Source of the DNA: Methylocella tundrae
GTDB taxonomy: Bacteria > Pseudomonadota > Alphaproteobacteria > Rhizobiales > Beijerinckiaceae
Reading direction: 5' to 3'
Assembly: GCF_038024855.1 (NCBI RefSeq)
Contig: NZ_CP139089.1
Location: forward strand, 3,499,501-3,563,500
Length of the DNA stretch: 64,000 nucleotides
Shown: positions 1 through 64,000 of the stretch, one piece after another
Layout of the letters: every line of letters begins with the position of its first letter
Position numbering within the stretch: the first letter of the stretch is position 1
Translations under genes and position numbers: made by a program
Notes under the pieces: model-generated
Database searches by the model: none
Told to the model about the DNA's origin: nothing
What the model saw: only the letters and a program-made list of their open reading frames with translations

Positions 1-1230
1 GCTTTGTTCGGGGCGGGCCTCGCCCGCGACCTTGACGGGCCGGCGCGGGCGGCCGTGGATCGCCTCAACGCCTTCTCGCGCGAGCGAAAAAAGCCGGTGC
101 TCGCGGTTGACGTTCCCTCCGGCATTGACGGAACGAGCGGGCAGGTCCGGGGCGTCGCGGTGTGGGCCTCGAAAACCATCACTTTTTTTCGTCGCAAGCC
201 GGGTCATCTGCTGCTGCCGGGGCGGCTGCATTGCAATGAGACGATCGTCGCCGACATCGGGATCACATCGGCGGTGCTTGATGTCGTGAGGCCGGCGACG
301 CAGGCCAACGAGCCGGAGGTCTGGGGCGGCCTCTACCCGGTTCCCCGCATCGACGGCCACAAATACGCGCGCGGCCACGCCCTTGTTCTGTCCGGCGGCC
401 TCGCCCACACCGGCGCGGCGCGGCTTGCGGCTCGCGGCGCCTTGCGCGCGGGGGCCGGCCTCGTGACCATCGCGACGCCGAAGGAGGCGCTCGGCGCCCA
501 TGCGGCGGCGCTGACCGCGATCATGACGGCGGTCTGCGACGGTCCGGAGGAGCTCGCGGCGATCCTCGAGGACGGGCGCAAGAACGCCCTCGTTCTGGGG
601 CCAGGGCTTGGCGTTGGCGCGGCGACCCGCGCCCTGACGCTTAGCGCGCTGGCGCCGGCATCGCGCGCCAAAATTCTCGACGCCGATGCGCTGTCGAGCT
701 TCAAGGGCGACGCCTTTTCCCTGGCGCAGGCGATCAGGGGCTCGGGCGGCCCCGTCGTTTTGACGCCGCATGATGGCGAATTCGCCCGGCTTTTCGGCGA
801 TCTTTCCGCCGATGACGAGCGCCGCTGGCTGAAGTCCGACGCGGACCCTGAAACGCTGCAAAAGCGGCTCAACGGCCTGAGGTCTGTCTCGAAACTTGAG
901 CGCGCGCGGGCGGCCGCCGCCCTCGCCGGCGCCATTGTGCTGCTCAAGGGCCCCGACACGGTGGTGGCGCATCCCGACGGGCGGGCAATGATCGACGATA
1001 CGTCGCCGCCCTGGCTCGCAACGGCGGGGTCGGGCGATGTTCTTGCCGGAATGATCGCGGGCCTCTGCGCGCAATCCATGCCGCCTTTCGAGGCCGCCTC
1101 GGCCGCGGTCTGGCTGCATGGAGCGGGCGCACGCCATTTTGGTCCTGGGCTCGTGGCTGAGGATATACCCGAGAGCCTGCCGGCGGTCCTTCGGGCCCTG
1201 TTCCAGAGCTTCGGCTTGACCTTTCCTTGA
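1..1230 (+). CDS. nnr: Bifunctional NAD(P)H-hydrate epimerase / ADP-dependent NAD(P)H-hydrate dehydratase, 5' end missing
   Basis: Repairs damaged nicotinamide cofactors in the cytosol: the N-terminal YjeF_N domain epimerises NAD(P)HX and the C-terminal ribokinase-like domain dehydrates the S form using ADP. The frame is open from base 1, so the gene begins upstream of the window; about 409 codons remain of a family usually near 500. The visible part starts inside YjeF_N (VDVPSGIDG near residue 37), followed by the C-terminal domain with the HKYARGHALVLSGG entry and the ATAGSGDVLAGMIAGL phosphate/active-site motif near the end. Family assignment is secure. It is followed by an unrelated same-strand membrane protein after a gap of about 180 bp. 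Confidence 0.93.
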   Translation, partial: ALFGAGLARDLDGPARAAVDRLNAFSRERKKPVLAVDVPSGIDGTSGQVRGVAVWASKTITFFRRKPGHLLLPGRLHCNETIVADIGITSAVLDVVRPATQANEPEVWGGLYPVPRIDGHKYARGHALVLSGGLAHTGAARLAARGALRAGAGLVTIATPKEALGAHAAALTAIMTAVCDGPEELAAILEDGRKNALVLGPGLGVGAATRALTLSALAPASRAKILDADALSSFKGDAFSLAQAIRGSGGPVVLTPHDGEFARLFGDLSADDERRWLKSDADPETLQKRLNGLRSVSKLERARAAAALAGAIVLLKGPDTVVAHPDGRAMIDDTSPPWLATAGSGDVLAGMIAGLCAQSMPPFEAASAAVWLHGAGARHFGPGLVAEDIPESLPAVLRALFQSFGLTFP

Positions 1231-1412
1231 GGCGCGGCGCGGAGTCGGGCTTCGCGCGGTCTCTACTTTGCCTGACTTTGCTCCAACAGTTGGCGCGGAA
1301 GTTGCGGACGTTCGAAGCAACAACCGGTCGTTAGAATGCCGACGCGGCTTTCGATGTCCAAATGAGGATGTCGGCTGTCGCGAGAAACGGCGGGACGTAT
1401 GTCGGAAGACTC

Positions 1413-2519
1413 ATGCGCGCACCTAATGAAATCGATTTCTGGCGCGGCTTTGCTCTTCTGACGATCTTCGTCAACCATGTTCCTGGCCTCTATTTCGAGC
1501 GCTTCACCTATCGCAATGTGTCGCTGTCGGATTCCGCGGAACTCTTCGTGTTCCTCGCCGGCTGGGCGATGCGCAAGCTGATCGACGGCCCCGTCGCCTC
1601 GCTATCGGCGGGCGCTCTCGTGTTCCGGCTCGAAAGCCGCGCCTTGCATGTCTATGTCGCCCAGACCGTCATCACCGAGATCGCGATCGCCCTTCTCGCA
1701 GCTTCGGCGCTGCTTTTCGACGCCCCGTTTCTTCTCGACTGGCACAACGCCTCGGCCGTCTTCAATGATCCCGTCCGGGCGCATGTGGGGCTTGTCCTGC
1801 TCACCCATCAGCTTGGCTATTTCAACATTCTGCCGCTCTATGTCGTCCTGATGTTCGCCGCCCCCTTGATCGCGCTGACGCATCGCTTCGCGCCGCGGCT
1901 TCTGCTCCCGATCTCCTTTACGATCTACGCTTTCGCCTTGATAACGGGCGTCAATTTGCCCACCTGGCCGGTCGAGGGTACATGGTTCTTCAATCCGCTC
2001 TGCTGGCAGCTGATCTATTGTCTTGGCTTCGCGCTGGGCGGCGAGGACGGCCTTGGCGCTTTCGCCCGGCGCCATCGGCGCGTCCTCTGGTTCGTGGCGC
2101 TGCCGATCATTCTCGTCGGCGCAGTTGTCGCCTTGATGAATTTCTCGCCCAATCCGATTGCGGCCCCGTCGCCAAAGCTCGTGTTCATGTTCGACAAGAC
2201 ATTTCTGTCGCCGGCGCGGCTCATCCATAGTCTCGCGCTCACAGCTTTTTTCGCAGGCTCTTTCGTAACCATCCGGCAGGCGCTGCCCCTCCTTGCGAAA
2301 TATTTATCCATGCTTGGGCGTAATTCGCTGAACGTCTTTTGCGCGGCGTCTTTGCTCAGCCTCATTTGCCAGATCTTCCGCTTTGTATACGGTGGACATA
2401 TTGCAACAGATGCGCTGATCGTTATTCTCGGCGTATCGGTTATGGGCGTGGTTGCATGGGCTTCGGAATGGCGCGGAAGACTATCGGCGAATCCGCCCAA
2501 AAGGGTGCCCTCGCCCTAG
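1413..2519 (+). CDS. OpgC-family membrane acyltransferase
   Basis: Polytopic membrane protein of the OpgC family, relatives of which transfer succinyl or other acyl groups onto periplasmic glucans. The diagnostic start NEIDFWRGFALLTIFVNHVPG and roughly ten hydrophobic segments are visible over 368 residues. I chose ATG 1413 because it directly precedes the conserved NEIDFWRG block and has GGAAG about 6 nt upstream; an in-frame ATG at 1362 would add 17 residues. The 3' end overlaps the next gene, an exported SGNH hydrolase, by about 50 nt, so the two are probably translated together and act on the same exported polymer (inference). The actual acceptor and acyl donor cannot be read from sequence. 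Confidence 0.85.
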   Translation: MRAPNEIDFWRGFALLTIFVNHVPGLYFERFTYRNVSLSDSAELFVFLAGWAMRKLIDGPVASLSAGALVFRLESRALHVYVAQTVITEIAIALLAASALLFDAPFLLDWHNASAVFNDPVRAHVGLVLLTHQLGYFNILPLYVVLMFAAPLIALTHRFAPRLLLPISFTIYAFALITGVNLPTWPVEGTWFFNPLCWQLIYCLGFALGGEDGLGAFARRHRRVLWFVALPIILVGAVVALMNFSPNPIAAPSPKLVFMFDKTFLSPARLIHSLALTAFFAGSFVTIRQALPLLAKYLSMLGRNSLNVFCAASLLSLICQIFRFVYGGHIATDALIVILGVSVMGVVAWASEWRGRLSANPPKRVPSP

Positions 2520-3277
2520 CGTTCTGCGTCTGCGCCGCGCTTCCTTTGCGCGCCGAGGAGGCGCCGGCTCCCGTCGCCGCGCCGCCGCTCAGCCCCTCAT
2601 GCGAGGTGCCGGCGGTCGATATCGCGACGCCCGCGTCGCTTCCCAATTTCGCGGCGGCGCTGCAAAAGCATCAAGCCGTGCATATTCTGGCGATTGGCTC
2701 GTCGTCGACGGTCGGCATAGGATCCTCCGGCTCGAACAAATCCTATCCGTCACTGCTCGAGGCTATCCTTGAACATGCGCTAAAAGGCGTCGATATCATC
2801 GTCGTAAACCGCGGCTTGCCCGGCGAGGTGGCGGAAAGCACATCTGAACGCATCAGGAACGAGGTCGCGTTGAGCAAGCCTGATCTGGTGCTGTGGCAGC
2901 TTGGGACCAATGACGCTCTCGCACGGGTTTCGCCTGCGGATTTCGAGGCGACCGTTCAATCCACCATTGAATGGCTGAAGGAAAATCAGGTCGACGTTGT
3001 GCTCGTCGGCCTCCAATATGCGCCCCGTCTCGCCCGCGATTCCAATTACGCGGCGATCCGCGACGCGCTGAAAAACATCGCAGCCAAGGAAAATGTCCTC
3101 TACATCAGCCGCTACGACGCCATGCGGTTCATCGCCAAGACGCGCGCCAATCTGCAGCTGATGTCGCGCGACAATTTCCACCTGAACGATCTTGGCTATC
3201 AATGCATGGCCGAGCATGTGGCCCATGCCGTCATCATCAGCCTGTTCATGAAAAGAGTGCGGCCTCTGGCGAACTGA
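2468..3277 (+). CDS. Exported SGNH/GDSL-family hydrolase
   Basis: Predicted periplasmic esterase or acyl-transferring SGNH enzyme, 269 residues. An N-terminal signal peptide (positive MARK then a hydrophobic stretch ending near LRAEE) precedes the SGNH fold. Catalytic blocks are intact: block I IGSSSTVG (nucleophile Ser), block III LWQLGTND, and block V DNFHLNDLG (Asp and His of the triad). ATG 2468 gives a clean signal peptide; ATG 2456 is an alternative. The start lies inside the end of the OpgC-like gene, pointing to translational coupling and a shared substrate such as an exported glucan (inference). Confidence 0.82.
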   Translation: MARKTIGESAQKGALALAFCVCAALPLRAEEAPAPVAAPPLSPSCEVPAVDIATPASLPNFAAALQKHQAVHILAIGSSSTVGIGSSGSNKSYPSLLEAILEHALKGVDIIVVNRGLPGEVAESTSERIRNEVALSKPDLVLWQLGTNDALARVSPADFEATVQSTIEWLKENQVDVVLVGLQYAPRLARDSNYAAIRDALKNIAAKENVLYISRYDAMRFIAKTRANLQLMSRDNFHLNDLGYQCMAEHVAHAVIISLFMKRVRPLAN

Positions 3278-3419
3278 CCGGGCTCGCACGCGCACGCCGC
3301 GGCGCAGGCAAAGCTGGCTGGAACCGGAACAGCCCGCGCCGTGTTTCAATCCGTCGGCGGCGACTGCGGCGAGCCGGCAGGCCAAGCCCGCTTTTTAACC
3401 ATCAACGCGCCAGACTTTC

Positions 3420-4316
3420 ATGAGCGGGCAACCGAAAGGCTCCGATTTGACCAGCGATGAGCGCAACAGCCTCAGCCCGGCCTCCCAGCTGGAGGATCTT
3501 TCGGGCGCGGAAAAGGCGTCGGTCGCCGAGCAAAGCCACCCGAACGCCGCTCTTATCCATGAAACGATCCGCGCCGAAGGCGAAGCCGAACTTAATCGCA
3601 CCAAGACCGCGCTGGTGCTGTCGGCCTTCGCGGCCGGGCTCTCGATGGGCTTCTCCCTCGTGGTGCAGGGCGTGCTGCAGTCGAGCCTTCCCGATGCGCC
3701 GTGGCGGCCTTTGATCAGCTCCTTTGGCTATACGACGGGATTCTTGATCGTCGTGCTGGGGCGTCAGCAATTGTTCACCGAGAATACGCTGACGCCGATC
3801 CTGCCGCTGCTTCATAACCGGGACAGGAAAACGCTGATCAAGGTGGCGCGGCTCTGGTCGCTCGTGCTGGCGGCGAATATCGCGGCGACATGGATTTTCG
3901 CAGCCGCCCTCGCGCATTTCTCAATTTTCGACGCCGGCGTTCAGAAGGCTTTTGTCGAGATCAGCGTCCACGCGGTGCGGGGCTCTTTTGGAGCCGTCGT
4001 TCTGAAGTCGGTCTTCGCCGGCTGGCTGATCGCATTGATGGTCTGGATTCTCCCGGCCGTCGGCTCGGCGCGGCCGTTTATCATCATCATCATCACCTAT
4101 GTCGTGGCCATTGCGGGCTTCTCTCATCTGATCGCCGGGTCGGTCGACGCCTTCTATGCGGTCGAAGCTGGCAAGGCGTCCTTTGCCGACTATGCCTTGC
4201 GCTTCTTTCTGCCGACGCTGCTCGGCAATGTGATCGGCGGCGTCGCCCTCGTCGCCGGCCTGAATTATGGTCAGGTCGCGCCTCAGCTTGCCGATCCGAT
4301 CCTTCCCAGAACATGA
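3420..4316 (+). CDS. Formate/nitrite transporter (FNT) family channel, YfdC-like
   Basis: Inner-membrane channel of the FNT family, 298 residues, with a hydrophilic N-terminal extension of about 60 residues followed by six hydrophobic segments. The segment GFLIVVLGRQQLFTENTLTPILP matches the broken-helix region of YfdC-like members, and a second half ends in FFLPTLLGNVIGGVALVAGLNYG, typical of the family's last helices. Substrate in the YfdC branch is not established, so formate or nitrite should not be assumed. The stop codon TGA lies inside a copy of the interspersed palindromic repeat starting near 4311, so the C-terminus may have been set by repeat insertion. Confidence 0.85.
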   Translation: MSGQPKGSDLTSDERNSLSPASQLEDLSGAEKASVAEQSHPNAALIHETIRAEGEAELNRTKTALVLSAFAAGLSMGFSLVVQGVLQSSLPDAPWRPLISSFGYTTGFLIVVLGRQQLFTENTLTPILPLLHNRDRKTLIKVARLWSLVLAANIAATWIFAAALAHFSIFDAGVQKAFVEISVHAVRGSFGAVVLKSVFAGWLIALMVWILPAVGSARPFIIIIITYVVAIAGFSHLIAGSVDAFYAVEAGKASFADYALRFFLPTLLGNVIGGVALVAGLNYGQVAPQLADPILPRT

Positions 4317-4380
4317 TGCCGAAAAGCTGCGGAGTCGTTGGACCCAACCGAGCGCTGAAACGAAAGCTTGAAGAGCGGGA
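4311..4380. repeat. Interspersed palindromic repeat, copy A (partly degenerate)
   Basis: Begins acatgatgccgaaaagctgc and shares the catgatgccgaaaag core with copies near 47428, 57715 and 63741, including a later cttgaagagcgg tail. The inverted second half is eroded here. It sits between the FNT gene and convergent rsmA and supplies the FNT stop codon. Confidence 0.6.
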
Positions 4381-4407
4381 GCCGATTTTCGCTGGAGCGC
4401 GGCGCGC

Positions 4408-5283
4408 TCAGAGAGGCTGGACCGCCGTTCGCTGATCCCGCAAAGCCCGCGCAAGAGCGGCAAAGCCTTCAACGCCAATTTCTTCGGCGCGCGCGGTCGG
4501 CTCGATCCCGGCCGCGGCGAGAAGCGTTGCGATGTCGCGCACCGGCAAGGATTTCAGCGATTGCCGCAACATTTTCCGGCGCTGCCCGAAAGCGGCCCGC
4601 GTCACCGCCGAAAGCAGCCTCGCTTCGCAGGGAAGCGGCGCGGCGCGAGGGCGTAACTCGACGACGCTGGAGGTGACTTTCGGCGGCGGCGTGAAGGCGG
4701 AGGGCGACACATCAAACAGGATGCGGGTCTCACAGCGCCAATTGCACAGGACGGCAAGACGTCCATAGGCCGCGCGCTGGGATGGGGATGCGACGATGCG
4801 TTCGGCGACCTCGCGTTGAAACATCAAGGTCAGCCGGTCGAACCAGGGCGGCCAGACTTCGGCCTCGACCCAGCGCGTCAGCAAGGCCGTGGCGATATTG
4901 TAAGGCAGGTTGGCGCAAATCCGCGCCGGGCGCGCTTCGCCGACAAGAGCGCCAAGATCAATATCGAGCGCGTCGCCGGCGATGACGTCGAGACGGCCCG
5001 GATAGCGGGCCGCGATTTCGGCGAGCGCCGCGAGGCAGCGCTCGTCGCGTTCGATGGCGACGACTTTTCTCGCTCCCTCGGCCAGCAGCGCGCGGGTCAA
5101 GCCGCCGGGGCCAGGTCCGATCTCGACGATGAGCGCGCGCTCGAGCGGCCCTGCCGCGCGCGCGATGCGGGACGTGAGATTGAGGTCGAAAAGGAAATTC
5201 TGTCCGAGCGCTTTCTTTGCGTCGAGCCCATGCGCGGCGACGATCTCTCGCAGCGGGGGGAGATCGTCTAGCGGGCCGGGCAT
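4408..5283 (-). CDS. rsmA: 16S rRNA (adenine1518-N6/adenine1519-N6)-dimethyltransferase
   Basis: KsgA/RsmA dimethylates two adjacent adenines in the 3' hairpin of 16S rRNA during small-subunit assembly. The 291-residue protein shows the family entry LGQNFLFD, the SAM site [15 protein letters not shown], the acidic VAIERDERC, the catalytic NLPYN motif and the [12 protein letters not shown] region. Its ATG at 5283 overlaps the 3' end of pdxA by 16 nt, giving the common surA-pdxA-rsmA order of Hyphomicrobiales. It is the last gene of the minus-strand cell-envelope/housekeeping operon. Confidence 0.97.
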
Positions 5284-6302
5284 TCGTTCGCCAATCGCCC
5301 GGCCAACCGCAGAGCCTCGATGAGGCTCGAGGGATCGGCGACGCCCTGGCCGGCGATGGCGAAGGCCGTGCCGTGATCGGGCGAGGTCCGAATGAAGGGC
5401 AGGCCAAGGGTCACATTGACGGCGTGAGCGAAGGCGATGGTCTTGATCGGGATCAGAGCCTGATCGTGATACATCGCAATAACGACGTCATAGGTCTTTC
5501 GGGCTTTGGCGTCGAACAGCGTGTCGGCTGGATGCGGACCCGAGACGTCGATCCCTGCGGCTTTCAGTTGTGCAAGCGCTGGAGCGATGACGTCGATCTC
5601 CTCGCGCCCCATCGCGCCTCCCTCGCCTGCGTGCGGATTGAGGCCCGTGAAGGCGAGGCGGGGATGCGCGAGGCCAAAACGCTGGCGGAAATCATGCGCC
5701 ACGATGCGCCCGGTCTCGACCAGAAGGTCCGTTGTCAGGCGGGCGGGGACGTCTTTCAGCGCAATATGGATCGTCGCGGGAACGACGGCGAGTTCGGGCG
5801 ACCACAACAGCATGACAGGGCGTACGCTGGACTGATACAGCCGCTCGGCCAGAGCGCCGAGGAATTCGGTGTGCCCGGGATGCGGAAATCCGGCGCGATA
5901 AAGAACCTCTTTGGCGATCGGGTTGGTGACGATCGCGGCGGCCGCGCCCGCTTTGACAAGGTTCACGCAGGTCTCGATGGAGGCGATGGTTCCGGCGGCG
6001 TCCTCGGCGTGGGGCGAGCCGGGCTTGCCCTTGACCGTCAGCTTCGAGTCGAGCACCGGCAAGGCCCGTCGGAACAGGGCGGCCGCGTCCGTCGCGGCGC
6101 CGATCGGCTCGATCGGAACGGCAAGGCGCAGCCGCTGCGCCAGCGCCGCGAGATGATCCGGCTCGGCGGCGATCAGGAACGCTGGCGCCTCCGGATCCTG
6201 ATGCAGCGCGGCCCAGGCCTTGAGGGCGAGCTCGGGACCGATGCCGGATGGATCGCCGCGGGTCAGCGCGAGAAGGGTCTTTCCATGCGGCTCGCCGGTC
6301 AT
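5268..6302 (-). CDS. pdxA: 4-hydroxythreonine-4-phosphate dehydrogenase
   Basis: PdxA oxidises 4-phosphohydroxy-L-threonine with NAD in the DXP-dependent pathway to pyridoxal 5'-phosphate. About 344 residues, with the entry [20 protein letters not shown], the metal-binding GHTEFLG and LNPHAGEGG blocks, and the C-terminal [12 protein letters not shown] and [14 protein letters not shown] motifs. ATG 6302 is preferred over the TTG one codon upstream. It overlaps rsmA and lies about 13 nt after the SurA-like gene, so it is cotranscribed with the LPS-assembly genes upstream. Confidence 0.97.
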
Positions 6303-6315
6303 CAAGGCTGTTCTC

Positions 6316-7272
6316 TCAAGGAGACGCTTTCACGACGACGGCTCTTGCGCGCAATTCCTTCAGGCGTCGCGCGGAGTCCTCGGCGATATGGGCGGCGAGC
6401 AGCCTCTGCGCGATGGCCTGGCGCACGGCGGTGTCGTCCTTGGCGGGGCCTTTGCTGCAAACGGCGACCATCTCGAATCCGTTGGCCGAACGCTGAGGCG
6501 GCGTTAAGTGGCCGACCGGCGTTTTGTCGAGCAATTGCTTGAGCGAGTCATTGATCTCGTGGGAAGTTCGCGTCAGAGGATCGCGCACGGTCACGTCGTT
6601 GATTGCGCGGGCGATGGGAACGCCCGTGGCGCAATCGGAAAAGCGCGCGCGCAGCTGTTCGACCTCATGCGCGCGGGCGCTGACGGCGGCGGGAGTTGCT
6701 GTCGTCGGCAGCGCGAAGATGATCTGCTGCACGGTATAGGCGGTGCCGGCGGCGGCCTTGCCACCTGCCTTTGCGAGTTCCTCACGAACCTGCGTTTCGC
6801 TCGCCTCGACGCCCTTGTTCAGCGCCTGCACGAGAATGCCAAAGGCGAGATTGGCGCGAAAATACGCCTGAAAATGATCTTGCGAAACGCCCGCGCGCTG
6901 AAGCTCAGCTATCAGCGCCTCGGGCTGCACTTTCATTTCCTGGGCAACCCTGACGATCTCCTGCGGAAGATCGGAAACCTTTGGATTGACGCCGTATTTT
7001 TCCGCCTCGTGGATTTCCAGGCGCTCGGTGAAAAGGCTTTCGATCGCCGCTTCGCGCGTCGCTGGCTTGCGCAGCACGCGCAGCAGCTTCATGCGCTGAT
7101 CAATGTCGATATTGGTGATGGGATCGCCATTGATGCTCGACACGATCGTTTGAGCGTGAACCGGGCGGGCGGCGAGGAGCGATCCACCGGCCAGCGCCGC
7201 CATCAGGAGACAGGTTCTGAAAAGAGCGCCGGCGCAGGGGCCGGCCTTACGCACATCATTCATTCTCCGCAT
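6316..7272 (-). CDS. SurA-like periplasmic chaperone / parvulin-type peptidyl-prolyl isomerase
   Basis: Probable periplasmic chaperone for outer-membrane proteins. A signal peptide (ending near RPVHAQTIV) is followed by a SurA N-terminal domain (VSSINGDPITNIDIDQRMKLL, LFTERLEIHEAEKYG) and a single weakly conserved parvulin-like part. At about 318 residues it is shorter than enterobacterial SurA, which has two parvulin domains; short forms are usual in Alphaproteobacteria. It directly follows lptD on the minus strand, the usual place for surA and consistent with LptD being a SurA client. Start is ambiguous between ATG 7272 and ATG 7263. Confidence 0.85.
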   Translation of the reverse strand: MRRMNDVRKAGPCAGALFRTCLLMAALAGGSLLAARPVHAQTIVSSINGDPITNIDIDQRMKLLRVLRKPATREAAIESLFTERLEIHEAEKYGVNPKVSDLPQEIVRVAQEMKVQPEALIAELQRAGVSQDHFQAYFRANLAFGILVQALNKGVEASETQVREELAKAGGKAAAGTAYTVQQIIFALPTTATPAAVSARAHEVEQLRARFSDCATGVPIARAINDVTVRDPLTRTSHEINDSLKQLLDKTPVGHLTPPQRSANGFEMVAVCSKGPAKDDTAVRQAIAQRLLAAHIAEDSARRLKELRARAVVVKASP

Positions 7273-7335
7273 CAAGCCCGATTCCCATTTTTTGCAGCGG
7301 CGTCGCCGCGCGTCGGCGAACCGGCGCGGTGGCGG

Positions 7336-9984
7336 TCAGTATTTCACGCCGTCAAGCGCGGCGGTGTTGTTGAAGCTTTCACTGAGTTTGGTGCCGCCAA
7401 GGGTCCGCAATTGCAGTTGTAACAGGACTGTCTGGTTACGAATAAGAGCGCCATTGCCATTGTCCTGATAAATCGAAGAATAATTCACCGAGAAAGTAGT
7501 GCAATCATCGTTATAGCCGGCGCCCATGCCAAACGCGGCGATGGCGAAAGGACCGGGGCTCGTATAGCCGATGAGAGCAGCAGGATAGAACTGACGGCTC
7601 ATGTCAAAGGTAATGTTTCCCTGAGCGAAATAGTTGTCGCTGATCTTATAGCGCGAATTCAGGGAAAGACCCTCCCGGCGCACATAATATCCGATCACCG
7701 GCTGGGCCTGGTAATTTGCATATTGGATTCCCCCTGTCCAGGCGCCGAGGTTATAGTTGCCGACAAGGTCGATGCGCCTTGGCTCGAAGGTGTTGACGTC
7801 GAAGCGGCTTTTGGCGGTGAATGAGAACGCGGAGTTGGGGGCGATCGAAAGCGCGCCGACGTAGTCGGAAGCCCTCGTGTCGAGACCCGAGCTCAGCCCG
7901 ACATTGGCGGCGTCCGCCGTCGCATAGGAATTGGTGCCGGCGACCTGATAGGATTGGCCGCCGATGACGTTGATGTAGCCGCCGTCTTTGAAGTTCAGCG
8001 TGAACTGGCCTCCGTAATTGGCTCTCATGCCGGTCTCAAAGCGGTCGTAGCCCGAATATTTATTCCAATCAAACAAAGTCGACTCGTCGAAGACGAGGCT
8101 TTGCGCGTCGAGATTGACGTTGGAAAAAGCGCCGATCGGATTGTTCGGGCGCATGATGATCTGCGCGATCGGCTCGACAGTGACCGAGCCAAAGCCAAGT
8201 TTTGCGAAGAATGGATAGCGATATTCAAGCCCGACGCCGGGCACGAACGCGCCGTAGAAGCTCACGTCCCGGTTGCCGAGGAAGTTCAGCTGAGACGAAT
8301 TGCTGAACGTCGAGGAGCCGAAACTCGACGAAAACGTATAGGAATTCGTGGTGTTGAGATCGAGCCACTCGCCGTTGACGTGCGCGAAGGCGAAGGGCGT
8401 CCAGACCTCGCCGATCGGGTCGATCAGCTTGCGCTTCCAGGAAATATCCACCGTCGTCCGCGTATATTCGCCGCCGACGCCGCGCAGAAGACATTTGCCG
8501 GCGACGGTGCCCGGCACATAATTGGTGCAGACGTTATACATTTGATAGGCGTTGTCGAGCACCTGCGTGCCGACGGACTGATAGCTCGCGGCGGCGGCGG
8601 AAAGGCTCGTCAGGTTGAAGTCGGCCTCAACCTCGCCGCCGATCCCCCAGGAATTTGCTGGATCGATGTCTATCGTTTTGTTGTAATCCCAGACCGGGTG
8701 GGCGAGCGGCTGCTGCGGCTGGAAGTCGTGCGTCGACAGACCTTCGAAATAATAGCCGCGCAGGTCGAAATAGCCGCGATTGCTCTGGCCGGTCAGATAG
8801 ACCGTCGAGGTCGTCTCGGCGATATAATTGGACGAAAGGGTCTGGCTCGGGACGTTGTAATCATTCAGGAACCATTTATCCGACAGCAGCGTGAACGCCC
8901 AGCCGAATTTCCATTGATCGGCGATGGCGAGTTCGCCCGCGCTCTCGAACGATCCGCGCAGCGTCTGGTTGCCGGCGCCCCACGGGGACGTCGGGAAAAA
9001 GCTCGGGTTCATCTGCGAGATGCCGTTCGCCCTGATGTAATATTGGCCGATGTCGAAGCGCTGGCGCCATTCTCCGCTGGCGAGGAAGCCCTGCTTTGAC
9101 AGGGCGGTCGGCGTGAACGTCAAATCATAGTCGGGCGCGAGCGCCCAAAAGATTGGAATGCCGACGCCATAGCCGAGCGTCGACCTGTCGATGAGATGCG
9201 GCGACAGAATGCCGGATTTGCGCGTGACCGTGGGATCGGGCGCCGAAAAGAACGGCACATAGGCGAGCGGAACGCCGAGGAACTCAAGCGAAGCGTCCTC
9301 ATAATAGATCATCTGCTCGTCGTTCTTGTGGACGATGCGCTTGGCGCGCACCCGCCACAGCGGCGGCTTGTCGGGGCTGCCTGTGCAGGCGGCGCAGGCA
9401 GTGTAGGTGCCTTTGTTGAAGACCGTAGTGTCGCCCTCGATGCGCTCGGCGTGCGGCGCGCTGAAAAAGGTCTTGTCCGAGGTGTCGGCGCGCAGGCTTT
9501 CGATGAATCCGTCGCGGAAATCATCGGTCAGGTCGAATTGATCGCCGTGCAGGATGCTGCCGTCGGTTTCGGTGAGCTTGGCGTGACCTTCGGCTAAGAC
9601 GCGGCCGGTCTTGCGGTCATAGGTGACGCGGTCGGCTTCGAGAACGCGACCCTTATAATAGACGCGCGCATCGCCGACGGCGGCAACCGTATTCTTCACC
9701 GTATCGTAGCGAAGTTCGTTCGCCTCGACGAACATCTTGTCGGGCGGCTGGCCGGCCGGCGGCTGCGGCGGCCGCTCCGTCGCCGCGATGGCGGCGGGGG
9801 CGCTGACGGCGGCGAGGCAAAGGAGGGCGAGGCAAAGGAGGGCGGCGAGCCAGGCTCGCGCCGAGGAACGCTGGGGCGGCGCTGAAGCAGGGGCGTGGAA
9901 AATCCGGCCCCGGACAGGGCCAAACAAGCCGCGAAGACCAGATACGCAAGCCCGCGCGCCATTGGGGCAAAAACGCCGCCCCAT
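7336..9984 (-). CDS. lptD: LPS-assembly outer-membrane protein LptD
   Basis: Outer-membrane translocon that inserts lipopolysaccharide in the outer leaflet with LptE. The 882-residue protein has a signal sequence, a periplasmic OstA-like jellyroll (MFVEANELRYDTVKNTVAAVGDARVYYKGRVLEADRVTYD) and a long beta-barrel with aromatic-rich strands (ESAGELAIADQWKFGWAFTLL and others). Start ATG 9984 is strongly favoured: its A is shared with the lptG stop (TGATG) and AGGAGG lies about 7 nt upstream. A longer upstream frame to 10050 would overlap lptG and lacks this support. Cotranscribed with lptG upstream and the SurA-like gene downstream. Confidence 0.96.
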   Translation of the reverse strand: MGRRFCPNGARACVSGLRGLFGPVRGRIFHAPASAPPQRSSARAWLAALLCLALLCLAAVSAPAAIAATERPPQPPAGQPPDKMFVEANELRYDTVKNTVAAVGDARVYYKGRVLEADRVTYDRKTGRVLAEGHAKLTETDGSILHGDQFDLTDDFRDGFIESLRADTSDKTFFSAPHAERIEGDTTVFNKGTYTACAACTGSPDKPPLWRVRAKRIVHKNDEQMIYYEDASLEFLGVPLAYVPFFSAPDPTVTRKSGILSPHLIDRSTLGYGVGIPIFWALAPDYDLTFTPTALSKQGFLASGEWRQRFDIGQYYIRANGISQMNPSFFPTSPWGAGNQTLRGSFESAGELAIADQWKFGWAFTLLSDKWFLNDYNVPSQTLSSNYIAETTSTVYLTGQSNRGYFDLRGYYFEGLSTHDFQPQQPLAHPVWDYNKTIDIDPANSWGIGGEVEADFNLTSLSAAAASYQSVGTQVLDNAYQMYNVCTNYVPGTVAGKCLLRGVGGEYTRTTVDISWKRKLIDPIGEVWTPFAFAHVNGEWLDLNTTNSYTFSSSFGSSTFSNSSQLNFLGNRDVSFYGAFVPGVGLEYRYPFFAKLGFGSVTVEPIAQIIMRPNNPIGAFSNVNLDAQSLVFDESTLFDWNKYSGYDRFETGMRANYGGQFTLNFKDGGYINVIGGQSYQVAGTNSYATADAANVGLSSGLDTRASDYVGALSIAPNSAFSFTAKSRFDVNTFEPRRIDLVGNYNLGAWTGGIQYANYQAQPVIGYYVRREGLSLNSRYKISDNYFAQGNITFDMSRQFYPAALIGYTSPGPFAIAAFGMGAGYNDDCTTFSVNYSSIYQDNGNGALIRNQTVLLQLQLRTLGGTKLSESFNNTAALDGVKY

Positions 9985-11069
9985 CAACCATCCTCCTGAT
10001 TCAGCAACGCGAGCGCGCCGAGCATGCTGGCGACGATGGCGGGAGACCACGCAGCAACAGGCGCGCTGAGCAATCCGGCTCCGCCGAGGTCGCCGACAAG
10101 CTTAGTCGCCACATAAAGCACGAAGCCCGTCGCCACGCCACCGCCAACCATCTTGCCGATTCCACCAAAACGGAAAAATCTTAAAGAAAAGGCCGCGGCG
10201 ATCAAAACCATCGCTACGAACAGCAGAGGCCGCGCCAGAAGCGACTGAAATTGCAGTTTAAAGCCTGTCGAGTCGAGGCCCGCCCTGTCGGTCTCCCGGC
10301 GCATCGCCTGCAGGTCCCAAAATGGCACGGAGTCCGGCGCCACCGGCCCCTTCGCCACTTGCTCTGGCGTCAGATTGGTGGCGAGGAGATAGGCGCTGAC
10401 TTCTTGTATTTCTTCTCCCGGCATGAAAATGCGCGCATTTTCGAGCCGCCAGACCCCCGGCTGGAGCTCTCCGCGCCTGGCTTCCACCTCGGCCTCGAAC
10501 TTGCCACGCCGATCATAGACATAGGCCGTCACGGAGGCGATATGCGAGCCGTCGCGGGAAGCCGACTTGGCCTTGATGATCGCTTCACCGTCGACCCCTT
10601 TTTGCCGGAGCCAAATTCCTGATTCGGGGTCCGCTTGGGTCACGCGGCCGAAGATCTGCGTCTCGATTCGGTCGGCGCGCTGCTTCATCATGGCCGAGAC
10701 CGGATTGAACAGCGTGACGGAGCCAACGCCGATGATGATGGCGATCGCCACGGGCGGGACGAGAAAGCCCCAAACCGAAACGCCGACGGCGCGCGCGACG
10801 AGGAGCTCCAGCTTGCGCGTCAGGTCGAGAAACGCCGCCATGGCGCCGCACAGGACGCAGAACGGCATCAACTGTTCCGAGGCGGAAGGCGCGCGCAACA
10901 AGGACAGAACCGCGACCGAGCGCGTCGAAGCGCCCACCATGTCATTGGTGCGGCGTAGCATTTCCACGAAATCAACGACAAAGATCATGCCGCAGACGGT
11001 CAGAAACACCGCCATGATCAGGGTCAGAAAACGGGCTGAAAAATAGCGGCCGAGGGTCCAACCAATCAT
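9984..11069 (-). CDS. lptG: LPS export ABC transporter permease LptG
   Basis: Inner-membrane permease of the LptB2FG lipopolysaccharide extractor, 361 residues. Starts MIGWTLGRYFSARFLTLIM, typical of LptG, with TM1 and TM2, the coupling region (LRAPSASEQLMPFCVLCGAM), a periplasmic jellyroll (ESGIWLRQKG and following) and three C-terminal helices (LLFVAMVLIAAAFSLRF). Stop overlaps lptD start in TGATG. LptF is normally encoded immediately upstream; here the upstream 570 bp up to pepA contain no LptF-like frame. Confidence 0.94.
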   Translation of the reverse strand: MIGWTLGRYFSARFLTLIMAVFLTVCGMIFVVDFVEMLRRTNDMVGASTRSVAVLSLLRAPSASEQLMPFCVLCGAMAAFLDLTRKLELLVARAVGVSVWGFLVPPVAIAIIIGVGSVTLFNPVSAMMKQRADRIETQIFGRVTQADPESGIWLRQKGVDGEAIIKAKSASRDGSHIASVTAYVYDRRGKFEAEVEARRGELQPGVWRLENARIFMPGEEIQEVSAYLLATNLTPEQVAKGPVAPDSVPFWDLQAMRRETDRAGLDSTGFKLQFQSLLARPLLFVAMVLIAAAFSLRFFRFGGIGKMVGGGVATGFVLYVATKLVGDLGGAGLLSAPVAAWSPAIVASMLGALALLNQEDG

Positions 11070-11643
11070 CGCGCCGCGAATCCGTCCGCGCGCGCAACAA
11101 CAGGGCATGCCGCGCCCAGGCGGCGGCAATCGCCGGGCGCGGGGCCGATGGGGTTGGCAGCGTCAACGGTGATGCTCGACATTTTGAAACTCAAACCCGT
11201 ACCGCCCCGCGCCCAATTTGCTACAATGCAGCCGCCGCCGCCAGTCATCTCGCCCCTGTTGGAGCTGTTGCGCTGCGATATTTCCCATCCCGTGACCTTC
11301 GCATCACAGATCGCCCTCGCCGGCGAACCGTCGAGGAAGACACGACCGCGCCTCTTGGCGCAAACGCGGGCTTTTGCCCTTTTGCTTTGGAGCCAGCCTG
11401 ACTAAAGTCGAAGCTCACGGCAATTTTTCGGCGCGACCCCGCCGGCAGGGCAACGGCCAGGCGGCGCGGGCTCCCCTTGCTGAACCGCTCACGGTCCGAC
11501 ATATGCGTATGAAAAGGCATTTTCAATGCGAGTTTGATATGACCTGAACCAGTTTCCCCGTTCTTTCGCATGATTTACGCCGTCGAGTTCGGCTCCCGTC
11601 GAGGACGCCGTGAGCGCGGCAGTCACGCTTTTTTGAGGATCAA
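11070..11643. other. Divergent intergenic region between lptG and pepA
   Basis: About 570 bp without a credible gene. In related Hyphomicrobiales lptF (about 1.1-1.2 kb) normally occupies this place. The frames present here are short, arginine-rich and unlike LptF in either direction. It must carry the promoter for the lptG-lptD-surA-pdxA-rsmA operon and that of pepA; I see no unambiguous -35/-10 pair. Confidence 0.5.
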
Positions 11644-13281
11644 ATGTCGCAGTCCGTGAAAATCGAATTTATCGCGCTGGCTTCTTTGACCGGCGCCCGG
11701 CCGCAGCCCGACGCCAAGACGGCGGCCCAACCCGCGAAAGGCCCGCAATCGCTCGTGGTTTTCAGCGGACCTGACTTCAAATTCGGCGATGCGACGCTGA
11801 AGTTGCTCGGCGCCGATGGGGAAGCTCTGATTCGCAAAGCCGCCGTCGTCTCCAGGTTCAAGGGCAAGGCCTCGACGGCGCTCGACATCATCGCTCCCGC
11901 CGGGATCGCGGCTGATCGCCTGCTCGTCATCGGAGCGCCGGGCCCGCAAGCCGAGGCAAGCGAGCGGAACGACGCCGATTCGCCGGAGGCGGCCAAGATC
12001 AAACCCGCCGCTCCCGCGCCCGTGGATTACGCCAATCTCGGCGGTTTTGTCCTCGGCAAGCTGGGTCGCGGCGGCGCGGCGACAATTGTCTTCGATCCGC
12101 CGGACGCGCCGGCCGATCCGGCCGCGGCCGCCGCCGAATTCGCGCTCGGCGCTCAGCTGCGCGATTATCGTTTCGACCGCTACAAGACCAAGAAAAAGGA
12201 CGATTCTGACGACAATGGATCGAGCGAACTCGTGCTCGCCGTCGCGGACCCCGCCGCCGCGCGCGGCGAAGCGAGGCGTCGCGCCGCCGTCGCGGAAGGG
12301 GTTCTTACCGCGCGCACCCTCGTCAACGAGCCCGCCAATGTGCTCTATCCGGAGGAGTTCGCCAGTCGCGCGCGGGAGCTCGAAAAGATCGGCGTCGAGG
12401 TCGAGATTCTCGATGAGCCCGCTTTGAAGGCGCTGCGCATGGGAGCGCTCCTTGGCGTCGGGCAGGGGTCCGCCCGGCAAAGCCGCGTCGTCGTCATGCG
12501 CTGGCGCGGAGGAAAGGGCTCCTACAAGGGCAAGGCCCAGCCGGTCGCCTTCGTCGGCAAGGGCGTCACCTTCGACACCGGCGGCATCTCGATCAAGCCG
12601 GCCGGCGGCATGGAGGATATGAAGGGCGACATGGCGGGCGCCGCCTGCGTCGTCGGCCTCATGCAGGCGCTCGCCGCCCGCAAGGCCAAGGTCGACGCCG
12701 TCGGCGTCGTCGGCCTCGTCGAAAACATGCCGGGGCCGGAAGCGCAGCGCCCGGGCGATATCGTGACGTCCATGTCGGGGCAGACGATCGAGGTCATCAA
12801 TACGGACGCCGAAGGCCGTCTCGTGCTCGCCGACGTGCTGTGGTATGTGCAGGACCGTTTCAAGCCGAAATTCATCGTCGACCTCGCGACGCTGACCGGC
12901 GCCGTGCTGGTCGCCCTTGGCCAGGACCACGCCGGACTTTTCACCAATGACGATGACCTTGGCGAGAAGCTGCTCGCCGCCGGCAAGGCGACGGGGGAAA
13001 AACTCTGGCGGCTGCCGCTCGCCCCGGCCTATGACAAGCTGATCGACTCGAAATTCGCCGATATGAAGAACACCGGCGGACGTCACGCGGGCTCGATCAC
13101 CGCCGCGCAGTTCCTGCAAAGATTCGTCAATGGCGCGCCTTGGGCGCATCTCGACATCGCCGGCACCGGCATGAGTTCGCCGGCGAGCGACGTCAATCAG
13201 GGCTGGGCCTCCGGCTTTGGCGTCCGGCTTCTGGACCGGCTCGTCTTCGACAATTACGAGGCGAAAGCGGACAAGGCGTGA
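11644..13281 (+). CDS. pepA: Leucyl aminopeptidase (M17 family)
   Basis: Cytosolic dinuclear-metal aminopeptidase removing N-terminal residues from peptides. 545 residues, about 40 longer than the typical 500 because of an Ala/Pro-rich linker and a [14 protein letters not shown] insertion in the N-terminal domain. The C-terminal catalytic domain is intact: [21 protein letters not shown], the metal-binding D-x-x-G patch (KGDMAGAA), and the signature [12 protein letters not shown], then DLATLTGA. Followed 28 nt later by holC, a common neighbourhood in this order. Confidence 0.97.
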
Positions 13282-13309
13282 CCCTGATGGCGTCGGAGCC
13301 CATGCCGTA

Positions 13310-13768
13310 ATGGAGATCTGGTTCTACCACCTCCAGCGCCAAAGCCTCGACCAGGCGCTGCCCGGCCTCATCGAGAAATCGCTCGAGAGAGGCTGGCGCG
13401 TGGTCATCCAGGCGCGAAGCGAAGAGCGGCTGGAGGCGCTGGATCAGTGGCTCTGGACTTATTCCGACGCCAGCTTTATCGCGCATGGCCGCGCCGCCGA
13501 CGGCGATGTCGAATCGCAGCCGGTCTATCTTTGCACGGGGGCGGAAAATCCGAATGGCGCGGCGGCGCGCTTCTTTGTCGAGGGGGCGCAGATTGCCGCC
13601 TCCCTCGGTGATGACGCGGCCTATGAACGCGCGATCGTCGTCTTCGACGGAGCCAATGAGGACGAGCTTGCCGCCGCCCGGCTGCAATGGAAAGAGCTGA
13701 AGCAACGGGGCTTTGCTTTGACCTATTGGCAGCAGAGCGAGGCCGGGCGCTGGGAAAAGAAGGCCTGA
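13310..13768 (+). CDS. holC: DNA polymerase III chi subunit
   Basis: Chi subunit of the clamp-loader assembly, which links polymerase III to single-strand binding protein. 152 residues starting MEIWFYHLQRQSLDQALPGL, with the family's LIEKSLERGWRVVIQ, DASFIAHG and QPVYLCTGAENPNGA blocks and a C-terminal half ending FALTYWQQSEAGRWEKKA. ATG 13310 places the start 28 nt after pepA, with which it forms a conserved pair. Confidence 0.93.
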   Translation: MEIWFYHLQRQSLDQALPGLIEKSLERGWRVVIQARSEERLEALDQWLWTYSDASFIAHGRAADGDVESQPVYLCTGAENPNGAAARFFVEGAQIAASLGDDAAYERAIVVFDGANEDELAAARLQWKELKQRGFALTYWQQSEAGRWEKKA

Positions 13769-13805
13769 ACGCGGCCGCGCCTCAATCCCTGAAAGGAAAA
13801 GCAGC

Positions 13806-14531
13806 ATGAGCGGATTTTCGTCCGATCCCGGCTTTGCCGAGCGCCGCGCCAGGGCGCGGATCGAGCTCGACGCGATCGATCCGGCCAAAGGGGCGGCGCC
13901 AGACGCCGCCGATCCGCTGCGAAGGGGCTGGTTCGAGGCTGTCTATGCCCTCGCCGAAAATGATGCCGCGCGGGTGCCCTGGGCCAATCTTTCGCCCCAT
14001 CCGCTCACCCGATCTTTCGTCGATTTGCAAATGCGCGGCCTCGAAGGGCTTTGCGTGCTCGACGTCGGCTGCGGCCTTGGCGACAATGCCGAGTGCTTTT
14101 CCGCCGCCGGCGCTGACGTTACGGCTTTCGATCTGGTCGAGGAAGCCGTCCAATGGGCAAAACGGCGTTTTCCAGATAGCAAAGTCGCCTACAGCGCGGA
14201 GGATCTCTTCAAAGTCCCTCCCGAGTGGCGCGAAAAATTCGATCTTGTCCATGAATGCTACACTTTGCAGGCCCTGGCGCCAGAGCTCCTGCCGAAGGCG
14301 CTCGCCGCTCTCGCCTCGCTTCTTGCGCCAGATGGAAAACTTCTTGTGATCGCGCGGGCGCGTGACGAGGACGCGCCGGCCTCGGGGCCGCCCTGGCCGC
14401 TGCCGCCGTCGATTTTCGCGCAGGCCGAACGCCACGGCTTGCGCAGGGTCGTCATCGAGGACATCGCCGCGACGGCGGAGGTTCCAATCCGCCATTGGCG
14501 CGCCCTGCTGCGCCGCTCCGACGCAGCTTGA
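13806..14531 (+). CDS. SAM-dependent class I methyltransferase
   Basis: Soluble methyltransferase of about 241 residues with a Rossmann SAM site CVLDVGCGLGDNAECFSAAG, an acidic strand-2 end (VTAFD), and the post-IV YTLQALAPELLPKALAAL region typical of class I enzymes resembling thiopurine/TehB-like groups. ATG 13806 has AAAGGA 8 nt upstream. Its stop overlaps the start of the following MFS permease (TGATG), so the two are coupled. Substrate unknown; the partner permease may export or import the methylated compound (inference). Confidence 0.8.
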   Translation: MSGFSSDPGFAERRARARIELDAIDPAKGAAPDAADPLRRGWFEAVYALAENDAARVPWANLSPHPLTRSFVDLQMRGLEGLCVLDVGCGLGDNAECFSAAGADVTAFDLVEEAVQWAKRRFPDSKVAYSAEDLFKVPPEWREKFDLVHECYTLQALAPELLPKALAALASLLAPDGKLLVIARARDEDAPASGPPWPLPPSIFAQAERHGLRRVVIEDIAATAEVPIRHWRALLRRSDAA

Positions 14532-15745
14532 TGGGCGCCTTGCGCGGCGCATCCGATGCGCCCATCGCCCCAGAGTCTGAAGATCGCGCGATCAGGGCCG
14601 GCTTCATCGACGCGCGGGCGCGGCGCGAATATTTTCAGCTGGCGCTTGCCGCTTTTCTCGTCTCTTTCATGTATTCGCACGCCGCGCTGCTCGCCGTGGT
14701 CTTCGCCCGCGAAGGTTTCGATCTTCATACGGTCGGGCTTTTGCTCTCGCTCTACGCATTTCCGGTCATTCTTTTCACCTTTTTGTCCGGCGCTGTGGCC
14801 GCGCGCATCGGCGTTCTCAACACCTGCCGGGTCTCCGTGGCCCTCATGGTCGTCGGCTTTTTCAGCCTGCGTTATACCGCCGGCGCGTTCTGGCCGGCGC
14901 TCGCCTCCCGTCTCGTTCAGGGCGTCGGGCAGGGGCTCTTGCTCAGCTCCTTCGTCACCTATGGGCAGAGCCGGCTCAATGCGCGCAAGTTCGTCTATCT
15001 GAACGGGCTATTTTCGAGCATGTTCGCCGTGGCTCAGGCCTTCGCGCCGCCATTCGGCGCCTTTATCCTGAATAAGTTCGGCGCTCCGGCGATGTTTCTG
15101 GAAGGCGCCATTCCCGCCTGTCTCGGGCTTGCGCTCACCTTCGGCGTCCGGCCGATCCCGCGCCCGCGGCAGGCGCGCGCGCTCAATTTTCTGGGCGGCC
15201 TGCGGCGCAGCCGCATCCCGGCTTTTTTTGCCGTTTTCGTCAACGGAACGATGTTCGGCTTCACAGCCGCCTATCTCGCCGCCTTGTTGCAGGCGAAGGC
15301 GCTGCCGATCGGCGCGTTTTTCTTCGCCTCGACGACAACCCTTTTCGCCAGCCGCTTTCTTGCGATGGGCATTTTCGAGTCTCTCGATCGGCGCGTTCTC
15401 GTCGCCGGCGGATTTCTGGCGCAGGGCGCGGGCTTCGTGCTTCTCGCCTACGCCGGGCAATCATGGCTGATCGTCGTCTCGGGCGTGCTTTTTGGCATAG
15501 GCTATAGCGTGGTCTATCCGGTCCTGTCCGCCTGGATGAGCGAAGGGGTCGAGCCGGCCGAGCGCGCCGGCCCGCAGGCGCTGCTCAATACAGCGTTCAA
15601 CATCGGCATTTTCCTGATGCCCTATCCGCAGGCGCTGCTCATCGGCGCTTTCGGCTATGGCGCGACGGCGATGTTCTTGGCCGCTCTTGCTATTTTCGCG
15701 GCCCTCGCGATGTTCGCGCTGAGGTTTTTCCCGGGCGAGGCGTAG
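14531..15745 (+). CDS. Major facilitator superfamily permease
   Basis: 404-residue transporter with twelve predicted membrane segments. Visible MFS features include the loop 2-3 region FLSGAVAARIGVLNTCR, a central hydrophilic linker (PIPRPRQARALNF) and the second-half loop YSVVYPVLSAWMSEGVEPAERA. Start at 14531 overlaps the methyltransferase stop. The stop (15743-15745) touches the recG stop (15746-15748) with no space, so the two convergent genes have no room for a terminator. Substrate not predictable. Confidence 0.82.
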   Translation: MGALRGASDAPIAPESEDRAIRAGFIDARARREYFQLALAAFLVSFMYSHAALLAVVFAREGFDLHTVGLLLSLYAFPVILFTFLSGAVAARIGVLNTCRVSVALMVVGFFSLRYTAGAFWPALASRLVQGVGQGLLLSSFVTYGQSRLNARKFVYLNGLFSSMFAVAQAFAPPFGAFILNKFGAPAMFLEGAIPACLGLALTFGVRPIPRPRQARALNFLGGLRRSRIPAFFAVFVNGTMFGFTAAYLAALLQAKALPIGAFFFASTTTLFASRFLAMGIFESLDRRVLVAGGFLAQGAGFVLLAYAGQSWLIVVSGVLFGIGYSVVYPVLSAWMSEGVEPAERAGPQALLNTAFNIGIFLMPYPQALLIGAFGYGATAMFLAALAIFAALAMFALRFFPGEA

Positions 15746-17824
15746 TCAGCCCGCCCCCAGCAATCTTATCGCTTCGGCGCGCTCGAAAATATTGAGCAAA
15801 AGGCGCAGCGCCTCGCCGTTCTCTCCTTCGAGCCGGGGATTTTCCGCGACGATGCCTTGCGCCTGCCGGCGCGCCTCAGCCAGCAGATCCCCATGCGCGG
15901 CGGGGTCAGCGAGGCGAAAGCCCGGCAGGCCGGACTGTTTCGAGCCCAGCACCTCGCCTTCGCCGCGCAGACGTAAATCTTCCTCGGCGATGCGGAACCC
16001 GTCCTCGCTCTCGCGCAGAATTTCGATGCGGGCCTTCGCGGTCTCGCCGAGCGGGCCTTTATAGAGAAGGATGCAGGACGACTTCGCCGCGCCGCGTCCG
16101 ACCCGGCCGCGCAGCTGATGCAATTGCGCGAGGCCGAAGCGCTCGGCATGTTCGATGACCATGATGCTGGCCTTCGGCACGTCGACGCCGACCTCGATCA
16201 CCGTCGTCGCCACCAGAATTTTCGTCTCTCCGCCAGCGAAGGCGGCCATGGCCGCGTCCTTGTCGCGCCCTTTCATCCTGCCGTGGACGAGACCGACCTC
16301 GTCGCCGAAGAATTGGCGCAGATCCGCGAAACGCTCCTCGGCGGCGGCGACGTCGAGAAGTTCGCTTTCCTCGACCAGCGGGCAAACCCAGAAAGCCTGC
16401 GCGCCAGTCTCCAACGCCCCGCGCAGCCGCTCGACGAGTTCGCCGATTCGCTCGGCCGGCAGAGCCCTGGTCTCGATCGGCTTGCGGCCAACAGGCTTTT
16501 CGCGGATCAGCGAGACGTCCATGTCGCCGAAATAGGTGAGTACGAGGCTGCGCGGGATCGGCGTCGCCGTCATCACCAGAATGTCGGCGCGCTCGCCTTT
16601 TTCACCGAGCGCCAGACGCTGATGCACGCCGAAACGATGCTGCTCGTCGACCACCGCAAGGCCGAGATCGTGGAAGGCGACGCTCTCCTGAAACAGCGCA
16701 TGGGTGCCGATGATGATGTCGATCGCGCCCGAGGCCAGCGCCTCGAGCGTTTTGGCCCGCCCGGAGCCCTTGTCGCGGCCAGTGAGCAGGGCGAGCCTCA
16801 ATCCGGCGGCGCCGGCGAAGGCGCCGAGCGCGGCAAAATGCTGGCGCGCCAGAATTTCCGTCGGCGCCATCAGCGCCGCCTGCCGCCCGGCTTCGACGCA
16901 GGACGCCATGGCGAGCAGCGCGACGACCGTTTTGCCGGAGCCGACGTCGCCCTGCAGCAGACGCAACATGCGCGCCTCGCTTGCGAGATCGGCGCGGATT
17001 TCCGCGAAGGCGTGTTTCTGCGCGTCCGTCGGCGTAAAGGGCAGGGTTTTGAGGATTTTATCAACGAGGCGCCCGTCGCCCGCGTTGGCGCGCCCCGGCG
17101 CGCGCCGCGCTCTCGCCCGCATCAGCCCCAGCGCAAGCTGGCCGGCGAGCATTTCGTCAAAGGCGAGGCGTTTGCGCGCTGGCGCCTCGGGCGCGATTTC
17201 TTCCGGCGTCTGCGGGCGATGCACGCGGCGCAGGGCCTCGGTGAAAGAGGGCAGGGCGGGAGCGGGGCGCCACTCCGGCAGCGCGGGCAGGCGCGCCAAT
17301 GCGCCCTCGATGGCCTTTGAGAGAAGCCGCGATGACAGCCCCTCGGTCAAAGGATAGATCGGCTCGACGGGCGCCAGTTTGGCGAGGCCTTCGGCGTCGA
17401 GAATCCGGTCAGGGTGAACCATCTGGCGATGGCCGTCCCAGAGTTCGAGCTTGCCGGACACCCAGCGCCGCGCGCCGACGGGCAGGCTTTTCTCGATCCA
17501 CTGATGATTGGCGAGGAAAAACACGAGCAGAACATCGCCGGTCTCATCCTCGATCAGCACGCGATAGGGACCCTTCGCGCGGGGCGGCCGATGCTCAATG
17601 ATCGTTCCCTCGATCACCACCACCGTATTCAGCGGGGCCTCAGTGATCTTCGGCCGGTTGCGACGATCGAGGACGCCGACCGGCAGATGGAACAGGAGAT
17701 CGAGAACGCGCGCCTCTTTGCCGCCCTCCGCCAGCAGCCGGTCGAGCAGCTTGCCGGTTTTGGGCCCAACGCCCGGCAGGCTCGCGGCCGAGGCGAAGAG
17801 GGGGTTCAGAATCGATGGACGCAT
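15746..17824 (-). CDS. recG: ATP-dependent DNA helicase RecG
   Basis: Branch-migration helicase that regresses stalled forks. 692 residues from ATG 17824 (MRPSILNPLFASAASLPGVGPKT); a GTG/ATG further upstream would only add a low-complexity leader. Wedge/OB domain first, then helicase motifs: I LLQGDVGSGKTVVALL, Ia MAPTEILARQH, II VVDEQHRFGVHQR, III MTATPIPRSL, V ATTVIEVGVDVPKAS, VI QLRGRVGRG. In many Hyphomicrobiales sdhE and mfd lie just beyond the recG start; here about 2.1 kb of accessory DNA separates them. Confidence 0.96.
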   Translation of the reverse strand: MRPSILNPLFASAASLPGVGPKTGKLLDRLLAEGGKEARVLDLLFHLPVGVLDRRNRPKITEAPLNTVVVIEGTIIEHRPPRAKGPYRVLIEDETGDVLLVFFLANHQWIEKSLPVGARRWVSGKLELWDGHRQMVHPDRILDAEGLAKLAPVEPIYPLTEGLSSRLLSKAIEGALARLPALPEWRPAPALPSFTEALRRVHRPQTPEEIAPEAPARKRLAFDEMLAGQLALGLMRARARRAPGRANAGDGRLVDKILKTLPFTPTDAQKHAFAEIRADLASEARMLRLLQGDVGSGKTVVALLAMASCVEAGRQAALMAPTEILARQHFAALGAFAGAAGLRLALLTGRDKGSGRAKTLEALASGAIDIIIGTHALFQESVAFHDLGLAVVDEQHRFGVHQRLALGEKGERADILVMTATPIPRSLVLTYFGDMDVSLIREKPVGRKPIETRALPAERIGELVERLRGALETGAQAFWVCPLVEESELLDVAAAEERFADLRQFFGDEVGLVHGRMKGRDKDAAMAAFAGGETKILVATTVIEVGVDVPKASIMVIEHAERFGLAQLHQLRGRVGRGAAKSSCILLYKGPLGETAKARIEILRESEDGFRIAEEDLRLRGEGEVLGSKQSGLPGFRLADPAAHGDLLAEARRQAQGIVAENPRLEGENGEALRLLLNIFERAEAIRLLGAG

Positions 17825-17940
17825 GGGGTTTGCCGCGCGGAGGTTCAGAGCTTTATGCGCCGCCCGCGGCCGGGGAGGCAATGATCCTATCGGGACGCAT
17901 CTGACGGCCCGCCGCGCGGACCCTGTTCGACGGTAGTGAG

Positions 17941-18400
17941 TTGTTCCACGCGCTTGCAGAAGCAGGCGGGCCGCCTGTGCAAGTGCTCATCGACTCCTCG
18001 GCGGTGAAGGCGCATCGCTCGGCCAGCGGCGGCAAAGGAGGAGAAAAATCAGGCCATCGGCCGCTCGCCTTTATGCTCACCGGCGGCCACGTCGCCGACT
18101 GCACGGCGGGCGCGCAATTATTGGAAAAGCTTTCCGTCTGCGAAATCCTGCACGGCCCTAAGGGCTACGATAGCGACGCCATCGGCCGGCAAGTCGAGGA
18201 GCGGCGGAGCTATGCCGAACATCCCGCCCAAGGCCAATCGCAAATGGAAGAACTGCTTCTCTATCGAAACCGGAACGCCATCGAACGCATGTTCCGCCGT
18301 CTGAAAGATTTCAGGCGCGTGGCTATCGCTATGACCGAAACGCCATAAACTTCCTCGCCATAGTCTCCATCGCCGCTACGGTCAGCTACTGGTTGTGAGT
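17941..18400 (+). pseudogene. Decayed IS5-family transposase (3' part, frameshifted)
   Basis: Remnant of an IS5-type DDE transposase. Recognisable are VLIDSSAVKAHRSASGGKGGEK, HRPLAFMLTGGHVADCTAGAQLL, GPKGYDSDAI and RNAIERMFRRLKDFRRVA. The N-terminal third is missing, an internal stretch between GGEK and RPLAF is shorter than in intact relatives, and a one-base frameshift near 18318 moves the end YRYDRNAINFLAIVSIAATVSYWL into another frame, ending at about 18400. No intact terminal inverted repeats are obvious. It sits at the junction between recG and an accessory porin gene. Confidence 0.8.
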
Positions 18401-18597
18401 CTGCACTCTAATGCGCTGCAAGTATCGCGCGTGCGAGGGGAAGATTGTTTTTGAGCGCGCTTGATGAGCAACGGGCAAAATTCCGATGCAAATAGTGATA
18501 GATCGATGACGAAGTGTGACATCGCGTCACATCCGGTCTGAAAACTCTTCACTGCTGTAAATCCGCCACACTGTTCCAAAATGCGACCTTGAATCGC

Positions 18598-18630
18598 CGT
18601 CCGGTTGCAATTTGAAATTGCAACCGGACG
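18598..18630. promoter_or_regulatory. Perfect 33-nt palindrome upstream of porin gene
   Basis: Two perfect 16-nt arms (cgtccggttgcaattt and its reverse complement) flank one central base. It lies about 60 nt before the porin ATG, so it could be an operator for a dimeric regulator, a 5'-leader hairpin, or a terminator left by the neighbouring IS. There is no T-run on either side. Confidence 0.6.
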
Positions 18631-18691
18631 TAAACTACGTAGCCTCCATCACATTCGCGTTATCTCTGATATCCAAAAGGAGTGGCACCTC

Positions 18692-19471
18692 ATGTTACGT
18701 CGCCTGTTACTCGCTTCGGCTGGCGCGATCGCGCTCGCCGGATCGGCCTTCGCCGCCGATCTTCCCTCCCGCGCTCCGCCGCCGGTCTATGTGCCGCCGG
18801 TCCCGATCTTCACCTGGACCGGCATCTATGTCGGCGCCCAGATCGGCTACGCCTGGGGCACGTCCAACATCAATGTCACCGATAGCTTCGGCGACTTTGC
18901 AAGCTTCCAGGGCAGTAACAGCGGCGTCATCGGCGGCGGGCACATTGGCTATAATCTGCAGTTCAACCAGTTCGTGGTCGGCCTCGAGGGCGACGTTGAG
19001 GGAACCAGCCTCAGCAAAACCAGGTCGGGCAGCCCCTTCTTCGAAGGCCTTGGTTCTGTGCCGGTCGCGGTGTCCACCAAAGCGGACATTATGGGTTCGA
19101 TCCGCGGCCGCGTCGGCTACGCCTGGGATCGCGTCCTCCTCTACGCCACCGGCGGCGTCGCCTTCGCGGGCGTCGAAGGCACCATTTACGGGCCGTTTGG
19201 CGGCCAGGTTAGCTCCTCGTCGACCCGCGTCGGCTGGACTCTCGGCGGGGGTCTTGAGTATGCCGTCACCAACAACTGGTCGATTCGCGCCGAATACCGT
19301 TACGCGCAATTCGGTCATTCCAGCTTCGCCGCCGACAATGCCTTCGCCACTCCCGGCCTGGCCGCGCTCGGCGTTATTGCCAGTCGCACGACCAACCTGA
19401 ACCGCGTGGAGGTCGGGGTCAGCTACAAGTTCGACACCGCCGCTCCGGCGCCGGTCGTTGCCAAATACTAA
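18692..19471 (+). CDS. Omp25/Omp31-like outer-membrane beta-barrel protein
   Basis: Probable eight-stranded outer-membrane barrel of the rhizobial Omp25/Ropb/Omp31 type, 259 residues. Signal peptide MLRRLLLASAGAIALAGSAFA cleaved before ADLPSRAPPPVYVPP; then FTWTGIYVGAQIGYAWG, YNLQFNQFVVGLEGD, GRVGYAWDRVLLYATGGVAFAG, and the C-terminal NWSIRAEYRYAQFGHSSF and VEVGVSYKF ending in YKFDTAAPAPVVAKY. ATG 18692 has AAAGGAG about 9 nt upstream. Located between IS remnants, in a position where relatives have no gene, so probably acquired or relocated. Confidence 0.88.
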   Translation: MLRRLLLASAGAIALAGSAFAADLPSRAPPPVYVPPVPIFTWTGIYVGAQIGYAWGTSNINVTDSFGDFASFQGSNSGVIGGGHIGYNLQFNQFVVGLEGDVEGTSLSKTRSGSPFFEGLGSVPVAVSTKADIMGSIRGRVGYAWDRVLLYATGGVAFAGVEGTIYGPFGGQVSSSSTRVGWTLGGGLEYAVTNNWSIRAEYRYAQFGHSSFAADNAFATPGLAALGVIASRTTNLNRVEVGVSYKFDTAAPAPVVAKY

Positions 19472-19499
19472 AGAACCACACGTCAACTTTCAGGGTGAG

Positions 19500-19676
19500 A
19501 AGCAGAAGGCTCGGTGAATGGTTCGCCGGGCCTTTCTCTTGCGTAAGACCATCAAACCGACGCATTGTCTATGGCGTTCACGGCCCAGCCGGCATGACCC
19601 AGCAGCGCCGTTATGCGTCGGTAGCCGTAGCTGCCATAGGCCTCGGCCAGTTCGATGATGTCGACGGTCAACTGCC
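19500..19676 (-). pseudogene. IS3-family transposase (OrfB) fragment
   Basis: Only the HTH_21 region of an IS3-type transposase survives: IIELAEAYGSYGYRRITALLGHAGW, followed in a shifted frame by GLMVLRKRKARR, which resembles the next block of intact relatives. Both flanks are unrelated sequence, so this is a short, frameshifted relic. Confidence 0.65.
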
Positions 19677-19679
19677 CGC

Positions 19680-20019
19680 AATCTGCCGCGGAGACGGCGC
19701 TAAAGAGCAGCTTCGCCCCCGTCGAGGCGGCCCTCATCGCCGCGGGCTTCGAGCCGGGCGGGATCACGTTGCAGCCCAACGCGAGGGGGCGCATCATCGT
19801 CAGCGATGGAAAAAAGGCCGCGCTGCTCGAATTTTGCCAGTAAACCAGTAAACAAGCCCCCCGCCTGCGCGTCATGCGGGGGCCTTGCCGGCGGCCCGTC
19901 CGAGCGCTCCACGCATTACCGCCGCCGGAAAGGGCTGACAGTTGTGCGCGCAAAGACTATATGGCTGCGGGGAGCTCCGCGCGAGGCGGGGAAACGCCTT
20001 GAAGACCGGAGATCCATCC
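19680..20019 (+). other. Unassigned stretch with possible decayed small gene
   Basis: A plus-strand frame to 19843 reads VEAALIAAGFEPGGITLQPNARGRIIV, which resembles the small proteins often found just before tyrosine-recombinase genes in Hyphomicrobiales, and HYRRRKG further on is reminiscent of the start of such integrases. Both are weak resemblances by eye; I would treat it as debris of a mobile element next to sdhE. Confidence 0.25.
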
Positions 20020-20316
20020 ATGTCCGTCCCGCAAACGGCTGACGTGACCGTCGACGCAAGACGCCGGCGCATCAAATTTCGCTCGTGGCATCGCGGCATG
20101 CTGGAAACCGATCTCCTGCTCGGCCGTTTCGCCGACGCCGAGGTGGAGCGCCTGAGCGAGAAAGAGCTCGATGATTTCGAGGCGCTGCTCGAAGCTCTCG
20201 ACCGCGATGTGTTCAGCTGGGCGACCGGCGAAGCGCCAACGCCCGAGGCCTATGATACACCGCTGTTCCACAGAATCGTCGCTTTCCATGCCGGTTTTGA
20301 TCCTGCAAACGTCTGA
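20020..20316 (+). CDS. sdhE: Succinate dehydrogenase flavinylation factor SdhE
   Basis: Small cytosolic factor (98 residues) that promotes covalent FAD attachment to SdhA. The conserved RGMLETDLLLGRF block, containing the RGxxE motif at residues 25-29, and the DDFEALLEALDRDVFSWATG segment identify the family. ATG 20020 is the start giving the expected length. It is followed 58 nt later by mfd, the arrangement seen in related genomes. Confidence 0.95.
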   Translation: MSVPQTADVTVDARRRRIKFRSWHRGMLETDLLLGRFADAEVERLSEKELDDFEALLEALDRDVFSWATGEAPTPEAYDTPLFHRIVAFHAGFDPANV

Positions 20317-20374
20317 TCGCTTTTTTACTCCCTGACGCTTGCGCCGGGGAAAACGCTTGAATTGATTTTGCAAC

Positions 20375-23300
20375 GTGGCTGATCTTAAACGTGCGCTCGC
20401 CGAACTCGCCAAAGGCGGCTCGCTGACGCTTTCCTCCCTGACCGATGGTTTTGACGCCTTTTGCGCCGCCGATCTGACGCGCGCGCTCGCAAGGGAGGCG
20501 GAGGATCGCGCCGTCGTGCTGGTGCATGTCGCGCGCGACAGCCAGCGCGCCGCGGCCTTTACCGAGGCGCTGTCTTTCGCAGCGCCAGACATCGAAATCC
20601 TCGATTTTCCGGGCTGGGACTGCCAGCCTTACGACAGGGTTTCGCCCAACGCCTCGGTCTCCGCGAGGCGCATGATCGTCCTGTCGCGCCTCGCCCGCTC
20701 CCGGTCCAGCGTCGAGCGCCCGCGCATTTTGAGCACGACCGTCAAGGCGCTGGTCCAGCGCGTCGCGCCCATTCAGCAAATGGCGGCGGACACGTTTTCG
20801 GCGGCGCCCGGCAATGTCGTCGATATGGACGCGCTGACGCTGTGGTTAGAGACCAATGGCTTCGCCCGGGCCTCCAGCGTGCGCGACGCCGGCGAATATG
20901 CGGTGAGAGGCGGCATTCTCGATCTTTTCGCGCCCGGCATGGCGCAGCCCGTGCGCCTCGATTTCTTCGGCGACACGCTGGAATCGATCCGCGCTTTTGA
21001 TCCTGAATCGCAGCGCACGATGTTTCCCTTGCGCGGGCTTGACCTTGTGCCGATGAGCGAGGTGCAGCTCACAAGCGACACGATGCGGCGCTTCCGGCAG
21101 GCCTATGTCGCGAATTTTGGCGCGCAGACGCGCGGCGACGCGCTCTATGAAGCGATCAGCGAAGGGCGCAGGCACCCCGGCTATGAGCATTGGCTGCCGC
21201 TGTTCTACGACCATCTCGATACGATTCTCGATTATGCAGGCCGGGCGCCGCTGATTCTCGATCCGCTCGCCGATGAGGCGGCGCATGAGCGCATCGCGCT
21301 GATCGCCGACTATTACGACGCGCGAAAGAGCGCCCATGACGCTGACCCCGTCCATTCCAACTATAAGCCGCTGAAGCCCGACCAGCTTTATCTCTCCGAG
21401 GCGGAGTGGAAGCAGCGCCTTGGCGGCGCGCGGGTGATCCGCACGACGCCCTTTGCGCAGCCGGAGGGCGCGCGCGGCCTCGTCATCGACTGCGGCTCGA
21501 AGCCGGGGCGGAGCTTCGCGCCCGAACGGGCCGATGAAAGCGCCAATGTTTTCAGCGCGGCGGTCGAGCATGTCCATGCGCTCCAGGCGCAGCAGAAGCG
21601 CGTCATCGTGGCGGCGTGGTCCGACGGCTCGCGCGAGCGTCTCTCCCATGTCCTCGTCGATCACGGCCTTGCCAACCCGGCGCCGGTTTCCTCGCTGGCG
21701 CAGGCGCTCGAGCTGCCGCGCGCAAGCGTCGCTCTGGCCGTCATCGGCCTCGAGGCCGGGTTCGAGGCGGGCGATCTCGTCATCGTCGGCGAGCAGGATA
21801 TTCTCGGCGACCGCCTGCTGCGCGCCCGCAAAAAAACGCGCCGGCCCCAGGATTTCCTGAGCGAAGTCGGCGCGCTGACGGCGGGCGATATCGTCGTCCA
21901 TGTCGATCACGGCATCGGCCGCTTCATCGGCCTGCAGACGATCGAGGCGGGCGGCGCGCCGCATGACTGCCTCGAACTGCATTACGCGGAAGGGGCGAAG
22001 CTTTTTCTGCCGGTGGAGAACCTCGAGCTTCTGTCGCGCTACGGCTCCGAGGACACCGAGGTCCAGCTTGATCGCCTCGGCGGCGGCGGTTGGCAGAAGC
22101 GCAAGGCGAAGATGCGCAAGCGCATCCTCGAAATGGCGGCGGGCCTCATCAAGATCGCCGCCGCGCGCCAGACCAAGGCGGCGGCCAAGCTCGCCCCGCC
22201 CGAGGGACTTTACGCCGAATTCTGCGCCGGTTTCCCCTATGATGAGACGGACGATCAACTCGCGACGATCGAGGCCGTGCTGGAAGACATGGCCTCGGGC
22301 CGGCCGATGGACCGGCTCGTTTGCGGCGACGTCGGCTTCGGCAAGACGGAAGTCGCGCTGCGCGCCGCCTTCGCCGCGGCGATCGAGGGCAAGCAGGTCG
22401 CCGTCATCGTGCCGACGACGCTTCTCGCGCGTCAGCACTACAAGAATTTCTCCAACCGCTTCGCCCATCTGCCGATCAAAGTGGCGCAGATGTCGCGCAT
22501 GGTCAGCACGGCCGAGCTCAAGGCCGCGAAAGCCGGCGCCGCCTCGGGCGACATCGACATCATTGTCGGCACTCATGCGGCGCTTGGCAAAGGCGTCGAG
22601 TACAAGGATCTTGGCCTTGTCGTGATCGACGAAGAGCAGCATTTCGGCGTCAAGCACAAGGAGCGCCTGAAAGAGCTGCGCGCCGAGGTGCATGTCCTGA
22701 CGCTTTCGGCGACGCCGATCCCGCGCACCCTGCAGCTGGCTCTGACAGGGGTGCGCGAACTTTCGATCATCGCGACGCCGCCGGTCGACCGGCTGGCGGT
22801 CAGAACCTTCATCACGCCATTCGATACGCTGCTGGTGCGCGAGGCCCTGCTGCGCGAGCGCTATCGCGGCGGCCAGAGCTTCTACGTCTGCCCAAGGATC
22901 GACGACATAGAGGAGGCCGCGGCCTTCTTGCGCCAGCATGTACCCGAAGTTAAATTCGTCATCGCGCATGGCCAGATGGCCGCGACCGAGCTCGAAGACA
23001 AGATGGCGGCCTTCTACGATGGCCAGTATGACGTGCTGCTCTCGACGGCGATCGTCGAGTCGGGCCTCGACATTCCAACCGCCAACACGCTGATCGTGCA
23101 CCGCGCCGATATGTTCGGGCTCGCGCAGCTCTATCAATTGCGCGGCCGGGTCGGGCGCTCGAAGATCCGCGCCTATGCGCTGTTCACCGTTCCCGCCGAT
23201 CGCGCCATGACGCCGCAGGCCGAAAAGCGGCTGAAAGTGCTGCAGTCGCTCGATACGCTGGGGGCCGGCTTCCAGCTGGCGAGCCATGATCTCGACATCC

Positions 23301-23893
23301 GGGGCGCCGGCAATCTTCTCGGCGACGACCAGTCCGGCCATATCAAGGAAGTCGGCTATGAACTCTATCAGCAAATGCTGCAGGAGGCGGTCGAAGCCTT
23401 GAAGGCCGGCATAGCGGAGCCTGTGGACGAGGCCTGGTCGCCGACGATCACGCTTGGAACGCCGGTGACGATCCCCGAGGATTACATCGCCGATCTCCCC
23501 TTGCGGCTCGGCCTCTACAGACGTCTCGCGGGTCTTGAGACCGACGAGGAAATCGAGAGCTTCGCCGCGGAGATGATTGATCGCTTCGGGCCTCTGCCGC
23601 CGGAAGTCGAGCAATTGATGAAGCTGGTCTCGATCAAGGTTTTGTGTCGCAAGGCCCATGTCGAGAAGGTCGACGCCGGGCCAAAGGGCGTCATCATCTC
23701 GTTCCGCGACAATTCCTTCGCCAATCCGCAAGGGCTCGTTCGCTATGTCGCCGAGCAGGGCCGCGACGCCAAGGTGCGGCCGGATATGAAGATCGTTTTC
23801 GCGCGCGATTTCGACGAGGTGAAGGACCGGCTCGAAGGAACGCGGCAAATCATGCGCGCGCTTGCCGCCATCGCAGTGAAGAAGGCGGCGTGA
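20375..23893 (+). CDS. mfd: Transcription-repair coupling factor
   Basis: Mfd removes RNA polymerase stalled at lesions and recruits UvrA. 1172 residues with a GTG start. Domain order: UvrB-like N-terminal module (LDFPGWDCQPYDRVSPN, ILDLFAPG), CarD-like polymerase-interacting domain (ADIVVHVDHGIGRF-type sequence, HYAEGAKLFLPVENLELLSRYG), RecG-like translocase with motifs I CGDVGFGKTEVALRAAF, II DEEQHFGVKHKE, III LSATPIPRTLQLAL, VI QLRGRVGRSKIRAYA, then the TRCF C-terminal domain. All helicase motifs look intact. Confidence 0.97.
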   Translation: MADLKRALAELAKGGSLTLSSLTDGFDAFCAADLTRALAREAEDRAVVLVHVARDSQRAAAFTEALSFAAPDIEILDFPGWDCQPYDRVSPNASVSARRMIVLSRLARSRSSVERPRILSTTVKALVQRVAPIQQMAADTFSAAPGNVVDMDALTLWLETNGFARASSVRDAGEYAVRGGILDLFAPGMAQPVRLDFFGDTLESIRAFDPESQRTMFPLRGLDLVPMSEVQLTSDTMRRFRQAYVANFGAQTRGDALYEAISEGRRHPGYEHWLPLFYDHLDTILDYAGRAPLILDPLADEAAHERIALIADYYDARKSAHDADPVHSNYKPLKPDQLYLSEAEWKQRLGGARVIRTTPFAQPEGARGLVIDCGSKPGRSFAPERADESANVFSAAVEHVHALQAQQKRVIVAAWSDGSRERLSHVLVDHGLANPAPVSSLAQALELPRASVALAVIGLEAGFEAGDLVIVGEQDILGDRLLRARKKTRRPQDFLSEVGALTAGDIVVHVDHGIGRFIGLQTIEAGGAPHDCLELHYAEGAKLFLPVENLELLSRYGSEDTEVQLDRLGGGGWQKRKAKMRKRILEMAAGLIKIAAARQTKAAAKLAPPEGLYAEFCAGFPYDETDDQLATIEAVLEDMASGRPMDRLVCGDVGFGKTEVALRAAFAAAIEGKQVAVIVPTTLLARQHYKNFSNRFAHLPIKVAQMSRMVSTAELKAAKAGAASGDIDIIVGTHAALGKGVEYKDLGLVVIDEEQHFGVKHKERLKELRAEVHVLTLSATPIPRTLQLALTGVRELSIIATPPVDRLAVRTFITPFDTLLVREALLRERYRGGQSFYVCPRIDDIEEAAAFLRQHVPEVKFVIAHGQMAATELEDKMAAFYDGQYDVLLSTAIVESGLDIPTANTLIVHRADMFGLAQLYQLRGRVGRSKIRAYALFTVPADRAMTPQAEKRLKVLQSLDTLGAGFQLASHDLDIRGAGNLLGDDQSGHIKEVGYELYQQMLQEAVEALKAGIAEPVDEAWSPTITLGTPVTIPEDYIADLPLRLGLYRRLAGLETDEEIESFAAEMIDRFGPLPPEVEQLMKLVSIKVLCRKAHVEKVDAGPKGVIISFRDNSFANPQGLVRYVAEQGRDAKVRPDMKIVFARDFDEVKDRLEGTRQIMRALAAIAVKKAA

Positions 23894-24023
23894 GCTCATC
23901 GCGGCGGGGCGGCGTCATTTGCGCGTTCCGGCGTCGATCGATGTGATCCCCCTAAACATTCGCGCCGCGACGCGCTATATAGGGCATTAAGCCCAAGCGC
24001 CAGCCAGCGCCCCGGAGGGATTG

Positions 24024-24383
24024 ATGCTCAAGCCGAAATTCGCCGCCGTTTCCCTGACCGAAGCCGCCGCCGCTCGCGCGCGGGAGCTGATTGAAGCCGC
24101 CGGCAAACCGGTCGCCGGCATCAAAGTCGGCATCAAAAATGGCGGCTGCGCCGGCATGAGCTATGTTTTGGACCTCGCCGACGAGGTTCTGCCGGGCGAC
24201 GAAGTGATCGAGGATCAGGGCGTCAATATTTTGATCGCGCCGAAGGATCTGATGTTTCTCCTTGGCACGAAACTCGATTTCGAGACCAGTAAATTCACCT
24301 CGGCGTTCACTTTCCAGAACCCGAATCAGACTGCGGCATGCGGTTGCGGCGAATCGGTTTCGATCACGCCAGCGGCCGACTGA
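24024..24383 (+). CDS. sufA: A-type iron-sulfur carrier (HesB/IscA/SufA family)
   Basis: Carries [Fe-S] clusters or iron to target apoproteins in the cytosol. 119 residues; the three ligand cysteines are C42 (NGGCAGMSY) and C106/C108 (ACGCGES). A GGAGGG ribosome site precedes ATG 24024. A TATA-like ctatat hexamer near 23975 may be the -10 element. It stands alone, without other suf genes next to it; SufA is the best guess among A-type carriers. Confidence 0.88.
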   Translation: MLKPKFAAVSLTEAAAARARELIEAAGKPVAGIKVGIKNGGCAGMSYVLDLADEVLPGDEVIEDQGVNILIAPKDLMFLLGTKLDFETSKFTSAFTFQNPNQTAACGCGESVSITPAAD

Positions 24384-24473
24384 ACGCAGTCTGCGCAGGC
24401 GCTTTCCAATCGAATGGAGTCATTCGATCGATCAGAAACCGCTCCAGATTCAAAAGCTTTAGCATTTTCTTGT

Positions 24474-24498
24474 CGATCAGATCGAACCGATCTGATCG
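24474..24498. terminator. Candidate bidirectional hairpin between sufA and HAD gene
   Basis: Perfect 11-nt arms (cgatcagatcg and complement) around an aac loop, at the convergent 3' ends of sufA and the HAD hydrolase. No U-tract follows, so it could equally be a palindromic repeat unit acting as an mRNA end stabiliser. Confidence 0.45.
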
Positions 24499-24507
24499 GA
24501 ATATGCG

Positions 24508-25122
24508 CTAGGCGTCCACCGCGACGCCATATTCGGCGATCGCGGCTTTCAGAGCCTCGCGGTCCGTGAAGGTCACCGTTTTAATGCCGAGGGCCGCGGC
24601 GGCCGCTGTATTCTCCGGGCGATCGTCGATGAAAATGCATTCTTCGGGGCGCCGTCCCTCGAGCTCCAATACTTTCCTGAAGGCGCCGGCATAAGGCTTC
24701 ACCAGCCCCAGTTCGTAGGACATATAGGCGGCGTGGGCATGTTCGAGCACGCGGTAGTTCGCCCGGATATGTTCGATATGGGCCGAATTGGTGTTCGAGA
24801 ACACGACGACGCGATAGCGTTGGGCAAGGGCGAGGAGGAGCGGCTCCATCCCGGGCTCCGCGCTGAAATGGCTGCTCCAGAGGTCAAGGAAATGGGCAAA
24901 GCTTTGCCCGAAGCCCTGCTCGGACACGAGACGGGCGTGCAGGGCGTCGACGCCGAGCTGGCCGGTCCCGATCTCCTCATCGCCGAGAATGTTTTCCATG
25001 ACGACGCGGGCGCCGCCCGGATCGGCGCAACAGGCGGCGAGCCGGTCATAGAGGATGTCGTTGTCGTGGCGGATGAGGACGCCGCCGAGATCGAAGATGA
25101 TGGTTGGCGCTGAAGGGTTCAT
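24508..25122 (-). CDS. HAD-superfamily hydrolase (subfamily IA)
   Basis: Soluble phosphatase-like protein of 204 residues resembling YihX-type HAD hydrolases. Motif I is FDLGGVL (the second Asp of DxD is replaced, as is usual in this branch), motif II FSNTNSAHIEH, motif III KPYAGAFRKVL and motif IV IFIDDRPENTAAAAALG. Cap helices lie between motifs I and II. Substrate unknown; no operon context. Confidence 0.82.
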   Translation of the reverse strand: MNPSAPTIIFDLGGVLIRHDNDILYDRLAACCADPGGARVVMENILGDEEIGTGQLGVDALHARLVSEQGFGQSFAHFLDLWSSHFSAEPGMEPLLLALAQRYRVVVFSNTNSAHIEHIRANYRVLEHAHAAYMSYELGLVKPYAGAFRKVLELEGRRPEECIFIDDRPENTAAAAALGIKTVTFTDREALKAAIAEYGVAVDA

Positions 25123-25178
25123 GCGCTCAGCCTAACGAAAAATGGCGACGGCTTAAAGGCCGCCGCCAAGGCCGATTG

Positions 25179-26150
25179 CTACGCGGCCTGCTGAATCCCG
25201 GATAATTTCCAATCATTTGCCGAGCCGCCCGGAAAGCGCGTGAACGTCCAGATTTCGGTCGCCTCCTGCGGCGTTGCGAGGTCGCCCGAGACAACCCGCC
25301 CTGTCGTCCGGTCGAGCATGGCGTCGTTCAGCGAATAGCGCATGGCGACGCTCGCATAGTCGCCGCCGGCCTCGCGCCAGGCTTCCGACAGATCCCCTTG
25401 CAGGAAAGCGACGTTGGAGAGCTTGTTGACGAGGCCCTTCCTGGCGCTCTCCGCGAGTTCCTCAGCAAAGTAAGAGGCCATTTCCGGCGTCGTCATCGAC
25501 CGCAAAGCGGTCATATCTTCATCGCTGTAGGCTTTCTGAACGGCGCCAAGCCGCTGTTCGAAAGCGCTGAAGTCAGCCGGACCGACATCGAGCTTGGAGC
25601 CTTGCGAGGCGCCCCCTCCAAATCCGGCGAATCCGCCAGCGCCCGGCGCGTTTCCTCCAAAGGGCGCGGAGCCCGCCGCCGGCGAACGATTAAAGGCGCC
25701 TCCCTGCATGGCCGGTGAACGGTTACGGAGGAAGCTCATGACGAATTTGAAGAGGAAGAATAAAAGCGCGAGCTGCAGCAAAAGCCCGATGAAGGACATG
25801 CCGCCCCCAAGGCCGCCCCCAAATCCATGGCCGAACAGCATGCCGATGAGGCCCGCGCCGAGAAGGCCGCCGAGGAGGCCGCGGCCGAAGCCGCCGGAGA
25901 AAAAGCCGCCGCGTGCGCCGGGAGCGCCGAAACCGGGGCGGAATATCCCCTGGTTTGGCGACGTCATCGACCGGCTGAAGGGCGAGGCGCCATTCGGCGC
26001 CGTCATTGTCGAGGACGGCGCGCCGAACGTGCGCGAGCCGCGGCTGCCGAAGGACCCGCCGCTGCCGGCGCGCGCGAAAGCGTCGGCTGAAAAACCCGCG
26101 GCGAGCATCAGCGCAAAGGTCAAAATCAACGTCTTGTGGCGAATCGCCAT
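25179..26150 (-). CDS. Tim44-like domain membrane protein
   Basis: 323 residues: signal/anchor segment, a Gly/Ser/Phe-rich low-complexity region, a hydrophobic helix (FIGLLLQLALLFFLFKFVMSFL), then a C-terminal Tim44-like domain (FEQRLGAVQKAYSDEDMTALRSMTTPEM to EIWTFTRF). Such proteins are widespread in Alphaproteobacteria and are related to the mitochondrial import motor subunit Tim44; a role at the inner membrane is assumed. Monocistronic, back to back with the fab locus. Confidence 0.85.
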   Translation of the reverse strand: MAIRHKTLILTFALMLAAGFSADAFARAGSGGSFGSRGSRTFGAPSSTMTAPNGASPFSRSMTSPNQGIFRPGFGAPGARGGFFSGGFGRGLLGGLLGAGLIGMLFGHGFGGGLGGGMSFIGLLLQLALLFFLFKFVMSFLRNRSPAMQGGAFNRSPAAGSAPFGGNAPGAGGFAGFGGGASQGSKLDVGPADFSAFEQRLGAVQKAYSDEDMTALRSMTTPEMASYFAEELAESARKGLVNKLSNVAFLQGDLSEAWREAGGDYASVAMRYSLNDAMLDRTTGRVVSGDLATPQEATEIWTFTRFPGGSANDWKLSGIQQAA

Positions 26151-26309
26151 GGAAATCGTATCCTGCCGTTAGTGGGACGCAGAAGCCCCAACGCCAGCTA
26201 TATAAGATCGGGACTGCGCTAAAGGAAGGGCGCGGCCCCGCGCGCGCCGCAGAATGTGCCTGCCGCGCCAAGGGAATCGCGCCTCGGAGCGCAAATTCGC
26301 CCGGCGGCG

Positions 26310-26341
26310 CTTCCGGCGCTTCGACGCCTGTGTTAGAAGGC
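26310..26341 (+). promoter_or_regulatory. Motif shared upstream of fabA and fabB, copy 1
   Basis: cttccggc, 13 nt, then tgttagaaggc, ending about 50 nt before the fabA start. The same two blocks with the same 13-nt spacing occur at 29361-29392 upstream of fabB. Likely promoter or operator of the unsaturated fatty-acid genes. Confidence 0.5.
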
Positions 26342-26390
26342 CGCATTTCCGACGGCCCAGCCGCCCGGCCGCAGCACGGAGAGACAAAGA

Positions 26391-26912
26391 GTGACGCAAG
26401 AAAGCAAGCGGCGCCAGAGCTTCGAGTATGAAGACCTCATAGCCTGTGGCCGCGGAGAGCTGTTTGGGCCTGGCAACCCGCAATTGCCGTTGCCGCCCAT
26501 GCTGATGTTCGATCGTATCGCGGAGGTGTCCGAAACGGGCGGCCCCAACGGCAAGGGCATGATTCGCGCGGAATTTGCGATCAATCCCGATCTCTGGTTT
26601 TTCGGCTGCCATTTCAAGGGCGATCCGGTCATGCCGGGCTGTCTTGGCCTTGACGCTTTATGGCAGTTGCTCGGCTTTTATCTTGGCTGGCTCGATCTGC
26701 CGGGGCGTGGCCGCGCGCTTGGCGTCGGCGAGGTGAAATTTGCTGATCAGGTGCTGCCGACCGTTAAACGGATCATTTATGGCGTCGATCTGAAGCGCGT
26801 GTTCAAGACAAAGCTTGTCCTTGGCATCGCTGACGGCTGGCTGGAAGCCGATGGAACGCGCATTTATGAGGCGAAGGATCTGAAAGTCGGATTGTTCCGG
26901 GCGGCGACCTGA
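26391..26912 (+). CDS. fabA: 3-hydroxydecanoyl-[ACP] dehydratase/isomerase
   Basis: Introduces the cis double bond at the C10 stage of fatty-acid synthesis. 173 residues from a GTG start (GGAGAG about 8 nt upstream). Active-site residues are visible: H74 in [15 protein letters not shown] and D88 in LGLDALWQ. In rhizobia fabA is normally followed directly by fabB and fabI; here a 2-kb opposite-strand gene intervenes. Confidence 0.97.
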
Positions 26913-26954
26913 TCGGCAGGATCTTCGCGGCTCCCGGAACTCCCGGCGGAACGA

Positions 26955-28994
26955 TCAATCGCCGTCCGGCGACTGTTTCTCATACGGTGCCGGCAGCACG
27001 CTGGTGTACTGTTTGTTGACGCCGACCGCCTCGTCGAAGAAGTGGAAGCGGTCCGTTCGGACCGCTGCGGCGCGAAAATGCCCGTTGTCCCGGTAGTAGG
27101 AGACGCCATCTGGGTCGATCGCCGGGCAGCGATGTTCTTCGCAGAGGAATTTGGCCGGATCGATCAGGGTCGCGCCGATCGACGCCGCGATCGCGGCCAG
27201 ATTGCGGTTCACGAGAGACGCCGTTTTGTCGAACTGGTCGCGGTCAAAATAAGAGATTGCTTGCAGGTCCATCCCAAGGAATTGCCGTTTCAGGAGTTCT
27301 GACGGGACGTCCCACTCGCCATAGGGCGTCGCCGAAACAAGGACGACCTCGGCTCCGCGATCGCGGAACGCCCGCAGGCGCTCGCCAAGCGCCGCGAAAA
27401 CGGCTTCCACATGCGGCGTAAACCACGGCAGATCGCGTATTCGCGTGACGCAGGTGTCGCCTTCGACAAAGCAAAGCTTCTCATTGTCGGGATGGAAATA
27501 GGCGAACCAGTTCGACGCGAGCACGATGCGGCTGGGGTTTTGCGTGGCGGCGTATTCAAGGGCTTTTTCGAAAAAGCCGTCGCAGTGAAGCGGGTCCGAG
27601 ACGAATCGGATGCCTGTCACGGGCGGACATCCAGAGGATGTCAGAAAGACAAACGAGCCATGAAGATTGGCTTTTTCGGCTTCCAGCCTGTGGTAGATCT
27701 GCATGGCGAAGGAATCGCCGAGGATCAGCGTCTCCGGACCCGTTGATTTACCGAGCCGGCAAGGTCTTACGCTACCGGCCGCGTTCGAGCCGTCGCAGTC
27801 ACGCGGGAAATCCCAGTCCGTAGACGCCACCCGATAGGCTGCAACCTGCTTGGCGATTTCCGGGGTGCGGTTTGGAAAGCCGCGATAGACATCGACCGTG
27901 AGCGCCAGGCCAAGGGCGATCGAAAAGCCGAAAGCGAGCGCCCCCACGGCCCACGCAGGCCGGGGAGAGGCCGACCGCCAGCCGGACGCCTCGCCAAGTT
28001 TTCGCACGGCTGACAAAAGCAGGGCGCCGCCGGAAATAATCGCCGCCAGAATCGCGAGCTCAGTGATGACAAGCGCGGCGTTCGTCTTTTTGAAGTTGAA
28101 ATAGACAAAAGCGACTGCGATCGGCCAGTGCCAAAGATAGATCGAATAGGACCATCGTCCCAGCGTTTGCACGACGGGGAGCCTGAAAGGCGCGGCGGCG
28201 GCCCGATTCGCGGCGATGACCAGACAGGCGCCGATCACCGGGATCAAAGCGCGGTAGGAAGGCCAGATCGTGTTTTTATCGAAATAGATGAGGGAGAAGG
28301 CGATGAGCAGGAAGCCGGCGCCCAGCAATAGGCTCGCGTATTTCGGCGCCCATGTCTTGAATTTCAATGCGACGACGCCGCCCGCCGCCATTTCCCACGC
28401 TCTCTGTGGCAGCAAATAAAATGCCGCCGGCTCATCTGTGCTCGACAGCGAGATGCAGAGCGCCAAAGATAGCAACGCTACCGTTATGAGGACCAGCGCC
28501 AGGTGGCGCCTCGTCACCGAAAACCTGTTGAGCGCCATGAGTACGAGGGGATATACCAAATAAAACTGCCACTCGGCGGATAGACTCCAGGTGTGCAAAA
28601 GCCACTGTGTATTGACCGATGGACTGAAATAGCCTTGAGATTGATAGAAAAGGATGTTTGAATAAAATAAAAGGGCGGAAACGCTTGTGTAACTCAAAGT
28701 ATTATAGCGGACTGGATCGATCATAAAATAGCCGACTACAAGAAGCCCGAAGCAAAGGCCGGCCAGTCCTGGAACGATCCGTTTTGCGCGATCATAGTAG
28801 AATTTTAGAACGTTGAAATTATCGTTCTGCATCCGGCCGACGATAATGTCAGTCATCAGATAGCCGGATATGACGAAGAAAATATCGACGCCTACAAAGC
28901 CGCCCGGAACAAAATTGACGTTATAGTGATATAAAACCACCGAAGCGACCGCCAAAGCGCGTAGCGCATTTATGTCATATCTGAATTTCGTCAT
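26955..28994 (-). CDS. Acyltransferase-3 / SGNH fusion (OafA-like O-acetyltransferase)
   Basis: 679 residues. The N-terminal acyltransferase-3 domain (YDINALRALAVASVVLYHY, GGFVGVDIFFVISGYLM, WSLSAEWQFYLVYPLVL) has about ten membrane helices and moves acyl groups across the inner membrane. The C-terminal periplasmic SGNH domain has the GDS nucleophile (LILGDSFAMQ) and a catalytic YRDNGHF near the end. Such fusions O-acetylate LPS O-antigen, peptidoglycan or exopolysaccharide. The first third is visibly more AT-rich than its neighbours, and the gene lies antisense between fabA and fabB, consistent with a late insertion. Start ATG 28994. Confidence 0.92.
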   Translation of the reverse strand: MTKFRYDINALRALAVASVVLYHYNVNFVPGGFVGVDIFFVISGYLMTDIIVGRMQNDNFNVLKFYYDRAKRIVPGLAGLCFGLLVVGYFMIDPVRYNTLSYTSVSALLFYSNILFYQSQGYFSPSVNTQWLLHTWSLSAEWQFYLVYPLVLMALNRFSVTRRHLALVLITVALLSLALCISLSSTDEPAAFYLLPQRAWEMAAGGVVALKFKTWAPKYASLLLGAGFLLIAFSLIYFDKNTIWPSYRALIPVIGACLVIAANRAAAAPFRLPVVQTLGRWSYSIYLWHWPIAVAFVYFNFKKTNAALVITELAILAAIISGGALLLSAVRKLGEASGWRSASPRPAWAVGALAFGFSIALGLALTVDVYRGFPNRTPEIAKQVAAYRVASTDWDFPRDCDGSNAAGSVRPCRLGKSTGPETLILGDSFAMQIYHRLEAEKANLHGSFVFLTSSGCPPVTGIRFVSDPLHCDGFFEKALEYAATQNPSRIVLASNWFAYFHPDNEKLCFVEGDTCVTRIRDLPWFTPHVEAVFAALGERLRAFRDRGAEVVLVSATPYGEWDVPSELLKRQFLGMDLQAISYFDRDQFDKTASLVNRNLAAIAASIGATLIDPAKFLCEEHRCPAIDPDGVSYYRDNGHFRAAAVRTDRFHFFDEAVGVNKQYTSVLPAPYEKQSPDGD

Positions 28995-29360
28995 TCGCCC
29001 CTGCGCGCCAATTGTCTGAAATCGCTGAATAAAATACCGATCCGAGGATCAAACGATCGATCGATCCTCGCACCTGTCTTCTCAAATCCGGCCGGGAAGG
29101 CTGGTCAATTCGTCGAAAGCTGCCCGCACACAGTTATTCTTCAAAGATTGTGACTTTCGTCGGGCGCCCGCGCCCCTTGCCGAATGAATAAACCAGCATG
29201 CGAGCGTTAACGCGAGCTTAACGATGAGATGCGCACTGGGGCAATAGCCAGAGCGCGGCGAATGCCGGATCCGTGTGGAAAAAAGCGCCGCCGGGGCCGG
29301 TCCGGGCCGGCGCGCGGAAAAGGGCCGGGCATTTGCGAAAAGCCTTTGCCGCGCTGGCGA
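28995..29360. other. Intergenic region between acyltransferase and fabB leader
   Basis: No credible gene. Holds the acyltransferase promoter region; an inverted repeat with 8-nt arms (cgaggatc at 29043-29050, gatcctcg at 29063-29070) surrounds a gatcgatc-rich centre about 50-75 nt upstream of that gene's start and may be an operator or an insertion scar. Confidence 0.4.
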
Positions 29361-29392
29361 CTTCCGGCTTCGCAATCCCTATGTTAGAAGGC
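29361..29392 (+). promoter_or_regulatory. Motif shared upstream of fabA and fabB, copy 2
   Basis: cttccggc-13 nt-tgttagaaggc, identical in both blocks and in spacing to 26310-26341. It lies about 220 nt upstream of the fabB ATG, so fabB would have a long leader if this is its promoter. Confidence 0.5.
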
Positions 29393-29614
29393 GCGCGACG
29401 ATCGCCCGCCTCAGGTTGAAATGGCGCGCGAAGCCGCTGGGATGGGATGAGAGGGCGCCGCGCCGGCTTGGCTGAATGTTGAGCCTGTCGGGGCGCCTGA
29501 ACGGGGCGCTCAATCGGCGCGGACTTTGCGGCGTCGATTGAACAGGTTTTGTTTTCGCGAAACGATCGGCTTCGCGAAGAAATAGATAAGCTCGAGTTGA
29601 GCAGGAGTAATCGT

Positions 29615-30838
29615 ATGAGACGTGTCGTCGTCACGGGAATGGGGATCGTCTCATCGATCGGCAATAATTCCCAGGAAGTGCTTGCATCGCTTCGGGAAGC
29701 AAAGTCCGGGATCGTCCGGGCGGATAAATATGCGGAGATGGGTTTCCGCAGCCAGATTCATGGCATGCCGACTCTCGATCCGGACCCGATGATTGATCGC
29801 CGCGCGTTGCGCTTCCTCGCAAAAGGAGGCGCCTGGAACCATGTCGCGATGGAGCAGGCGATCCTCGACGCGGGCCTTGGCGAGGAAGAGATCTCGCATG
29901 TGCGCACCGGCATTATCATGGGCTCGGGCGGCGCCTCGCTGAAAACCATCGTCGACGGCGCCGACATCGCGCGCTCCAAGAGCCCGAAGAAAGTCGGTCC
30001 CTTCGCGGTGCCTAAAGCGATGTCCTCGACCGCTTCGGCGACGCTCGCCACCTGGTTCAAGATCAAGGGCGTCAACTATTCGATCTCTTCGGCCTGCGCG
30101 ACGTCCAATCATTGCATCGGCAACGCCTATGAGATGATCCAATATGGCAAGCAGGACGTCATGTTCGCCGGCGGCAGCGAGGAGCTCGACTGGACCCTGT
30201 CGGTATTCTTCGACGCGATGGGCGCCATGTCCTCCTCCTATAATGATCGCCCGGCCGTCGCCTCGAGAGCTTATGACAAGAACCGGGACGGCTTCGTCAT
30301 CGCGGGCGGCGCAGGCGTCGTCGTGCTGGAAGAATATGAGCGCGCCAAGGCGAGGGGCGCGAAAATCTACGCCGAGATCGTTGGCTACGGAGTGACGTCC
30401 GACGGCTATGATATGGTTGCGCCCTCAGGCGAAGGCGCGGTGCGCTGCATGAATATGGCGCTCGAGAACGTCAAGACGCCGATCGACTACATCAATCCGC
30501 ACGCCACTTCGACCGGCATCGGCGATTTGCGCGAGATCGAGGCGATCCGCGCCGTGTTCGGATCCGGCGAGGCTTCGCCGCCGATTTCGGCGACGAAATC
30601 GCTGACGGGCCATTCTCTCGGCGCGACCGGGGTGCAGGAAGCGATTTATTCTCTGCTGATGATGCAGAGCGGCTTCATCTGCGAGAGCGCCAATATCGAG
30701 GAGATCGATCCCGCCTTCGCCGACATGAATATCGTGCGCGAGCGCCGCGATAATGTGAATTTGCGCGCCATATTGTCGAATTCCTTCGGCTTTGGCGGCA
30801 CCAACGCCAGCCTCGTCTTCAAGCATGTCGACGCCTGA
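29615..30838 (+). CDS. fabB: 3-oxoacyl-[ACP] synthase I
   Basis: Elongating beta-ketoacyl-ACP synthase needed for unsaturated fatty acids. 407 residues from ATG 29615 (AGGAG 8 nt upstream). The catalytic triad is intact: C161 ([15 protein letters not shown]), the first His in [12 protein letters not shown] and the second in [12 protein letters not shown]. Overlaps the start of fabI by 14 nt, so both are translated from one message. Separated from fabA by the inserted acyltransferase gene. Confidence 0.97.
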
Positions 30839-31670
30839 ACTCGGTTTCGCCTCCAAAGGCTCCCTGATGGCCGGCAAGCGCGGTCTCATCATGGGCGTCG
30901 CCAATGATCACTCGATCGCCTATGGGATCGCGCGCTCGCTCACCGAACAGGGGGCGGAACTCGCTTTCACCTATCAGGGCGAGGCGCTTGGCAAGCGGGT
31001 CAAGCCGATCGCCGCAAAACTTGGCTCGAGCCTTGTCCTGCCATGCGACGTCGAAGACCTCGCCTCCGTCGACGCGGCGTTCGCGGCGATCGCCGAGGTT
31101 TGGGGCGGCCTCGATTTCGTCGCGCATTGCATCGCCTTTTCGGATAAATCCGAGCTGAAGGGACGCTACGCGGACACGACGCGGAGCAATTTCCAGCGCA
31201 CCATGCTGATTTCGGCCTTTTCCTTCACCGAGGTCGCCGCCCGCGCGGCGAAGCTCATGAAGGCCGGCGGGTCAATGGTGACCCTGACGTTCGGGGGTTC
31301 CATGCGCGTCATGCCGAATTACAATGTCATGGGCGTCGCGAAAGCCGCGCTCGAGGCGAGCGTGCGCTACCTCGCCGCCGATTTCGGACCGCAGGGGATT
31401 CGCGTCAACGCCATTTCGGCTGGTCCGGTGCGCACGCTGGCGGGCGCAGGCATCGCCGACGCGCGCTTCATGTTCAATTTCCAGAAAGCGCACGCGCCCT
31501 TGCGCCGCACCGTCACCATAACGGACGTTGGCGGCTCCGCGCTCTATCTCCTGTCGGAGCTTTCGAGCGGCGTCACGGGCGAGGTTCACTATGTCGATGC
31601 GGGCTACAACATCATTTCGATGCCGCATCCGGACGATGTGAAAGGCAATGGCGCGCCGCCGCCGGATTAA
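30825..31670 (+). CDS. fabI: Enoyl-[ACP] reductase (NADH)
   Basis: Last reductive step of each fatty-acid elongation round; the triclosan target family. 281 residues if started at ATG 30825 inside fabB; ATG 30867 ([20 protein letters not shown]) would give a shorter form beginning directly at the nucleotide-binding strand. The Y-x6-K active site is present in [21 protein letters not shown]. The residue matching Tyr146 of the E. coli enzyme is Phe (LTFGGSMRV), which I recall as common in rhizobial FabI. Confidence 0.95.
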
Positions 31671-31856
31671 GGCCGCGTAACCGCCGGCTGCGCGAACGAA
31701 TGGAAGCGCTTGTAAGGCCGGAAGCGCCATGCTATTTGCCCGATCGACCATCCGCAGCCGAGCCTGAAGCGTTTTGCGTTCGAGCAACGAAAAGCGCTTC
31801 CGGATCAATTGCGTCGCGTTCGGCAAAACCGGGCGGCGCAACCCGTTGCGGTCCAC

Positions 31857-31946
31857 GGAGAGGTGGCAGAGTGGTCGAATGCACCGCACTCGAAATGCGG
31901 CATAGGCGCAAGCCTATCGGGGGTTCAAATCCCTCCCTCTCCGCCA
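31857..31946 (+). tRNA. tRNA-Ser(CGA)
   Basis: 90-nt class II tRNA. Acceptor arms GGAGAGG (31857-31863) and CCTCTCC (31936-31942) pair fully, discriminator G, and CCA is encoded (31944-31946). Anticodon arm ccgca-ctcgaaa-tgcgg gives anticodon CGA (serine, UCG codons). A long variable arm (taggc gcaa gccta) and the TPsiC loop ttcaaat complete the serine-type fold. Confidence 0.97.
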
Positions 31947-31994
31947 GCCACCCATTTTCAGCCGTCCCTAATTGTCCGAAGCGCTTCGTGATCT

Positions 31995-33728
31995 TCAATC
32001 GGTCCGCAAATCGCCCGATTGAGCTCCGGGAGCGCCTTCCTGCACTTTTCTATAGCGATAAGCCAGTTGCGGCCTTGTAAGGCCCAGCGCTTTGGCGGCC
32101 TTGCTCAGATTTCCGGCCGCTCGCTCCACAGCGCGCGCGATCAGTTCGTTTTCGAACGACTCGAGTTCGAATTTGCTGTCCAGCAGACGGTCCAAAGCGC
32201 CCGTATCGTGCCGCGCGCCGCCATCGTCGCGTTTCGGAATGAGCAATCCGTGATTTGAGAGCCCGTAAATGCGAGGATTGCGCTCGTCGATTGGCGAGGT
32301 CAGATAGGCTACGTCCAACGGTCCCCGATTCGGCGCCATGATGATGGCGCGTTCGATCATGCTTTCCAACTCGGTCACATTGCCGGGAAAATCATGGGTC
32401 AGAAGATAGCCGACAGCCATCTCCGACACGCCTGTTATCTTTTTGCCGTAACGACGGGAAAAGACGTCCAGAAAATGACGGATGAGCAGAGGCAAATCGG
32501 TCCGACGCTCGCGTAGCGGAGGGACCACGATGGGAAACGTCGTCAGACGATAGTAAAGATCTTCGCGGAACGATCCATCGCGCATGGCGTCGATCAGCCG
32601 CGCATTCGATGATGCAACGACGCGAATGTGGACCGGCCTGGGTTGGGCGCCGCCAACCCGTTCAACCTCGCCGGTCTGCAAAACCCGAAGAAGCTTTGTT
32701 TGCGCCCGCAAATCGAGCCGATGGACGTCTTCGAGGAAAAGAGTTCCCCCGTTCGCGCGTTCGATGCGGCCGCTGCGCGAAACCTGCGGCCCGCTGGCAG
32801 AGGTGCTTTTCTCGACGCCAAAAAGATCGACATCGAGCTGGTCGCACGAAAGCGCGGCGCAGTTGAAGGCGACAAATGGTTTCGAGCATCTCGCGCTCAG
32901 CTTGTGCAAAAGCCGCGCGCAGCTTTTCTTGCCGGCGCCGGGTTCCCCGATGAGCATCACTACGGCGTCGGTTCGCGCCACCTTGTCCACCATATGCATC
33001 ATCGCCACAAACCCCGCGGATGCGCCGACCATGCGATCGTGCGGCCAGCCGCCGGGATGGTCAGGCTCTCCACAGACGGAGGCCCAGGACGAGCCGGCCT
33101 CGGCCTGGGTGTCCGCGAGGTCAAAGCCCTGGTGCAGATCGTCGCGAACCGCATCGTCCCATTGATCGGCCGGCTTGCCGATAATACGGCAATGGGCGGC
33201 GCCGGTCGCGCGGCATTCCACCTCCCGATAGAGCACAGGAAGTCCCATATAGGCGCTGGTGAAGGCCGAAGCATAGCCAAGCAGCGCCCAACAGACCGGT
33301 TCGGCGCTGATGCCATAGGCATGGAGATGAGCGTCGACCTCGGCCGAGTTTCGCCAGATCCATTCTCCCGCATAAACGTCCGTTTCAGGATCGACATCGA
33401 GCAGAACCGGCTCCACTGCGACCATCCCTTCAAGCGCGTGGAGCCCTGGTCCGATCATGAACGACTCGCGAATCCCCATGTCGGGCTTCGTCCGGCGTGC
33501 GAGCGCCGCGTCGGCCGCTCCCGACGCATGGCCCATCCGCGTGATCAGGCCCCGAGCGACCTCTATCCCGAAAGTGTCGATGAGCTCTCGCCGGAGACTC
33601 GCGAAGGCCGTCAAGTGCAGCATCAGCATGCGCTGGCCCTCGAGCCAGATGCAGCCCTCTTCTGGATTGAAGCGAAGACGCGCGGATAGATGGCCGATGT
33701 CGACGCCGACCGTGGTTGAGCTGTCCAT
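31995..33728 (-). CDS. dmpR: XylR/DmpR-type aromatic-sensing regulator with degenerate AAA+ core
   Basis: Divergent from dmpK and the obvious local regulator of phenol catabolism. 577 residues: XylR_N and V4R sensor domains (roughly 1-210; GYASAFTSAYMGLPVLYREVEC), AAA+ domain (about 235-460) and a C-terminal Fis-type helix-turn-helix (NLSKAAKALGLTRPQLAYRYRK). The AAA+ core departs from sigma-54 activators: the GAFTGA loop after LFGVEK is STSASG with one extra residue (about 308-313), Walker A is GEPGAGKK, and Walker B reads LFLED instead of LFLDE. The DFREDLYYRL-type arginine-finger region is retained. It may therefore not drive sigma-54 polymerase, or may act by another route. ATG 33728; a GTG lies one codon upstream. 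Confidence 0.88.
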   Translation of the reverse strand: MDSSTTVGVDIGHLSARLRFNPEEGCIWLEGQRMLMLHLTAFASLRRELIDTFGIEVARGLITRMGHASGAADAALARRTKPDMGIRESFMIGPGLHALEGMVAVEPVLLDVDPETDVYAGEWIWRNSAEVDAHLHAYGISAEPVCWALLGYASAFTSAYMGLPVLYREVECRATGAAHCRIIGKPADQWDDAVRDDLHQGFDLADTQAEAGSSWASVCGEPDHPGGWPHDRMVGASAGFVAMMHMVDKVARTDAVVMLIGEPGAGKKSCARLLHKLSARCSKPFVAFNCAALSCDQLDVDLFGVEKSTSASGPQVSRSGRIERANGGTLFLEDVHRLDLRAQTKLLRVLQTGEVERVGGAQPRPVHIRVVASSNARLIDAMRDGSFREDLYYRLTTFPIVVPPLRERRTDLPLLIRHFLDVFSRRYGKKITGVSEMAVGYLLTHDFPGNVTELESMIERAIIMAPNRGPLDVAYLTSPIDERNPRIYGLSNHGLLIPKRDDGGARHDTGALDRLLDSKFELESFENELIARAVERAAGNLSKAAKALGLTRPQLAYRYRKVQEGAPGAQSGDLRTD

Positions 33729-33731
33729 CAC

Positions 33732-34134
33732 CGCTCGCCCCCGATGACGGCGAGCGCCCTCAAGCCCGGCATTACCTTCATCGATTCACTCCCGCAGCAT
33801 GTTATTTTTCTACCCGCTACTATGAGGGCGCCGCCGGCGAATTACAAATCCTTAGCTCAAAGATGCGGCTGTTCATTGTCCTACGCGCGCCTCTTCATCA
33901 GATGATGAAAGCTGCTGCGATGCAGCGTCATCAAATGCTTAGACCCGCGCTCCAAAACAGGCTGGCGGATCGCCGTCGAGATGTCCGTGCTGTGCCTTAA
34001 AGCGCTGTTTTCACGACACAATCGAAAATAGCTGCCAGTGATATTCATTTTTTTTCCTTGTTGATTGAACCGGAAGGCTCGCCGCCGCATCATCGTCCCG
34101 CTCGCATCAATGTTGTGCGACAGGGAGGATTGAA
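33732..34134. promoter_or_regulatory. Divergent control region dmpR / dmpK
   Basis: About 400 bp, relatively AT-rich. A TTCATC-agat-GATGAA inverted repeat (33894-33909) is followed by gctgc-tgcgat-gcagc (33911-33926) and a related tcatcaaatg half-site, a plausible upstream activator site cluster 200-240 nt before dmpK. I find no good TGGCAC-N5-TTGC sigma-54 promoter on the dmpK side. GGGAGG (about 34122) is the dmpK ribosome site. Confidence 0.45.
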
Positions 34135-34479
34135 ATGGCGGACCACCGATGGTCGGCTGCTGCCGAACACGGCGCGCCAATGCGCGCCGCCAGCATCTCA
34201 AAATATGAGCGCGAGGATGATGGTGCGACGCTGGATCTAGCCCGTCGCTACATCCGCGTCGTTGGCGTGAGGTGTGGATTCATCGAGTTTGAGTTCACCA
34301 TCGCTGATCCAATGCTGACTATCGAGCTCATCATGCCGCCCAGCGCATTTGATGAGTTCTGCCGCGCACAAGGCGCCAACATAAGCGCGACCGACGATGT
34401 CGAACTGGCGTTCGCTCGGCTGCGGGAGCGGAGCGCGGGCCAGTCGAAGACCGCGAGCACAACCACAAGCAAAAATTAA
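34135..34479 (+). CDS. dmpK: Phenol hydroxylase accessory subunit (P0)
   Basis: Small (114 residues) component of multicomponent phenol hydroxylases, reported to help assemble or iron-load the oxygenase and not needed for turnover. The core RYIRVVGVRCGFIEFEFTIAD and MLTIELIMPPSAFDEFC matches the DmpK/PhK family. The N-terminal 35 residues are extra compared with shorter relatives. First gene of the dmpKLMNOP-QB operon, 15 nt before dmpL. Confidence 0.88.
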   Translation: MADHRWSAAAEHGAPMRAASISKYEREDDGATLDLARRYIRVVGVRCGFIEFEFTIADPMLTIELIMPPSAFDEFCRAQGANISATDDVELAFARLRERSAGQSKTASTTTSKN

Positions 34480-34494
34480 GAGGAGGACGACGCA

Positions 34495-35505
34495 ATGGCG
34501 CTTGAGATCAGAACCAGTACCGTCCGGCAACGGCGACAGACTTTCTCCAATGTGGCTCGCCGGCTTGGCGCCGACAAGCCGGGGTCCCGTTACGAGGAGG
34601 CGTTGTACGACCTCCAATCCGAAGTGAACTTCCACTATCGGCCAACCTGGGATCCGGCGCACGAACTGTTCGACAAGAGCCGGACGAAAATCAGCATGGC
34701 CGATTGGTACCAGCTGAAAGATCCCCGGCAGCTCTATTACGGCACTTACACCATCCAGCGGGCCAGAATGATGGAGGCGGTCGAGAAGAACTTCGCCTTC
34801 GCGGAAAAACGCGGGCTGCTTTACTCGTATGATCCAGAGTGGCGGGAGGTGATCCGCTTCTATCTGCTGCCGCTCCGTCATGTTGAGTGGGGCGCGAACA
34901 TGAACGCCTGCAATATGGTTGACAAGGGCTACGGCGTCGCAATCACCCAGCCCGCAATGTTCGCCGTTACGGATCGCCTGGGGATTGCGCAGATCATCAG
35001 CCGCATCGGCCTCGCCATGGGGGGCGCCGGCGCGTTGGACCAGGCCAGGGAGCGTTGGATTACGGCGCCCGAATGGCAGCCGATGCGCCGGCTCGTGGAA
35101 GACACGCTCGTCATCGAGGATTGGTTCGAGCAGTTCGTCGCCCAGTTCCTGAGCCTTGACGGATTGCTCTATCCGCTGGTCTACGGTCAATTCGACGCTG
35201 CGGGCCTGCAACATGGCGCCGGCGCCCTCTCGATGCTCGTTGAATTCATGGTGGACTGGCAGGATGACACCGCCAAATGGGTCGACGCTGTGCTGAAACG
35301 CGCCGCCAGCGAGTCGGCCGCCAACCGGCAGTTGATCGCCGGATGGCATGAGGAATGGATTGAGCGCTCCCGCGCCGCTCTCGCGCCGCTTGCGCAAAAG
35401 GTGCTTGGGCCGGCCGCTGAAGAGGCGTTGTCCTCTGTGCAAGCGGCGCTCGAGAACAGGGCGGACCGGTTGGGCGTCCGACTTTCCACGGAGATGGCGG
35501 CATGA
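34495..35505 (+). CDS. dmpL: Phenol hydroxylase oxygenase beta subunit (P1)
   Basis: Structural subunit of the (alpha-beta-gamma)2 oxygenase; resembles the diiron subunit fold but lacks the ligands. 336 residues with the family's QRRQTFSNVARRLGADKPGSRYEEALYDLQ start, YGTYTIQRARMMEAVEKNFAFAEKRGLL, and the AGALSMLVEFMVDWQDD segment. AGGAGG precedes ATG 34495. Overlaps dmpM by 4 nt. Confidence 0.95.
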   Translation: MALEIRTSTVRQRRQTFSNVARRLGADKPGSRYEEALYDLQSEVNFHYRPTWDPAHELFDKSRTKISMADWYQLKDPRQLYYGTYTIQRARMMEAVEKNFAFAEKRGLLYSYDPEWREVIRFYLLPLRHVEWGANMNACNMVDKGYGVAITQPAMFAVTDRLGIAQIISRIGLAMGGAGALDQARERWITAPEWQPMRRLVEDTLVIEDWFEQFVAQFLSLDGLLYPLVYGQFDAAGLQHGAGALSMLVEFMVDWQDDTAKWVDAVLKRAASESAANRQLIAGWHEEWIERSRAALAPLAQKVLGPAAEEALSSVQAALENRADRLGVRLSTEMAA

Positions 35506-35774
35506 GCAGCGAAGTCTCGATCAGCTTGCAGAATACAGACGACGGGCGAGGGATCATCGCCGCCATCGTTGCGGACAATCCGAAGGCGAAGGTCAGCAGC
35601 TATCCGGCGATGACGAAAATCGACTGTCCCGACCGCTTGGTGATGAATCGGTCCACGATAGAGCAGCAACTCGGGCGCGAATTCGATCTCCATGAGCTGA
35701 ACCTCACAATGATCAGCATTTCGGGAAACGTCGACGAGGACGACGACCGATTGCTGCTCATGTGGAATTCCTGA
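35502..35774 (+). CDS. dmpM: Phenol hydroxylase regulatory/coupling protein (P2)
   Basis: Cofactor-less effector protein of 90 residues of the MmoB/DmpM family that binds the oxygenase and couples electron transfer to oxygen activation. Recognised by GRGIIAAIVADNPKAKVSSYPAMTKI and the EFDLHELNLTMISISGNVDEDDDRLLLMW end. ATGA overlap with dmpL. Confidence 0.95.
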   Translation: MSSEVSISLQNTDDGRGIIAAIVADNPKAKVSSYPAMTKIDCPDRLVMNRSTIEQQLGREFDLHELNLTMISISGNVDEDDDRLLLMWNS

Positions 35775-35809
35775 ATCAATGAGGACTCGGCACTTTTAGG
35801 AGAAATCTG

Positions 35810-37348
35810 ATGAACGTCGTCAACCCCAATGAACGCCCTCGCAAGCTCAATCTCAAGGAACGCTACGCCATTCTGACGCGCGGCCTCGACTGGCAGCCGA
35901 GCTATCAGGACAAGAAGAAGATCTTTCCCTTCACCGACTATGAGGGAATCAAGATCCACGACTGGGACGCATTCGAAGATCCCTTCCGCCTGACGATGGA
36001 CGCCTACTGGAAGTATCAGGCCGAGAAGGAGCGCAAGCTCTACGCCGTCATCGACAGTTTCGCGCAGAACAATGGACAGATGAATATTTCCGATGCGCGA
36101 TATATCAACGCGTTGAAAATCTTCATCACCGCCGTGTCGCCGCTCGAATACGCCGCGCATCGCGGTTTCGCGCATCTCGGCAGGCATTTCGAGGGAGTTG
36201 GTCCGCGCGTGGCCTGCCAGCTTCAGGCGATCGACGAACTCCGGCATGTGCAGACGCAGATTCACACGATCAGCCATTTCAATAAGTTTTTTGATGGTCT
36301 CCACGATCCAATGCATATGTACGATCGCGTTTGGTATCTTTCGGTGCCGAAGTCGTTTTTCGAAGACGCGATGACTGCGGGACCGTTCGAGTATATCACC
36401 GCAGTCTCGTTCAGCTTCGAATATGTTCTGACCAGCCTGTTGTTTGTGCCGTTCATGTCGGGCGCCGCCTATAACGGCGACATGGCGACGGTGACCTTCG
36501 GCTTCTCGGCGCAGTCTGATGAAAGCCGGCATATGACGCTTGGGCTGGAGATCATCAAATTCATGCTGCAGCAGGACGAGGCCAATGTGCCGATCGTTCA
36601 GAAATGGATCGACAAGTGGTTCTGGCGCGGATACCGCCTGCTCTCCATTGTCGCGATGATGATGGACTACATGCTTCCGAAAAAGATCATGTCATGGAAG
36701 GAGGCGTGGGAAATGTATTTCGAGCAGGGCGGGGGCGCGCTGTTTCAGGATTTGTCCCGCTACGGCATCCGTCTGCCAAAATATCATGAGGTCGCGAAGG
36801 CTGAGAAGGATCATTACAGCCATCAGGCCTGGAGCACTTTCTACCAATATTCTCACGCCGCGGCGTTTCACACCTGGACGCCGAGCGAAGACGAGATGGC
36901 CTGGTTCGCAGAAAAATATCCCCAGAGCTTCGACCAGCTCTACCGGCCGCGCTATGAACATTGGGCCAAGGCAGCGAAAGCGGGCGAGCGCTTCTACAAT
37001 AATGGGCTGCCGCAACTCTGCCAGGTCTGCCAGATTCCGACGTTTTTCACCGAACCGGGCGATCCGACGCGGATAGCCACGCGGACGACGACATACAATG
37101 GCGAAAGATACTATTTTTGCTCTGACGGATGCCACGACATCTTTGAAGATGAGCCCGAAAAATATGTTCAGGCCTGGTTGCCTGTGAGCCAGATCTTTCA
37201 GGGCAATTGCGGCGGCGCGACCGTGCCCGAGGTGCTCGACTGGTATCATTTGAACCAGGGCGCCGATAATCTGGACTATGTCGGATCGCCTGATGAGAAG
37301 CTCTGGGAAGAATGGCGGGCCGAACGCAAGCGCGTCGCCACCCCCTGA
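35810..37348 (+). CDS. dmpN: Phenol hydroxylase oxygenase alpha subunit (P3), diiron
   Basis: Catalytic subunit that hydroxylates phenol to catechol. 512 residues. The six diiron ligands can be placed by family pattern: E113 (LEYAAHRG), E143 and H146 (AIDELRHVQTQ), E204 (FEYVLTSL), E238 and H241 (SDESRHMTLG). The C-terminal YHS-type zinc-binding region (CQVCQIPTFF, YYFCSDGCHDIFEDEPEKY) is intact. AGGAGA upstream of ATG 35810. Closely resembles the Pseudomonas DmpN/PhN line rather than toluene or methane monooxygenases. Confidence 0.97.
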   Translation: MNVVNPNERPRKLNLKERYAILTRGLDWQPSYQDKKKIFPFTDYEGIKIHDWDAFEDPFRLTMDAYWKYQAEKERKLYAVIDSFAQNNGQMNISDARYINALKIFITAVSPLEYAAHRGFAHLGRHFEGVGPRVACQLQAIDELRHVQTQIHTISHFNKFFDGLHDPMHMYDRVWYLSVPKSFFEDAMTAGPFEYITAVSFSFEYVLTSLLFVPFMSGAAYNGDMATVTFGFSAQSDESRHMTLGLEIIKFMLQQDEANVPIVQKWIDKWFWRGYRLLSIVAMMMDYMLPKKIMSWKEAWEMYFEQGGGALFQDLSRYGIRLPKYHEVAKAEKDHYSHQAWSTFYQYSHAAAFHTWTPSEDEMAWFAEKYPQSFDQLYRPRYEHWAKAAKAGERFYNNGLPQLCQVCQIPTFFTEPGDPTRIATRTTTYNGERYYFCSDGCHDIFEDEPEKYVQAWLPVSQIFQGNCGGATVPEVLDWYHLNQGADNLDYVGSPDEKLWEEWRAERKRVATP

Positions 37349-37380
37349 ACAACACTTACAAAAAATCGAGGAAACGTCGC

Positions 37381-37740
37381 ATGACCACTGTAGCGATAGG
37401 ACCTTACGCGTTCCCCCCGCGTGATCGGGTCGAAAATTTCCACGGGCTTCAACTCGTGCATTTCTTGTGGGAAAGGCATCTGATGTTTGCGTCGCCGGTC
37501 ACAGCGCCCCTATCCGCCGCGACGCCGTTCTCTGCGGTTATCGGCGAGGTTCTGCCAATGCTTTACAGCAAGCATCCTGACTTCGCCGCGATCGACTGGA
37601 ACGCCGTGGAGTGGGACTGCGACGGCGTCCCGTTCACTCCTGATCTGGCGCTGACCCTGGCCGATCTCGGAATTGGCCACAAATCGCTGTTGCGGTTCCG
37701 CACGCCTGGCCTCGAGGGCTTGGCCAAAGCGAACTTCTGA
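37381..37740 (+). CDS. dmpO: Phenol hydroxylase gamma subunit (P4)
   Basis: 119-residue small oxygenase subunit. Family pattern YAFPPRDRVENFHGLQLVHFLWERHLMFASP at the start and VLPMLYSKHPDFAAIDW with a C-terminal LADLGIGHKSLLRFRTPGLEG. ATG 37381 is preceded by GAGGAA and lies 32 nt after dmpN. Confidence 0.94.
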   Translation: MTTVAIGPYAFPPRDRVENFHGLQLVHFLWERHLMFASPVTAPLSAATPFSAVIGEVLPMLYSKHPDFAAIDWNAVEWDCDGVPFTPDLALTLADLGIGHKSLLRFRTPGLEGLAKANF

Positions 37741-37753
37741 GCGGATCGTCGCC

Positions 37754-38806
37754 ATGACCTATCAGCTCACAATCGAACCGCTCGGGGAGACAATCGCTGT
37801 CGAGGACGGCCAGACCATGCTCGACGCCTGCTTGCGCGCGGGCGTCTGGCTTCCGCACGCCTGCGGGCACGGTCTGTGCGGAACGTGCAAAGTGGAGGTC
37901 CTCGAGGGTCAGGTGACGCATAACGAAGCGTCTTCCTTCGCGCTCATGGACTTTGAGCGCGATGAAGGAAAAGCGCTCGCCTGCACCGCCACGCTCGACG
38001 CCGACACCATCATAGAAGCCGAGATCGACAACGATCCCGACGCGCGCCGGATCCCGATCCGCGATTTCAAGGGCGTGATCGAACGCGCGCAAATGCTGGC
38101 CGAGGATGTTCTCGGCCTCTGGCTCAAAGTGCCGGGAGAGGGAGTTGCGTTCCAGGCCGGGCAATATCTCGCCGTATCGGCGCCCGGAGTTGAAGGCCCG
38201 CGCTCTTTCTCGATTGCGAGCCCCCCCTCGCAACCCAACTGCATAGAGCTGCATATCCGTATTGTGCCTGGAGGCAAGGCGACGACGTGGCTGCGCCAAA
38301 ATGCGGCGCCGGGTATGCCGCTTGACTTCGCCGGTCCCTACGGCCGTTTCTACGTGCGCCATTCGGTCGCCCTGCCGAGATTGTTTCTTGCGGGGGGCTC
38401 CGGCCTTTCGAGCCCCCAGAGCATGATTCTGGATCTGCTTGAACGCGGCGAAACTCAGCCGATCACGCTTGTCCACGGAGCGCGGAGCGCGGACGGCCTC
38501 TACCATAGCGCGCTGTTTCGCGAGCTTGCCGAACGCCACGGGAATTTCCGTTACATTCCCGCGGTTTCAGGCGAGACCGATGGATGGAAGGGCGAAACCG
38601 GCTTCGTGCATGAAGTGATCCATCGGCTATACAACGGGCGTTTCGATGGCAACCAGGCCTATCTGTGTGGTCCGGCGCCGATGATCGACGCCTGCATCAC
38701 GACGTTGATGCGGGGCCGCCTGTTCGAACAGCACATCTTTACCGAAAAGTTCCTGACGCCGGCGGACGCGGAAAAGGCGCGCTCGCCGCTTTTCAGGAAG
38801 ATCTGA
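37754..38806 (+). CDS. dmpP: Phenol hydroxylase reductase (P5), [2Fe-2S] / FAD / NADH
   Basis: Transfers electrons from NADH to the diiron oxygenase. 350 residues: plant-type [2Fe-2S] domain with C37, C42, C45 and C77 (HACGHGLCGTCKVEV, ALACTATLD), then ferredoxin-NADP reductase-like FAD domain (GPRSFSIASPP) and NAD domain (LFLAGGSGLSSPQSMI, AYLCGPAPMIDACI). ATG 37754 is 13 nt after dmpO. Confidence 0.96.
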   Translation: MTYQLTIEPLGETIAVEDGQTMLDACLRAGVWLPHACGHGLCGTCKVEVLEGQVTHNEASSFALMDFERDEGKALACTATLDADTIIEAEIDNDPDARRIPIRDFKGVIERAQMLAEDVLGLWLKVPGEGVAFQAGQYLAVSAPGVEGPRSFSIASPPSQPNCIELHIRIVPGGKATTWLRQNAAPGMPLDFAGPYGRFYVRHSVALPRLFLAGGSGLSSPQSMILDLLERGETQPITLVHGARSADGLYHSALFRELAERHGNFRYIPAVSGETDGWKGETGFVHEVIHRLYNGRFDGNQAYLCGPAPMIDACITTLMRGRLFEQHIFTEKFLTPADAEKARSPLFRKI

Positions 38807-38809
38807 CAA

Positions 38810-39178
38810 ATGGCCCCGCTCCTCATCCAAGTCCTCAACGTCGACCAGCCGTTTCGCTGTGGGCCTGACGAAACGGTGTTGCGGGCGCTCGCGCCCATCC
38901 ACCACGACCGGATCGGTTCGGGCTGTCACGGCGGCGGTTGCGGGGTCTGCCGCATTCGCGTGCTGCAAGGCGATTATGTAGTTGGTTGCATGAGCCGGGC
39001 GCACGTCAGCATCGAGGAAGAAGCTTCGGGATTGACGCTGGCGTGCCGCACCTGGCCGCGCTCCGACCTCGCCGTCGAGCCGGTCGGCAAGCTGCCGGCG
39101 CGGCTGATGCGCCGCTTCCGCCTGCTGCCGCCAATGAACGATGATCGGGTCCAAAGTCCCGACGACAGGGAGAAATGA
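38810..39178 (+). CDS. dmpQ: [2Fe-2S] ferredoxin that reactivates catechol 2,3-dioxygenase (copy 1)
   Basis: XylT/DmpQ-type ferredoxin, 122 residues, whose relatives re-reduce the oxidised iron of catechol 2,3-dioxygenase after inactivation by substituted catechols. Cluster ligands in GSGCHGGGCGVCRIRV and a distal Cys in LACRTWP. Starts 3 nt after dmpP and overlaps the dioxygenase gene by 4 nt (ATGA). A second copy is at 46903-47262. Confidence 0.9.
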   Translation: MAPLLIQVLNVDQPFRCGPDETVLRALAPIHHDRIGSGCHGGGCGVCRIRVLQGDYVVGCMSRAHVSIEEEASGLTLACRTWPRSDLAVEPVGKLPARLMRRFRLLPPMNDDRVQSPDDREK

Positions 39179-40125
39179 ATATGGCGGTCATGAGATTAGG
39201 CCATGTAAAGCTGCGCGTTCTGTCGATCGACGACGCGATCGATCATTACACCAATACGCTCGGCCTGCTTGAGACGCATCGCGATCCCGACGGCTCCGTC
39301 TATCTGAAGGGATGGGACGAGTGGGACAAATATTCGGTTGTTCTGTCGCCGTCCGACCGGGCGGGCCTTGAGCACGTCGCTTTCAAGGTCGAAAAGGATG
39401 CCGAGCTTGACGCCTATCGTTCGCGCATCGAGGCTCGCGGGATCAAGGTGATGGAGCTGAAGCCGGGCGCTCTGCCATTCTGCGGCCGCGCGCTTCGGTT
39501 CCTGCTACCCAGCGAACATGAGTTCTTCCTATATGCCGAGAAGGACTTCGTCGGTAAGGCGGTGGGCGCGCTTAATCCGGAGCCTTGGCCGGATGGATTG
39601 AAGGGGGCCGGCGTTCATTGGCTCGATCACGTGATGCTCATGTGCGAGGTCGATCCGGCCCGCGGCATGAACAAGGTCGCCGAGAATGTCGCTTTTTTCC
39701 GGGACGTTCTTGATTTCGGGCTGTCGGAACAGGTGCTGGCGGGTCCTGAGGGCGAGGTGCAAGCCGCAGCCTGGATGTTCTGCACGACCACGCCGCACGA
39801 CATTGCTTTCGGCGCGGGGCCGCGCGGCGGCCTGCATCACATCTCTTTCTTTCTGGAAGATTGGTCCGACATCCTTAAGACTGCGGACATCCTCGCCAAG
39901 CGCCGCGTTAAGGTCGACGTGACTCCGCAGCGTCACGGAATCACGCGAGGCGCGACGACTTACTTCTTCGATCCCTCCGGCAATCGCAACGAGACCTTCG
40001 CAGGGCTTGGCTACCTCACCCAAAAGGACATGCCGACGATCACCTGGAACGAGGAACACCTGTGGCGCGGAATTTTCTATCATTCAGGCGATATTGTCGG
40101 CGACTTTCTCGGCGTCTACACCTGA
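39175..40125 (+). CDS. dmpB: Catechol 2,3-dioxygenase (copy 1)
   Basis: Extradiol ring cleavage of catechol to 2-hydroxymuconic semialdehyde. 316 residues, two vicinal-oxygen-chelate domains. Iron ligands by family pattern: H152 (LDHVMLM), H221 (GLHHISFFLEDW) and E273 (SGNRNETFAGLGY); also the conserved QRHGITRG block. Last gene of the hydroxylase operon. Differs clearly from the second copy at 45980-46900, so not a recent duplication. Confidence 0.96.
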   Translation: MNMAVMRLGHVKLRVLSIDDAIDHYTNTLGLLETHRDPDGSVYLKGWDEWDKYSVVLSPSDRAGLEHVAFKVEKDAELDAYRSRIEARGIKVMELKPGALPFCGRALRFLLPSEHEFFLYAEKDFVGKAVGALNPEPWPDGLKGAGVHWLDHVMLMCEVDPARGMNKVAENVAFFRDVLDFGLSEQVLAGPEGEVQAAAWMFCTTTPHDIAFGAGPRGGLHHISFFLEDWSDILKTADILAKRRVKVDVTPQRHGITRGATTYFFDPSGNRNETFAGLGYLTQKDMPTITWNEEHLWRGIFYHSGDIVGDFLGVYT

Positions 40126-40126
40126 C

Positions 40127-40156
40127 CGCCGCCTCCGGTAAATCTCAAAGGCGGCG
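40127..40156. terminator. Candidate hairpin between convergent dmpB and dmpI
   Basis: cgccgcct (40127-40134) pairs with aggcggcg (40149-40156) in the 80-bp space between the two converging catabolic operons. No U-tract; assigned by position only. Confidence 0.35.
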
Positions 40157-40207
40157 AGAAACGTAGCCGCCCGGCGCGTCGGCGGACATTCCGGCGGTCA
40201 GCCGCCG

Positions 40208-40405
40208 TCAGGACGGTTTCGGCGGCGCTCCCTTGAGGACGCCGCCGGCGGCGAAATGATGGGCGGGCACTTCGCGGATGATGATGCGCACGGCCTCGCG
40301 CGGCGCCTTGATCGAGGAGACGATCGCCTCGGTCACTGCCGCGACCAGTCGTGACTTATCCTCGTAGGTGCGTCCTTCGATCAGGGTGATCTCGACGATT
40401 GGCAT
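40208..40405 (-). CDS. dmpI: 4-oxalocrotonate tautomerase (2-hydroxymuconate tautomerase)
   Basis: 65-residue protein with the catalytic N-terminal proline exposed after Met removal (MPIVEITLIEGRTYEDKSRLV), converting 2-hydroxymuconate to its keto form. ATG 40405 is fixed by this requirement; the upstream extension in frame is ignored. Last gene of the minus-strand meta-cleavage operon, 10 nt after the decarboxylase. Confidence 0.93.
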   Translation of the reverse strand: MPIVEITLIEGRTYEDKSRLVAAVTEAIVSSIKAPREAVRIIIREVPAHHFAAGGVLKGAPPKPS

Positions 40406-40415
40406 GAAGCGTTCC

Positions 40416-41186
40416 TCAAGCGACGACGGAGAAGGCGACGGCGCCGAGACTCTGGAATGTCGTGCGCACATATTGGCCGGGCGTCAACGGATAGGCGGCG
40501 GTGGCGCCGCCCGCCATGACGATGTCGCCCGGCTCCAATCGCTCGCCGGCGCGTGCGACAAGACGCGCGGCGGAGACAAGAGAGCGGATCGGATTGCCGA
40601 GTATCGCGGCGGATGAGCCGATCTGCACCGGGCGGCCGTCGACCTCCATCACAATGCCGAGGTTGGCTACGTCCGTCGACGCCTTCGCCCACGATCCCAC
40701 ATAGAAGCCGGAAGAAGACGAATTGTCGGCGACGACGTCCGGCAGAGCGAATTTGAAGTCGCGATAACGACTGTCAATAATCTCCATCGCTGGAGCCACC
40801 GCCTCTACGGCCGCGAGCGCTTCGGCCGCCGAGACGTCGCCTTCAAGCGGCTTGCCGATAATATAGGCGATCTCCGGCTCGACGCGCGGATGGACATAAC
40901 GAGACCGGACGAGGTCTCCGCCCTCGATCAGCCGCATGGCGTCGGTGAGCCGGCCCCAGATAATCTCCGAGACGCCGACCTGTTGCATTTTCGCGCGGGA
41001 GGTCAACCCCATCTTGTATCCCGCGCGCCGTTCGCCGCGCGCCCGTCGCCGGGCGAGAGACAGCGCCTGGATCGCATAGGCGTCTTCGACCGAGAGGCCG
41101 GGCAGGCTTTCGGTCAGTTGCGGGATGGCGATGGCGGTGGACGCCGCCTCGTCGACAATGGTCGCGAGTTCCGCGAGGCTGGTCAT
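40416..41186 (-). CDS. dmpH: 4-oxalocrotonate decarboxylase
   Basis: Decarboxylates 2-oxo-3-hexenedioate to 2-hydroxypenta-2,4-dienoate, usually in complex with the hydratase DmpE. 256 residues, MhpD/FAH-like fold: [27 protein letters not shown], metal ligands in [11 protein letters not shown], and [28 protein letters not shown]. The RYRDFKF and SSSSG features separate it from the hydratase paralogue at 43162. Overlaps the aldolase stop by 4 nt. Confidence 0.93.
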
Positions 41187-42217
41187 GCGGCTTCTCCGCG
41201 ATTCTTGAGGATGTCCAGCGCGACGTCGACAATCATGTCTTCCTGGCCGCCGACCATGCGCCGCTTGCCGAGTTCAGTGAGGATGTCGCGCGTATCGACG
41301 CCATAGAGTTTCGAGGCGTTTTCCGCATGGCGCAGGAAGCTCGAATAGACGCCGGCGTAGCCGAGCGAAAGCGACTCGCGGTCCACCCGCACCGGACGGT
41401 CCTGCAGGGGCCGCACGAGATCGTCCGCCGCGTCCATCAACATGTGCAGGTCGCAGCCGGTCTCGATTCCCATGCGGTCGAGCACCGCGATCAGAGCTTC
41501 GAGCGGCGCGTTGCCGGCGCCCGCGCCCATGCCCGCCAGCGAAGCGTCGACGCGTACGGCGCCTGCCTCGATTCCCGCCACGGCGTTGGCGACGCCAAGC
41601 GTCAGATTGTGGTGGGTGTGCACGCCGATTTCCGTCTCGGGCTTCAGCGCGCCGCGCACCGCTTTTACGCGCTCGGCGTACTGGTTCGGCAGCAGCGCGC
41701 CAGCCGAATCCGTCACATAGACGCATTCGGCGCCATAGCTTTCCATCAGCAGCGCCTGCTCGACCAGCTTCTCCACCGGCGCCATGTGCGCCATCATCAA
41801 AAAGCCGACCGTATCCATGCCAAGCTTGCGGCCCGCCTCGATATGCTGGCGCGAAACGTCCGCTTCCGTGCAATGGGTGGCGACCCTGACGGAACGCGCG
41901 CCCGCCTCATAGGCGCGCTTGAGATCATGCACGGTGCCGATGCCCGGCAACAGCAGCACGGTGATGCGCGAGAACGTGCATTCGCCGGCGACCGCTGCGA
42001 TCCATTCGGCATCGTCATGCGCGCCGAAGCCGTAGTTGAAGGTCGAGCCGGTGATGCCGTCGCCGTGGCTGATCTCGATGGCGTCGACATGGGCGCGGTC
42101 GAGCGCACGGGCGATGGCGCGCACCGCGTTAAGGCTGTACTGGTGACGCACTGAATGCATGCCGTCGCGCAGCGTCACGTCCTGGACGTAAAGCTTGTTC
42201 GGATTGATGCGGGCCAT
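41183..42217 (-). CDS. dmpG: 4-hydroxy-2-oxovalerate aldolase
   Basis: Splits 4-hydroxy-2-oxovalerate to pyruvate and acetaldehyde and channels the latter to DmpF. 344 residues from ATG 42217: [20 protein letters not shown] at the barrel start, metal-binding [15 protein letters not shown], and a C-terminal DmpG communication domain ([24 protein letters not shown]). A longer in-frame reading upstream runs through dmpF and is not real. Start overlaps the dmpF stop (TGATG). Confidence 0.96.
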
Positions 42218-43158
42218 CACGCGGCCTCCTTCTGCAATTGCTTGGCCGCCCAATGGTCGGCAGAGACCAGAGCCGCGGAGGTCATGATGTCGAGATTGCC
42301 GGCATAGGCCGGCAGGTAATGCGCCGCGCCTTCCACCTCGAGCATGATCGTGGTTTTCAGGCCGGAGCACAGGCCGACGCCGGGAATGCGCACCGGCGCG
42401 TTGTCGCCGATATTCTCGAACTGCACCTTCTGCTTCAGGCGGTAGCCGGGCACATATTTCTGCACGGCGGCGACCATGTCGAGGATCGACTGCTCGATGG
42501 CTTCCCTGCTGCCGCCCTGCGACAAAGTGAACACGGTGTCGCGCATGATCAGCGGCGGCTCGGCGGGGTTGAGAATGATGATCGCCTTGCCATGTTCGGC
42601 GCCGCCGAGGATCTCGATCGCTTTCGAGGTCGTCTCGGTGAATTCGTCGATGTTGGCGCGGGTGCCGGGACCGGCGGATTTCGACGAGATCGAGGCGACG
42701 ATCTCGCCCCAAATGACGCGGTCGGTGGCGCGGCGCACGGCGCGCACCATAGGGATCGTCGCCTGGCCGCCGCAGGTGACCATGTTGATATTAGGCTCAT
42801 CGATATTGGCGTCGCCATTGATCGCCGGAATGGTGAAGGGGCCAATCGCCGCCGGGGTCAGGTCGATCACCTTCTTGCCGTCGGTCTGGAGAAGCGCGTT
42901 GTTGTGGACATGGGCGCCGGCCGAAGTGGCGTCGAAAACGACTTGAATGTCCTTGTATTCGGGTATCTTCCGCAACCCGTCTATGCCCTCGTGGGTGACG
43001 GGAACCTTCAAACGAGCGGCTCTCGCCAGCCCGTCAGAGTTCGGATCTATGCCGACCATCGCGCCCATCTCGAGGTTTTTGGAGGTGCGCATGATCTTGA
43101 TCATCAGATCCGTGCCGATATTGCCCGATCCGATGATCGCGCATTTCACTTTGGCCAT
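42217..43158 (-). CDS. dmpF: Acetaldehyde dehydrogenase (CoA-acylating)
   Basis: Oxidises channelled acetaldehyde to acetyl-CoA with NAD. 313 residues; nucleotide-binding [17 protein letters not shown], catalytic Cys in [17 protein letters not shown], and the dimer-interface region [21 protein letters not shown] near the end. Lies 3 nt after the hydratase gene and overlaps dmpG, as expected for a channelling pair. Confidence 0.96.
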
Positions 43159-43161
43159 GTG

Positions 43162-43965
43162 TCACTCCTTGGCGAAGGCGGCGCAAACGGAGCCGAGGCC
43201 CTCGATGCGTACGTTGAAGACGTCTCCCGGCGCGACGGCGGCCATGGGTCCGAGCGCGCCGGATAGAATGGTGTCGCCGGCTTTCAGCGGATAGCCGACG
43301 CGCGCCATGACCTTGGCGAGCCACAAAGCGGCGTTGAGCGGCGAGCCCATGCAGGCCGCGCCAGCGCCGACCGAGACGGGTTCGCCGGCCTTCTCCATCA
43401 CCATGCCGCACAGACGCGGATCGAAGGCGTCGAGCTTCACCGGGCGCGAACCCAGCACGTAAAGGCCGGAGGAGGCGTTGTCGGCGATGGTGTCCGTGAT
43501 GCGGATGTCCCAGTTCTGGATTCGCGAGCCGACGATCTCGATGGCCGGAACCGCATATTCGATCGCCCGGAAGAGATCGCTGACAGTCAGCTGTTCCTGC
43601 GTGAGATCGCGGCCGAGAACATAGGCGATCTCGCCTTCGACCTTGGGTTGCAGGACGTCCGCGAGAGCGATGTCTTCCGCGTCGCCCCGCGCCATGTCGG
43701 AAAAGAGCATGCCATAGTCGGGCTGGTTGACGCCCAGCTGGCGTTGCACCGCGAGCGATGTCAGCCCGATCTTGCGGCCGACAAGACGACGGCCCGTCTT
43801 GATCGCGCGCCTCGTGTTGATTTCCTGGGCCGCATAAGCGGTTTCGAGATCGTGGGCGGCGAAAAGATCCCGGATCGGAGCGCAGGGAACGCCCGATCCG
43901 GCCGCCGCATGGAGCCGATCGGCGGCTTCGCGGAACGACTCATTTGACGTGGTCATGTCTTCCAT
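43162..43965 (-). CDS. dmpE: 2-oxopent-4-enoate (2-hydroxypenta-2,4-dienoate) hydratase
   Basis: Adds water to 2-hydroxypenta-2,4-dienoate to form 4-hydroxy-2-oxovalerate. About 267 residues, MhpD family: GRKIGLTSLAVQRQLGVNQPDYGMLFSDM, metal ligands in QPKVEGEIAYVLGRDL, and DIRITDTIADNASSGLYVLG. Starts at ATG 43965 (AAAGG 6 nt upstream) or ATG 43956 (GGAAG upstream); both begin just after the dehydrogenase stop at 43973. Confidence 0.94.
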   Translation of the reverse strand: MEDMTTSNESFREAADRLHAAAGSGVPCAPIRDLFAAHDLETAYAAQEINTRRAIKTGRRLVGRKIGLTSLAVQRQLGVNQPDYGMLFSDMARGDAEDIALADVLQPKVEGEIAYVLGRDLTQEQLTVSDLFRAIEYAVPAIEIVGSRIQNWDIRITDTIADNASSGLYVLGSRPVKLDAFDPRLCGMVMEKAGEPVSVGAGAACMGSPLNAALWLAKVMARVGYPLKAGDTILSGALGPMAAVAPGDVFNVRIEGLGSVCAAFAKE

Positions 43966-43972
43966 TCGCCTT

Positions 43973-45484
43973 TCAGAGTTTGACGCAGATGTTGGTGAGC
44001 TCGGTGTAGAACTCGAGCGAGTGGACGCCGCCCTCGCGGCCGATGCCCGACTGCTTCGCGCCTCCGAAAGCGGTGCGCAGATCACGCAGGAACCAGGAGT
44101 TCACCCAGCAGATCCCGACATCCATTCTGGATGCGACCCGATGGGCGCGCGACAGATTCTCGGTCCACACCGCTGCGGCGAGGCCGTAGGGCGTCGAATT
44201 GGCGAGCTCTATCGCCTCCTCCTCAGTGTCGAAGGGGCGGATGTGGCAGCAGGGGCCGAAGATCTCCTCATTGACGATCGCGGCGTTGTCTGGAGCGCCA
44301 GTCCATATGGTCGGCTCGATCCATGAGCCGCCGGCGAGATCGGCCGGCACCTTGGGCACTCCGCCGCCGGTAATCACCGTGGCGCCTTCCTCGATGGCCC
44401 TGGCGTAGTAGGACAGAACCTTCGCCTGATGCTCCTTGCTGACCAGCGGGCCGATCCCGGTCGACGGATCCTCGGGCCGACCGGGGCGGAGAGATTCGGC
44501 GCCCTGCTTCAGGCGCGCGACGAATTCGTCGAAAATGTGCCGCTCGACATAGACGCGCTCGGTGCCGAGACAGACCTGCCCGCAATTCGAGAAAGCCGAG
44601 CGCATGGTGCCTTCGACCGCTTTGTCGAGATCGGCGTCGGCGAAGATCAGCGCGGGGTTTTTTCCTCCGAGTTCGAAGGATACCGGCCGGATGCCGTGCG
44701 CGGCCTGGCGCATGATCGCCTCGCCGGTGCGGGTCTCGCCGGTGAAGGTGACGCCGTTGACGCGAGGGTGCTGGGTCAGGAGCTCCCCGGCCGAATTCGG
44801 GCCGAGCCCGTGCACGACATTGTAGACTCCCCTTGGCACGCCGACCTTGTTCATCACCTCGCCGAGGAGGGTCGCCGTGAGCGGGGTTTCTTCAGATGGC
44901 TTCACCACCACGGCGTTGCCGAGCGCCAGCGCCGGGCCGACCTTCCAGGTCATCAACAGAAGCGGCAGGTTCCACGGCGATATGACCGCAATCACGCCGC
45001 GAGGACGCCGCAACGCATAGTTGAGGGCGCCGGCGCCGTCGGGCGTCGTCATCGGGAAGCATTCGGTCGCGACCGTCTTGGCGACGTCGGTGAACATCTT
45101 GAAGTTCGCAGCGCCGCGCGGAATGTCGATATGCGACGCCAAACTCATCGGCTTGCCGGTGTCGAGGCATTCAGCTTCAAGGAATTCATCGAAGCGCCGG
45201 TTGATCTCATCGGCGACGGCGCCGAGCAGGTCGGTGCGCTCCACCACGCTCATCCGGCCCCAATCCCCGCGCAGGGCGGCATGGGCGGCCGTCACCGCGG
45301 CGTCAACCTCGGCGCGGCCGCCCTCGGGCACGCGGCCGATCAGGCTGCCGTCGACAGGGTGGAAGTTTTCCCAGCTCTTGCCTGTGGTCCCCTGGGTGAA
45401 CGCGCCGTCGATGAAATGGGCGGCGTCTCGCCGCGCGCTCGACTGGCCGAGAGGGCGGCGCTCGTAAAGCTGGTGAATGGTCAT
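43973..45484 (-). CDS. dmpC: 2-hydroxymuconic semialdehyde dehydrogenase
   Basis: NAD-dependent aldehyde dehydrogenase opening the 4-oxalocrotonate branch. 503 residues from ATG 45484 (AAGGAG 8 nt upstream). Hallmarks: SPWNLPLLLMTWKVGPALA, GVTFTGETRTGEAIM, catalytic Glu in FELGGKNP, catalytic Cys in FSNCGQVCLGTERVYVE and the EEIFGPCCHI block. Confidence 0.96.
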   Translation of the reverse strand: MTIHQLYERRPLGQSSARRDAAHFIDGAFTQGTTGKSWENFHPVDGSLIGRVPEGGRAEVDAAVTAAHAALRGDWGRMSVVERTDLLGAVADEINRRFDEFLEAECLDTGKPMSLASHIDIPRGAANFKMFTDVAKTVATECFPMTTPDGAGALNYALRRPRGVIAVISPWNLPLLLMTWKVGPALALGNAVVVKPSEETPLTATLLGEVMNKVGVPRGVYNVVHGLGPNSAGELLTQHPRVNGVTFTGETRTGEAIMRQAAHGIRPVSFELGGKNPALIFADADLDKAVEGTMRSAFSNCGQVCLGTERVYVERHIFDEFVARLKQGAESLRPGRPEDPSTGIGPLVSKEHQAKVLSYYARAIEEGATVITGGGVPKVPADLAGGSWIEPTIWTGAPDNAAIVNEEIFGPCCHIRPFDTEEEAIELANSTPYGLAAAVWTENLSRAHRVASRMDVGICWVNSWFLRDLRTAFGGAKQSGIGREGGVHSLEFYTELTNICVKL

Positions 45485-45528
45485 GGGCAATCTCCTTGCA
45501 CGGCCGCTGGCGGCGGAATTCTAAGGTT

Positions 45529-45960
45529 TCAAGCGGGAGTCGGGCCGAGGACTGCAAGTCCTGCCGCCGCCGCGGCGCGATCGTCGTCTTCCGAGCCGCC
45601 GGAAACGCCGATGGCGCCGACGATTTGGCCATTTTCGACAATTGGCAGGCCGCCGCCGAACAGGACGACCCCCGGACGCAATGCGATCCCCTCGCGCAGC
45701 ACCTCCCGATGGGAAAGCGCGGCGGCGAGATCATCGGTGGAGGTCTTGAAGACGGCGGCCGTCCAGGCTTTGTCGCGCGCGATCTCAACGGACGCGGAAA
45801 AGGCGCCGTCCGCCCTGAGACATGCCACAAGGTCGCCGCTCACATCGACTACGGCCGCCACCACGGCGGCCCCGCGTTTCGCCGCATGAGCGACGGCGGC
45901 GGCGACGGCCTGGCTGGCCGCCGCCGAGGTGACGGTGGCCATCATATGGGAGATCGTCAT
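45529..45960 (-). CDS. GlcG/HbpS-family protein (DUF336)
   Basis: 143 residues of the GlcG/HbpS fold (VTSAAASQAVAAAVAHAAKRGAAVVAAVVDVSGDLVACLRADGA, ending IVENGQIVGAIGVSGGSEDDD). Members occur in many aromatic-degradation operons; a heme or flavin/ligand-binding role is known for a few, function here is not. It lies between the dioxygenase and the semialdehyde dehydrogenase with short spacing, so cotranscribed. Confidence 0.83.
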   Translation of the reverse strand: MTISHMMATVTSAAASQAVAAAVAHAAKRGAAVVAAVVDVSGDLVACLRADGAFSASVEIARDKAWTAAVFKTSTDDLAAALSHREVLREGIALRPGVVLFGGGLPIVENGQIVGAIGVSGGSEDDDRAAAAAGLAVLGPTPA

Positions 45961-45979
45961 GGTTTGTCTTACCGCCTCG

Positions 45980-46900
45980 TCAGGTCACGACCGAAAGGAA
46001 AGCTTCGTTCAAGACGCGCTCGTAGTAGAAAATCGCCTTGCCAATGTGAGCCTCGTCCCAGGTGCGGGTCGGATGGTCCGGATAATAGGTATAGCCGCCG
46101 CAAAAGACCTCGTTGCGATTGCCGGACGGATCGAAGAAGTAGATCGTCTGTCCGCGCGTGATGCCGTGGCGGGTCGGACCGAGGTCGAGGGACATATCGT
46201 AGTGGGTGAGGATGTCTGCCGCGTGGCCGATGTCGTTCCAGTTCTCGAGTTCGAAAGCGGCGTGATGCAGCTTGTTCGGCTCGGGATATTTCACGAAGGC
46301 GATGTCGTGGGCCTTCATGCCGCAACTCAGCCAGATGGCGAACACGCCGTCGGGCGTCTCGACCTGCTCGGCCAAACGGAAATCGAGCGCTTTGGTGAAG
46401 AAGTCGAGATTCTTGTCGACGTGGGGACCATAAAACAGGGCGTGGTCGAAGCGGCGCGCGCGCATGCCGTGCGGACATTCCAGCCAGACCCCCGGATTTT
46501 CGATCGCGGGCTTCGGGTCGGATTGGTCAGCATGGGAAAAGAGTTCGATGCGGTGGCCGGAGGCGATCGTCCAGCCGATGCGTCGGCCGACGCCGGGCTG
46601 CTCGCCGGCGGGGACATGATCGACCGGAAAGCCGTATTCGACGATGCGCCTTTCGAACATATCGAGGTCGCTGTCATTGAGAACCTTGAACGCCATCAGG
46701 TCGACGCCGGCTTCGGAGGCGCGGCGCAGGACGAAACTGTGGTGATCAAATTCATCGGCCGACTTCAGATAGACGCGGCCGTCGGGACCCTCGGTCACCT
46801 GATGCAGTCCGATACGATTGGTGTAGTGTTCAACCGCAGCGGCCATGTCGAGTACGCGCAACTGAATGAATCCGGGTCGCAATACGCCTGTCTGAGCCAT
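45980..46900 (-). CDS. xylE: Catechol 2,3-dioxygenase (copy 2)
   Basis: Second extradiol dioxygenase, 306 residues, XylE-type. Iron ligands by pattern in RRFDHALFYG (His), NKLHHAAFELENW (His) and SGNRNEVFCGG (Glu), plus TRHGITRGQTIYFFDPSG. ATG 46900 has AAGGAGG about 8 nt upstream; ATG 46906 would abut that site. It follows its own ferredoxin gene by 2 nt. Sequence differs substantially from copy 1, so the two may have different substrate ranges (inference). Confidence 0.95.
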   Translation of the reverse strand: MAQTGVLRPGFIQLRVLDMAAAVEHYTNRIGLHQVTEGPDGRVYLKSADEFDHHSFVLRRASEAGVDLMAFKVLNDSDLDMFERRIVEYGFPVDHVPAGEQPGVGRRIGWTIASGHRIELFSHADQSDPKPAIENPGVWLECPHGMRARRFDHALFYGPHVDKNLDFFTKALDFRLAEQVETPDGVFAIWLSCGMKAHDIAFVKYPEPNKLHHAAFELENWNDIGHAADILTHYDMSLDLGPTRHGITRGQTIYFFDPSGNRNEVFCGGYTYYPDHPTRTWDEAHIGKAIFYYERVLNEAFLSVVT

Positions 46901-46902
46901 GC

Positions 46903-47262
46903 TCATTCCTCCTTGGTGTATCGGCCATTTGGCCTTTTCTCTTTGATGACAGTCTGTGTTTCGAGGCGCAGCAGAAGATTGCTGAGCGGATAGACGGAGC
47001 AGGACAAAATGAGCCTGTCGGCTTCGTCCACTTCCGAGATGTGGGCGCGGCTCATAGGCTCGCTTCGGTATTCGCCTTCGAGCACTCTGGCGCGACAGAC
47101 GCCACAGCCGCCGCGGCGACATCCAACAGGCAGTTTGCAGGGAAGACCCCGAAGTCTGCCCGAACCCTGGCCCTTTTCGAGCGCGACAAGAACACGTTCG
47201 CTAGCCAGGCAGGACGTCGATCCCGCGCCTTCAACAGTGATGATGAAGCACCCGGTCTTCAA
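46903..47262 (-). CDS. xylT: [2Fe-2S] ferredoxin, XylT-like (copy 2)
   Basis: 119-residue plant-type ferredoxin with ligands in PVGCRRGGCGVCRARVLEG and a distal Cys in LILSCSVYPLSN. First gene of the minus-strand meta-cleavage operon and tightly coupled to dioxygenase copy 2, so probably its dedicated reactivating ferredoxin. Confidence 0.9.
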   Translation of the reverse strand: MKTGCFIITVEGAGSTSCLASERVLVALEKGQGSGRLRGLPCKLPVGCRRGGCGVCRARVLEGEYRSEPMSRAHISEVDEADRLILSCSVYPLSNLLLRLETQTVIKEKRPNGRYTKEE

Positions 47263-48364
47263 CGGCCGCCGCCGTAAGCCGCCTCAATCGCCTTTCTGGC
47301 GTCGCGTACCCGCTTGACGCCTTCTCGCCGGGCGGAAATTCCGTCCAGATCGGTCCGTCTGTCCGTCAGGCGTCTGCCCGAAGCTGGCCCGGGCGCAAAT
47401 TGGCCCATTTCATCCTCCCGGATTCTTTAGAGCGATGCCGAAAAGCCGCAGATTTTTTGGACCGGCATCATGCTTTAACTTATTGGAATCAATATCATTT
47501 CATGATTCTGGATTTGATTCAGTCCGAAATCGTCGGAGCTTCAGATGCTCTACGGCTCGACGCGTTCTTTATCCAGCGCCGTCCGAAAGCTGTCAATGAT
47601 AATTTCGAGATTTCAGATAAAATCGGATTTCTTGGCGCCAGCGCCTTTCTTTAAAATGGCGCGACTCTCCAATTGCCTTTTCCAGAACCATCTCGTGTTG
47701 GTCGGCGCGCGAGGGCGCGCACTTGGCCAATGGTGGATGACGACACGCAGGAGTGCGGGACAATGGAGCAAGAACCGCCCGCATTCCCCCTCAATCTCTG
47801 ATAAACGGCAGATTACAGATAAATACGAGAGTTTGCATAGTTTATAATAATCTCGAGATTTCTATTGACTCCTCCGACGGGCCCGGCCGATAAAAGGCCA
47901 TAAGAATGGGATGGCCCTGAAGCGCGTCCCACGTCGCAGCGGGGGAGGGGAGAGATGGGCGTCCGGCAGCCTTCGGAAGGCGCAATGCGCTCGACGATGC
48001 GCAAGCGCCTAGGGCTTACGCTTGCGCTCCTGCAACAGTGTCAACCCTCTTCCCTGAGTTCGAGCGCGGCGCGCCGGATGAGTCCGATTATGTCCACGAG
48101 CGGCTAAAACCCGGCGACAGCTTTCTGTTCCTTGATGCCCATGGCCGCTTTTTCGGGGCGACGTCGCGGGTGTGGACGGCTCCCGTTTCCGGCCGTCGCC
48201 AATCAAGCGCCTTGGCGCCGTCTCCGATCGTGCTTGAGAAGACCAATGCCCGGCTTTTCCAGAAGTTATGACGTCGTGTGGTTGGCCATGAAGGTCCTCT
48301 TCGCCTGCAGCAGCCATTGCCGAATTCGCTAATCAACATTCGAAAAAACGTTCAGGGGGAAACG
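47263..48364. other. 1.1-kb divergent intergenic region between xylT operon and outer-membrane gene
   Basis: No convincing gene over 1.1 kb between two divergent catabolic transcription units. Contains repeat copy B (about 47428-47476), an AT-rich stretch (47470-47560 and 47800-47880) and several short frames of no recognisable family. Expected to hold the promoters of both units; no clear sigma-54 site seen. Confidence 0.5.
47428..47476. repeat. Interspersed palindromic repeat, copy B
   Basis: agagcgatgccgaaaagccg through ggaccggcatcatgctttaa: the same core as copies at 4311, 57715 and 63741, with the inverted catcatgc half preserved. Confidence 0.65.
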
Positions 48365-49342
48365 ATGTCTAAAAGAGCAATGCGCGTTATTGCCGGCGTT
48401 GTCGCCAGCGCGCTCACGTGTGGAGTCCTTGTTGAGCGCGCGGCCGCATGGGAAGCAGGCTATCTGGTCGGGACGTTTCCGGGGATCACCTTGGGCCTGC
48501 CGATGGGGGCGAACCCGCCGCCCGGCGTTTATCTCACCAACCTTGGAAACTATGGCACCGACGTCTTTACCGGACATGGCACCGCGGGACCTGCGGGCGC
48601 TTCTCTGGGCGAAGTCGGCGCCAAAATCGATCTCGGCCAATATGTCCCGGTCCTGACCTGGTCGACGCCTTGGACGATCCTTGGCGCCACATGGTCAATG
48701 ACTGTCATTCAACCGATGATTACGAGCTCCTTCTATGAGCCCGGCGGCGCGATCATTTCCAACCCGGCCGGCCTGCACAATATCATCCTGAATCCCTTCA
48801 ACCTGTCATGGGAGCTGGCGCCAGGTTTTTTCGGCGCCCTTGGCCTTGATGTGATTCCTCCAACCGGACGAATTTCGGGCGCCACCGGATTGGCGAATTG
48901 GGGCCAGCCCATCGTTACGATCGAGCCTCGCGTTTCATTCAGCTATCTTGCCGATGGGTGGAATATAACGTCCTCGTTTCGCTTTGGCGTGAATACCGCG
49001 AATACATATACCGGCGTGACCGACGGCGCCTATCTTCACACGGATCTAACGCTCGCAAAGAAATTCGACAAATGGGAATTGGGCGCGGTCGCCTATGGCG
49101 TCAACCAAATCGCTGCGGATAGCAATTGCGGCTCCAAACCGGCGGGATATTGCGCCTACGGAGAGGATGTCGCGCTCGGTGGCCTGGCTGGCTACGACTT
49201 CGGTCCCGCGAGCGTCAAGGTCATAGTCACCGATTCCGTCTACACGCGCAATTTCGCTGGCGGCTGGCGCGTCTACACGCAGCTTGCATTTCCGTTGTGG
49301 GTCGATCAACCGCCCAAACCATTTGTGGCCGCCAAGTTCTAA
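48365..49342 (+). CDS. Outer-membrane protein of the phenol meta-pathway (SphA/MetA_deg family)
   Basis: 325 residues; signal peptide (MSKRAMRVIAGVVASALTCG, cleavage near ERAAAWEAG) and a predicted beta-barrel ending in F (PPKPFVAAKF). Members of this COG4313-like family lie in many aromatic-degradation clusters and are thought to admit hydrophobic substrates through the outer membrane. Features include AWEAGYLVGTFPGITLGLPMG, a conserved GAKIDLGQYVPVLTWSTPWTILG and VTIEPRVSFSYLADGWNITSSFRFG. GGGGGA lies 6-8 nt before ATG 48365. Followed by the semialdehyde hydrolase. Confidence 0.85.
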   Translation: MSKRAMRVIAGVVASALTCGVLVERAAAWEAGYLVGTFPGITLGLPMGANPPPGVYLTNLGNYGTDVFTGHGTAGPAGASLGEVGAKIDLGQYVPVLTWSTPWTILGATWSMTVIQPMITSSFYEPGGAIISNPAGLHNIILNPFNLSWELAPGFFGALGLDVIPPTGRISGATGLANWGQPIVTIEPRVSFSYLADGWNITSSFRFGVNTANTYTGVTDGAYLHTDLTLAKKFDKWELGAVAYGVNQIAADSNCGSKPAGYCAYGEDVALGGLAGYDFGPASVKVIVTDSVYTRNFAGGWRVYTQLAFPLWVDQPPKPFVAAKF

Positions 49343-49449
49343 ATGGGAGCCGCGATTCTCCGGGTCGGCGACGGCGCGGCGGACGTCGGGTTTGATGTTG
49401 TCTTTCATCGGGATTAGATCCCCGCTTAAGACGTTTGAGGAGAATGGAC

Positions 49450-50277
49450 ATGAATGTCGCCGTCAATCCCGAGATCGCCCAGTCGATCGCCGCCGGCGAG
49501 ATCTCGACCAACTATCATGACCAGGGCGAGGGCGCGCCGCTGCTCATGATTCATGGCTCGGGGCCGGGCGTCTCGGCCTGGGCCAATTGGCGGCTCAACA
49601 TAGGTCCGCTGTCGAAGCATTTCAGGGTCATCGCGCCCGACATGGTTGGCTTTGGCTTCACGGAGCGGCCGAAAAGCGTCGCCTACGGCAAAGAGCTGTG
49701 GCTTCGACACCTTGCCGACTTCCTGGATTCCCTCGGCCTCGAGCAGGTCGATATCGTAGGCAATTCGTTCGGCGGCGGCTTGGCGCTCGCCTTCGCCATA
49801 GCTCATCCGGAGCGGGTGGGGCGTTTGGTGCTGATGGGAAGCGTCGGCGTGCATTTTCCGATTACGCCTGGTCTTGACGCCGTTTGGGGTTATGAGCCGT
49901 CGCTTGAGGCGATGCGCGGCTTGCTCGACATTTTCGCCTCCAATCGTGAACTCGTCAGCGACGAACTGGCGGAGCTGCGTTACCAGGCCAGCATCCGTCC
50001 CGGCTTTCAGGAGTCTTTCTCGTCGATGTTTCCAGCCCCCCGTCAGCGTGGGGTCGACGATCTCGCATCCAGCGAGGCGGATATCGCCGCGCTGGTCCAG
50101 CCGACATTGATCATACATGGCCGTGAAGATCGCGTCATCCCGCCAGCCGCCAGCCGCCGTCTGTTCGAGCTTGTTCCGAATGCCGAGCTGCACATGTTCG
50201 GCCGCTGCGGACACTGGACGCAGATCGAGCATACAGACCGCTTTAATCGGCTGGTCATCGACTTTCTGAGGCGCTGA
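49450..50277 (+). CDS. dmpD: 2-hydroxymuconic semialdehyde hydrolase
   Basis: Alpha/beta hydrolase of the hydrolytic meta-cleavage branch, producing formate (or a carboxylate) and 2-hydroxypentadienoate. 275 residues: oxyanion region MIHGSGPGVSAWANWR, nucleophile elbow GNSFGGGLALAFA, Asp in IIHGREDRVIPP and His in FGRCGHWTQIEHTDRF. ATG 49450 has GAGGAGA 7 nt upstream. It complements the dehydrogenase branch encoded at 43973, so both fates of the ring-cleavage product are available. Confidence 0.94.
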   Translation: MNVAVNPEIAQSIAAGEISTNYHDQGEGAPLLMIHGSGPGVSAWANWRLNIGPLSKHFRVIAPDMVGFGFTERPKSVAYGKELWLRHLADFLDSLGLEQVDIVGNSFGGGLALAFAIAHPERVGRLVLMGSVGVHFPITPGLDAVWGYEPSLEAMRGLLDIFASNRELVSDELAELRYQASIRPGFQESFSSMFPAPRQRGVDDLASSEADIAALVQPTLIIHGREDRVIPPAASRRLFELVPNAELHMFGRCGHWTQIEHTDRFNRLVIDFLRR

Positions 50278-50571
50278 CGGGCGCCGATATCGGCAGGATT
50301 ACTCGAAATGGCTCTTAGACAACAGGCTTAAGCGCAGCTTTGTTCGATCTTTCGATTGCGTTAGATCTCATTTTTGTTCTTCAGGATAATTATCTTCAAT
50401 ATAAGTAAAAACCTGATGTCCGCTAAAATCGGCGCCGAGGCCGTAATGCGATAATTTAAGGCGGCGTCAGTTATTGATATGAATCACGAAATTTGGTATT
50501 ATTACGAATAATTCCAGTAAAATAAGCTGTTTTTGCGACGGCTTGTTCATTTGCTCTCTCAGGTGCTGAAG
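50278..50571. promoter_or_regulatory. AT-rich leader of gntR-type gene with inverted repeat
   Basis: Strikingly AT-rich for this genome between 50330 and 50530. ggtattatt-acg-aataattcc (50495-50515) is an inverted repeat with one mismatch pair, about 60 nt before the start; a candidate autoregulatory operator. Confidence 0.4.
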
Positions 50572-51294
50572 ATGACGACGGGCTATGAAATGAACGCGTT
50601 ATCTGGCCGCGCGAACGGGGCTGTCTCGGCGCGCAGCCTGGTCGAAGCGGCGTATGGCGCCGTGCGCCAGGACATTCTGAGTGGCGATCTGGCGCCCGGG
50701 ACCAAGCTGATGGTCGAGTTGCTCAAGGAGCGCTACAATGTCGGAGCCGGCACGCTGCGGGAGGCGCTGATTCGTCTTGTCGGCGAAGCGCTCGTTATTT
50801 CGGAGGAGCAGCGCGGCTTCCGCGTCGCCTCGATCTCGATTGAAGATCTCGCCGATCTGACGCGCAATCGCGTCTTTGTGGAAGCCGAGGCCCTACGTCA
50901 GGCGATCGAGTTAGGCGATGATTCTTGGGAGGCCGATATCGTCGCCGCCTATCATCACCTCTCAAAAGTCGAAGAAAGACTCGGGGCGACGCCTGAAACG
51001 CAAAGCGATGATTTCGAGTATCGCAATCGAAATTTTCATCGCGCCTTGATAGCCGCCTGCCCCTCGCGTTGGCTGCACCATTTCCACGGCATTCTGTTCC
51101 AGCAGTCTGAACGTTACAGGCGCATTGCGCTGACGAGCAGGCCTGTGCGGCGCGACGTTCACGCCGAGCATGAAGGTCTTATGAAAGCGGCGCTCGCCCG
51201 CGATTCCAAACTAGCGTGTCGACTGGCGTCCGAACACATCGAACGAACGCTCGACGTCTTAAGCAAAGTCCTTGCCGCCGCGGCAAAAAAGTAG
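50572..51294 (+). CDS. GntR-family transcriptional regulator with FCD domain
   Basis: 240 residues: winged helix (AAYGAVRQDILSGDLAPGTKLMVELLKERYNVGAGTLREALIRL) and an all-helical FCD ligand domain (DLTRNRVFVEAEALRQAIEL, NFHRALIAACPSRWLHHFH, HAEHEGLMKAALARD). It ends the catabolic region and is a candidate second regulator of the meta-pathway, likely responding to an organic acid intermediate (inference). Starts considered: ATG 50572 and ATG 50590. Confidence 0.88.
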   Translation: MTTGYEMNALSGRANGAVSARSLVEAAYGAVRQDILSGDLAPGTKLMVELLKERYNVGAGTLREALIRLVGEALVISEEQRGFRVASISIEDLADLTRNRVFVEAEALRQAIELGDDSWEADIVAAYHHLSKVEERLGATPETQSDDFEYRNRNFHRALIAACPSRWLHHFHGILFQQSERYRRIALTSRPVRRDVHAEHEGLMKAALARDSKLACRLASEHIERTLDVLSKVLAAAAKK

Positions 51295-51703
51295 CGCCGT
51301 TTCGGCCGCCCGGCGTTTCATTCGCTCCTCCGGCGTTTGCGAACCCGAGGTTGTTCATGCCGGATGAAGGACGATTGGCGCCTATGGAACTCGCGTCAAA
51401 TCCGCCGGCAGTTTGAGCGTGACCGCGAGCCACGGCTTCCGTCAGTGCGTGGTTCCGCCGGCCCTTTCGCATGGCGTCGCGATCGTTGAATTCTAAACTC
51501 AGACCGCGCCTCGCGGCAAAAGAAGCCGGGACCGCCCTGATGCGCCGCCGCGCGAAAGCCTCGAATTGCGAACCTATCTGTTCTTTGGATCATGCCGGCC
51601 GCCACGGCGCCGCCTGAGACGGCGTTAGCTTGGTCCGTTCGTTCTGGACAAAAAGGCTCACGGCATTGCTTTTCCGAAGCTTGCCCCCGGTCCTTCATCG
51701 TTT
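51295..51703. other. Convergent intergenic stretch
   Basis: About 400 bp between the convergent ends of the GntR-type regulator and the HWE kinase. I see no gene, RNA or clear hairpin with a U-tract. Confidence 0.4.
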
Positions 51704-52441
51704 TCAGTTTGAAATTATGGGCTGAAGGGCCGCGAGTGGAACATCCAGTTTGCAGACGACCCCACCTGGCGCAAACGTCAACCGCGCCTCTCCTTGAAGC
51801 TGCCCCACAAAACCCCGTTCGATCAGACGCGTCCCGAAACCACGACGCGTCGGCGCGTGAACGGTCGGACCGCCCTTCTCTTCCCAAGCAAGTTGAAATT
51901 GCTTGGCGCGTTCATCAACCGTCGCCGTGATCTCGACCCGCCCTTCAGGCGTTGACAAGGCGCCGTATTTGACCGCGTTCGTACAGAGTTCGTTGAGGGT
52001 CATGGCGAGGGGAAGCGCGGCGCCGGAGGCGACTTCTATGTTCGTGCTCTGAATAAAGAACTGACCGGCGCCGAGGGTATCGAAGGGCGCAGTCGCCATC
52101 TTAAGCAGGTCCGCCAGCTTTACGCTATCCCAACTGGTTCGCAAGAGCAGGTCATGCACGCGTCCCAAGGCCGCAAGGCGCGCTTCGATCGCCTCCCTGC
52201 CTTGTTCAAGGCTTTCCGCGGATCGCAGGCTTTGGTTCGTAATCGCCTGGACGATTGCGAGCGTATTCTTCACCCGGTGATGAAGTTCGTCCAAAAGGAT
52301 GCGTTGCAGCCGGTCGGCGACTTTGTGCTCCGCCGCATCGATGCCGGCCTGCGCCAGGAGGCTGCGGAGGTTAGCATTCTGCGCCTCAAGTCCCATTTCC
52401 TCTTCACTACCCATGCCCGATGTCTGCTCGCTCGCGATCAT
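51704..52441 (-). CDS. Soluble HWE-family histidine kinase
   Basis: 245 residues without a recognisable sensor domain or membrane segment. A short N-terminal helix precedes the phosphoacceptor LDELHHRVKNTLAIVQAITNQ, then the ATPase with N box LNELCTNAVKYGALS, the HWE-type WEEKGGP and GFGTRLIERGF. Such kinases are abundant in Hyphomicrobiales, often in general stress or light signalling. Its input partner and response regulator are not encoded next to it. Confidence 0.9.
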   Translation of the reverse strand: MIASEQTSGMGSEEEMGLEAQNANLRSLLAQAGIDAAEHKVADRLQRILLDELHHRVKNTLAIVQAITNQSLRSAESLEQGREAIEARLAALGRVHDLLLRTSWDSVKLADLLKMATAPFDTLGAGQFFIQSTNIEVASGAALPLAMTLNELCTNAVKYGALSTPEGRVEITATVDERAKQFQLAWEEKGGPTVHAPTRRGFGTRLIERGFVGQLQGEARLTFAPGGVVCKLDVPLAALQPIISN

Positions 52442-52682
52442 TAGCCCTTCCGCAATCTAACGCCTGCGCCCGCCATTCTCAGCGATGAGCTCAATCCCCG
52501 CATCTGATCGTTGAGCGAAGGCAGGCGCTTGTTGTACGCGGATCGAGGGCAACCCCGCTTCAGTGACGACGGTTCTGCTGGCCGATCTACGGTGGATTTT
52601 TAATCTCGTTGCTCACTGTTTTTATACGGCGCAGATTTCGAGCGAGGCGGCAGCCGCGAAGATAACGAGCTCAAGGAGCGGC

Positions 52683-52907
52683 TCAGCTAGGGATCGGGGC
52701 GGCGTCCGCGGCGGTCAGCGCCCGCACCCTATATTCGCCGGCAGTCTTTGCCCCTGCTTTGATAAAATAGGAGCATGGCGAGAACTCCTCGTGTTCGCCG
52801 TCCGACGACGAGATGACCCACCGATATGTGCCTTTATCAATTGAGCATGGCCGAACGATAACGGTATAGGTACGGGCGGCGCGCTTCTGCATATAGCATA
52901 GTGCCAT
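52683..52907 (-). CDS. Small hypothetical protein
   Basis: 74 residues if started at ATG 52907 (ATG 52892 also possible). The sequence TYTVIVRPCSIDKGTYRWVISSSDG and SPCSYFIKAGAKTAGEYRVRALTAADA looks like a compact beta-rich protein and resembles small orphans common in Hyphomicrobiales. Family not named; upstream extension in frame is arginine-rich and ignored. Confidence 0.45.
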   Translation of the reverse strand: MALCYMQKRAARTYTVIVRPCSIDKGTYRWVISSSDGEHEEFSPCSYFIKAGAKTAGEYRVRALTAADAAPIPS

Positions 52908-53492
52908 GAACCGGAGCCGAGGAAAAGCGCCGCTGCTTGCCCGGCAAATTAATAACTTTTCCTCAGGCGCGCCCTGGGAGCGTCGTCGTTCTCCGCGATG
53001 CGCTCGACGCCGGCGGCGGTGAAAATCGCGCCGCGGCGCGGTCGAGGCGCTTTTCGATTCGTATGAGGCGCGCTTCAGCCTTTGCCTTGTCCTGTCGGCG
53101 GCGCCAGTTCGGCGCGCCAAAGGCTTCCATCGATCACGGCGCGCCGCCGCCGCCGTGCTCGTCAGAGAATTCGCAGCAATCCGCAAGTGTTATAGGCGCG
53201 GACCGAGCAGCTACACTAGCAGGGATCTTGGATAGAACTTTTCATTTGAAATGAAGGGCACAGGACCGCATCTATTTTTTTGGAAGAGCGGGGATTTAAT
53301 TATGAACCGTCGACCCCGTCGCGCGTTGACTTCGCGGTACGAAACGACACAGCGGTTCGCCGCGGGCTTGGCTTTCGGGCGCAATTTCTGAACATCACCA
53401 CATTCGGACACTCGGACCGCAAGGCCGAGAATGTTGTCGCATGAGCGAACCCTATTTGTTTCAACATCGGAAACCAGACAGGAGAGAAGATC
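52908..53492. other. Intergenic region without recognised gene
   Basis: About 585 bp; only short low-quality frames. It precedes the LTXXQ-type gene and should contain its promoter. GGAGAG (about 53480) is the ribosome site of that gene. Confidence 0.35.
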
Positions 53493-54083
53493 ATGCAGAA
53501 GCGAATCGGATCGAGGCTTGCAGTTATAGGAATGGCTGCCGCCATTGTCGTTCCTTCGGCATATACCGCTTACGGCCGGAGCTATCGAGACCATCGGACT
53601 GAACGGCCCGAACTCTCAATCAATCAAAGCGTCGACCGGGCCGACGCGCGCATCGCTGATCTTAAAGCCGACCTTCGGCTGACGGCTGATCAGGCCAAAA
53701 ATTGGCCTGGAGTTGAATCCGCACTACACGACATTGCCGCCAAGCGCGCGCAGAACCTGGCAGGCGAGCCTAATCTTAAGGCCGGCCGCTCCTCCAGCGA
53801 AACACCCACCGCCGCGGCCCCTCCCGCTACAGATGAACGCGCGGATGTCGCCGCCCGGGCGGAGCGCGACGCGCGTAACAATCCGAAGCAGGATGACATC
53901 ACAGCGATGCAGAGCGAGGCCGACGCGCTCGCGGTGCAGTCAGCTAACCTGCGCCAAATCTCGGAGGCGGCCAAACCGCTGTATGACTCGCTCGATGACC
54001 GTCAGCGCCAGCGGCTCGTGCAGTATGTTAATGAAGATGTGTGGGCGAACGAGATGGACTATGCGCGCCGGCGCCGTCACTGA
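53493..54083 (+). CDS. Periplasmic LTXXQ-motif (Spy/CpxP-like) protein
   Basis: 196 residues with a signal peptide (MQKRIGSRLAVIGMAAAIVVPSAYTAYG). An LTADQ motif (DLRLTADQAKNWPGVESALHDIAAKRA) marks the Spy/CpxP-like family of periplasmic chaperones or stress sensors; a second half is helical (ALAVQSANLRQISEAAKPLYDSLDDRQRQRL). An Ala/Pro/Thr-rich linker joins them. Often envelope-stress induced; here next to a stress-type membrane protein. Confidence 0.8.
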   Translation: MQKRIGSRLAVIGMAAAIVVPSAYTAYGRSYRDHRTERPELSINQSVDRADARIADLKADLRLTADQAKNWPGVESALHDIAAKRAQNLAGEPNLKAGRSSSETPTAAAPPATDERADVAARAERDARNNPKQDDITAMQSEADALAVQSANLRQISEAAKPLYDSLDDRQRQRLVQYVNEDVWANEMDYARRRRH

Positions 54084-54187
54084 TTTGTCGTACGCTTAAA
54101 TGGGGCGCCTGTAGCGGCCCAGGTCCTTTTGATCCCGCGCGCCCTATGCTTTGTCCAGCTCTCGAATGGATATAGAGGGACACGAAG

Positions 54188-54481
54188 ATGCACATGTCGG
54201 GTGAAAGTCTCCTGATCATATTGGTGGTCGGCCTCATTGCTGGATGGCTTGCCGGCCAGATCATGCACGGCGCCGGGTTTGGAATCGTCGGCGATCTCAT
54301 CATTGGAATCGTGGGCGCCTTCATCGGGAGTTGGCTGCTACCTCAGCTCAACATTCATCTCGGCTCCGGCATTATTGCGGCGATTCTCAGCGCCACCGTC
54401 GGCGCTCTGCTATTGCTGCTGATCGTCGGGCTCATTCGTGGCCGCGCCGGGCGGAGATGGAATTGGGGCAGGCGTTGGTAG
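54188..54481 (+). CDS. GlsB/YeaQ/YmgE-family small membrane protein
   Basis: 97 residues, three hydrophobic glycine-zipper segments (LLIILVVGLIAGWLAGQIMHG, GDLIIGIVGAFIGSWLLPQL, IIAAILSATVGALLLLLIVGLI) and an Arg/Trp-rich tail. The family is labelled transglycosylase-associated and is commonly stress-induced; molecular function unsettled. The second Met (54194) is an equally possible start. Confidence 0.88.
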   Translation: MHMSGESLLIILVVGLIAGWLAGQIMHGAGFGIVGDLIIGIVGAFIGSWLLPQLNIHLGSGIIAAILSATVGALLLLLIVGLIRGRAGRRWNWGRRW

Positions 54482-54859
54482 CGAATTGTTCTGCTTCCGC
54501 GGTCTTATCCACTACCGGCGCCGTGGATCGCATGGTCGAGTTTTGCAAGCACGCGGAACAGCGCGAGCCCGCGCGTGAGCAGCGCTATATAAAAGGGAGA
54601 AGCTCTGGCGCTGAGAAATCAATTGTCCGCAATCGGCTGTCCGATCAAAATCGCGGGTCTTGATTGGCGCTTCAGTCACGCCTTTAGGGGCAGTCGGGTC
54701 GCCTGCAACCGAGCGCCGCGTTTCCGGCGGCGGCGCCGCGGTATGGGCTTCCATGCATGGATGAGACCGGCGCGAAACGAGCTTTTGACGCTCAGCGCGG
54801 CAATGTATGCTGGTCCGCCGCGTTTCGGTCGCGGTAAGCGGAGCATCACAGGAGGCACA
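54482..54859. other. Intergenic region without recognised gene
   Basis: About 380 bp before the small coiled-coil gene. A ctatataaaag stretch near 54586 could be a promoter element; nothing else is recognised. Confidence 0.3.
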
Positions 54860-55051
54860 ATGTCTGACGCCGCAACCCTCGTCGAACTCGACGAACGCAT
54901 CGCCGCGATCCGGGAGAATCTCCGCGAACTCATCGAACAGGCCGCGGGCTTTTCCGGAGCGGAGGACGAGACATTCACAGCCGACCGCATCGCTGAGCAG
55001 GAAGCCCGGCTGGCCAGTCTCCTGAAGGAGCGGGAGGTGTTGGCCGGTTAG
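54860..55051 (+). CDS. Small coiled-coil protein of unknown function
   Basis: 63 residues, acidic and helical: VELDERIAAIRENLRELIEQAAGFSG and ADRIAEQEARLASLLKEREVLAG read as a helical hairpin. ATG 54860 is preceded by an ideal AGGAGG at 7-8 nt, the main support for translation. Resembles small hypothetical proteins of Hyphomicrobiales; no function assigned. Confidence 0.65.
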   Translation: MSDAATLVELDERIAAIRENLRELIEQAAGFSGAEDETFTADRIAEQEARLASLLKEREVLAG

Positions 55052-55351
55052 GCGTCGCGAGGATCAGCGGGAACCGCTGCAACGGACGGCGTCGGCGATA
55101 CCGGAGCCCTGGCAATGGCGCGGCATCCTGCCGGGCCGCCCCCGCGCCAGGCAGCCCCAACAGACCTTGAACGATCCGCGAAGCCGACCAAGATGGGAAG
55201 AGCGGGCGGGATGGTTTTCTGACTGCGGCGTCGCCGACCGGAGAATTCAACGCGAACCGCGCGCAATTGAGCGAGATCATCGACAGCCGTCAGCGTAAAC
55301 CTATGTCGTCAGGCCCGGGTCGAGGCTTGAGAGCTCCAAAGAACCACTGAA

Positions 55352-57715
55352 ATGTTCAATGAACGGCTGGCCCGACGCGCCCTGATAGCGATCGCATTGT
55401 TGGGGCTCGCCGGTGGGCTCGGCGCCGCCTTCTCTGGCCGCGCGGATCTTGCGCGCTGGATCTGGGCGGCGGGCGCGATTCCCGTGGCCGCGAGCCTCGC
55501 CGTCTCAATCATTCGGGACCTGATTTCCGGTCGAGCGGGTGTAGACGCCGTCGCCTTCGTGTCGATGACGGCGGCGCTCGCCCTCGGCGAGCCATTGGCC
55601 GCGGCGGTCGTCGCGGTCATGTATGCGGGCGGCGGGGCGCTCGAGGATTTCGCCGTTGGGCGCGCCGAGCGGGAGCTTAAGTCGCTCGTCGACCGCGCGC
55701 CTCGCATTGCGCATCGCAGGGTGGAGGATTCTTTCGAGGACGCGCCGATCGACGAGGTGTCGATCGGCGACACGCTCCTCGTGCGCGCCGGCGAGATTGT
55801 CCCGGTCGATGGCTTGATCACCAGTTCCGGCGCGTCGCTTGACGAGTCGGCCCTTACCGGCGAGCCGATGCCGGTCTCGCGCCGCACCGGCGAAGCAGCG
55901 CGCAGCGGCACGGTCAACGCTGGCGAAACCTTCGAGATGAAGGCTTCGGCGACCGCGGGCGAAAGCACATACGCCGCGATCATCGGTCTCGTCACCGCGG
56001 CGCAAACAGCCAAGGCGCCCTTCATCCGGATGGCGGATCGCTACGCTTTGCTTCTCCTGCCTGTTGCGCTCGCGCTGGCCGGCGCCGCCTGGGGTTTTTC
56101 GCACGATCCCATTCGCGGCCTCGCCGTTCTCGTCGCGGCGACGCCGTGTCCCCTGATCCTCGCCGCGCCCGTCGCTTTTATCGCCGGAACCTCGCGCGCT
56201 GCGCGCCGCGGCATTCTCATCAAGGGGGGCGGACCGCTGGAGGCGCTGGCGCGCGCGCATACGGTGATGTTCGACAAAACCGGCACCTTGACGGTCGGCG
56301 GCGCGCGGCTGGTCTCGATCGAGGCCGCGCCGGGCGCGGATTCCGATGAGGCGCTCCGGCTGGCCGCTTCTCTCGAGCAGGCGTCGCATCATGTCGTGGC
56401 GGGCGCCATCGTATCCGCCGCTCTGGGTAAAGGTCTTTCCCTGCAAATCCCGGCCGAGGTCCGCGAGACGATGGGATCGGGACTCGAGGGCGTGGTCGAC
56501 GGGCGAAAGATTTGCGTCGGCTCGCATCAGCTCGTCTCTGGCGGAAGCCGCCCCGAGGCTTGGGCGGTTCGCGCGCTGCGGCGGGCGTCCTGGCGCTCCG
56601 CCCTCAGCGTGTTCGTTTCCGTGGACGGGCGCATCGTAGCCGCTTTGCTGCTTGCGGATGAGCTTCGGCCCGAGACGCCGCGCGCGGTCCTGGCCTTGCG
56701 CGCCGCCGGCGTATCGAGGATCGTCATGGTGACGGGCGACCGCGCGGACTCCGCGGAGACGATCGGCGCGGGGCTCGACCTCGACGCGGTCCTCGCTGAT
56801 CGGGCGCCGGCCGACAAGGTCGAGGCTGTCGCGACCGAGCAGCGGCTGAACCCGACCGTGATGGTCGGCGACGGCATCAATGACGCTCCGGCGCTGGCGG
56901 CGGCGGACGTCGGCATCGCCATGGGGGCGCGCGGCGCGAGCGCGTCGTCGGAGGCGGCGGATGTCGTCATCCTGATCGACCGGCTGGACCGCGTTTCCGA
57001 CGCGGTCTCCATCGCGCGGCGCACCCGCGCCATTGCAGTGCAAAGCATCATCGTCGGAATGGGGCTTTCCGGATTGGCCATGGCGGCGGCGGCGATCGGC
57101 TGGCTCACCCCGGTCGCCGGGGCGTTGACGCAGGAGGCCATCGACGTCGCAGTGATCCTCAACGCGCTGCGGGCGCTCGGCGAGGGGCGCGGATCCGAGC
57201 GCGCCGCGATGCCGGCCGCCGCCGCGCGGGCTCTGCGGCAGGACCACGAAGACCTCAAAATGCGCCTCGATCGCCTGCGCCAGATCGCGGACGCCCTTGA
57301 TGACGCCGCGGGCGAGGCGGCTGTCGGCCTGATTATCGAGGCCAATCGCATTGTCGACAACGACATCGTTCCCCACGAGCGCGACGACGAAGGCTCTGTC
57401 TATCCGCAGCTCGCAAGCGTCTTCTCCAACAAGCACGGCCTGTCCGCGATGAGCCGCGCCCATCGCGAGATCCTCCATCAGGCAAGGCTTTTGGGACGGC
57501 TGGCGGATGGACTCCATGCGGACGAATCCGACCGGTACATCGTGCGGGACGCGCAGCGCATCATAGACTCGATCGACTCCCTCGTGCGGCTGCACAATGC
57601 GCAGGAGGAGGACATCTATCAGAACGTCGTCGCCAATTGGGACGCCGAGGTTCAAGCGCAGGGGCGCGGCAAATCCGGCGCGGCCGGCAAGGGAAACGTC
57701 CCAGCGCGCGGTTAG
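55352..57715 (+). CDS. P1B-5-like metal-transporting ATPase with C-terminal hemerythrin domain
   Basis: 787 residues. No N-terminal metal-binding domain; actuator loop LTGEP (169-173), membrane metal motif TPCPL (264-268) in place of CPC, phosphorylation site DKTGT (308-312) and GDGINDAPAL hinge. Residues from about 620 form a hemerythrin-like four-helix bundle with spaced His/Glu (QDHEDLKMRL, VPHERDDEGSVYPQL, AHREILHQA, LHNAQEEDIYQ). The TPC motif plus hemerythrin tail is the architecture of P1B-5 pumps such as Sinorhizobium Nia, linked to Fe and Ni export. An MFS permease follows. Confidence 0.9.
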   Translation: MFNERLARRALIAIALLGLAGGLGAAFSGRADLARWIWAAGAIPVAASLAVSIIRDLISGRAGVDAVAFVSMTAALALGEPLAAAVVAVMYAGGGALEDFAVGRAERELKSLVDRAPRIAHRRVEDSFEDAPIDEVSIGDTLLVRAGEIVPVDGLITSSGASLDESALTGEPMPVSRRTGEAARSGTVNAGETFEMKASATAGESTYAAIIGLVTAAQTAKAPFIRMADRYALLLLPVALALAGAAWGFSHDPIRGLAVLVAATPCPLILAAPVAFIAGTSRAARRGILIKGGGPLEALARAHTVMFDKTGTLTVGGARLVSIEAAPGADSDEALRLAASLEQASHHVVAGAIVSAALGKGLSLQIPAEVRETMGSGLEGVVDGRKICVGSHQLVSGGSRPEAWAVRALRRASWRSALSVFVSVDGRIVAALLLADELRPETPRAVLALRAAGVSRIVMVTGDRADSAETIGAGLDLDAVLADRAPADKVEAVATEQRLNPTVMVGDGINDAPALAAADVGIAMGARGASASSEAADVVILIDRLDRVSDAVSIARRTRAIAVQSIIVGMGLSGLAMAAAAIGWLTPVAGALTQEAIDVAVILNALRALGEGRGSERAAMPAAAARALRQDHEDLKMRLDRLRQIADALDDAAGEAAVGLIIEANRIVDNDIVPHERDDEGSVYPQLASVFSNKHGLSAMSRAHREILHQARLLGRLADGLHADESDRYIVRDAQRIIDSIDSLVRLHNAQEEDIYQNVVANWDAEVQAQGRGKSGAAGKGNVPARG

Positions 57716-57820
57716 AGCATGATGCCGAAAAGTTGCAGACTTTTCGGGCCCACATCATGCGGTAAAACAAGGGCTTAAAGAGCGGAATGCGATTCCGCTT
57801 GAACGCGTTCCGCTCTCGGC
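57715..57820. repeat. Interspersed palindromic repeat, copy C (most complete)
   Basis: Starts on the stop codon of the ATPase. Outer arms gcatgatg/catcatgc (57718-57725, 57753-57760), inner hairpin ccgaaaagt-5 nt-acttttcgg (57725-57747), then ggtaaaacaagggcttaaag and a second hairpin gcggaat-gcg-attccgc (57782-57798). The first hairpin ends in a T-containing arm and could terminate transcription. Confidence 0.75.
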
Positions 57821-57902
57821 GTCCCGAAGCCCGCCGGACTGAAGGCGCGGAGCGGCCAGCGCCAGGACCGGTTCTCCTCAGCGGAAAACGACGCTCCGGC
57901 CG

Positions 57903-58115
57903 TTGTCGTCATCCGGTGTTCGAAGCTGGCCGCGAAGACAAGGCGCCGCAGGGGGAGCGTCTCCTCTCTGGGAGACGGGGAGCGGTCTTGGCCTTGCGAT
58001 CGCTGGAGACATGTTTGAAGCCTGCGGCAGACGCTTCGCCTGGAAGAGAGTTCGCTCGGCGGTCTGCGCGGCCATCGCTCACCCGCTGGTGGAAACCGTC
58101 CGCGGGCCGCTATAA
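57903..58115 (+). pseudogene. Possible histidine-kinase C-terminal relic
   Basis: The frame contains ETGSGLGLAIAGDMFEACG, matching the G2 box region of sensor-kinase ATPase domains (GSGLGLAI), but nothing upstream encodes the rest of a kinase. Likely a short fossil in front of the MFS gene. Confidence 0.45.
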
Positions 58116-58203
58116 GGAGATCGCGGCGCGATCCGCCGCCGGAGGCCGCGCGCCGGCGGAAGCGGCCGGGACTAGAGATGCACGAACAACCGGCAACCAA
58201 ACG

Positions 58204-59418
58204 ATGACCGTTGACGCTTCAGGGCCGCAGAGAGGATGGCGCGCGCTTCCCGCCGGGATTTGGGCGCTCGGCTTCGTCAGCCTGTTCATGGACATCTCCT
58301 CCGAGATGATCCACGCGTTGCTGCCCGTCTATATGGTCACGGTGCTTGGAACTTCGGTCCTGACCGTCGGCTTCATTGAAGGCGTCGCCGAAGCGACGGC
58401 GTCGATCACCAAGATATTCTCCGGCGCCCTCAGCGACTGGCTCGGCCGGCGCAAACTCCTCGCCGGCGTCGGCTATGGTCTGGCGGCTTTCACAAAGCCG
58501 ATTTTTCCGCTGGCCGCGACGGTACAGTGGCTCATCGCGGCGCGGTTCATTGATCGAGTGGGCAAGGGTATTCGCGGAGCCCCGCGCGACGCCCTGGTCG
58601 CGGACATCAGTCCAGCGCATTTACGCGGCGCGAGTTTTGGCCTGCGCCAGTCGCTCGACACGATCGGCGGGTTTTTGGGCCCCATCGGCGCAATGGTTCT
58701 GATGTGGCTGACCGCGGATCATTTCAAGGCGGTTTTCTGGATCGCCGTCATTCCGGCATTTATATCATTTGGCCTGCTCCTCGTCGCCGTGCGCGAGCCC
58801 AAACGTCCCGCGAATCTACGCCGCGTCAGCATGCCGCTGAGAAGGGCCGAACTCGCCCGGCTCGGGACGGATTACTGGCGGGTCGTCGCCGTTGCGACCG
58901 TCTTCACCTTCGCCCGTTTCAGCGAGGCGTTCCTGGTGCTGCGCGCCCAGTCGACCGGCCTGCCGCTTATGCTCGTGCCGGCGGTCATGGTCGTGATGAG
59001 CGTCGCCTATGCGGCCTCCGCCTATCCCGCCGGCGTGCTGTCGGACCGCGTCGATCGATATGCAGTGTTGACCATCGGCCTTATCTTCCTGCTGGCCGCT
59101 GACGTCACGCTCGCCTTCTCGTCCGGCGTCGCCGGCGTTGGGATCGGCGCGTTTTTGTGGGGACTGCACATGGGCTTTACACAGGGCCTGCTCGCGACTT
59201 TGGTCGCCGATACCGCCGCCCCCGAATTGCGCGGAACCGCTTTCGGCATGTTCAATCTGGTCACAGGGCTGGCGTTGCTGGTCGCCAGCCTCGTCGCCGG
59301 CGCGCTATGGGATGTATTTGGCCCCGAAGGCACGTTCCTGGCCGGCGCGGGATTTACTCTCCTGACCCTGGCCGGGTTGCTATTTGTTCGCAAGCGGCCG
59401 GGCAGGGCCACACAGTAA
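58204..59418 (+). CDS. Major facilitator superfamily permease
   Basis: 404 residues, twelve predicted helices. MFS signatures: loop 2-3 SDWLGRRKLLAGVGYGL, FIDRVGKGIRGAPRDALVADISP (typical of a subgroup containing RGAPRDAL) and loop 8-9 SDRVDRYAVLTIGL. I start at ATG 58204 because the preceding in-frame sequence is Arg-rich and carries kinase/repeat debris. Members of this group often neighbour P1B-5 ATPases or other metal-handling genes; a related export function is inferred only. Confidence 0.85.
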   Translation: MTVDASGPQRGWRALPAGIWALGFVSLFMDISSEMIHALLPVYMVTVLGTSVLTVGFIEGVAEATASITKIFSGALSDWLGRRKLLAGVGYGLAAFTKPIFPLAATVQWLIAARFIDRVGKGIRGAPRDALVADISPAHLRGASFGLRQSLDTIGGFLGPIGAMVLMWLTADHFKAVFWIAVIPAFISFGLLLVAVREPKRPANLRRVSMPLRRAELARLGTDYWRVVAVATVFTFARFSEAFLVLRAQSTGLPLMLVPAVMVVMSVAYAASAYPAGVLSDRVDRYAVLTIGLIFLLAADVTLAFSSGVAGVGIGAFLWGLHMGFTQGLLATLVADTAAPELRGTAFGMFNLVTGLALLVASLVAGALWDVFGPEGTFLAGAGFTLLTLAGLLFVRKRPGRATQ

Positions 59419-59464
59419 ACCGGCTTATGGCCGTCCCCGCCAAGGCGCAACCGCGCGCTGTCGC

Positions 59465-59797
59465 TCAGCGAGCGAGCGTGCGGATATAGGCGACGAGGTC
59501 GCCGATTTCGTTGCGCGACAGATTCATGTCCGGCATTTTGGGATGCGGGTAGCTCAGAAAAGCCTTAAGGGTTTTTGGCGTCAGCTTGTCGTCGGCGATC
59601 GACGAGAAGCTCGGCGCGTCCGAGTTGCCTTTCGTCTGATCGCTCGAGACCACATGACAGGAGGCGCACCAGCGCTTGGCGATGATCTTGCCCTTGGCGG
59701 TGTCGTCGGCGCGGGCGCAGAGCGGCAGGGCGATCAACGCGACACAGGCGAGCGCCGCACCAAGCTGGCGTCGAGCAAACGGAATGGATTGAGACAT
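59465..59797 (-). CDS. Periplasmic cytochrome c (single heme)
   Basis: 110 residues: signal peptide (MSQSIPFARRQLGAALACVALIALPLCARA), heme motif CASCH (AKRWCASCHVVSSD) and a distal Met ligand candidate in HPKMPDMNLSRNEIGDLVAYIRTL. Class I cytochrome c fold. ATG 59797 gives a clean signal peptide; ATG 59830 is an alternative. Redox partner unknown. Confidence 0.85.
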   Translation of the reverse strand: MSQSIPFARRQLGAALACVALIALPLCARADDTAKGKIIAKRWCASCHVVSSDQTKGNSDAPSFSSIADDKLTPKTLKAFLSYPHPKMPDMNLSRNEIGDLVAYIRTLAR

Positions 59798-60573
59798 TTT
59801 GCTGCTCACGTTACGCCAAAGCTTTTGCATATAAGCACCATTTGCTGGAACAATAAAGTCTCGGCGCGAGCGTTCCTTATGAACCGCCAGGAGGCGGCGG
59901 CTTCGATAAAAACGCGCGTCAAACACCATAGCGAATGGGAAGCGCCCTGAGCTTGAGCCGGATCAAGGGCGCGAACTAAACAATCAGGCCGCGCGTCCGA
60001 AGCGCCTGAGGGCGCTTCGGACGCGCGGATAGGCCCGGTTGAAACTTCCGCGGCCGCGCGATCGTAAATTGATCGTGGACGGATCTCCCCCGGTCCGGAC
60101 ACAAGGCGGGCCCTTCCCGCAGGAACCGGACCGTTTCGCCACCCCCTTGAAGCCGCCCCGATCTCCTTCAAGGCCCAACGATCGTGCCTCCGGTAGTTCT
60201 TTGCTGAACTGCCCCCGCCGTCCGATACGCAAGGGCGCGCGGGGGTTCTGCCTGAAAAGGCGACGCCGTGACGGCCGCTGCTGAGCGGAATGCGCAATCA
60301 CTTTAGCGTTTTCCAAGACGGCTCTATCGAGATCGAAATCGCCCGTCACAACGGCGACGCGGTAGAGCGCGGGGCGTGCAGAACCTTTTACCCAAACGGG
60401 CCATGTAAATCTCTCGCATTCAGGTGACAAGCTTAATTCGTTCTTCATTCATATCATTTCATAAGAACAACGATAGGTTGTACTTGCAATATTGCGCTGA
60501 ACCATGAATGACAATATTCGACATTAAGTCATTCTTTTGGGCGTCACTTGTTTTGATAGTACGGAGCTTCATT
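59798..60573. other. Intergenic region with strong hairpin and a possible short ORF
   Basis: About 780 bp. Contains the 40-nt hairpin at 59989-60028 and a plus-strand 45-codon frame (60290-60427, MRNHFSVFQDGSIEIEIARH...) with protein-like composition but no convincing ribosome site. The stretch from 60430 to 60560 is AT-rich. Longer minus-strand frames here are low-complexity and not believed. Confidence 0.35.
59989..60028. terminator. Perfect 18-bp inverted repeat (hairpin) of unknown role
   Basis: ccgcgcgtccgaagcgcc, loop tgag, then the exact reverse complement. Very stable. No T-run on the plus side; on the minus side tgattgttta follows, so a minus-strand terminator is possible. Confidence 0.5.
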
Positions 60574-60795
60574 ATGTCTTCCGGCCGGACTCTCCGTGAA
60601 AAGATTGTCGCGAAACTTACTGAGCTTCAGCATCTTTATGAAGCGGGCCAGATTAGCCACGATTCTGACCAATATTTAGATTTGGTCGCTCTCCGGGAAC
60701 TGCAGCGAATTATGGCGCAGCTTAAGTATTGGACCTTTTTTGCCGACGGTGAAAATTCACCGGAGATGGCGCTGACGAGTCAAACCTTGCATTAG
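60574..60795 (+). CDS. Small hypothetical protein, low-GC gene
   Basis: 73 residues from ATG 60574 (GGAG 7-9 nt upstream); ATG 60508 would add a hydrophobic 22-residue leader. Sequence SGRTLREKIVAKLTELQHLYEAGQI and LVALRELQRIMAQLKYWTFF predicts a helical hairpin. Codon usage and base composition are clearly more AT-rich than neighbours, suggesting transfer. No family recognised. Confidence 0.5.
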   Translation: MSSGRTLREKIVAKLTELQHLYEAGQISHDSDQYLDLVALRELQRIMAQLKYWTFFADGENSPEMALTSQTLH

Positions 60796-61101
60796 GCGCC
60801 GGGCCATAAGCAATGCTGTCGCGGCGATGCATGTCGAAGGGGCCGGATCACTGGAAACGTGCAGCGCGGTGAGCGCCTCGAGACACTTGTCCAAGGCGCC
60901 GCGCTCGGTCCAGCGGTAGGAGCGGCGCTTCACGGCCTGATCATCGCCGAAGCGTTCGCGCAGATCACGCCGGCGCGCCCGAACGGGCCATCCATAATAC
61001 GTCTCGCGGTTCCGTCCGCCCCCCGCGGGCGGCTCGGCAGAGTCATCCTTCGGCTTCCCGCCCTTGCGCCAAAAGGCTCCGCAACTATAGTCGCGCGGCA
61101 T
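60796..61101 (-). pseudogene. Probable IS5-family transposase N-terminal relic
   Basis: A minus-strand frame reads RRRDLRERFGDDQAVKRRSYRWTERGALDKCLEAL, resembling the DUF4096 N-terminal region of IS5-type transposases (RDLPERFG...RRFxRWxxxG). The catalytic DDE part is absent and the remainder is scrambled. Lies just before argG. Confidence 0.55.
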
Positions 61102-61138
61102 CGTTCCCGCCTCGCAAGCGCCACCTGAGAGTTACAAA

Positions 61139-62389
61139 ATGCCGCAGCAAAGATCAGACGTTAAGAAAGTCGTCCTCGCCTATTCGGGAGGGCTCGACAC
61201 GTCGATCATTCTGAAGTGGCTGGAGACAACCTACGGCTGCGAAGTCGTGACCTTCACTGCCGATCTCGGCCAGGGCGAGGAGATTTCCCCCGCGCGGGAC
61301 AAGGCCATTTTGCTCGGCGTAAAACCGGAAAACATTTTTATCGAGGATCTGCGCGAAGAATTCGTGCGCGACTACGTTTTTCCGATGTTTCGCGCCAACG
61401 CCCAATATGAGGGGCTTTATCTGCTCGGAACCTCTATCGCGCGGCCTCTGATCGCGAAAAAGCAGATCGAGATCGCGCAAAAGACCGGAGCCGACGCGGT
61501 GGCGCATGGCGCGACCGGCAAAGGCAACGACCAGGTGCGCTTCGAATTGTCCTATTACGCGCTGGAGCCGGACATCAAGGTGATCGCGCCCTGGCGCGAG
61601 TGGGATCTGACGTCGCGCACGGCCCTCATCGCATTTGCCGAAGCGAACCAGATCCCGATCGCCAAGGACAAGCGCGGCGACGCCCCATTTTCCGTCGACG
61701 CCAATCTGCTGCACGCCTCCTCGGAAGGAAAAGTGCTGGAAGATCCGGCGCAGGAAGTGCCGGACTATGTCTATTCGCGCACGATCAATCCGGAAGACGC
61801 GCCCGACAAGCCGACCTATATCGAGATCGACTTTGAAAAAGGCGACCCGGTCGCCATTGATGGTCAGCCAATGTCGCCGGCGACCCTTCTGACCCGCTTG
61901 AACGAACTCGCGCGCGCCAATGGCATCGGCCGCCTCGATCTCGTCGAGAATCGCTTCGTCGGCATGAAATCGCGCGGCATGTATGAAACGCCGGGCGGCA
62001 CGATCCTTTATTTCGCCCATCGCGGCATCGAGTCGATCACGCTCGATCGCGGCGCGGCGCATCTCAAGGACGAGCTGATGCCGAAATATGCCGAATTGAT
62101 CTACAACGGCTTCTGGTTTTCGCCGGAGCGCGAGATGCTGCAGGCGCTGATCGACAAAAGCCAGGAGTTCGTGGCGGGCCGCGTGCGCGTGAAACTCTAT
62201 AAGGGTTCGGCCGCCGTGGTTGGCCGCTCGAGCCCCTATTCGCTTTACGATCAGGACCTTGTGACTTTCGAGGAAGGCGCTGTCGCCTATGATCATCGCG
62301 ACGCGGCCGGCTTCATCAAGCTCAACGCGCTGCGGCTGCGAACGCTGGGCAAGAGAGCGCGCAAAATTGCCGGAAAAGGCAAAATCTGA
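61139..62389 (+). CDS. argG: Argininosuccinate synthase
   Basis: Condenses citrulline and aspartate with ATP in arginine synthesis. 416 residues; ATP pyrophosphatase signature [18 protein letters not shown] at the start, [11 protein letters not shown] and the substrate loop EGKVLEDP. A full-length, well conserved copy. ATG 61139 is preceded by GAGAGT. Monocistronic here, next to mobile-element debris upstream. Confidence 0.97.
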
Positions 62390-62531
62390 CGCGAGGGCGT
62401 TGGAAAATCATTGGCTTTTAAGCTTCGCCGCCGAACCGATCATTTTCCATTCATCTTCAATGCGGCATATAGAGACGCGCGCAAAGCGCTGGGGGCGGGC
62501 TGTTTGGATAGTGAAGCTTGAAGGAAAGCAA

Positions 62532-63023
62532 ATGCAGCCATGGAAGAGGATGGTCACCGCGGTCGCGCTGATGGCGAGCGTCGCCGCGAGCGGGGTAAGC
62601 GAGGCGGCGGCGACTCCGATCGCCAATCTCGGCGCGATCGCTTACGGCGATAGCGTCCTGCCGCTCGACGAAGCTCAATTTGTCTGGGGCGGACGCCGTT
62701 ATTGCTGGTATCCCGGCGGGTGGAGAGGACCCGGCTGGTATTGGTGCGGCTACGCTTGGCGGCGCGGCTTTGGCTGGGGTGGCGGCGCGGGCTGGCGCGG
62801 CTGGCGCGCGCCTCCTCGCCATATCCACCACCGTCCAGTCGCGAGGCCGGGCGGCGGCCATGTGGTTAGACCGGGTGGAAGGCCAGGTGGCGGCCAGATG
62901 ATCAGGCCCGGCGGCAGACCCGGGGGCGGACAGGCCGTGAGGCCCGGTGGAGGCAGACCCGGCGGCGCGCACGGCGGTGGGCGCCCGGGTGGAGGCGGAT
63001 CGGGCGGCGGTCGTCGCGGCTAA
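62532..63023 (+). CDS. Secreted Trp/Gly/Arg-rich protein (paralogue 1)
   Basis: 163 residues. Signal peptide (ending near GVSEAAATP), conserved head IANLGAIAYGDSVLPLDEAQFVWGGRRYCWYPGGWRGPGWYWCGYAWRRGFGWGGG, then a repetitive tail of RPGGG/RPGGR units (about 12) ending GGGRRG. Two cysteines in RYCWY and YWCGY are conserved with the next gene and likely form a disulfide. Function unknown; similar proteins occur widely in Hyphomicrobiales. AAGGAA lies 6 nt before ATG 62532. Confidence 0.75.
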   Translation: MQPWKRMVTAVALMASVAASGVSEAAATPIANLGAIAYGDSVLPLDEAQFVWGGRRYCWYPGGWRGPGWYWCGYAWRRGFGWGGGAGWRGWRAPPRHIHHRPVARPGGGHVVRPGGRPGGGQMIRPGGRPGGGQAVRPGGGRPGGAHGGGRPGGGGSGGGRRG

Positions 63024-63266
63024 GCCGCTCGACTTGGCGCCGTCCGTCTCAAAATGAGGTGTTCGCGTCGGCGAAATGGCGCGGCGCTTAAGGCGCCACG
63101 CTTCCAAAAACGAGCGTTTTGATCGGCCGCCATGACGAATCGCTCAAAAATTGATTGAACATGGTTCATATTTCTTCGTTTCCGCGCATGATCCCGCACC
63201 GGGCGACCGGGTTTTTCGAAGATCCAAGCAGGTCGGCGTCGGGGACGGAACATCAAGGAGAGGCAA

Positions 63267-63740
63267 ATGCGTCGATTGATGAGCATGACGGCCGCTGTTG
63301 CGCTGGCCGCGGGCGCGGCGGCAAGCGGGAGCGCCGTAGCGGCGCCGTCGTTCAACGGCCTTGGCGCCATCGCCCAAAGGGATGGCTCTTTGCCCCTTGA
63401 GCATGTTCAGTATTTTTGGGGTGGCCGCAACTATTGCTGGTACCCCAATGGCTGGAGAGGCCCGGGCTGGTACTGGTGCGGTTATGCCTTCAGGCCGGGC
63501 TTTGGCTGGGGCGGCGGCTATGGCTGGCGTGGCTGGGGCGTTCCCGGCGGCTGGGGCGGTGGCGGCTATGGCTGGCGCGGCGGCGGTTGGCATGGCGGCG
63601 GCTGGCACGGCGGTGGCTGGCACGGCGGCGGTGGCGGCTGGCACGGCGGTGGTGGCGGCTGGCACGGCGGCGGGTTCCACGGCGGCGGCCATGGTGGCGG
63701 CTTCCACGGCGGGGGAGGCCATGGCGGCGGTCGGCGCTAG
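63267..63740 (+). CDS. Secreted Trp/Gly/His-rich protein (paralogue 2)
   Basis: 157 residues, a tandem paralogue of the preceding gene: signal peptide, FNGLGAIAQRDGSLPLEHVQYFWGGRNYCWYPNGWRGPGWYWCGYAF, then a tail of GGGWHGGG and GGFHGGG units holding more than ten histidines. The tail differs in kind from paralogue 1 (His versus Arg/Pro), which suggests metal binding here (inference). AGGAGAGG precedes ATG 63267. A copy of the interspersed repeat begins right after the stop. Confidence 0.75.
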   Translation: MRRLMSMTAAVALAAGAAASGSAVAAPSFNGLGAIAQRDGSLPLEHVQYFWGGRNYCWYPNGWRGPGWYWCGYAFRPGFGWGGGYGWRGWGVPGGWGGGGYGWRGGGWHGGGWHGGGWHGGGGGWHGGGGGWHGGGFHGGGHGGGFHGGGGHGGGRR

Positions 63741-63840
63741 GGCATGACGCCGAAGAGCCAGCGTTTTTAGGCCGACATCAGGCGGTAAAACAAAGGCCTT
63801 GCGGAGCGGAATGCGATTCTGCCTGAACGCATTCCGCGCT
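63741..63840. repeat. Interspersed palindromic repeat, copy D
   Basis: ggcatgacgccgaagagcca onward, with ggcggtaaaacaaaggcctt and the gcggaatgcgattctgc second hairpin. Follows the paralogue 2 stop codon directly, like copy C after the ATPase gene. Confidence 0.7.
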
Positions 63841-64000
63841 GGGTCGTGGCGACGATTTCAGAGCTGGCGACATTCGAGCGTTCACCACCGCCGACGCCAT
63901 CTCCAGCGGCGACGCCAGCCCCAATGGCGCCGCCACCACGCTTTCTCGACGTCTTGATCGCCCGTCTGCCGCGCATGGTCGGGTGGCGCGACCCCTGTCA

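Follow-up and report, generated by a model that had tools for sequence, protein, structure and literature searches.

A DmpR-type phenol regulator of Methylocella tundrae with a degenerate AAA+ motor and a predicted exit from sigma-54 control

The regulator gene at 31995..33728 (minus strand) of the window, the 64,000-nucleotide stretch of Methylocella tundrae DNA analysed here, is predicted to encode a phenol-responsive protein of DmpR/XylR descent that is very unlikely to remodel sigma-54 polymerase. On balance, the sequence comparisons favour a protein that has given up this activity and would recruit sigma-70-type polymerase at dmpK. By descent the regulator is of the DmpR type, and by the sequence-based tests applied here it is not a functional sigma-54 activator. 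A sequence-only reading had proposed a DmpR lineage that left sigma-54 control. The comparative evidence favours that proposal: loop 1 and the ATPase residues were lost together in one clade, and no -24/-12 element is seen before dmpK, in contrast to GAFTGA-bearing relatives. It also refines the proposal, since the sigma-54 gene itself is retained in the genomes of the lineage. The proposed exit is supported by motif co-segregation, a single clade, purifying selection and a kept operator, together with the lack of a -24/-12 score of at least 9 in clade loci and of a GAFTGA-type partner of the regulator's own family. The presence of rpoN, weak promoter hexamers, distant operators and the small number of clade promoter loci were counted against it.

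The gene is an uninterrupted frame of 577 aa whose translation contains GEPGAGKK, DLFGVEKSTSASGPQVSRSGR and GGTLFLEDVHRL. The predicted protein consists of an XylR_N and V4R sensor, a degenerate AAA+ domain and a Fis-type HTH. The sequence-only reading had named these three domains, and Pfam found all of them above the cut-offs (XylR_N, residues 14-113; V4R, 125-185; Sigma54_activat, 234-400; AAA_lid_14; HTH_8, 522-560). The sensor domain (residues 14-185) lies at 33174..33689 and the HTH (residues 522-560, Pfam and alignment) at 32049..32165, both on the minus strand; the latter retains the recognition segment LTRPQLAYR, which is also present in GAFTGA-type relatives. The best solved relative is phenol-bound DmpR (6iy8), which was also the best Foldseek match of a structure model (mean pLDDT 75.9, pTM 0.48); the model agrees in fold and is uninformative as to function. 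Against the MobR profile (NCBIfam NF041906) the protein scored 462.5 bits, below the curated cut-off of 999.

The motifs of the AAA+ motor were read from the translation and from alignment, all on the minus strand. Walker A, GEPGAGKK (residues 261-268; 32925..32948), has K268 in place of Glu, and Walker B has its DE order swapped to E333-D334 (32727..32732), so that the GKK ending and the ED pair described earlier were both confirmed. The GAFTGA loop is replaced by a loop 1 remnant, STSASGPQVS (residues 308-317; 32778..32807). Alignment with DmpR, a check that had been suggested, was made against the solved chain 6iy8_A; GAFTGA is missing and the loop holds one residue more, and the extra residue reported beside STSASG is borne out by a loop length of 10 as against 9 in 72/72 GAFTGA-type rows. 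One further change, absent from the sequence-only reading, was found at the sensor II position, where the Arg of GN-x-R-EL in GAFTGA-type proteins (59/59 of the homologues of this type listed) is T452 (32373..32375; alignment).

Several canonical motifs are thus broken, as they might be in a decaying pseudogene or a sequencing artefact, but the intact frame, the recurrence of the syndrome in a second genus and throughout a 61-member clade, the low dN/dS and the invariant sensor residues make that explanation very improbable. A Methylocella tundrae locus of 99% identity (L014) has the same motif residues, and the orthologue from another genus of the family (genome G386, locus L041; about 79-80% amino acid identity) shows the same syndrome. 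With the open frame, these rule out a frameshift or sequencing error, the earlier suggestion having been that resequencing might restore GAFTGA. Comparison with the G386 orthologue gave, for the whole gene, dN 0.130 and dS 1.794, and for the AAA+ part, dN 0.106 and dS 2.266; with dS close to saturation, only the low ratio counts. As judged from this comparison, the regulator is under purifying selection.

Homologues were collected as the best 120 of the 840 proteins past the search threshold, the query included. Among these 120, 61 lack GAFTGA and 59 carry GAFTGA, GAYTGA or near variants, and the other motifs are never mixed between the two sets. All 59 have Glu after the Walker A Lys, DE in Walker B and Arg at sensor II. 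In the 61, the residue after the Walker A Lys is K (57), R (3) or N (1), Walker B reads ED (60) or DD (1), and the sensor II position holds A (52), T (6), V (2) or S (1). Three further clade members were added by a profile search (P0121, P0122 and P0127), P0122 having Leu after the Walker A Lys; at the same position two further GAFTGA-type rows deviate, P0126 with Gly and L046 with Ser. Loop 1 is six residues long in 51/64 members and 8-11 in the other 13.

A first tree included the trait columns. The second was made from the AAA+/HTH part with the trait columns dropped and four outgroup rows, by a quick search with long branches flagged and no bootstrap. In it the 64 members form one clade (SH-aLRT 100) nested inside the 72 GAFTGA-type rows, although the backbone forks above the clade are weak (support 4 to 92). 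With one nested clade, the syndrome is most likely derived and of single origin. One clade member, P0032, is filed under a eukaryote data source and is most likely bacterial contamination.

Other parts of the motor were kept. The Walker A Lys is retained in 60/61 clade members (Arg in one), the first arginine finger in 61/61 and the sensor I Asn in 50/61; at the second finger, 41 members have Arg, 19 Lys and one Gln. The hydrolysis machinery has probably been dismantled, and retention of the Walker A Lys and first arginine finger suggests that the fold, and probably nucleotide contact, persist. The Walker B DE and the sensor II Arg, which is R227 in PspF, have roles in ATP hydrolysis (PMC4132715). 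The nearest change that has been studied is PspF E108D, which is impaired as an activator on duplex DNA and reduced in ATPase activity but still able to activate on pre-opened DNA (PMC4132715). Because the Walker A Lys and first arginine finger are kept and E108D is active on pre-opened DNA, a nucleotide-dependent, even a residual sigma-54, role is possible.

The input and DNA-binding parts are conserved in sequence, both in the residues of the phenol/zinc pocket and in the HTH. H97, W125, C146, E169, C172 and C180 are invariant in 61/61 clade members. We take their MopR counterparts to be H106, W134, C155, E178, C181 and C189. In DmpR, the phenol hydroxyl lies between His100 and Trp128, and the zinc ligands are Cys and Glu residues (PMC7264223). 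The printed His100, Trp128 and Glu172 of that article are offset by 3 from the numbering of the regulator and the printed Cys numbers by 5, so that equivalence of the Cys residues rests on the alignment to 6iy8.

The regulator gene was said to face a phenol hydroxylase operon, and it does lie divergent from a dmpKLMNOP-ferredoxin-catechol 2,3-dioxygenase cluster on the plus strand. The first gene encodes a dmpK-type phenol hydroxylase subunit (34135..34479; PF06099). It is followed by dmpLMNOP-type phenol hydroxylase genes (34495..38806; ORFs and Pfam) at 34495-35505, 35502-35774, 35810-37348, 37312-37740 and about 37754-38806, the last start being placed by eye, and then by a ferredoxin (38810..39178) and a catechol 2,3-dioxygenase (39175..40125; TIGR03211, above cut-off). 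The divergent arrangement of regulator and dmp genes is conserved in G386. The lower part of a meta-cleavage pathway is represented at 40208-42712, on the minus strand and pointing towards the phenol operon, by genes of the tautomerase, FAA-hydrolase-fold and DmpG-like aldolase types; allowing up to 3 mismatches gave no operator match in that region. On the other side, a tRNA-Ser(CGA) at 31857-31946 lies directly downstream of the regulator gene, with beta-ketoacyl synthase and enoyl-ACP reductase genes beyond it, and is a possible insertion point of the catabolic cluster.

Promoters of the -24/-12 class were sought in 600 bp of upstream sequence with a fixed 5-nt spacer and a maximum score of 10. 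A strict GG/GC version of the scan scored the Acinetobacter dmpK promoter 5/10 and so missed it; a relaxed version scored it 9/10 and was used for the final counts. The earlier remark that no good -24/-12 promoter precedes dmpK agrees with a best score of 7/10, GG being absent, for that spacer. The best score was 7 in all three clade loci. Scores of at least 9/10 were obtained in 0/3 clade loci as against 25/54 GAFTGA-type loci, and in 1.4% of 1140 mononucleotide shuffles. Where the scanned side faces dmpK/L, such scores were reached by 3/3 GAFTGA-type loci (9, 10 and 9) versus 0/2 clade loci, a small comparison. With other spacers, the locus of G525, conspecific with the window, reaches 8/10 (4-nt spacer, GG absent). 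The pWW0 xylR-xylS intergenic region, which we take to be a known sigma-54 promoter region, scores 8, so that the dmpK score of 7, taken alone, leaves room for sigma-54.

The 54 GAFTGA-type loci, all of which match a loose GAFTGA pattern, are non-independent (some genomes or genera contribute more than one, and L075 and L076 are near-copies), and their target gene is not necessarily on the scanned side. Repeat loci were left out of the count (L008, L014, L026, L041, L042, L060, L061 and L062), as were L023 and L024 (37-38% identical, from MAGs labelled Bacteroidetes and Rhodothermales). Within the clade, L050, from Sphingopyxis, makes a poor comparison since its divergent gene looks truncated. 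This gene, for a TonB receptor, adjoins the clade member on plasmid pDB-4 of Sphingopyxis sp. DBS4 (region L050 13537-16683). Its annotation covers the operator region while the Pfam match begins only at residue 213 of 485, and it looks truncated with a spurious annotated start.

Candidate sigma-70-type promoters were found on both sides of the intergenic region. A weak one before dmpK reads TTGAAC-N17-CATCAT (34065..34093, plus strand; TTGAAG-N17-CATAAT in G386). One before the regulator, recognised by eye in the alignment, reads TTGTAA-N17-CATAGT (33819..33847, minus strand) and is identical in hexamers and spacing in G386. A generic promoter scan called none in the window and one in G386, on the dmpK side, with 0.6 expected by chance. 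An alternative CACAAT (within 34015-34029; TATAAT in G386) lies nearer the operators and makes the dmpK start a candidate only. The conserved hexamers before both genes are weak leads.

A predicted operator or upstream activating site, TTCATCAGATGATGAA, matches the consensus at 33894..33909 (site 1), and a weaker copy with 9/12 consensus positions lies 33 bp from it at 33927..33942 (site 2). Site 1 presumably resembles the XylR upstream site. Paired upstream activating sites, a trait of sigma-54 enhancer-binding proteins, are thus found here with a weak second site. G386 and the Sphingopyxis plasmid locus also have a good site (11/12) accompanied, again 33 bp away, by a weak one; the weak sites score 8 and 9 and each is tied with another weak match nearby, so that the offset common to the three loci is suggestive only. 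At the Acinetobacter mobR-dmpK locus, where GAFTGA is present, two copies of TTCATCAAATCATGAA stand 41 bp apart; the predicted operator is accordingly of the type of a DmpR-like activator locus. In the 4.42-Mb genome of the window, TTCATCANNTGATGAA with at most 1 mismatch has one match, which is site 1, upstream of dmpK. That single match, and the divergent arrangement kept in G386, speak against a regulator that acts elsewhere while another factor runs dmpK. Such a regulator is improbable even though the Sphingopyxis clade member has other catabolic genes, and not a dmp operon, as its neighbours.

Measured from the candidate dmpK start, the sites are some 165 and 198 bp upstream, a distance which is enhancer-like and unusual for sigma-70 activation without DNA bending. 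The main rival reading, to which we give roughly one chance in five, is a phenol-relieved repressor that occupies the operators and, until phenol binds, shuts its own promoter and that of dmpK by blocking or looping. It would account for the loss of known activation residues with the DNA-binding and sensor parts kept and for operators placed between two divergent genes, and GAFTGA-less Caulobacter NtrC can repress, at hvyA and sciP (PMC10274813). Neither operator, however, overlaps the candidate core promoters, themselves weak, and operators of similar sequence are seen at activator loci, for instance Acinetobacter mobR-dmpK.

We regard it as most probable that the regulator, gated by phenol, activates a sigma-70-type promoter from its retained operators; that the effect is activation rather than repression is what we infer. 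Binding of phenol would still reorganise the oligomer. The AAA+ domain may then serve on the paired sites as a scaffold that perhaps binds ATP but does not hydrolyse it, and this scaffold would recruit or stabilise ordinary sigma-70-type polymerase at the dmpK promoter. Put more broadly, and with somewhat less than even confidence, this entire lineage of one-component aromatic sensors may have turned a sigma-54 ATPase motor into a ligand-gated, non-hydrolysing scaffold, giving remote-enhancer activation of sigma-70 polymerase that involves neither sigma-54 nor ATP hydrolysis.

The genome of the window (4.42 Mb in 3 contigs) carries one rpoN; of its 13 PF00158 matches, nine are strong, with E 6e-50 or lower. 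That rpoN had been lost was ruled out as the cause, the gene being present in 13/13 genomes tested, three of which hold a clade member. XylR_N proteins number one in the genome of the window (G000), one in G386 and two in G525, and a hetero-oligomer with a second DmpR-type protein is unsupported given the single XylR_N protein in G000 and G386. The regulator might still work with sigma-54, either by using its altered loop 1 at a promoter that departs from the consensus or by assisting another sigma-54 activator of the cell. The presence of rpoN and of eight other strong PF00158 proteins, the kept operators and the ability of PspF E108D to engage sigma-54 polymerase and activate on pre-opened DNA (PMC4132715) are in keeping with this. 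It nevertheless has a low probability, about that of a regulator acting elsewhere: loop 1 of the clade varies in sequence and in length (6 to 11 residues), unlike a binding surface, and the regulator has ED, no sensor II Arg, no -24/-12 site and no second XylR_N regulator in its genome.

Two other regulators were noted in these genomes. L046 (G525 C89:9788-11515) is the second XylR_N regulator of G525, with GAFSGA and GKS, and is missing from the genome of the window. L009 (G000 C3:956199-956690) is an NtrX-like regulator without GAFTGA (ELFGVEGKDGAGRKIG) in which GKE and DE are retained; from its loop and its place near an NtrC-like gene (L002), we take it to be NtrX.

With DmpR, MopR and XylR the regulator shares the XylR_N/V4R sensor with its phenol and zinc residues, the AAA+ fold, the Fis HTH and palindromic upstream sites, and its dmpKLMNOP operon is divergent as in the GAFTGA-bearing G001, G043 and Acinetobacter. 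It differs from them in lacking GAFTGA and the sensor II Arg, in having GKK for GKE and ED for DE, and in that no -24/-12 promoter was found at the dmpK of the window. Among alphaproteobacteria, the NtrC proteins of Rhodobacter capsulatus and Caulobacter are likewise GAFTGA-less and reported to act at sigma-70 promoters (PMC10274813), but are response regulators and not ligand sensors. The R. capsulatus protein has to bind ATP but not to hydrolyse it, and in Caulobacter growth in defined medium depends on the Walker A Lys and Walker B Asp of NtrC; the same source states that VpsR (printed VspR) works without ATP and that Caulobacter NtrX has no GAFTGA (PMC10274813). Brucella-type NtrX (5m7n) and L009 are comparable in their AAA+ domain, without GAFTGA in L009, and unlike the regulator in that L009 keeps GKE and DE and NtrX is a response regulator. 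HupR, TyrR, DhaR and VpsR are also GAFTGA deviants. Their sensor domains differ from that of the regulator; TyrR retains DE and the GN-x-R motif, and HupR acts from a remote site with IHF. TyrR, DhaR and HupR are called sigma-70 dependent (PMC3162934), and the statement of the sequence-only reading that GAFTGA-less members can act with sigma-70 thus has published examples in TyrR and HupR (PMC3162934) and R. capsulatus NtrC (PMC10274813).

Two further articles were set aside as precedents, PheR being an IclR-family repressor (PMC13273656) and the promoter in PMC9195938 a consensus sigma-54 promoter. Among the matches listed in a search of open-access titles and abstracts, a scope outside which most subscription journals fall, no GAFTGA-less XylR/DmpR-type regulator was found. 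The clade offers a natural set in which a sigma-54 motor was apparently dismantled once and kept under selection, with intact relatives that share its sensor, operator type and operon layout. It makes testable both the role of an AAA+ domain once ATP hydrolysis is gone and the shift of a promoter from sigma-54 to another sigma factor while the enhancer stays.

Among the Hyphomicrobiales genomes sampled, the lineage is rare. A survey of Hyphomicrobiales, which had been recommended, gave a clade member in 1/397 genomes of the order sample, the window's own (E 1e-150). Clade members were found in 1/385 genomes of the class sample (profile search, E 1e-100) and in 3/149 genomes, of two species, in the family sample. 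In one sphingomonad family the profile search (E 1e-200) found none in 397 genomes, which does not show absence since the protein search returned named sphingomonad members. In three of the four genome searches at most 3 candidates were scored per genome, and the genomes were samples of larger groups; G042, tried as a sampling centre, belongs to a family of 7 genomes. Among the matches listed most members are metagenomic, and those with names are from Methylocella tundrae, Sphingopyxis sp. DBS4, Novosphingobium sp. Fuku2-ISO-50 and a Sphingomonadaceae MAG. The Sphingopyxis member is on a plasmid near FAD monooxygenase and chlorocatechol genes. It and the Novosphingobium member carry the label 'sigma-54-dependent Fis family transcriptional regulator', which is probably wrong for the clade.
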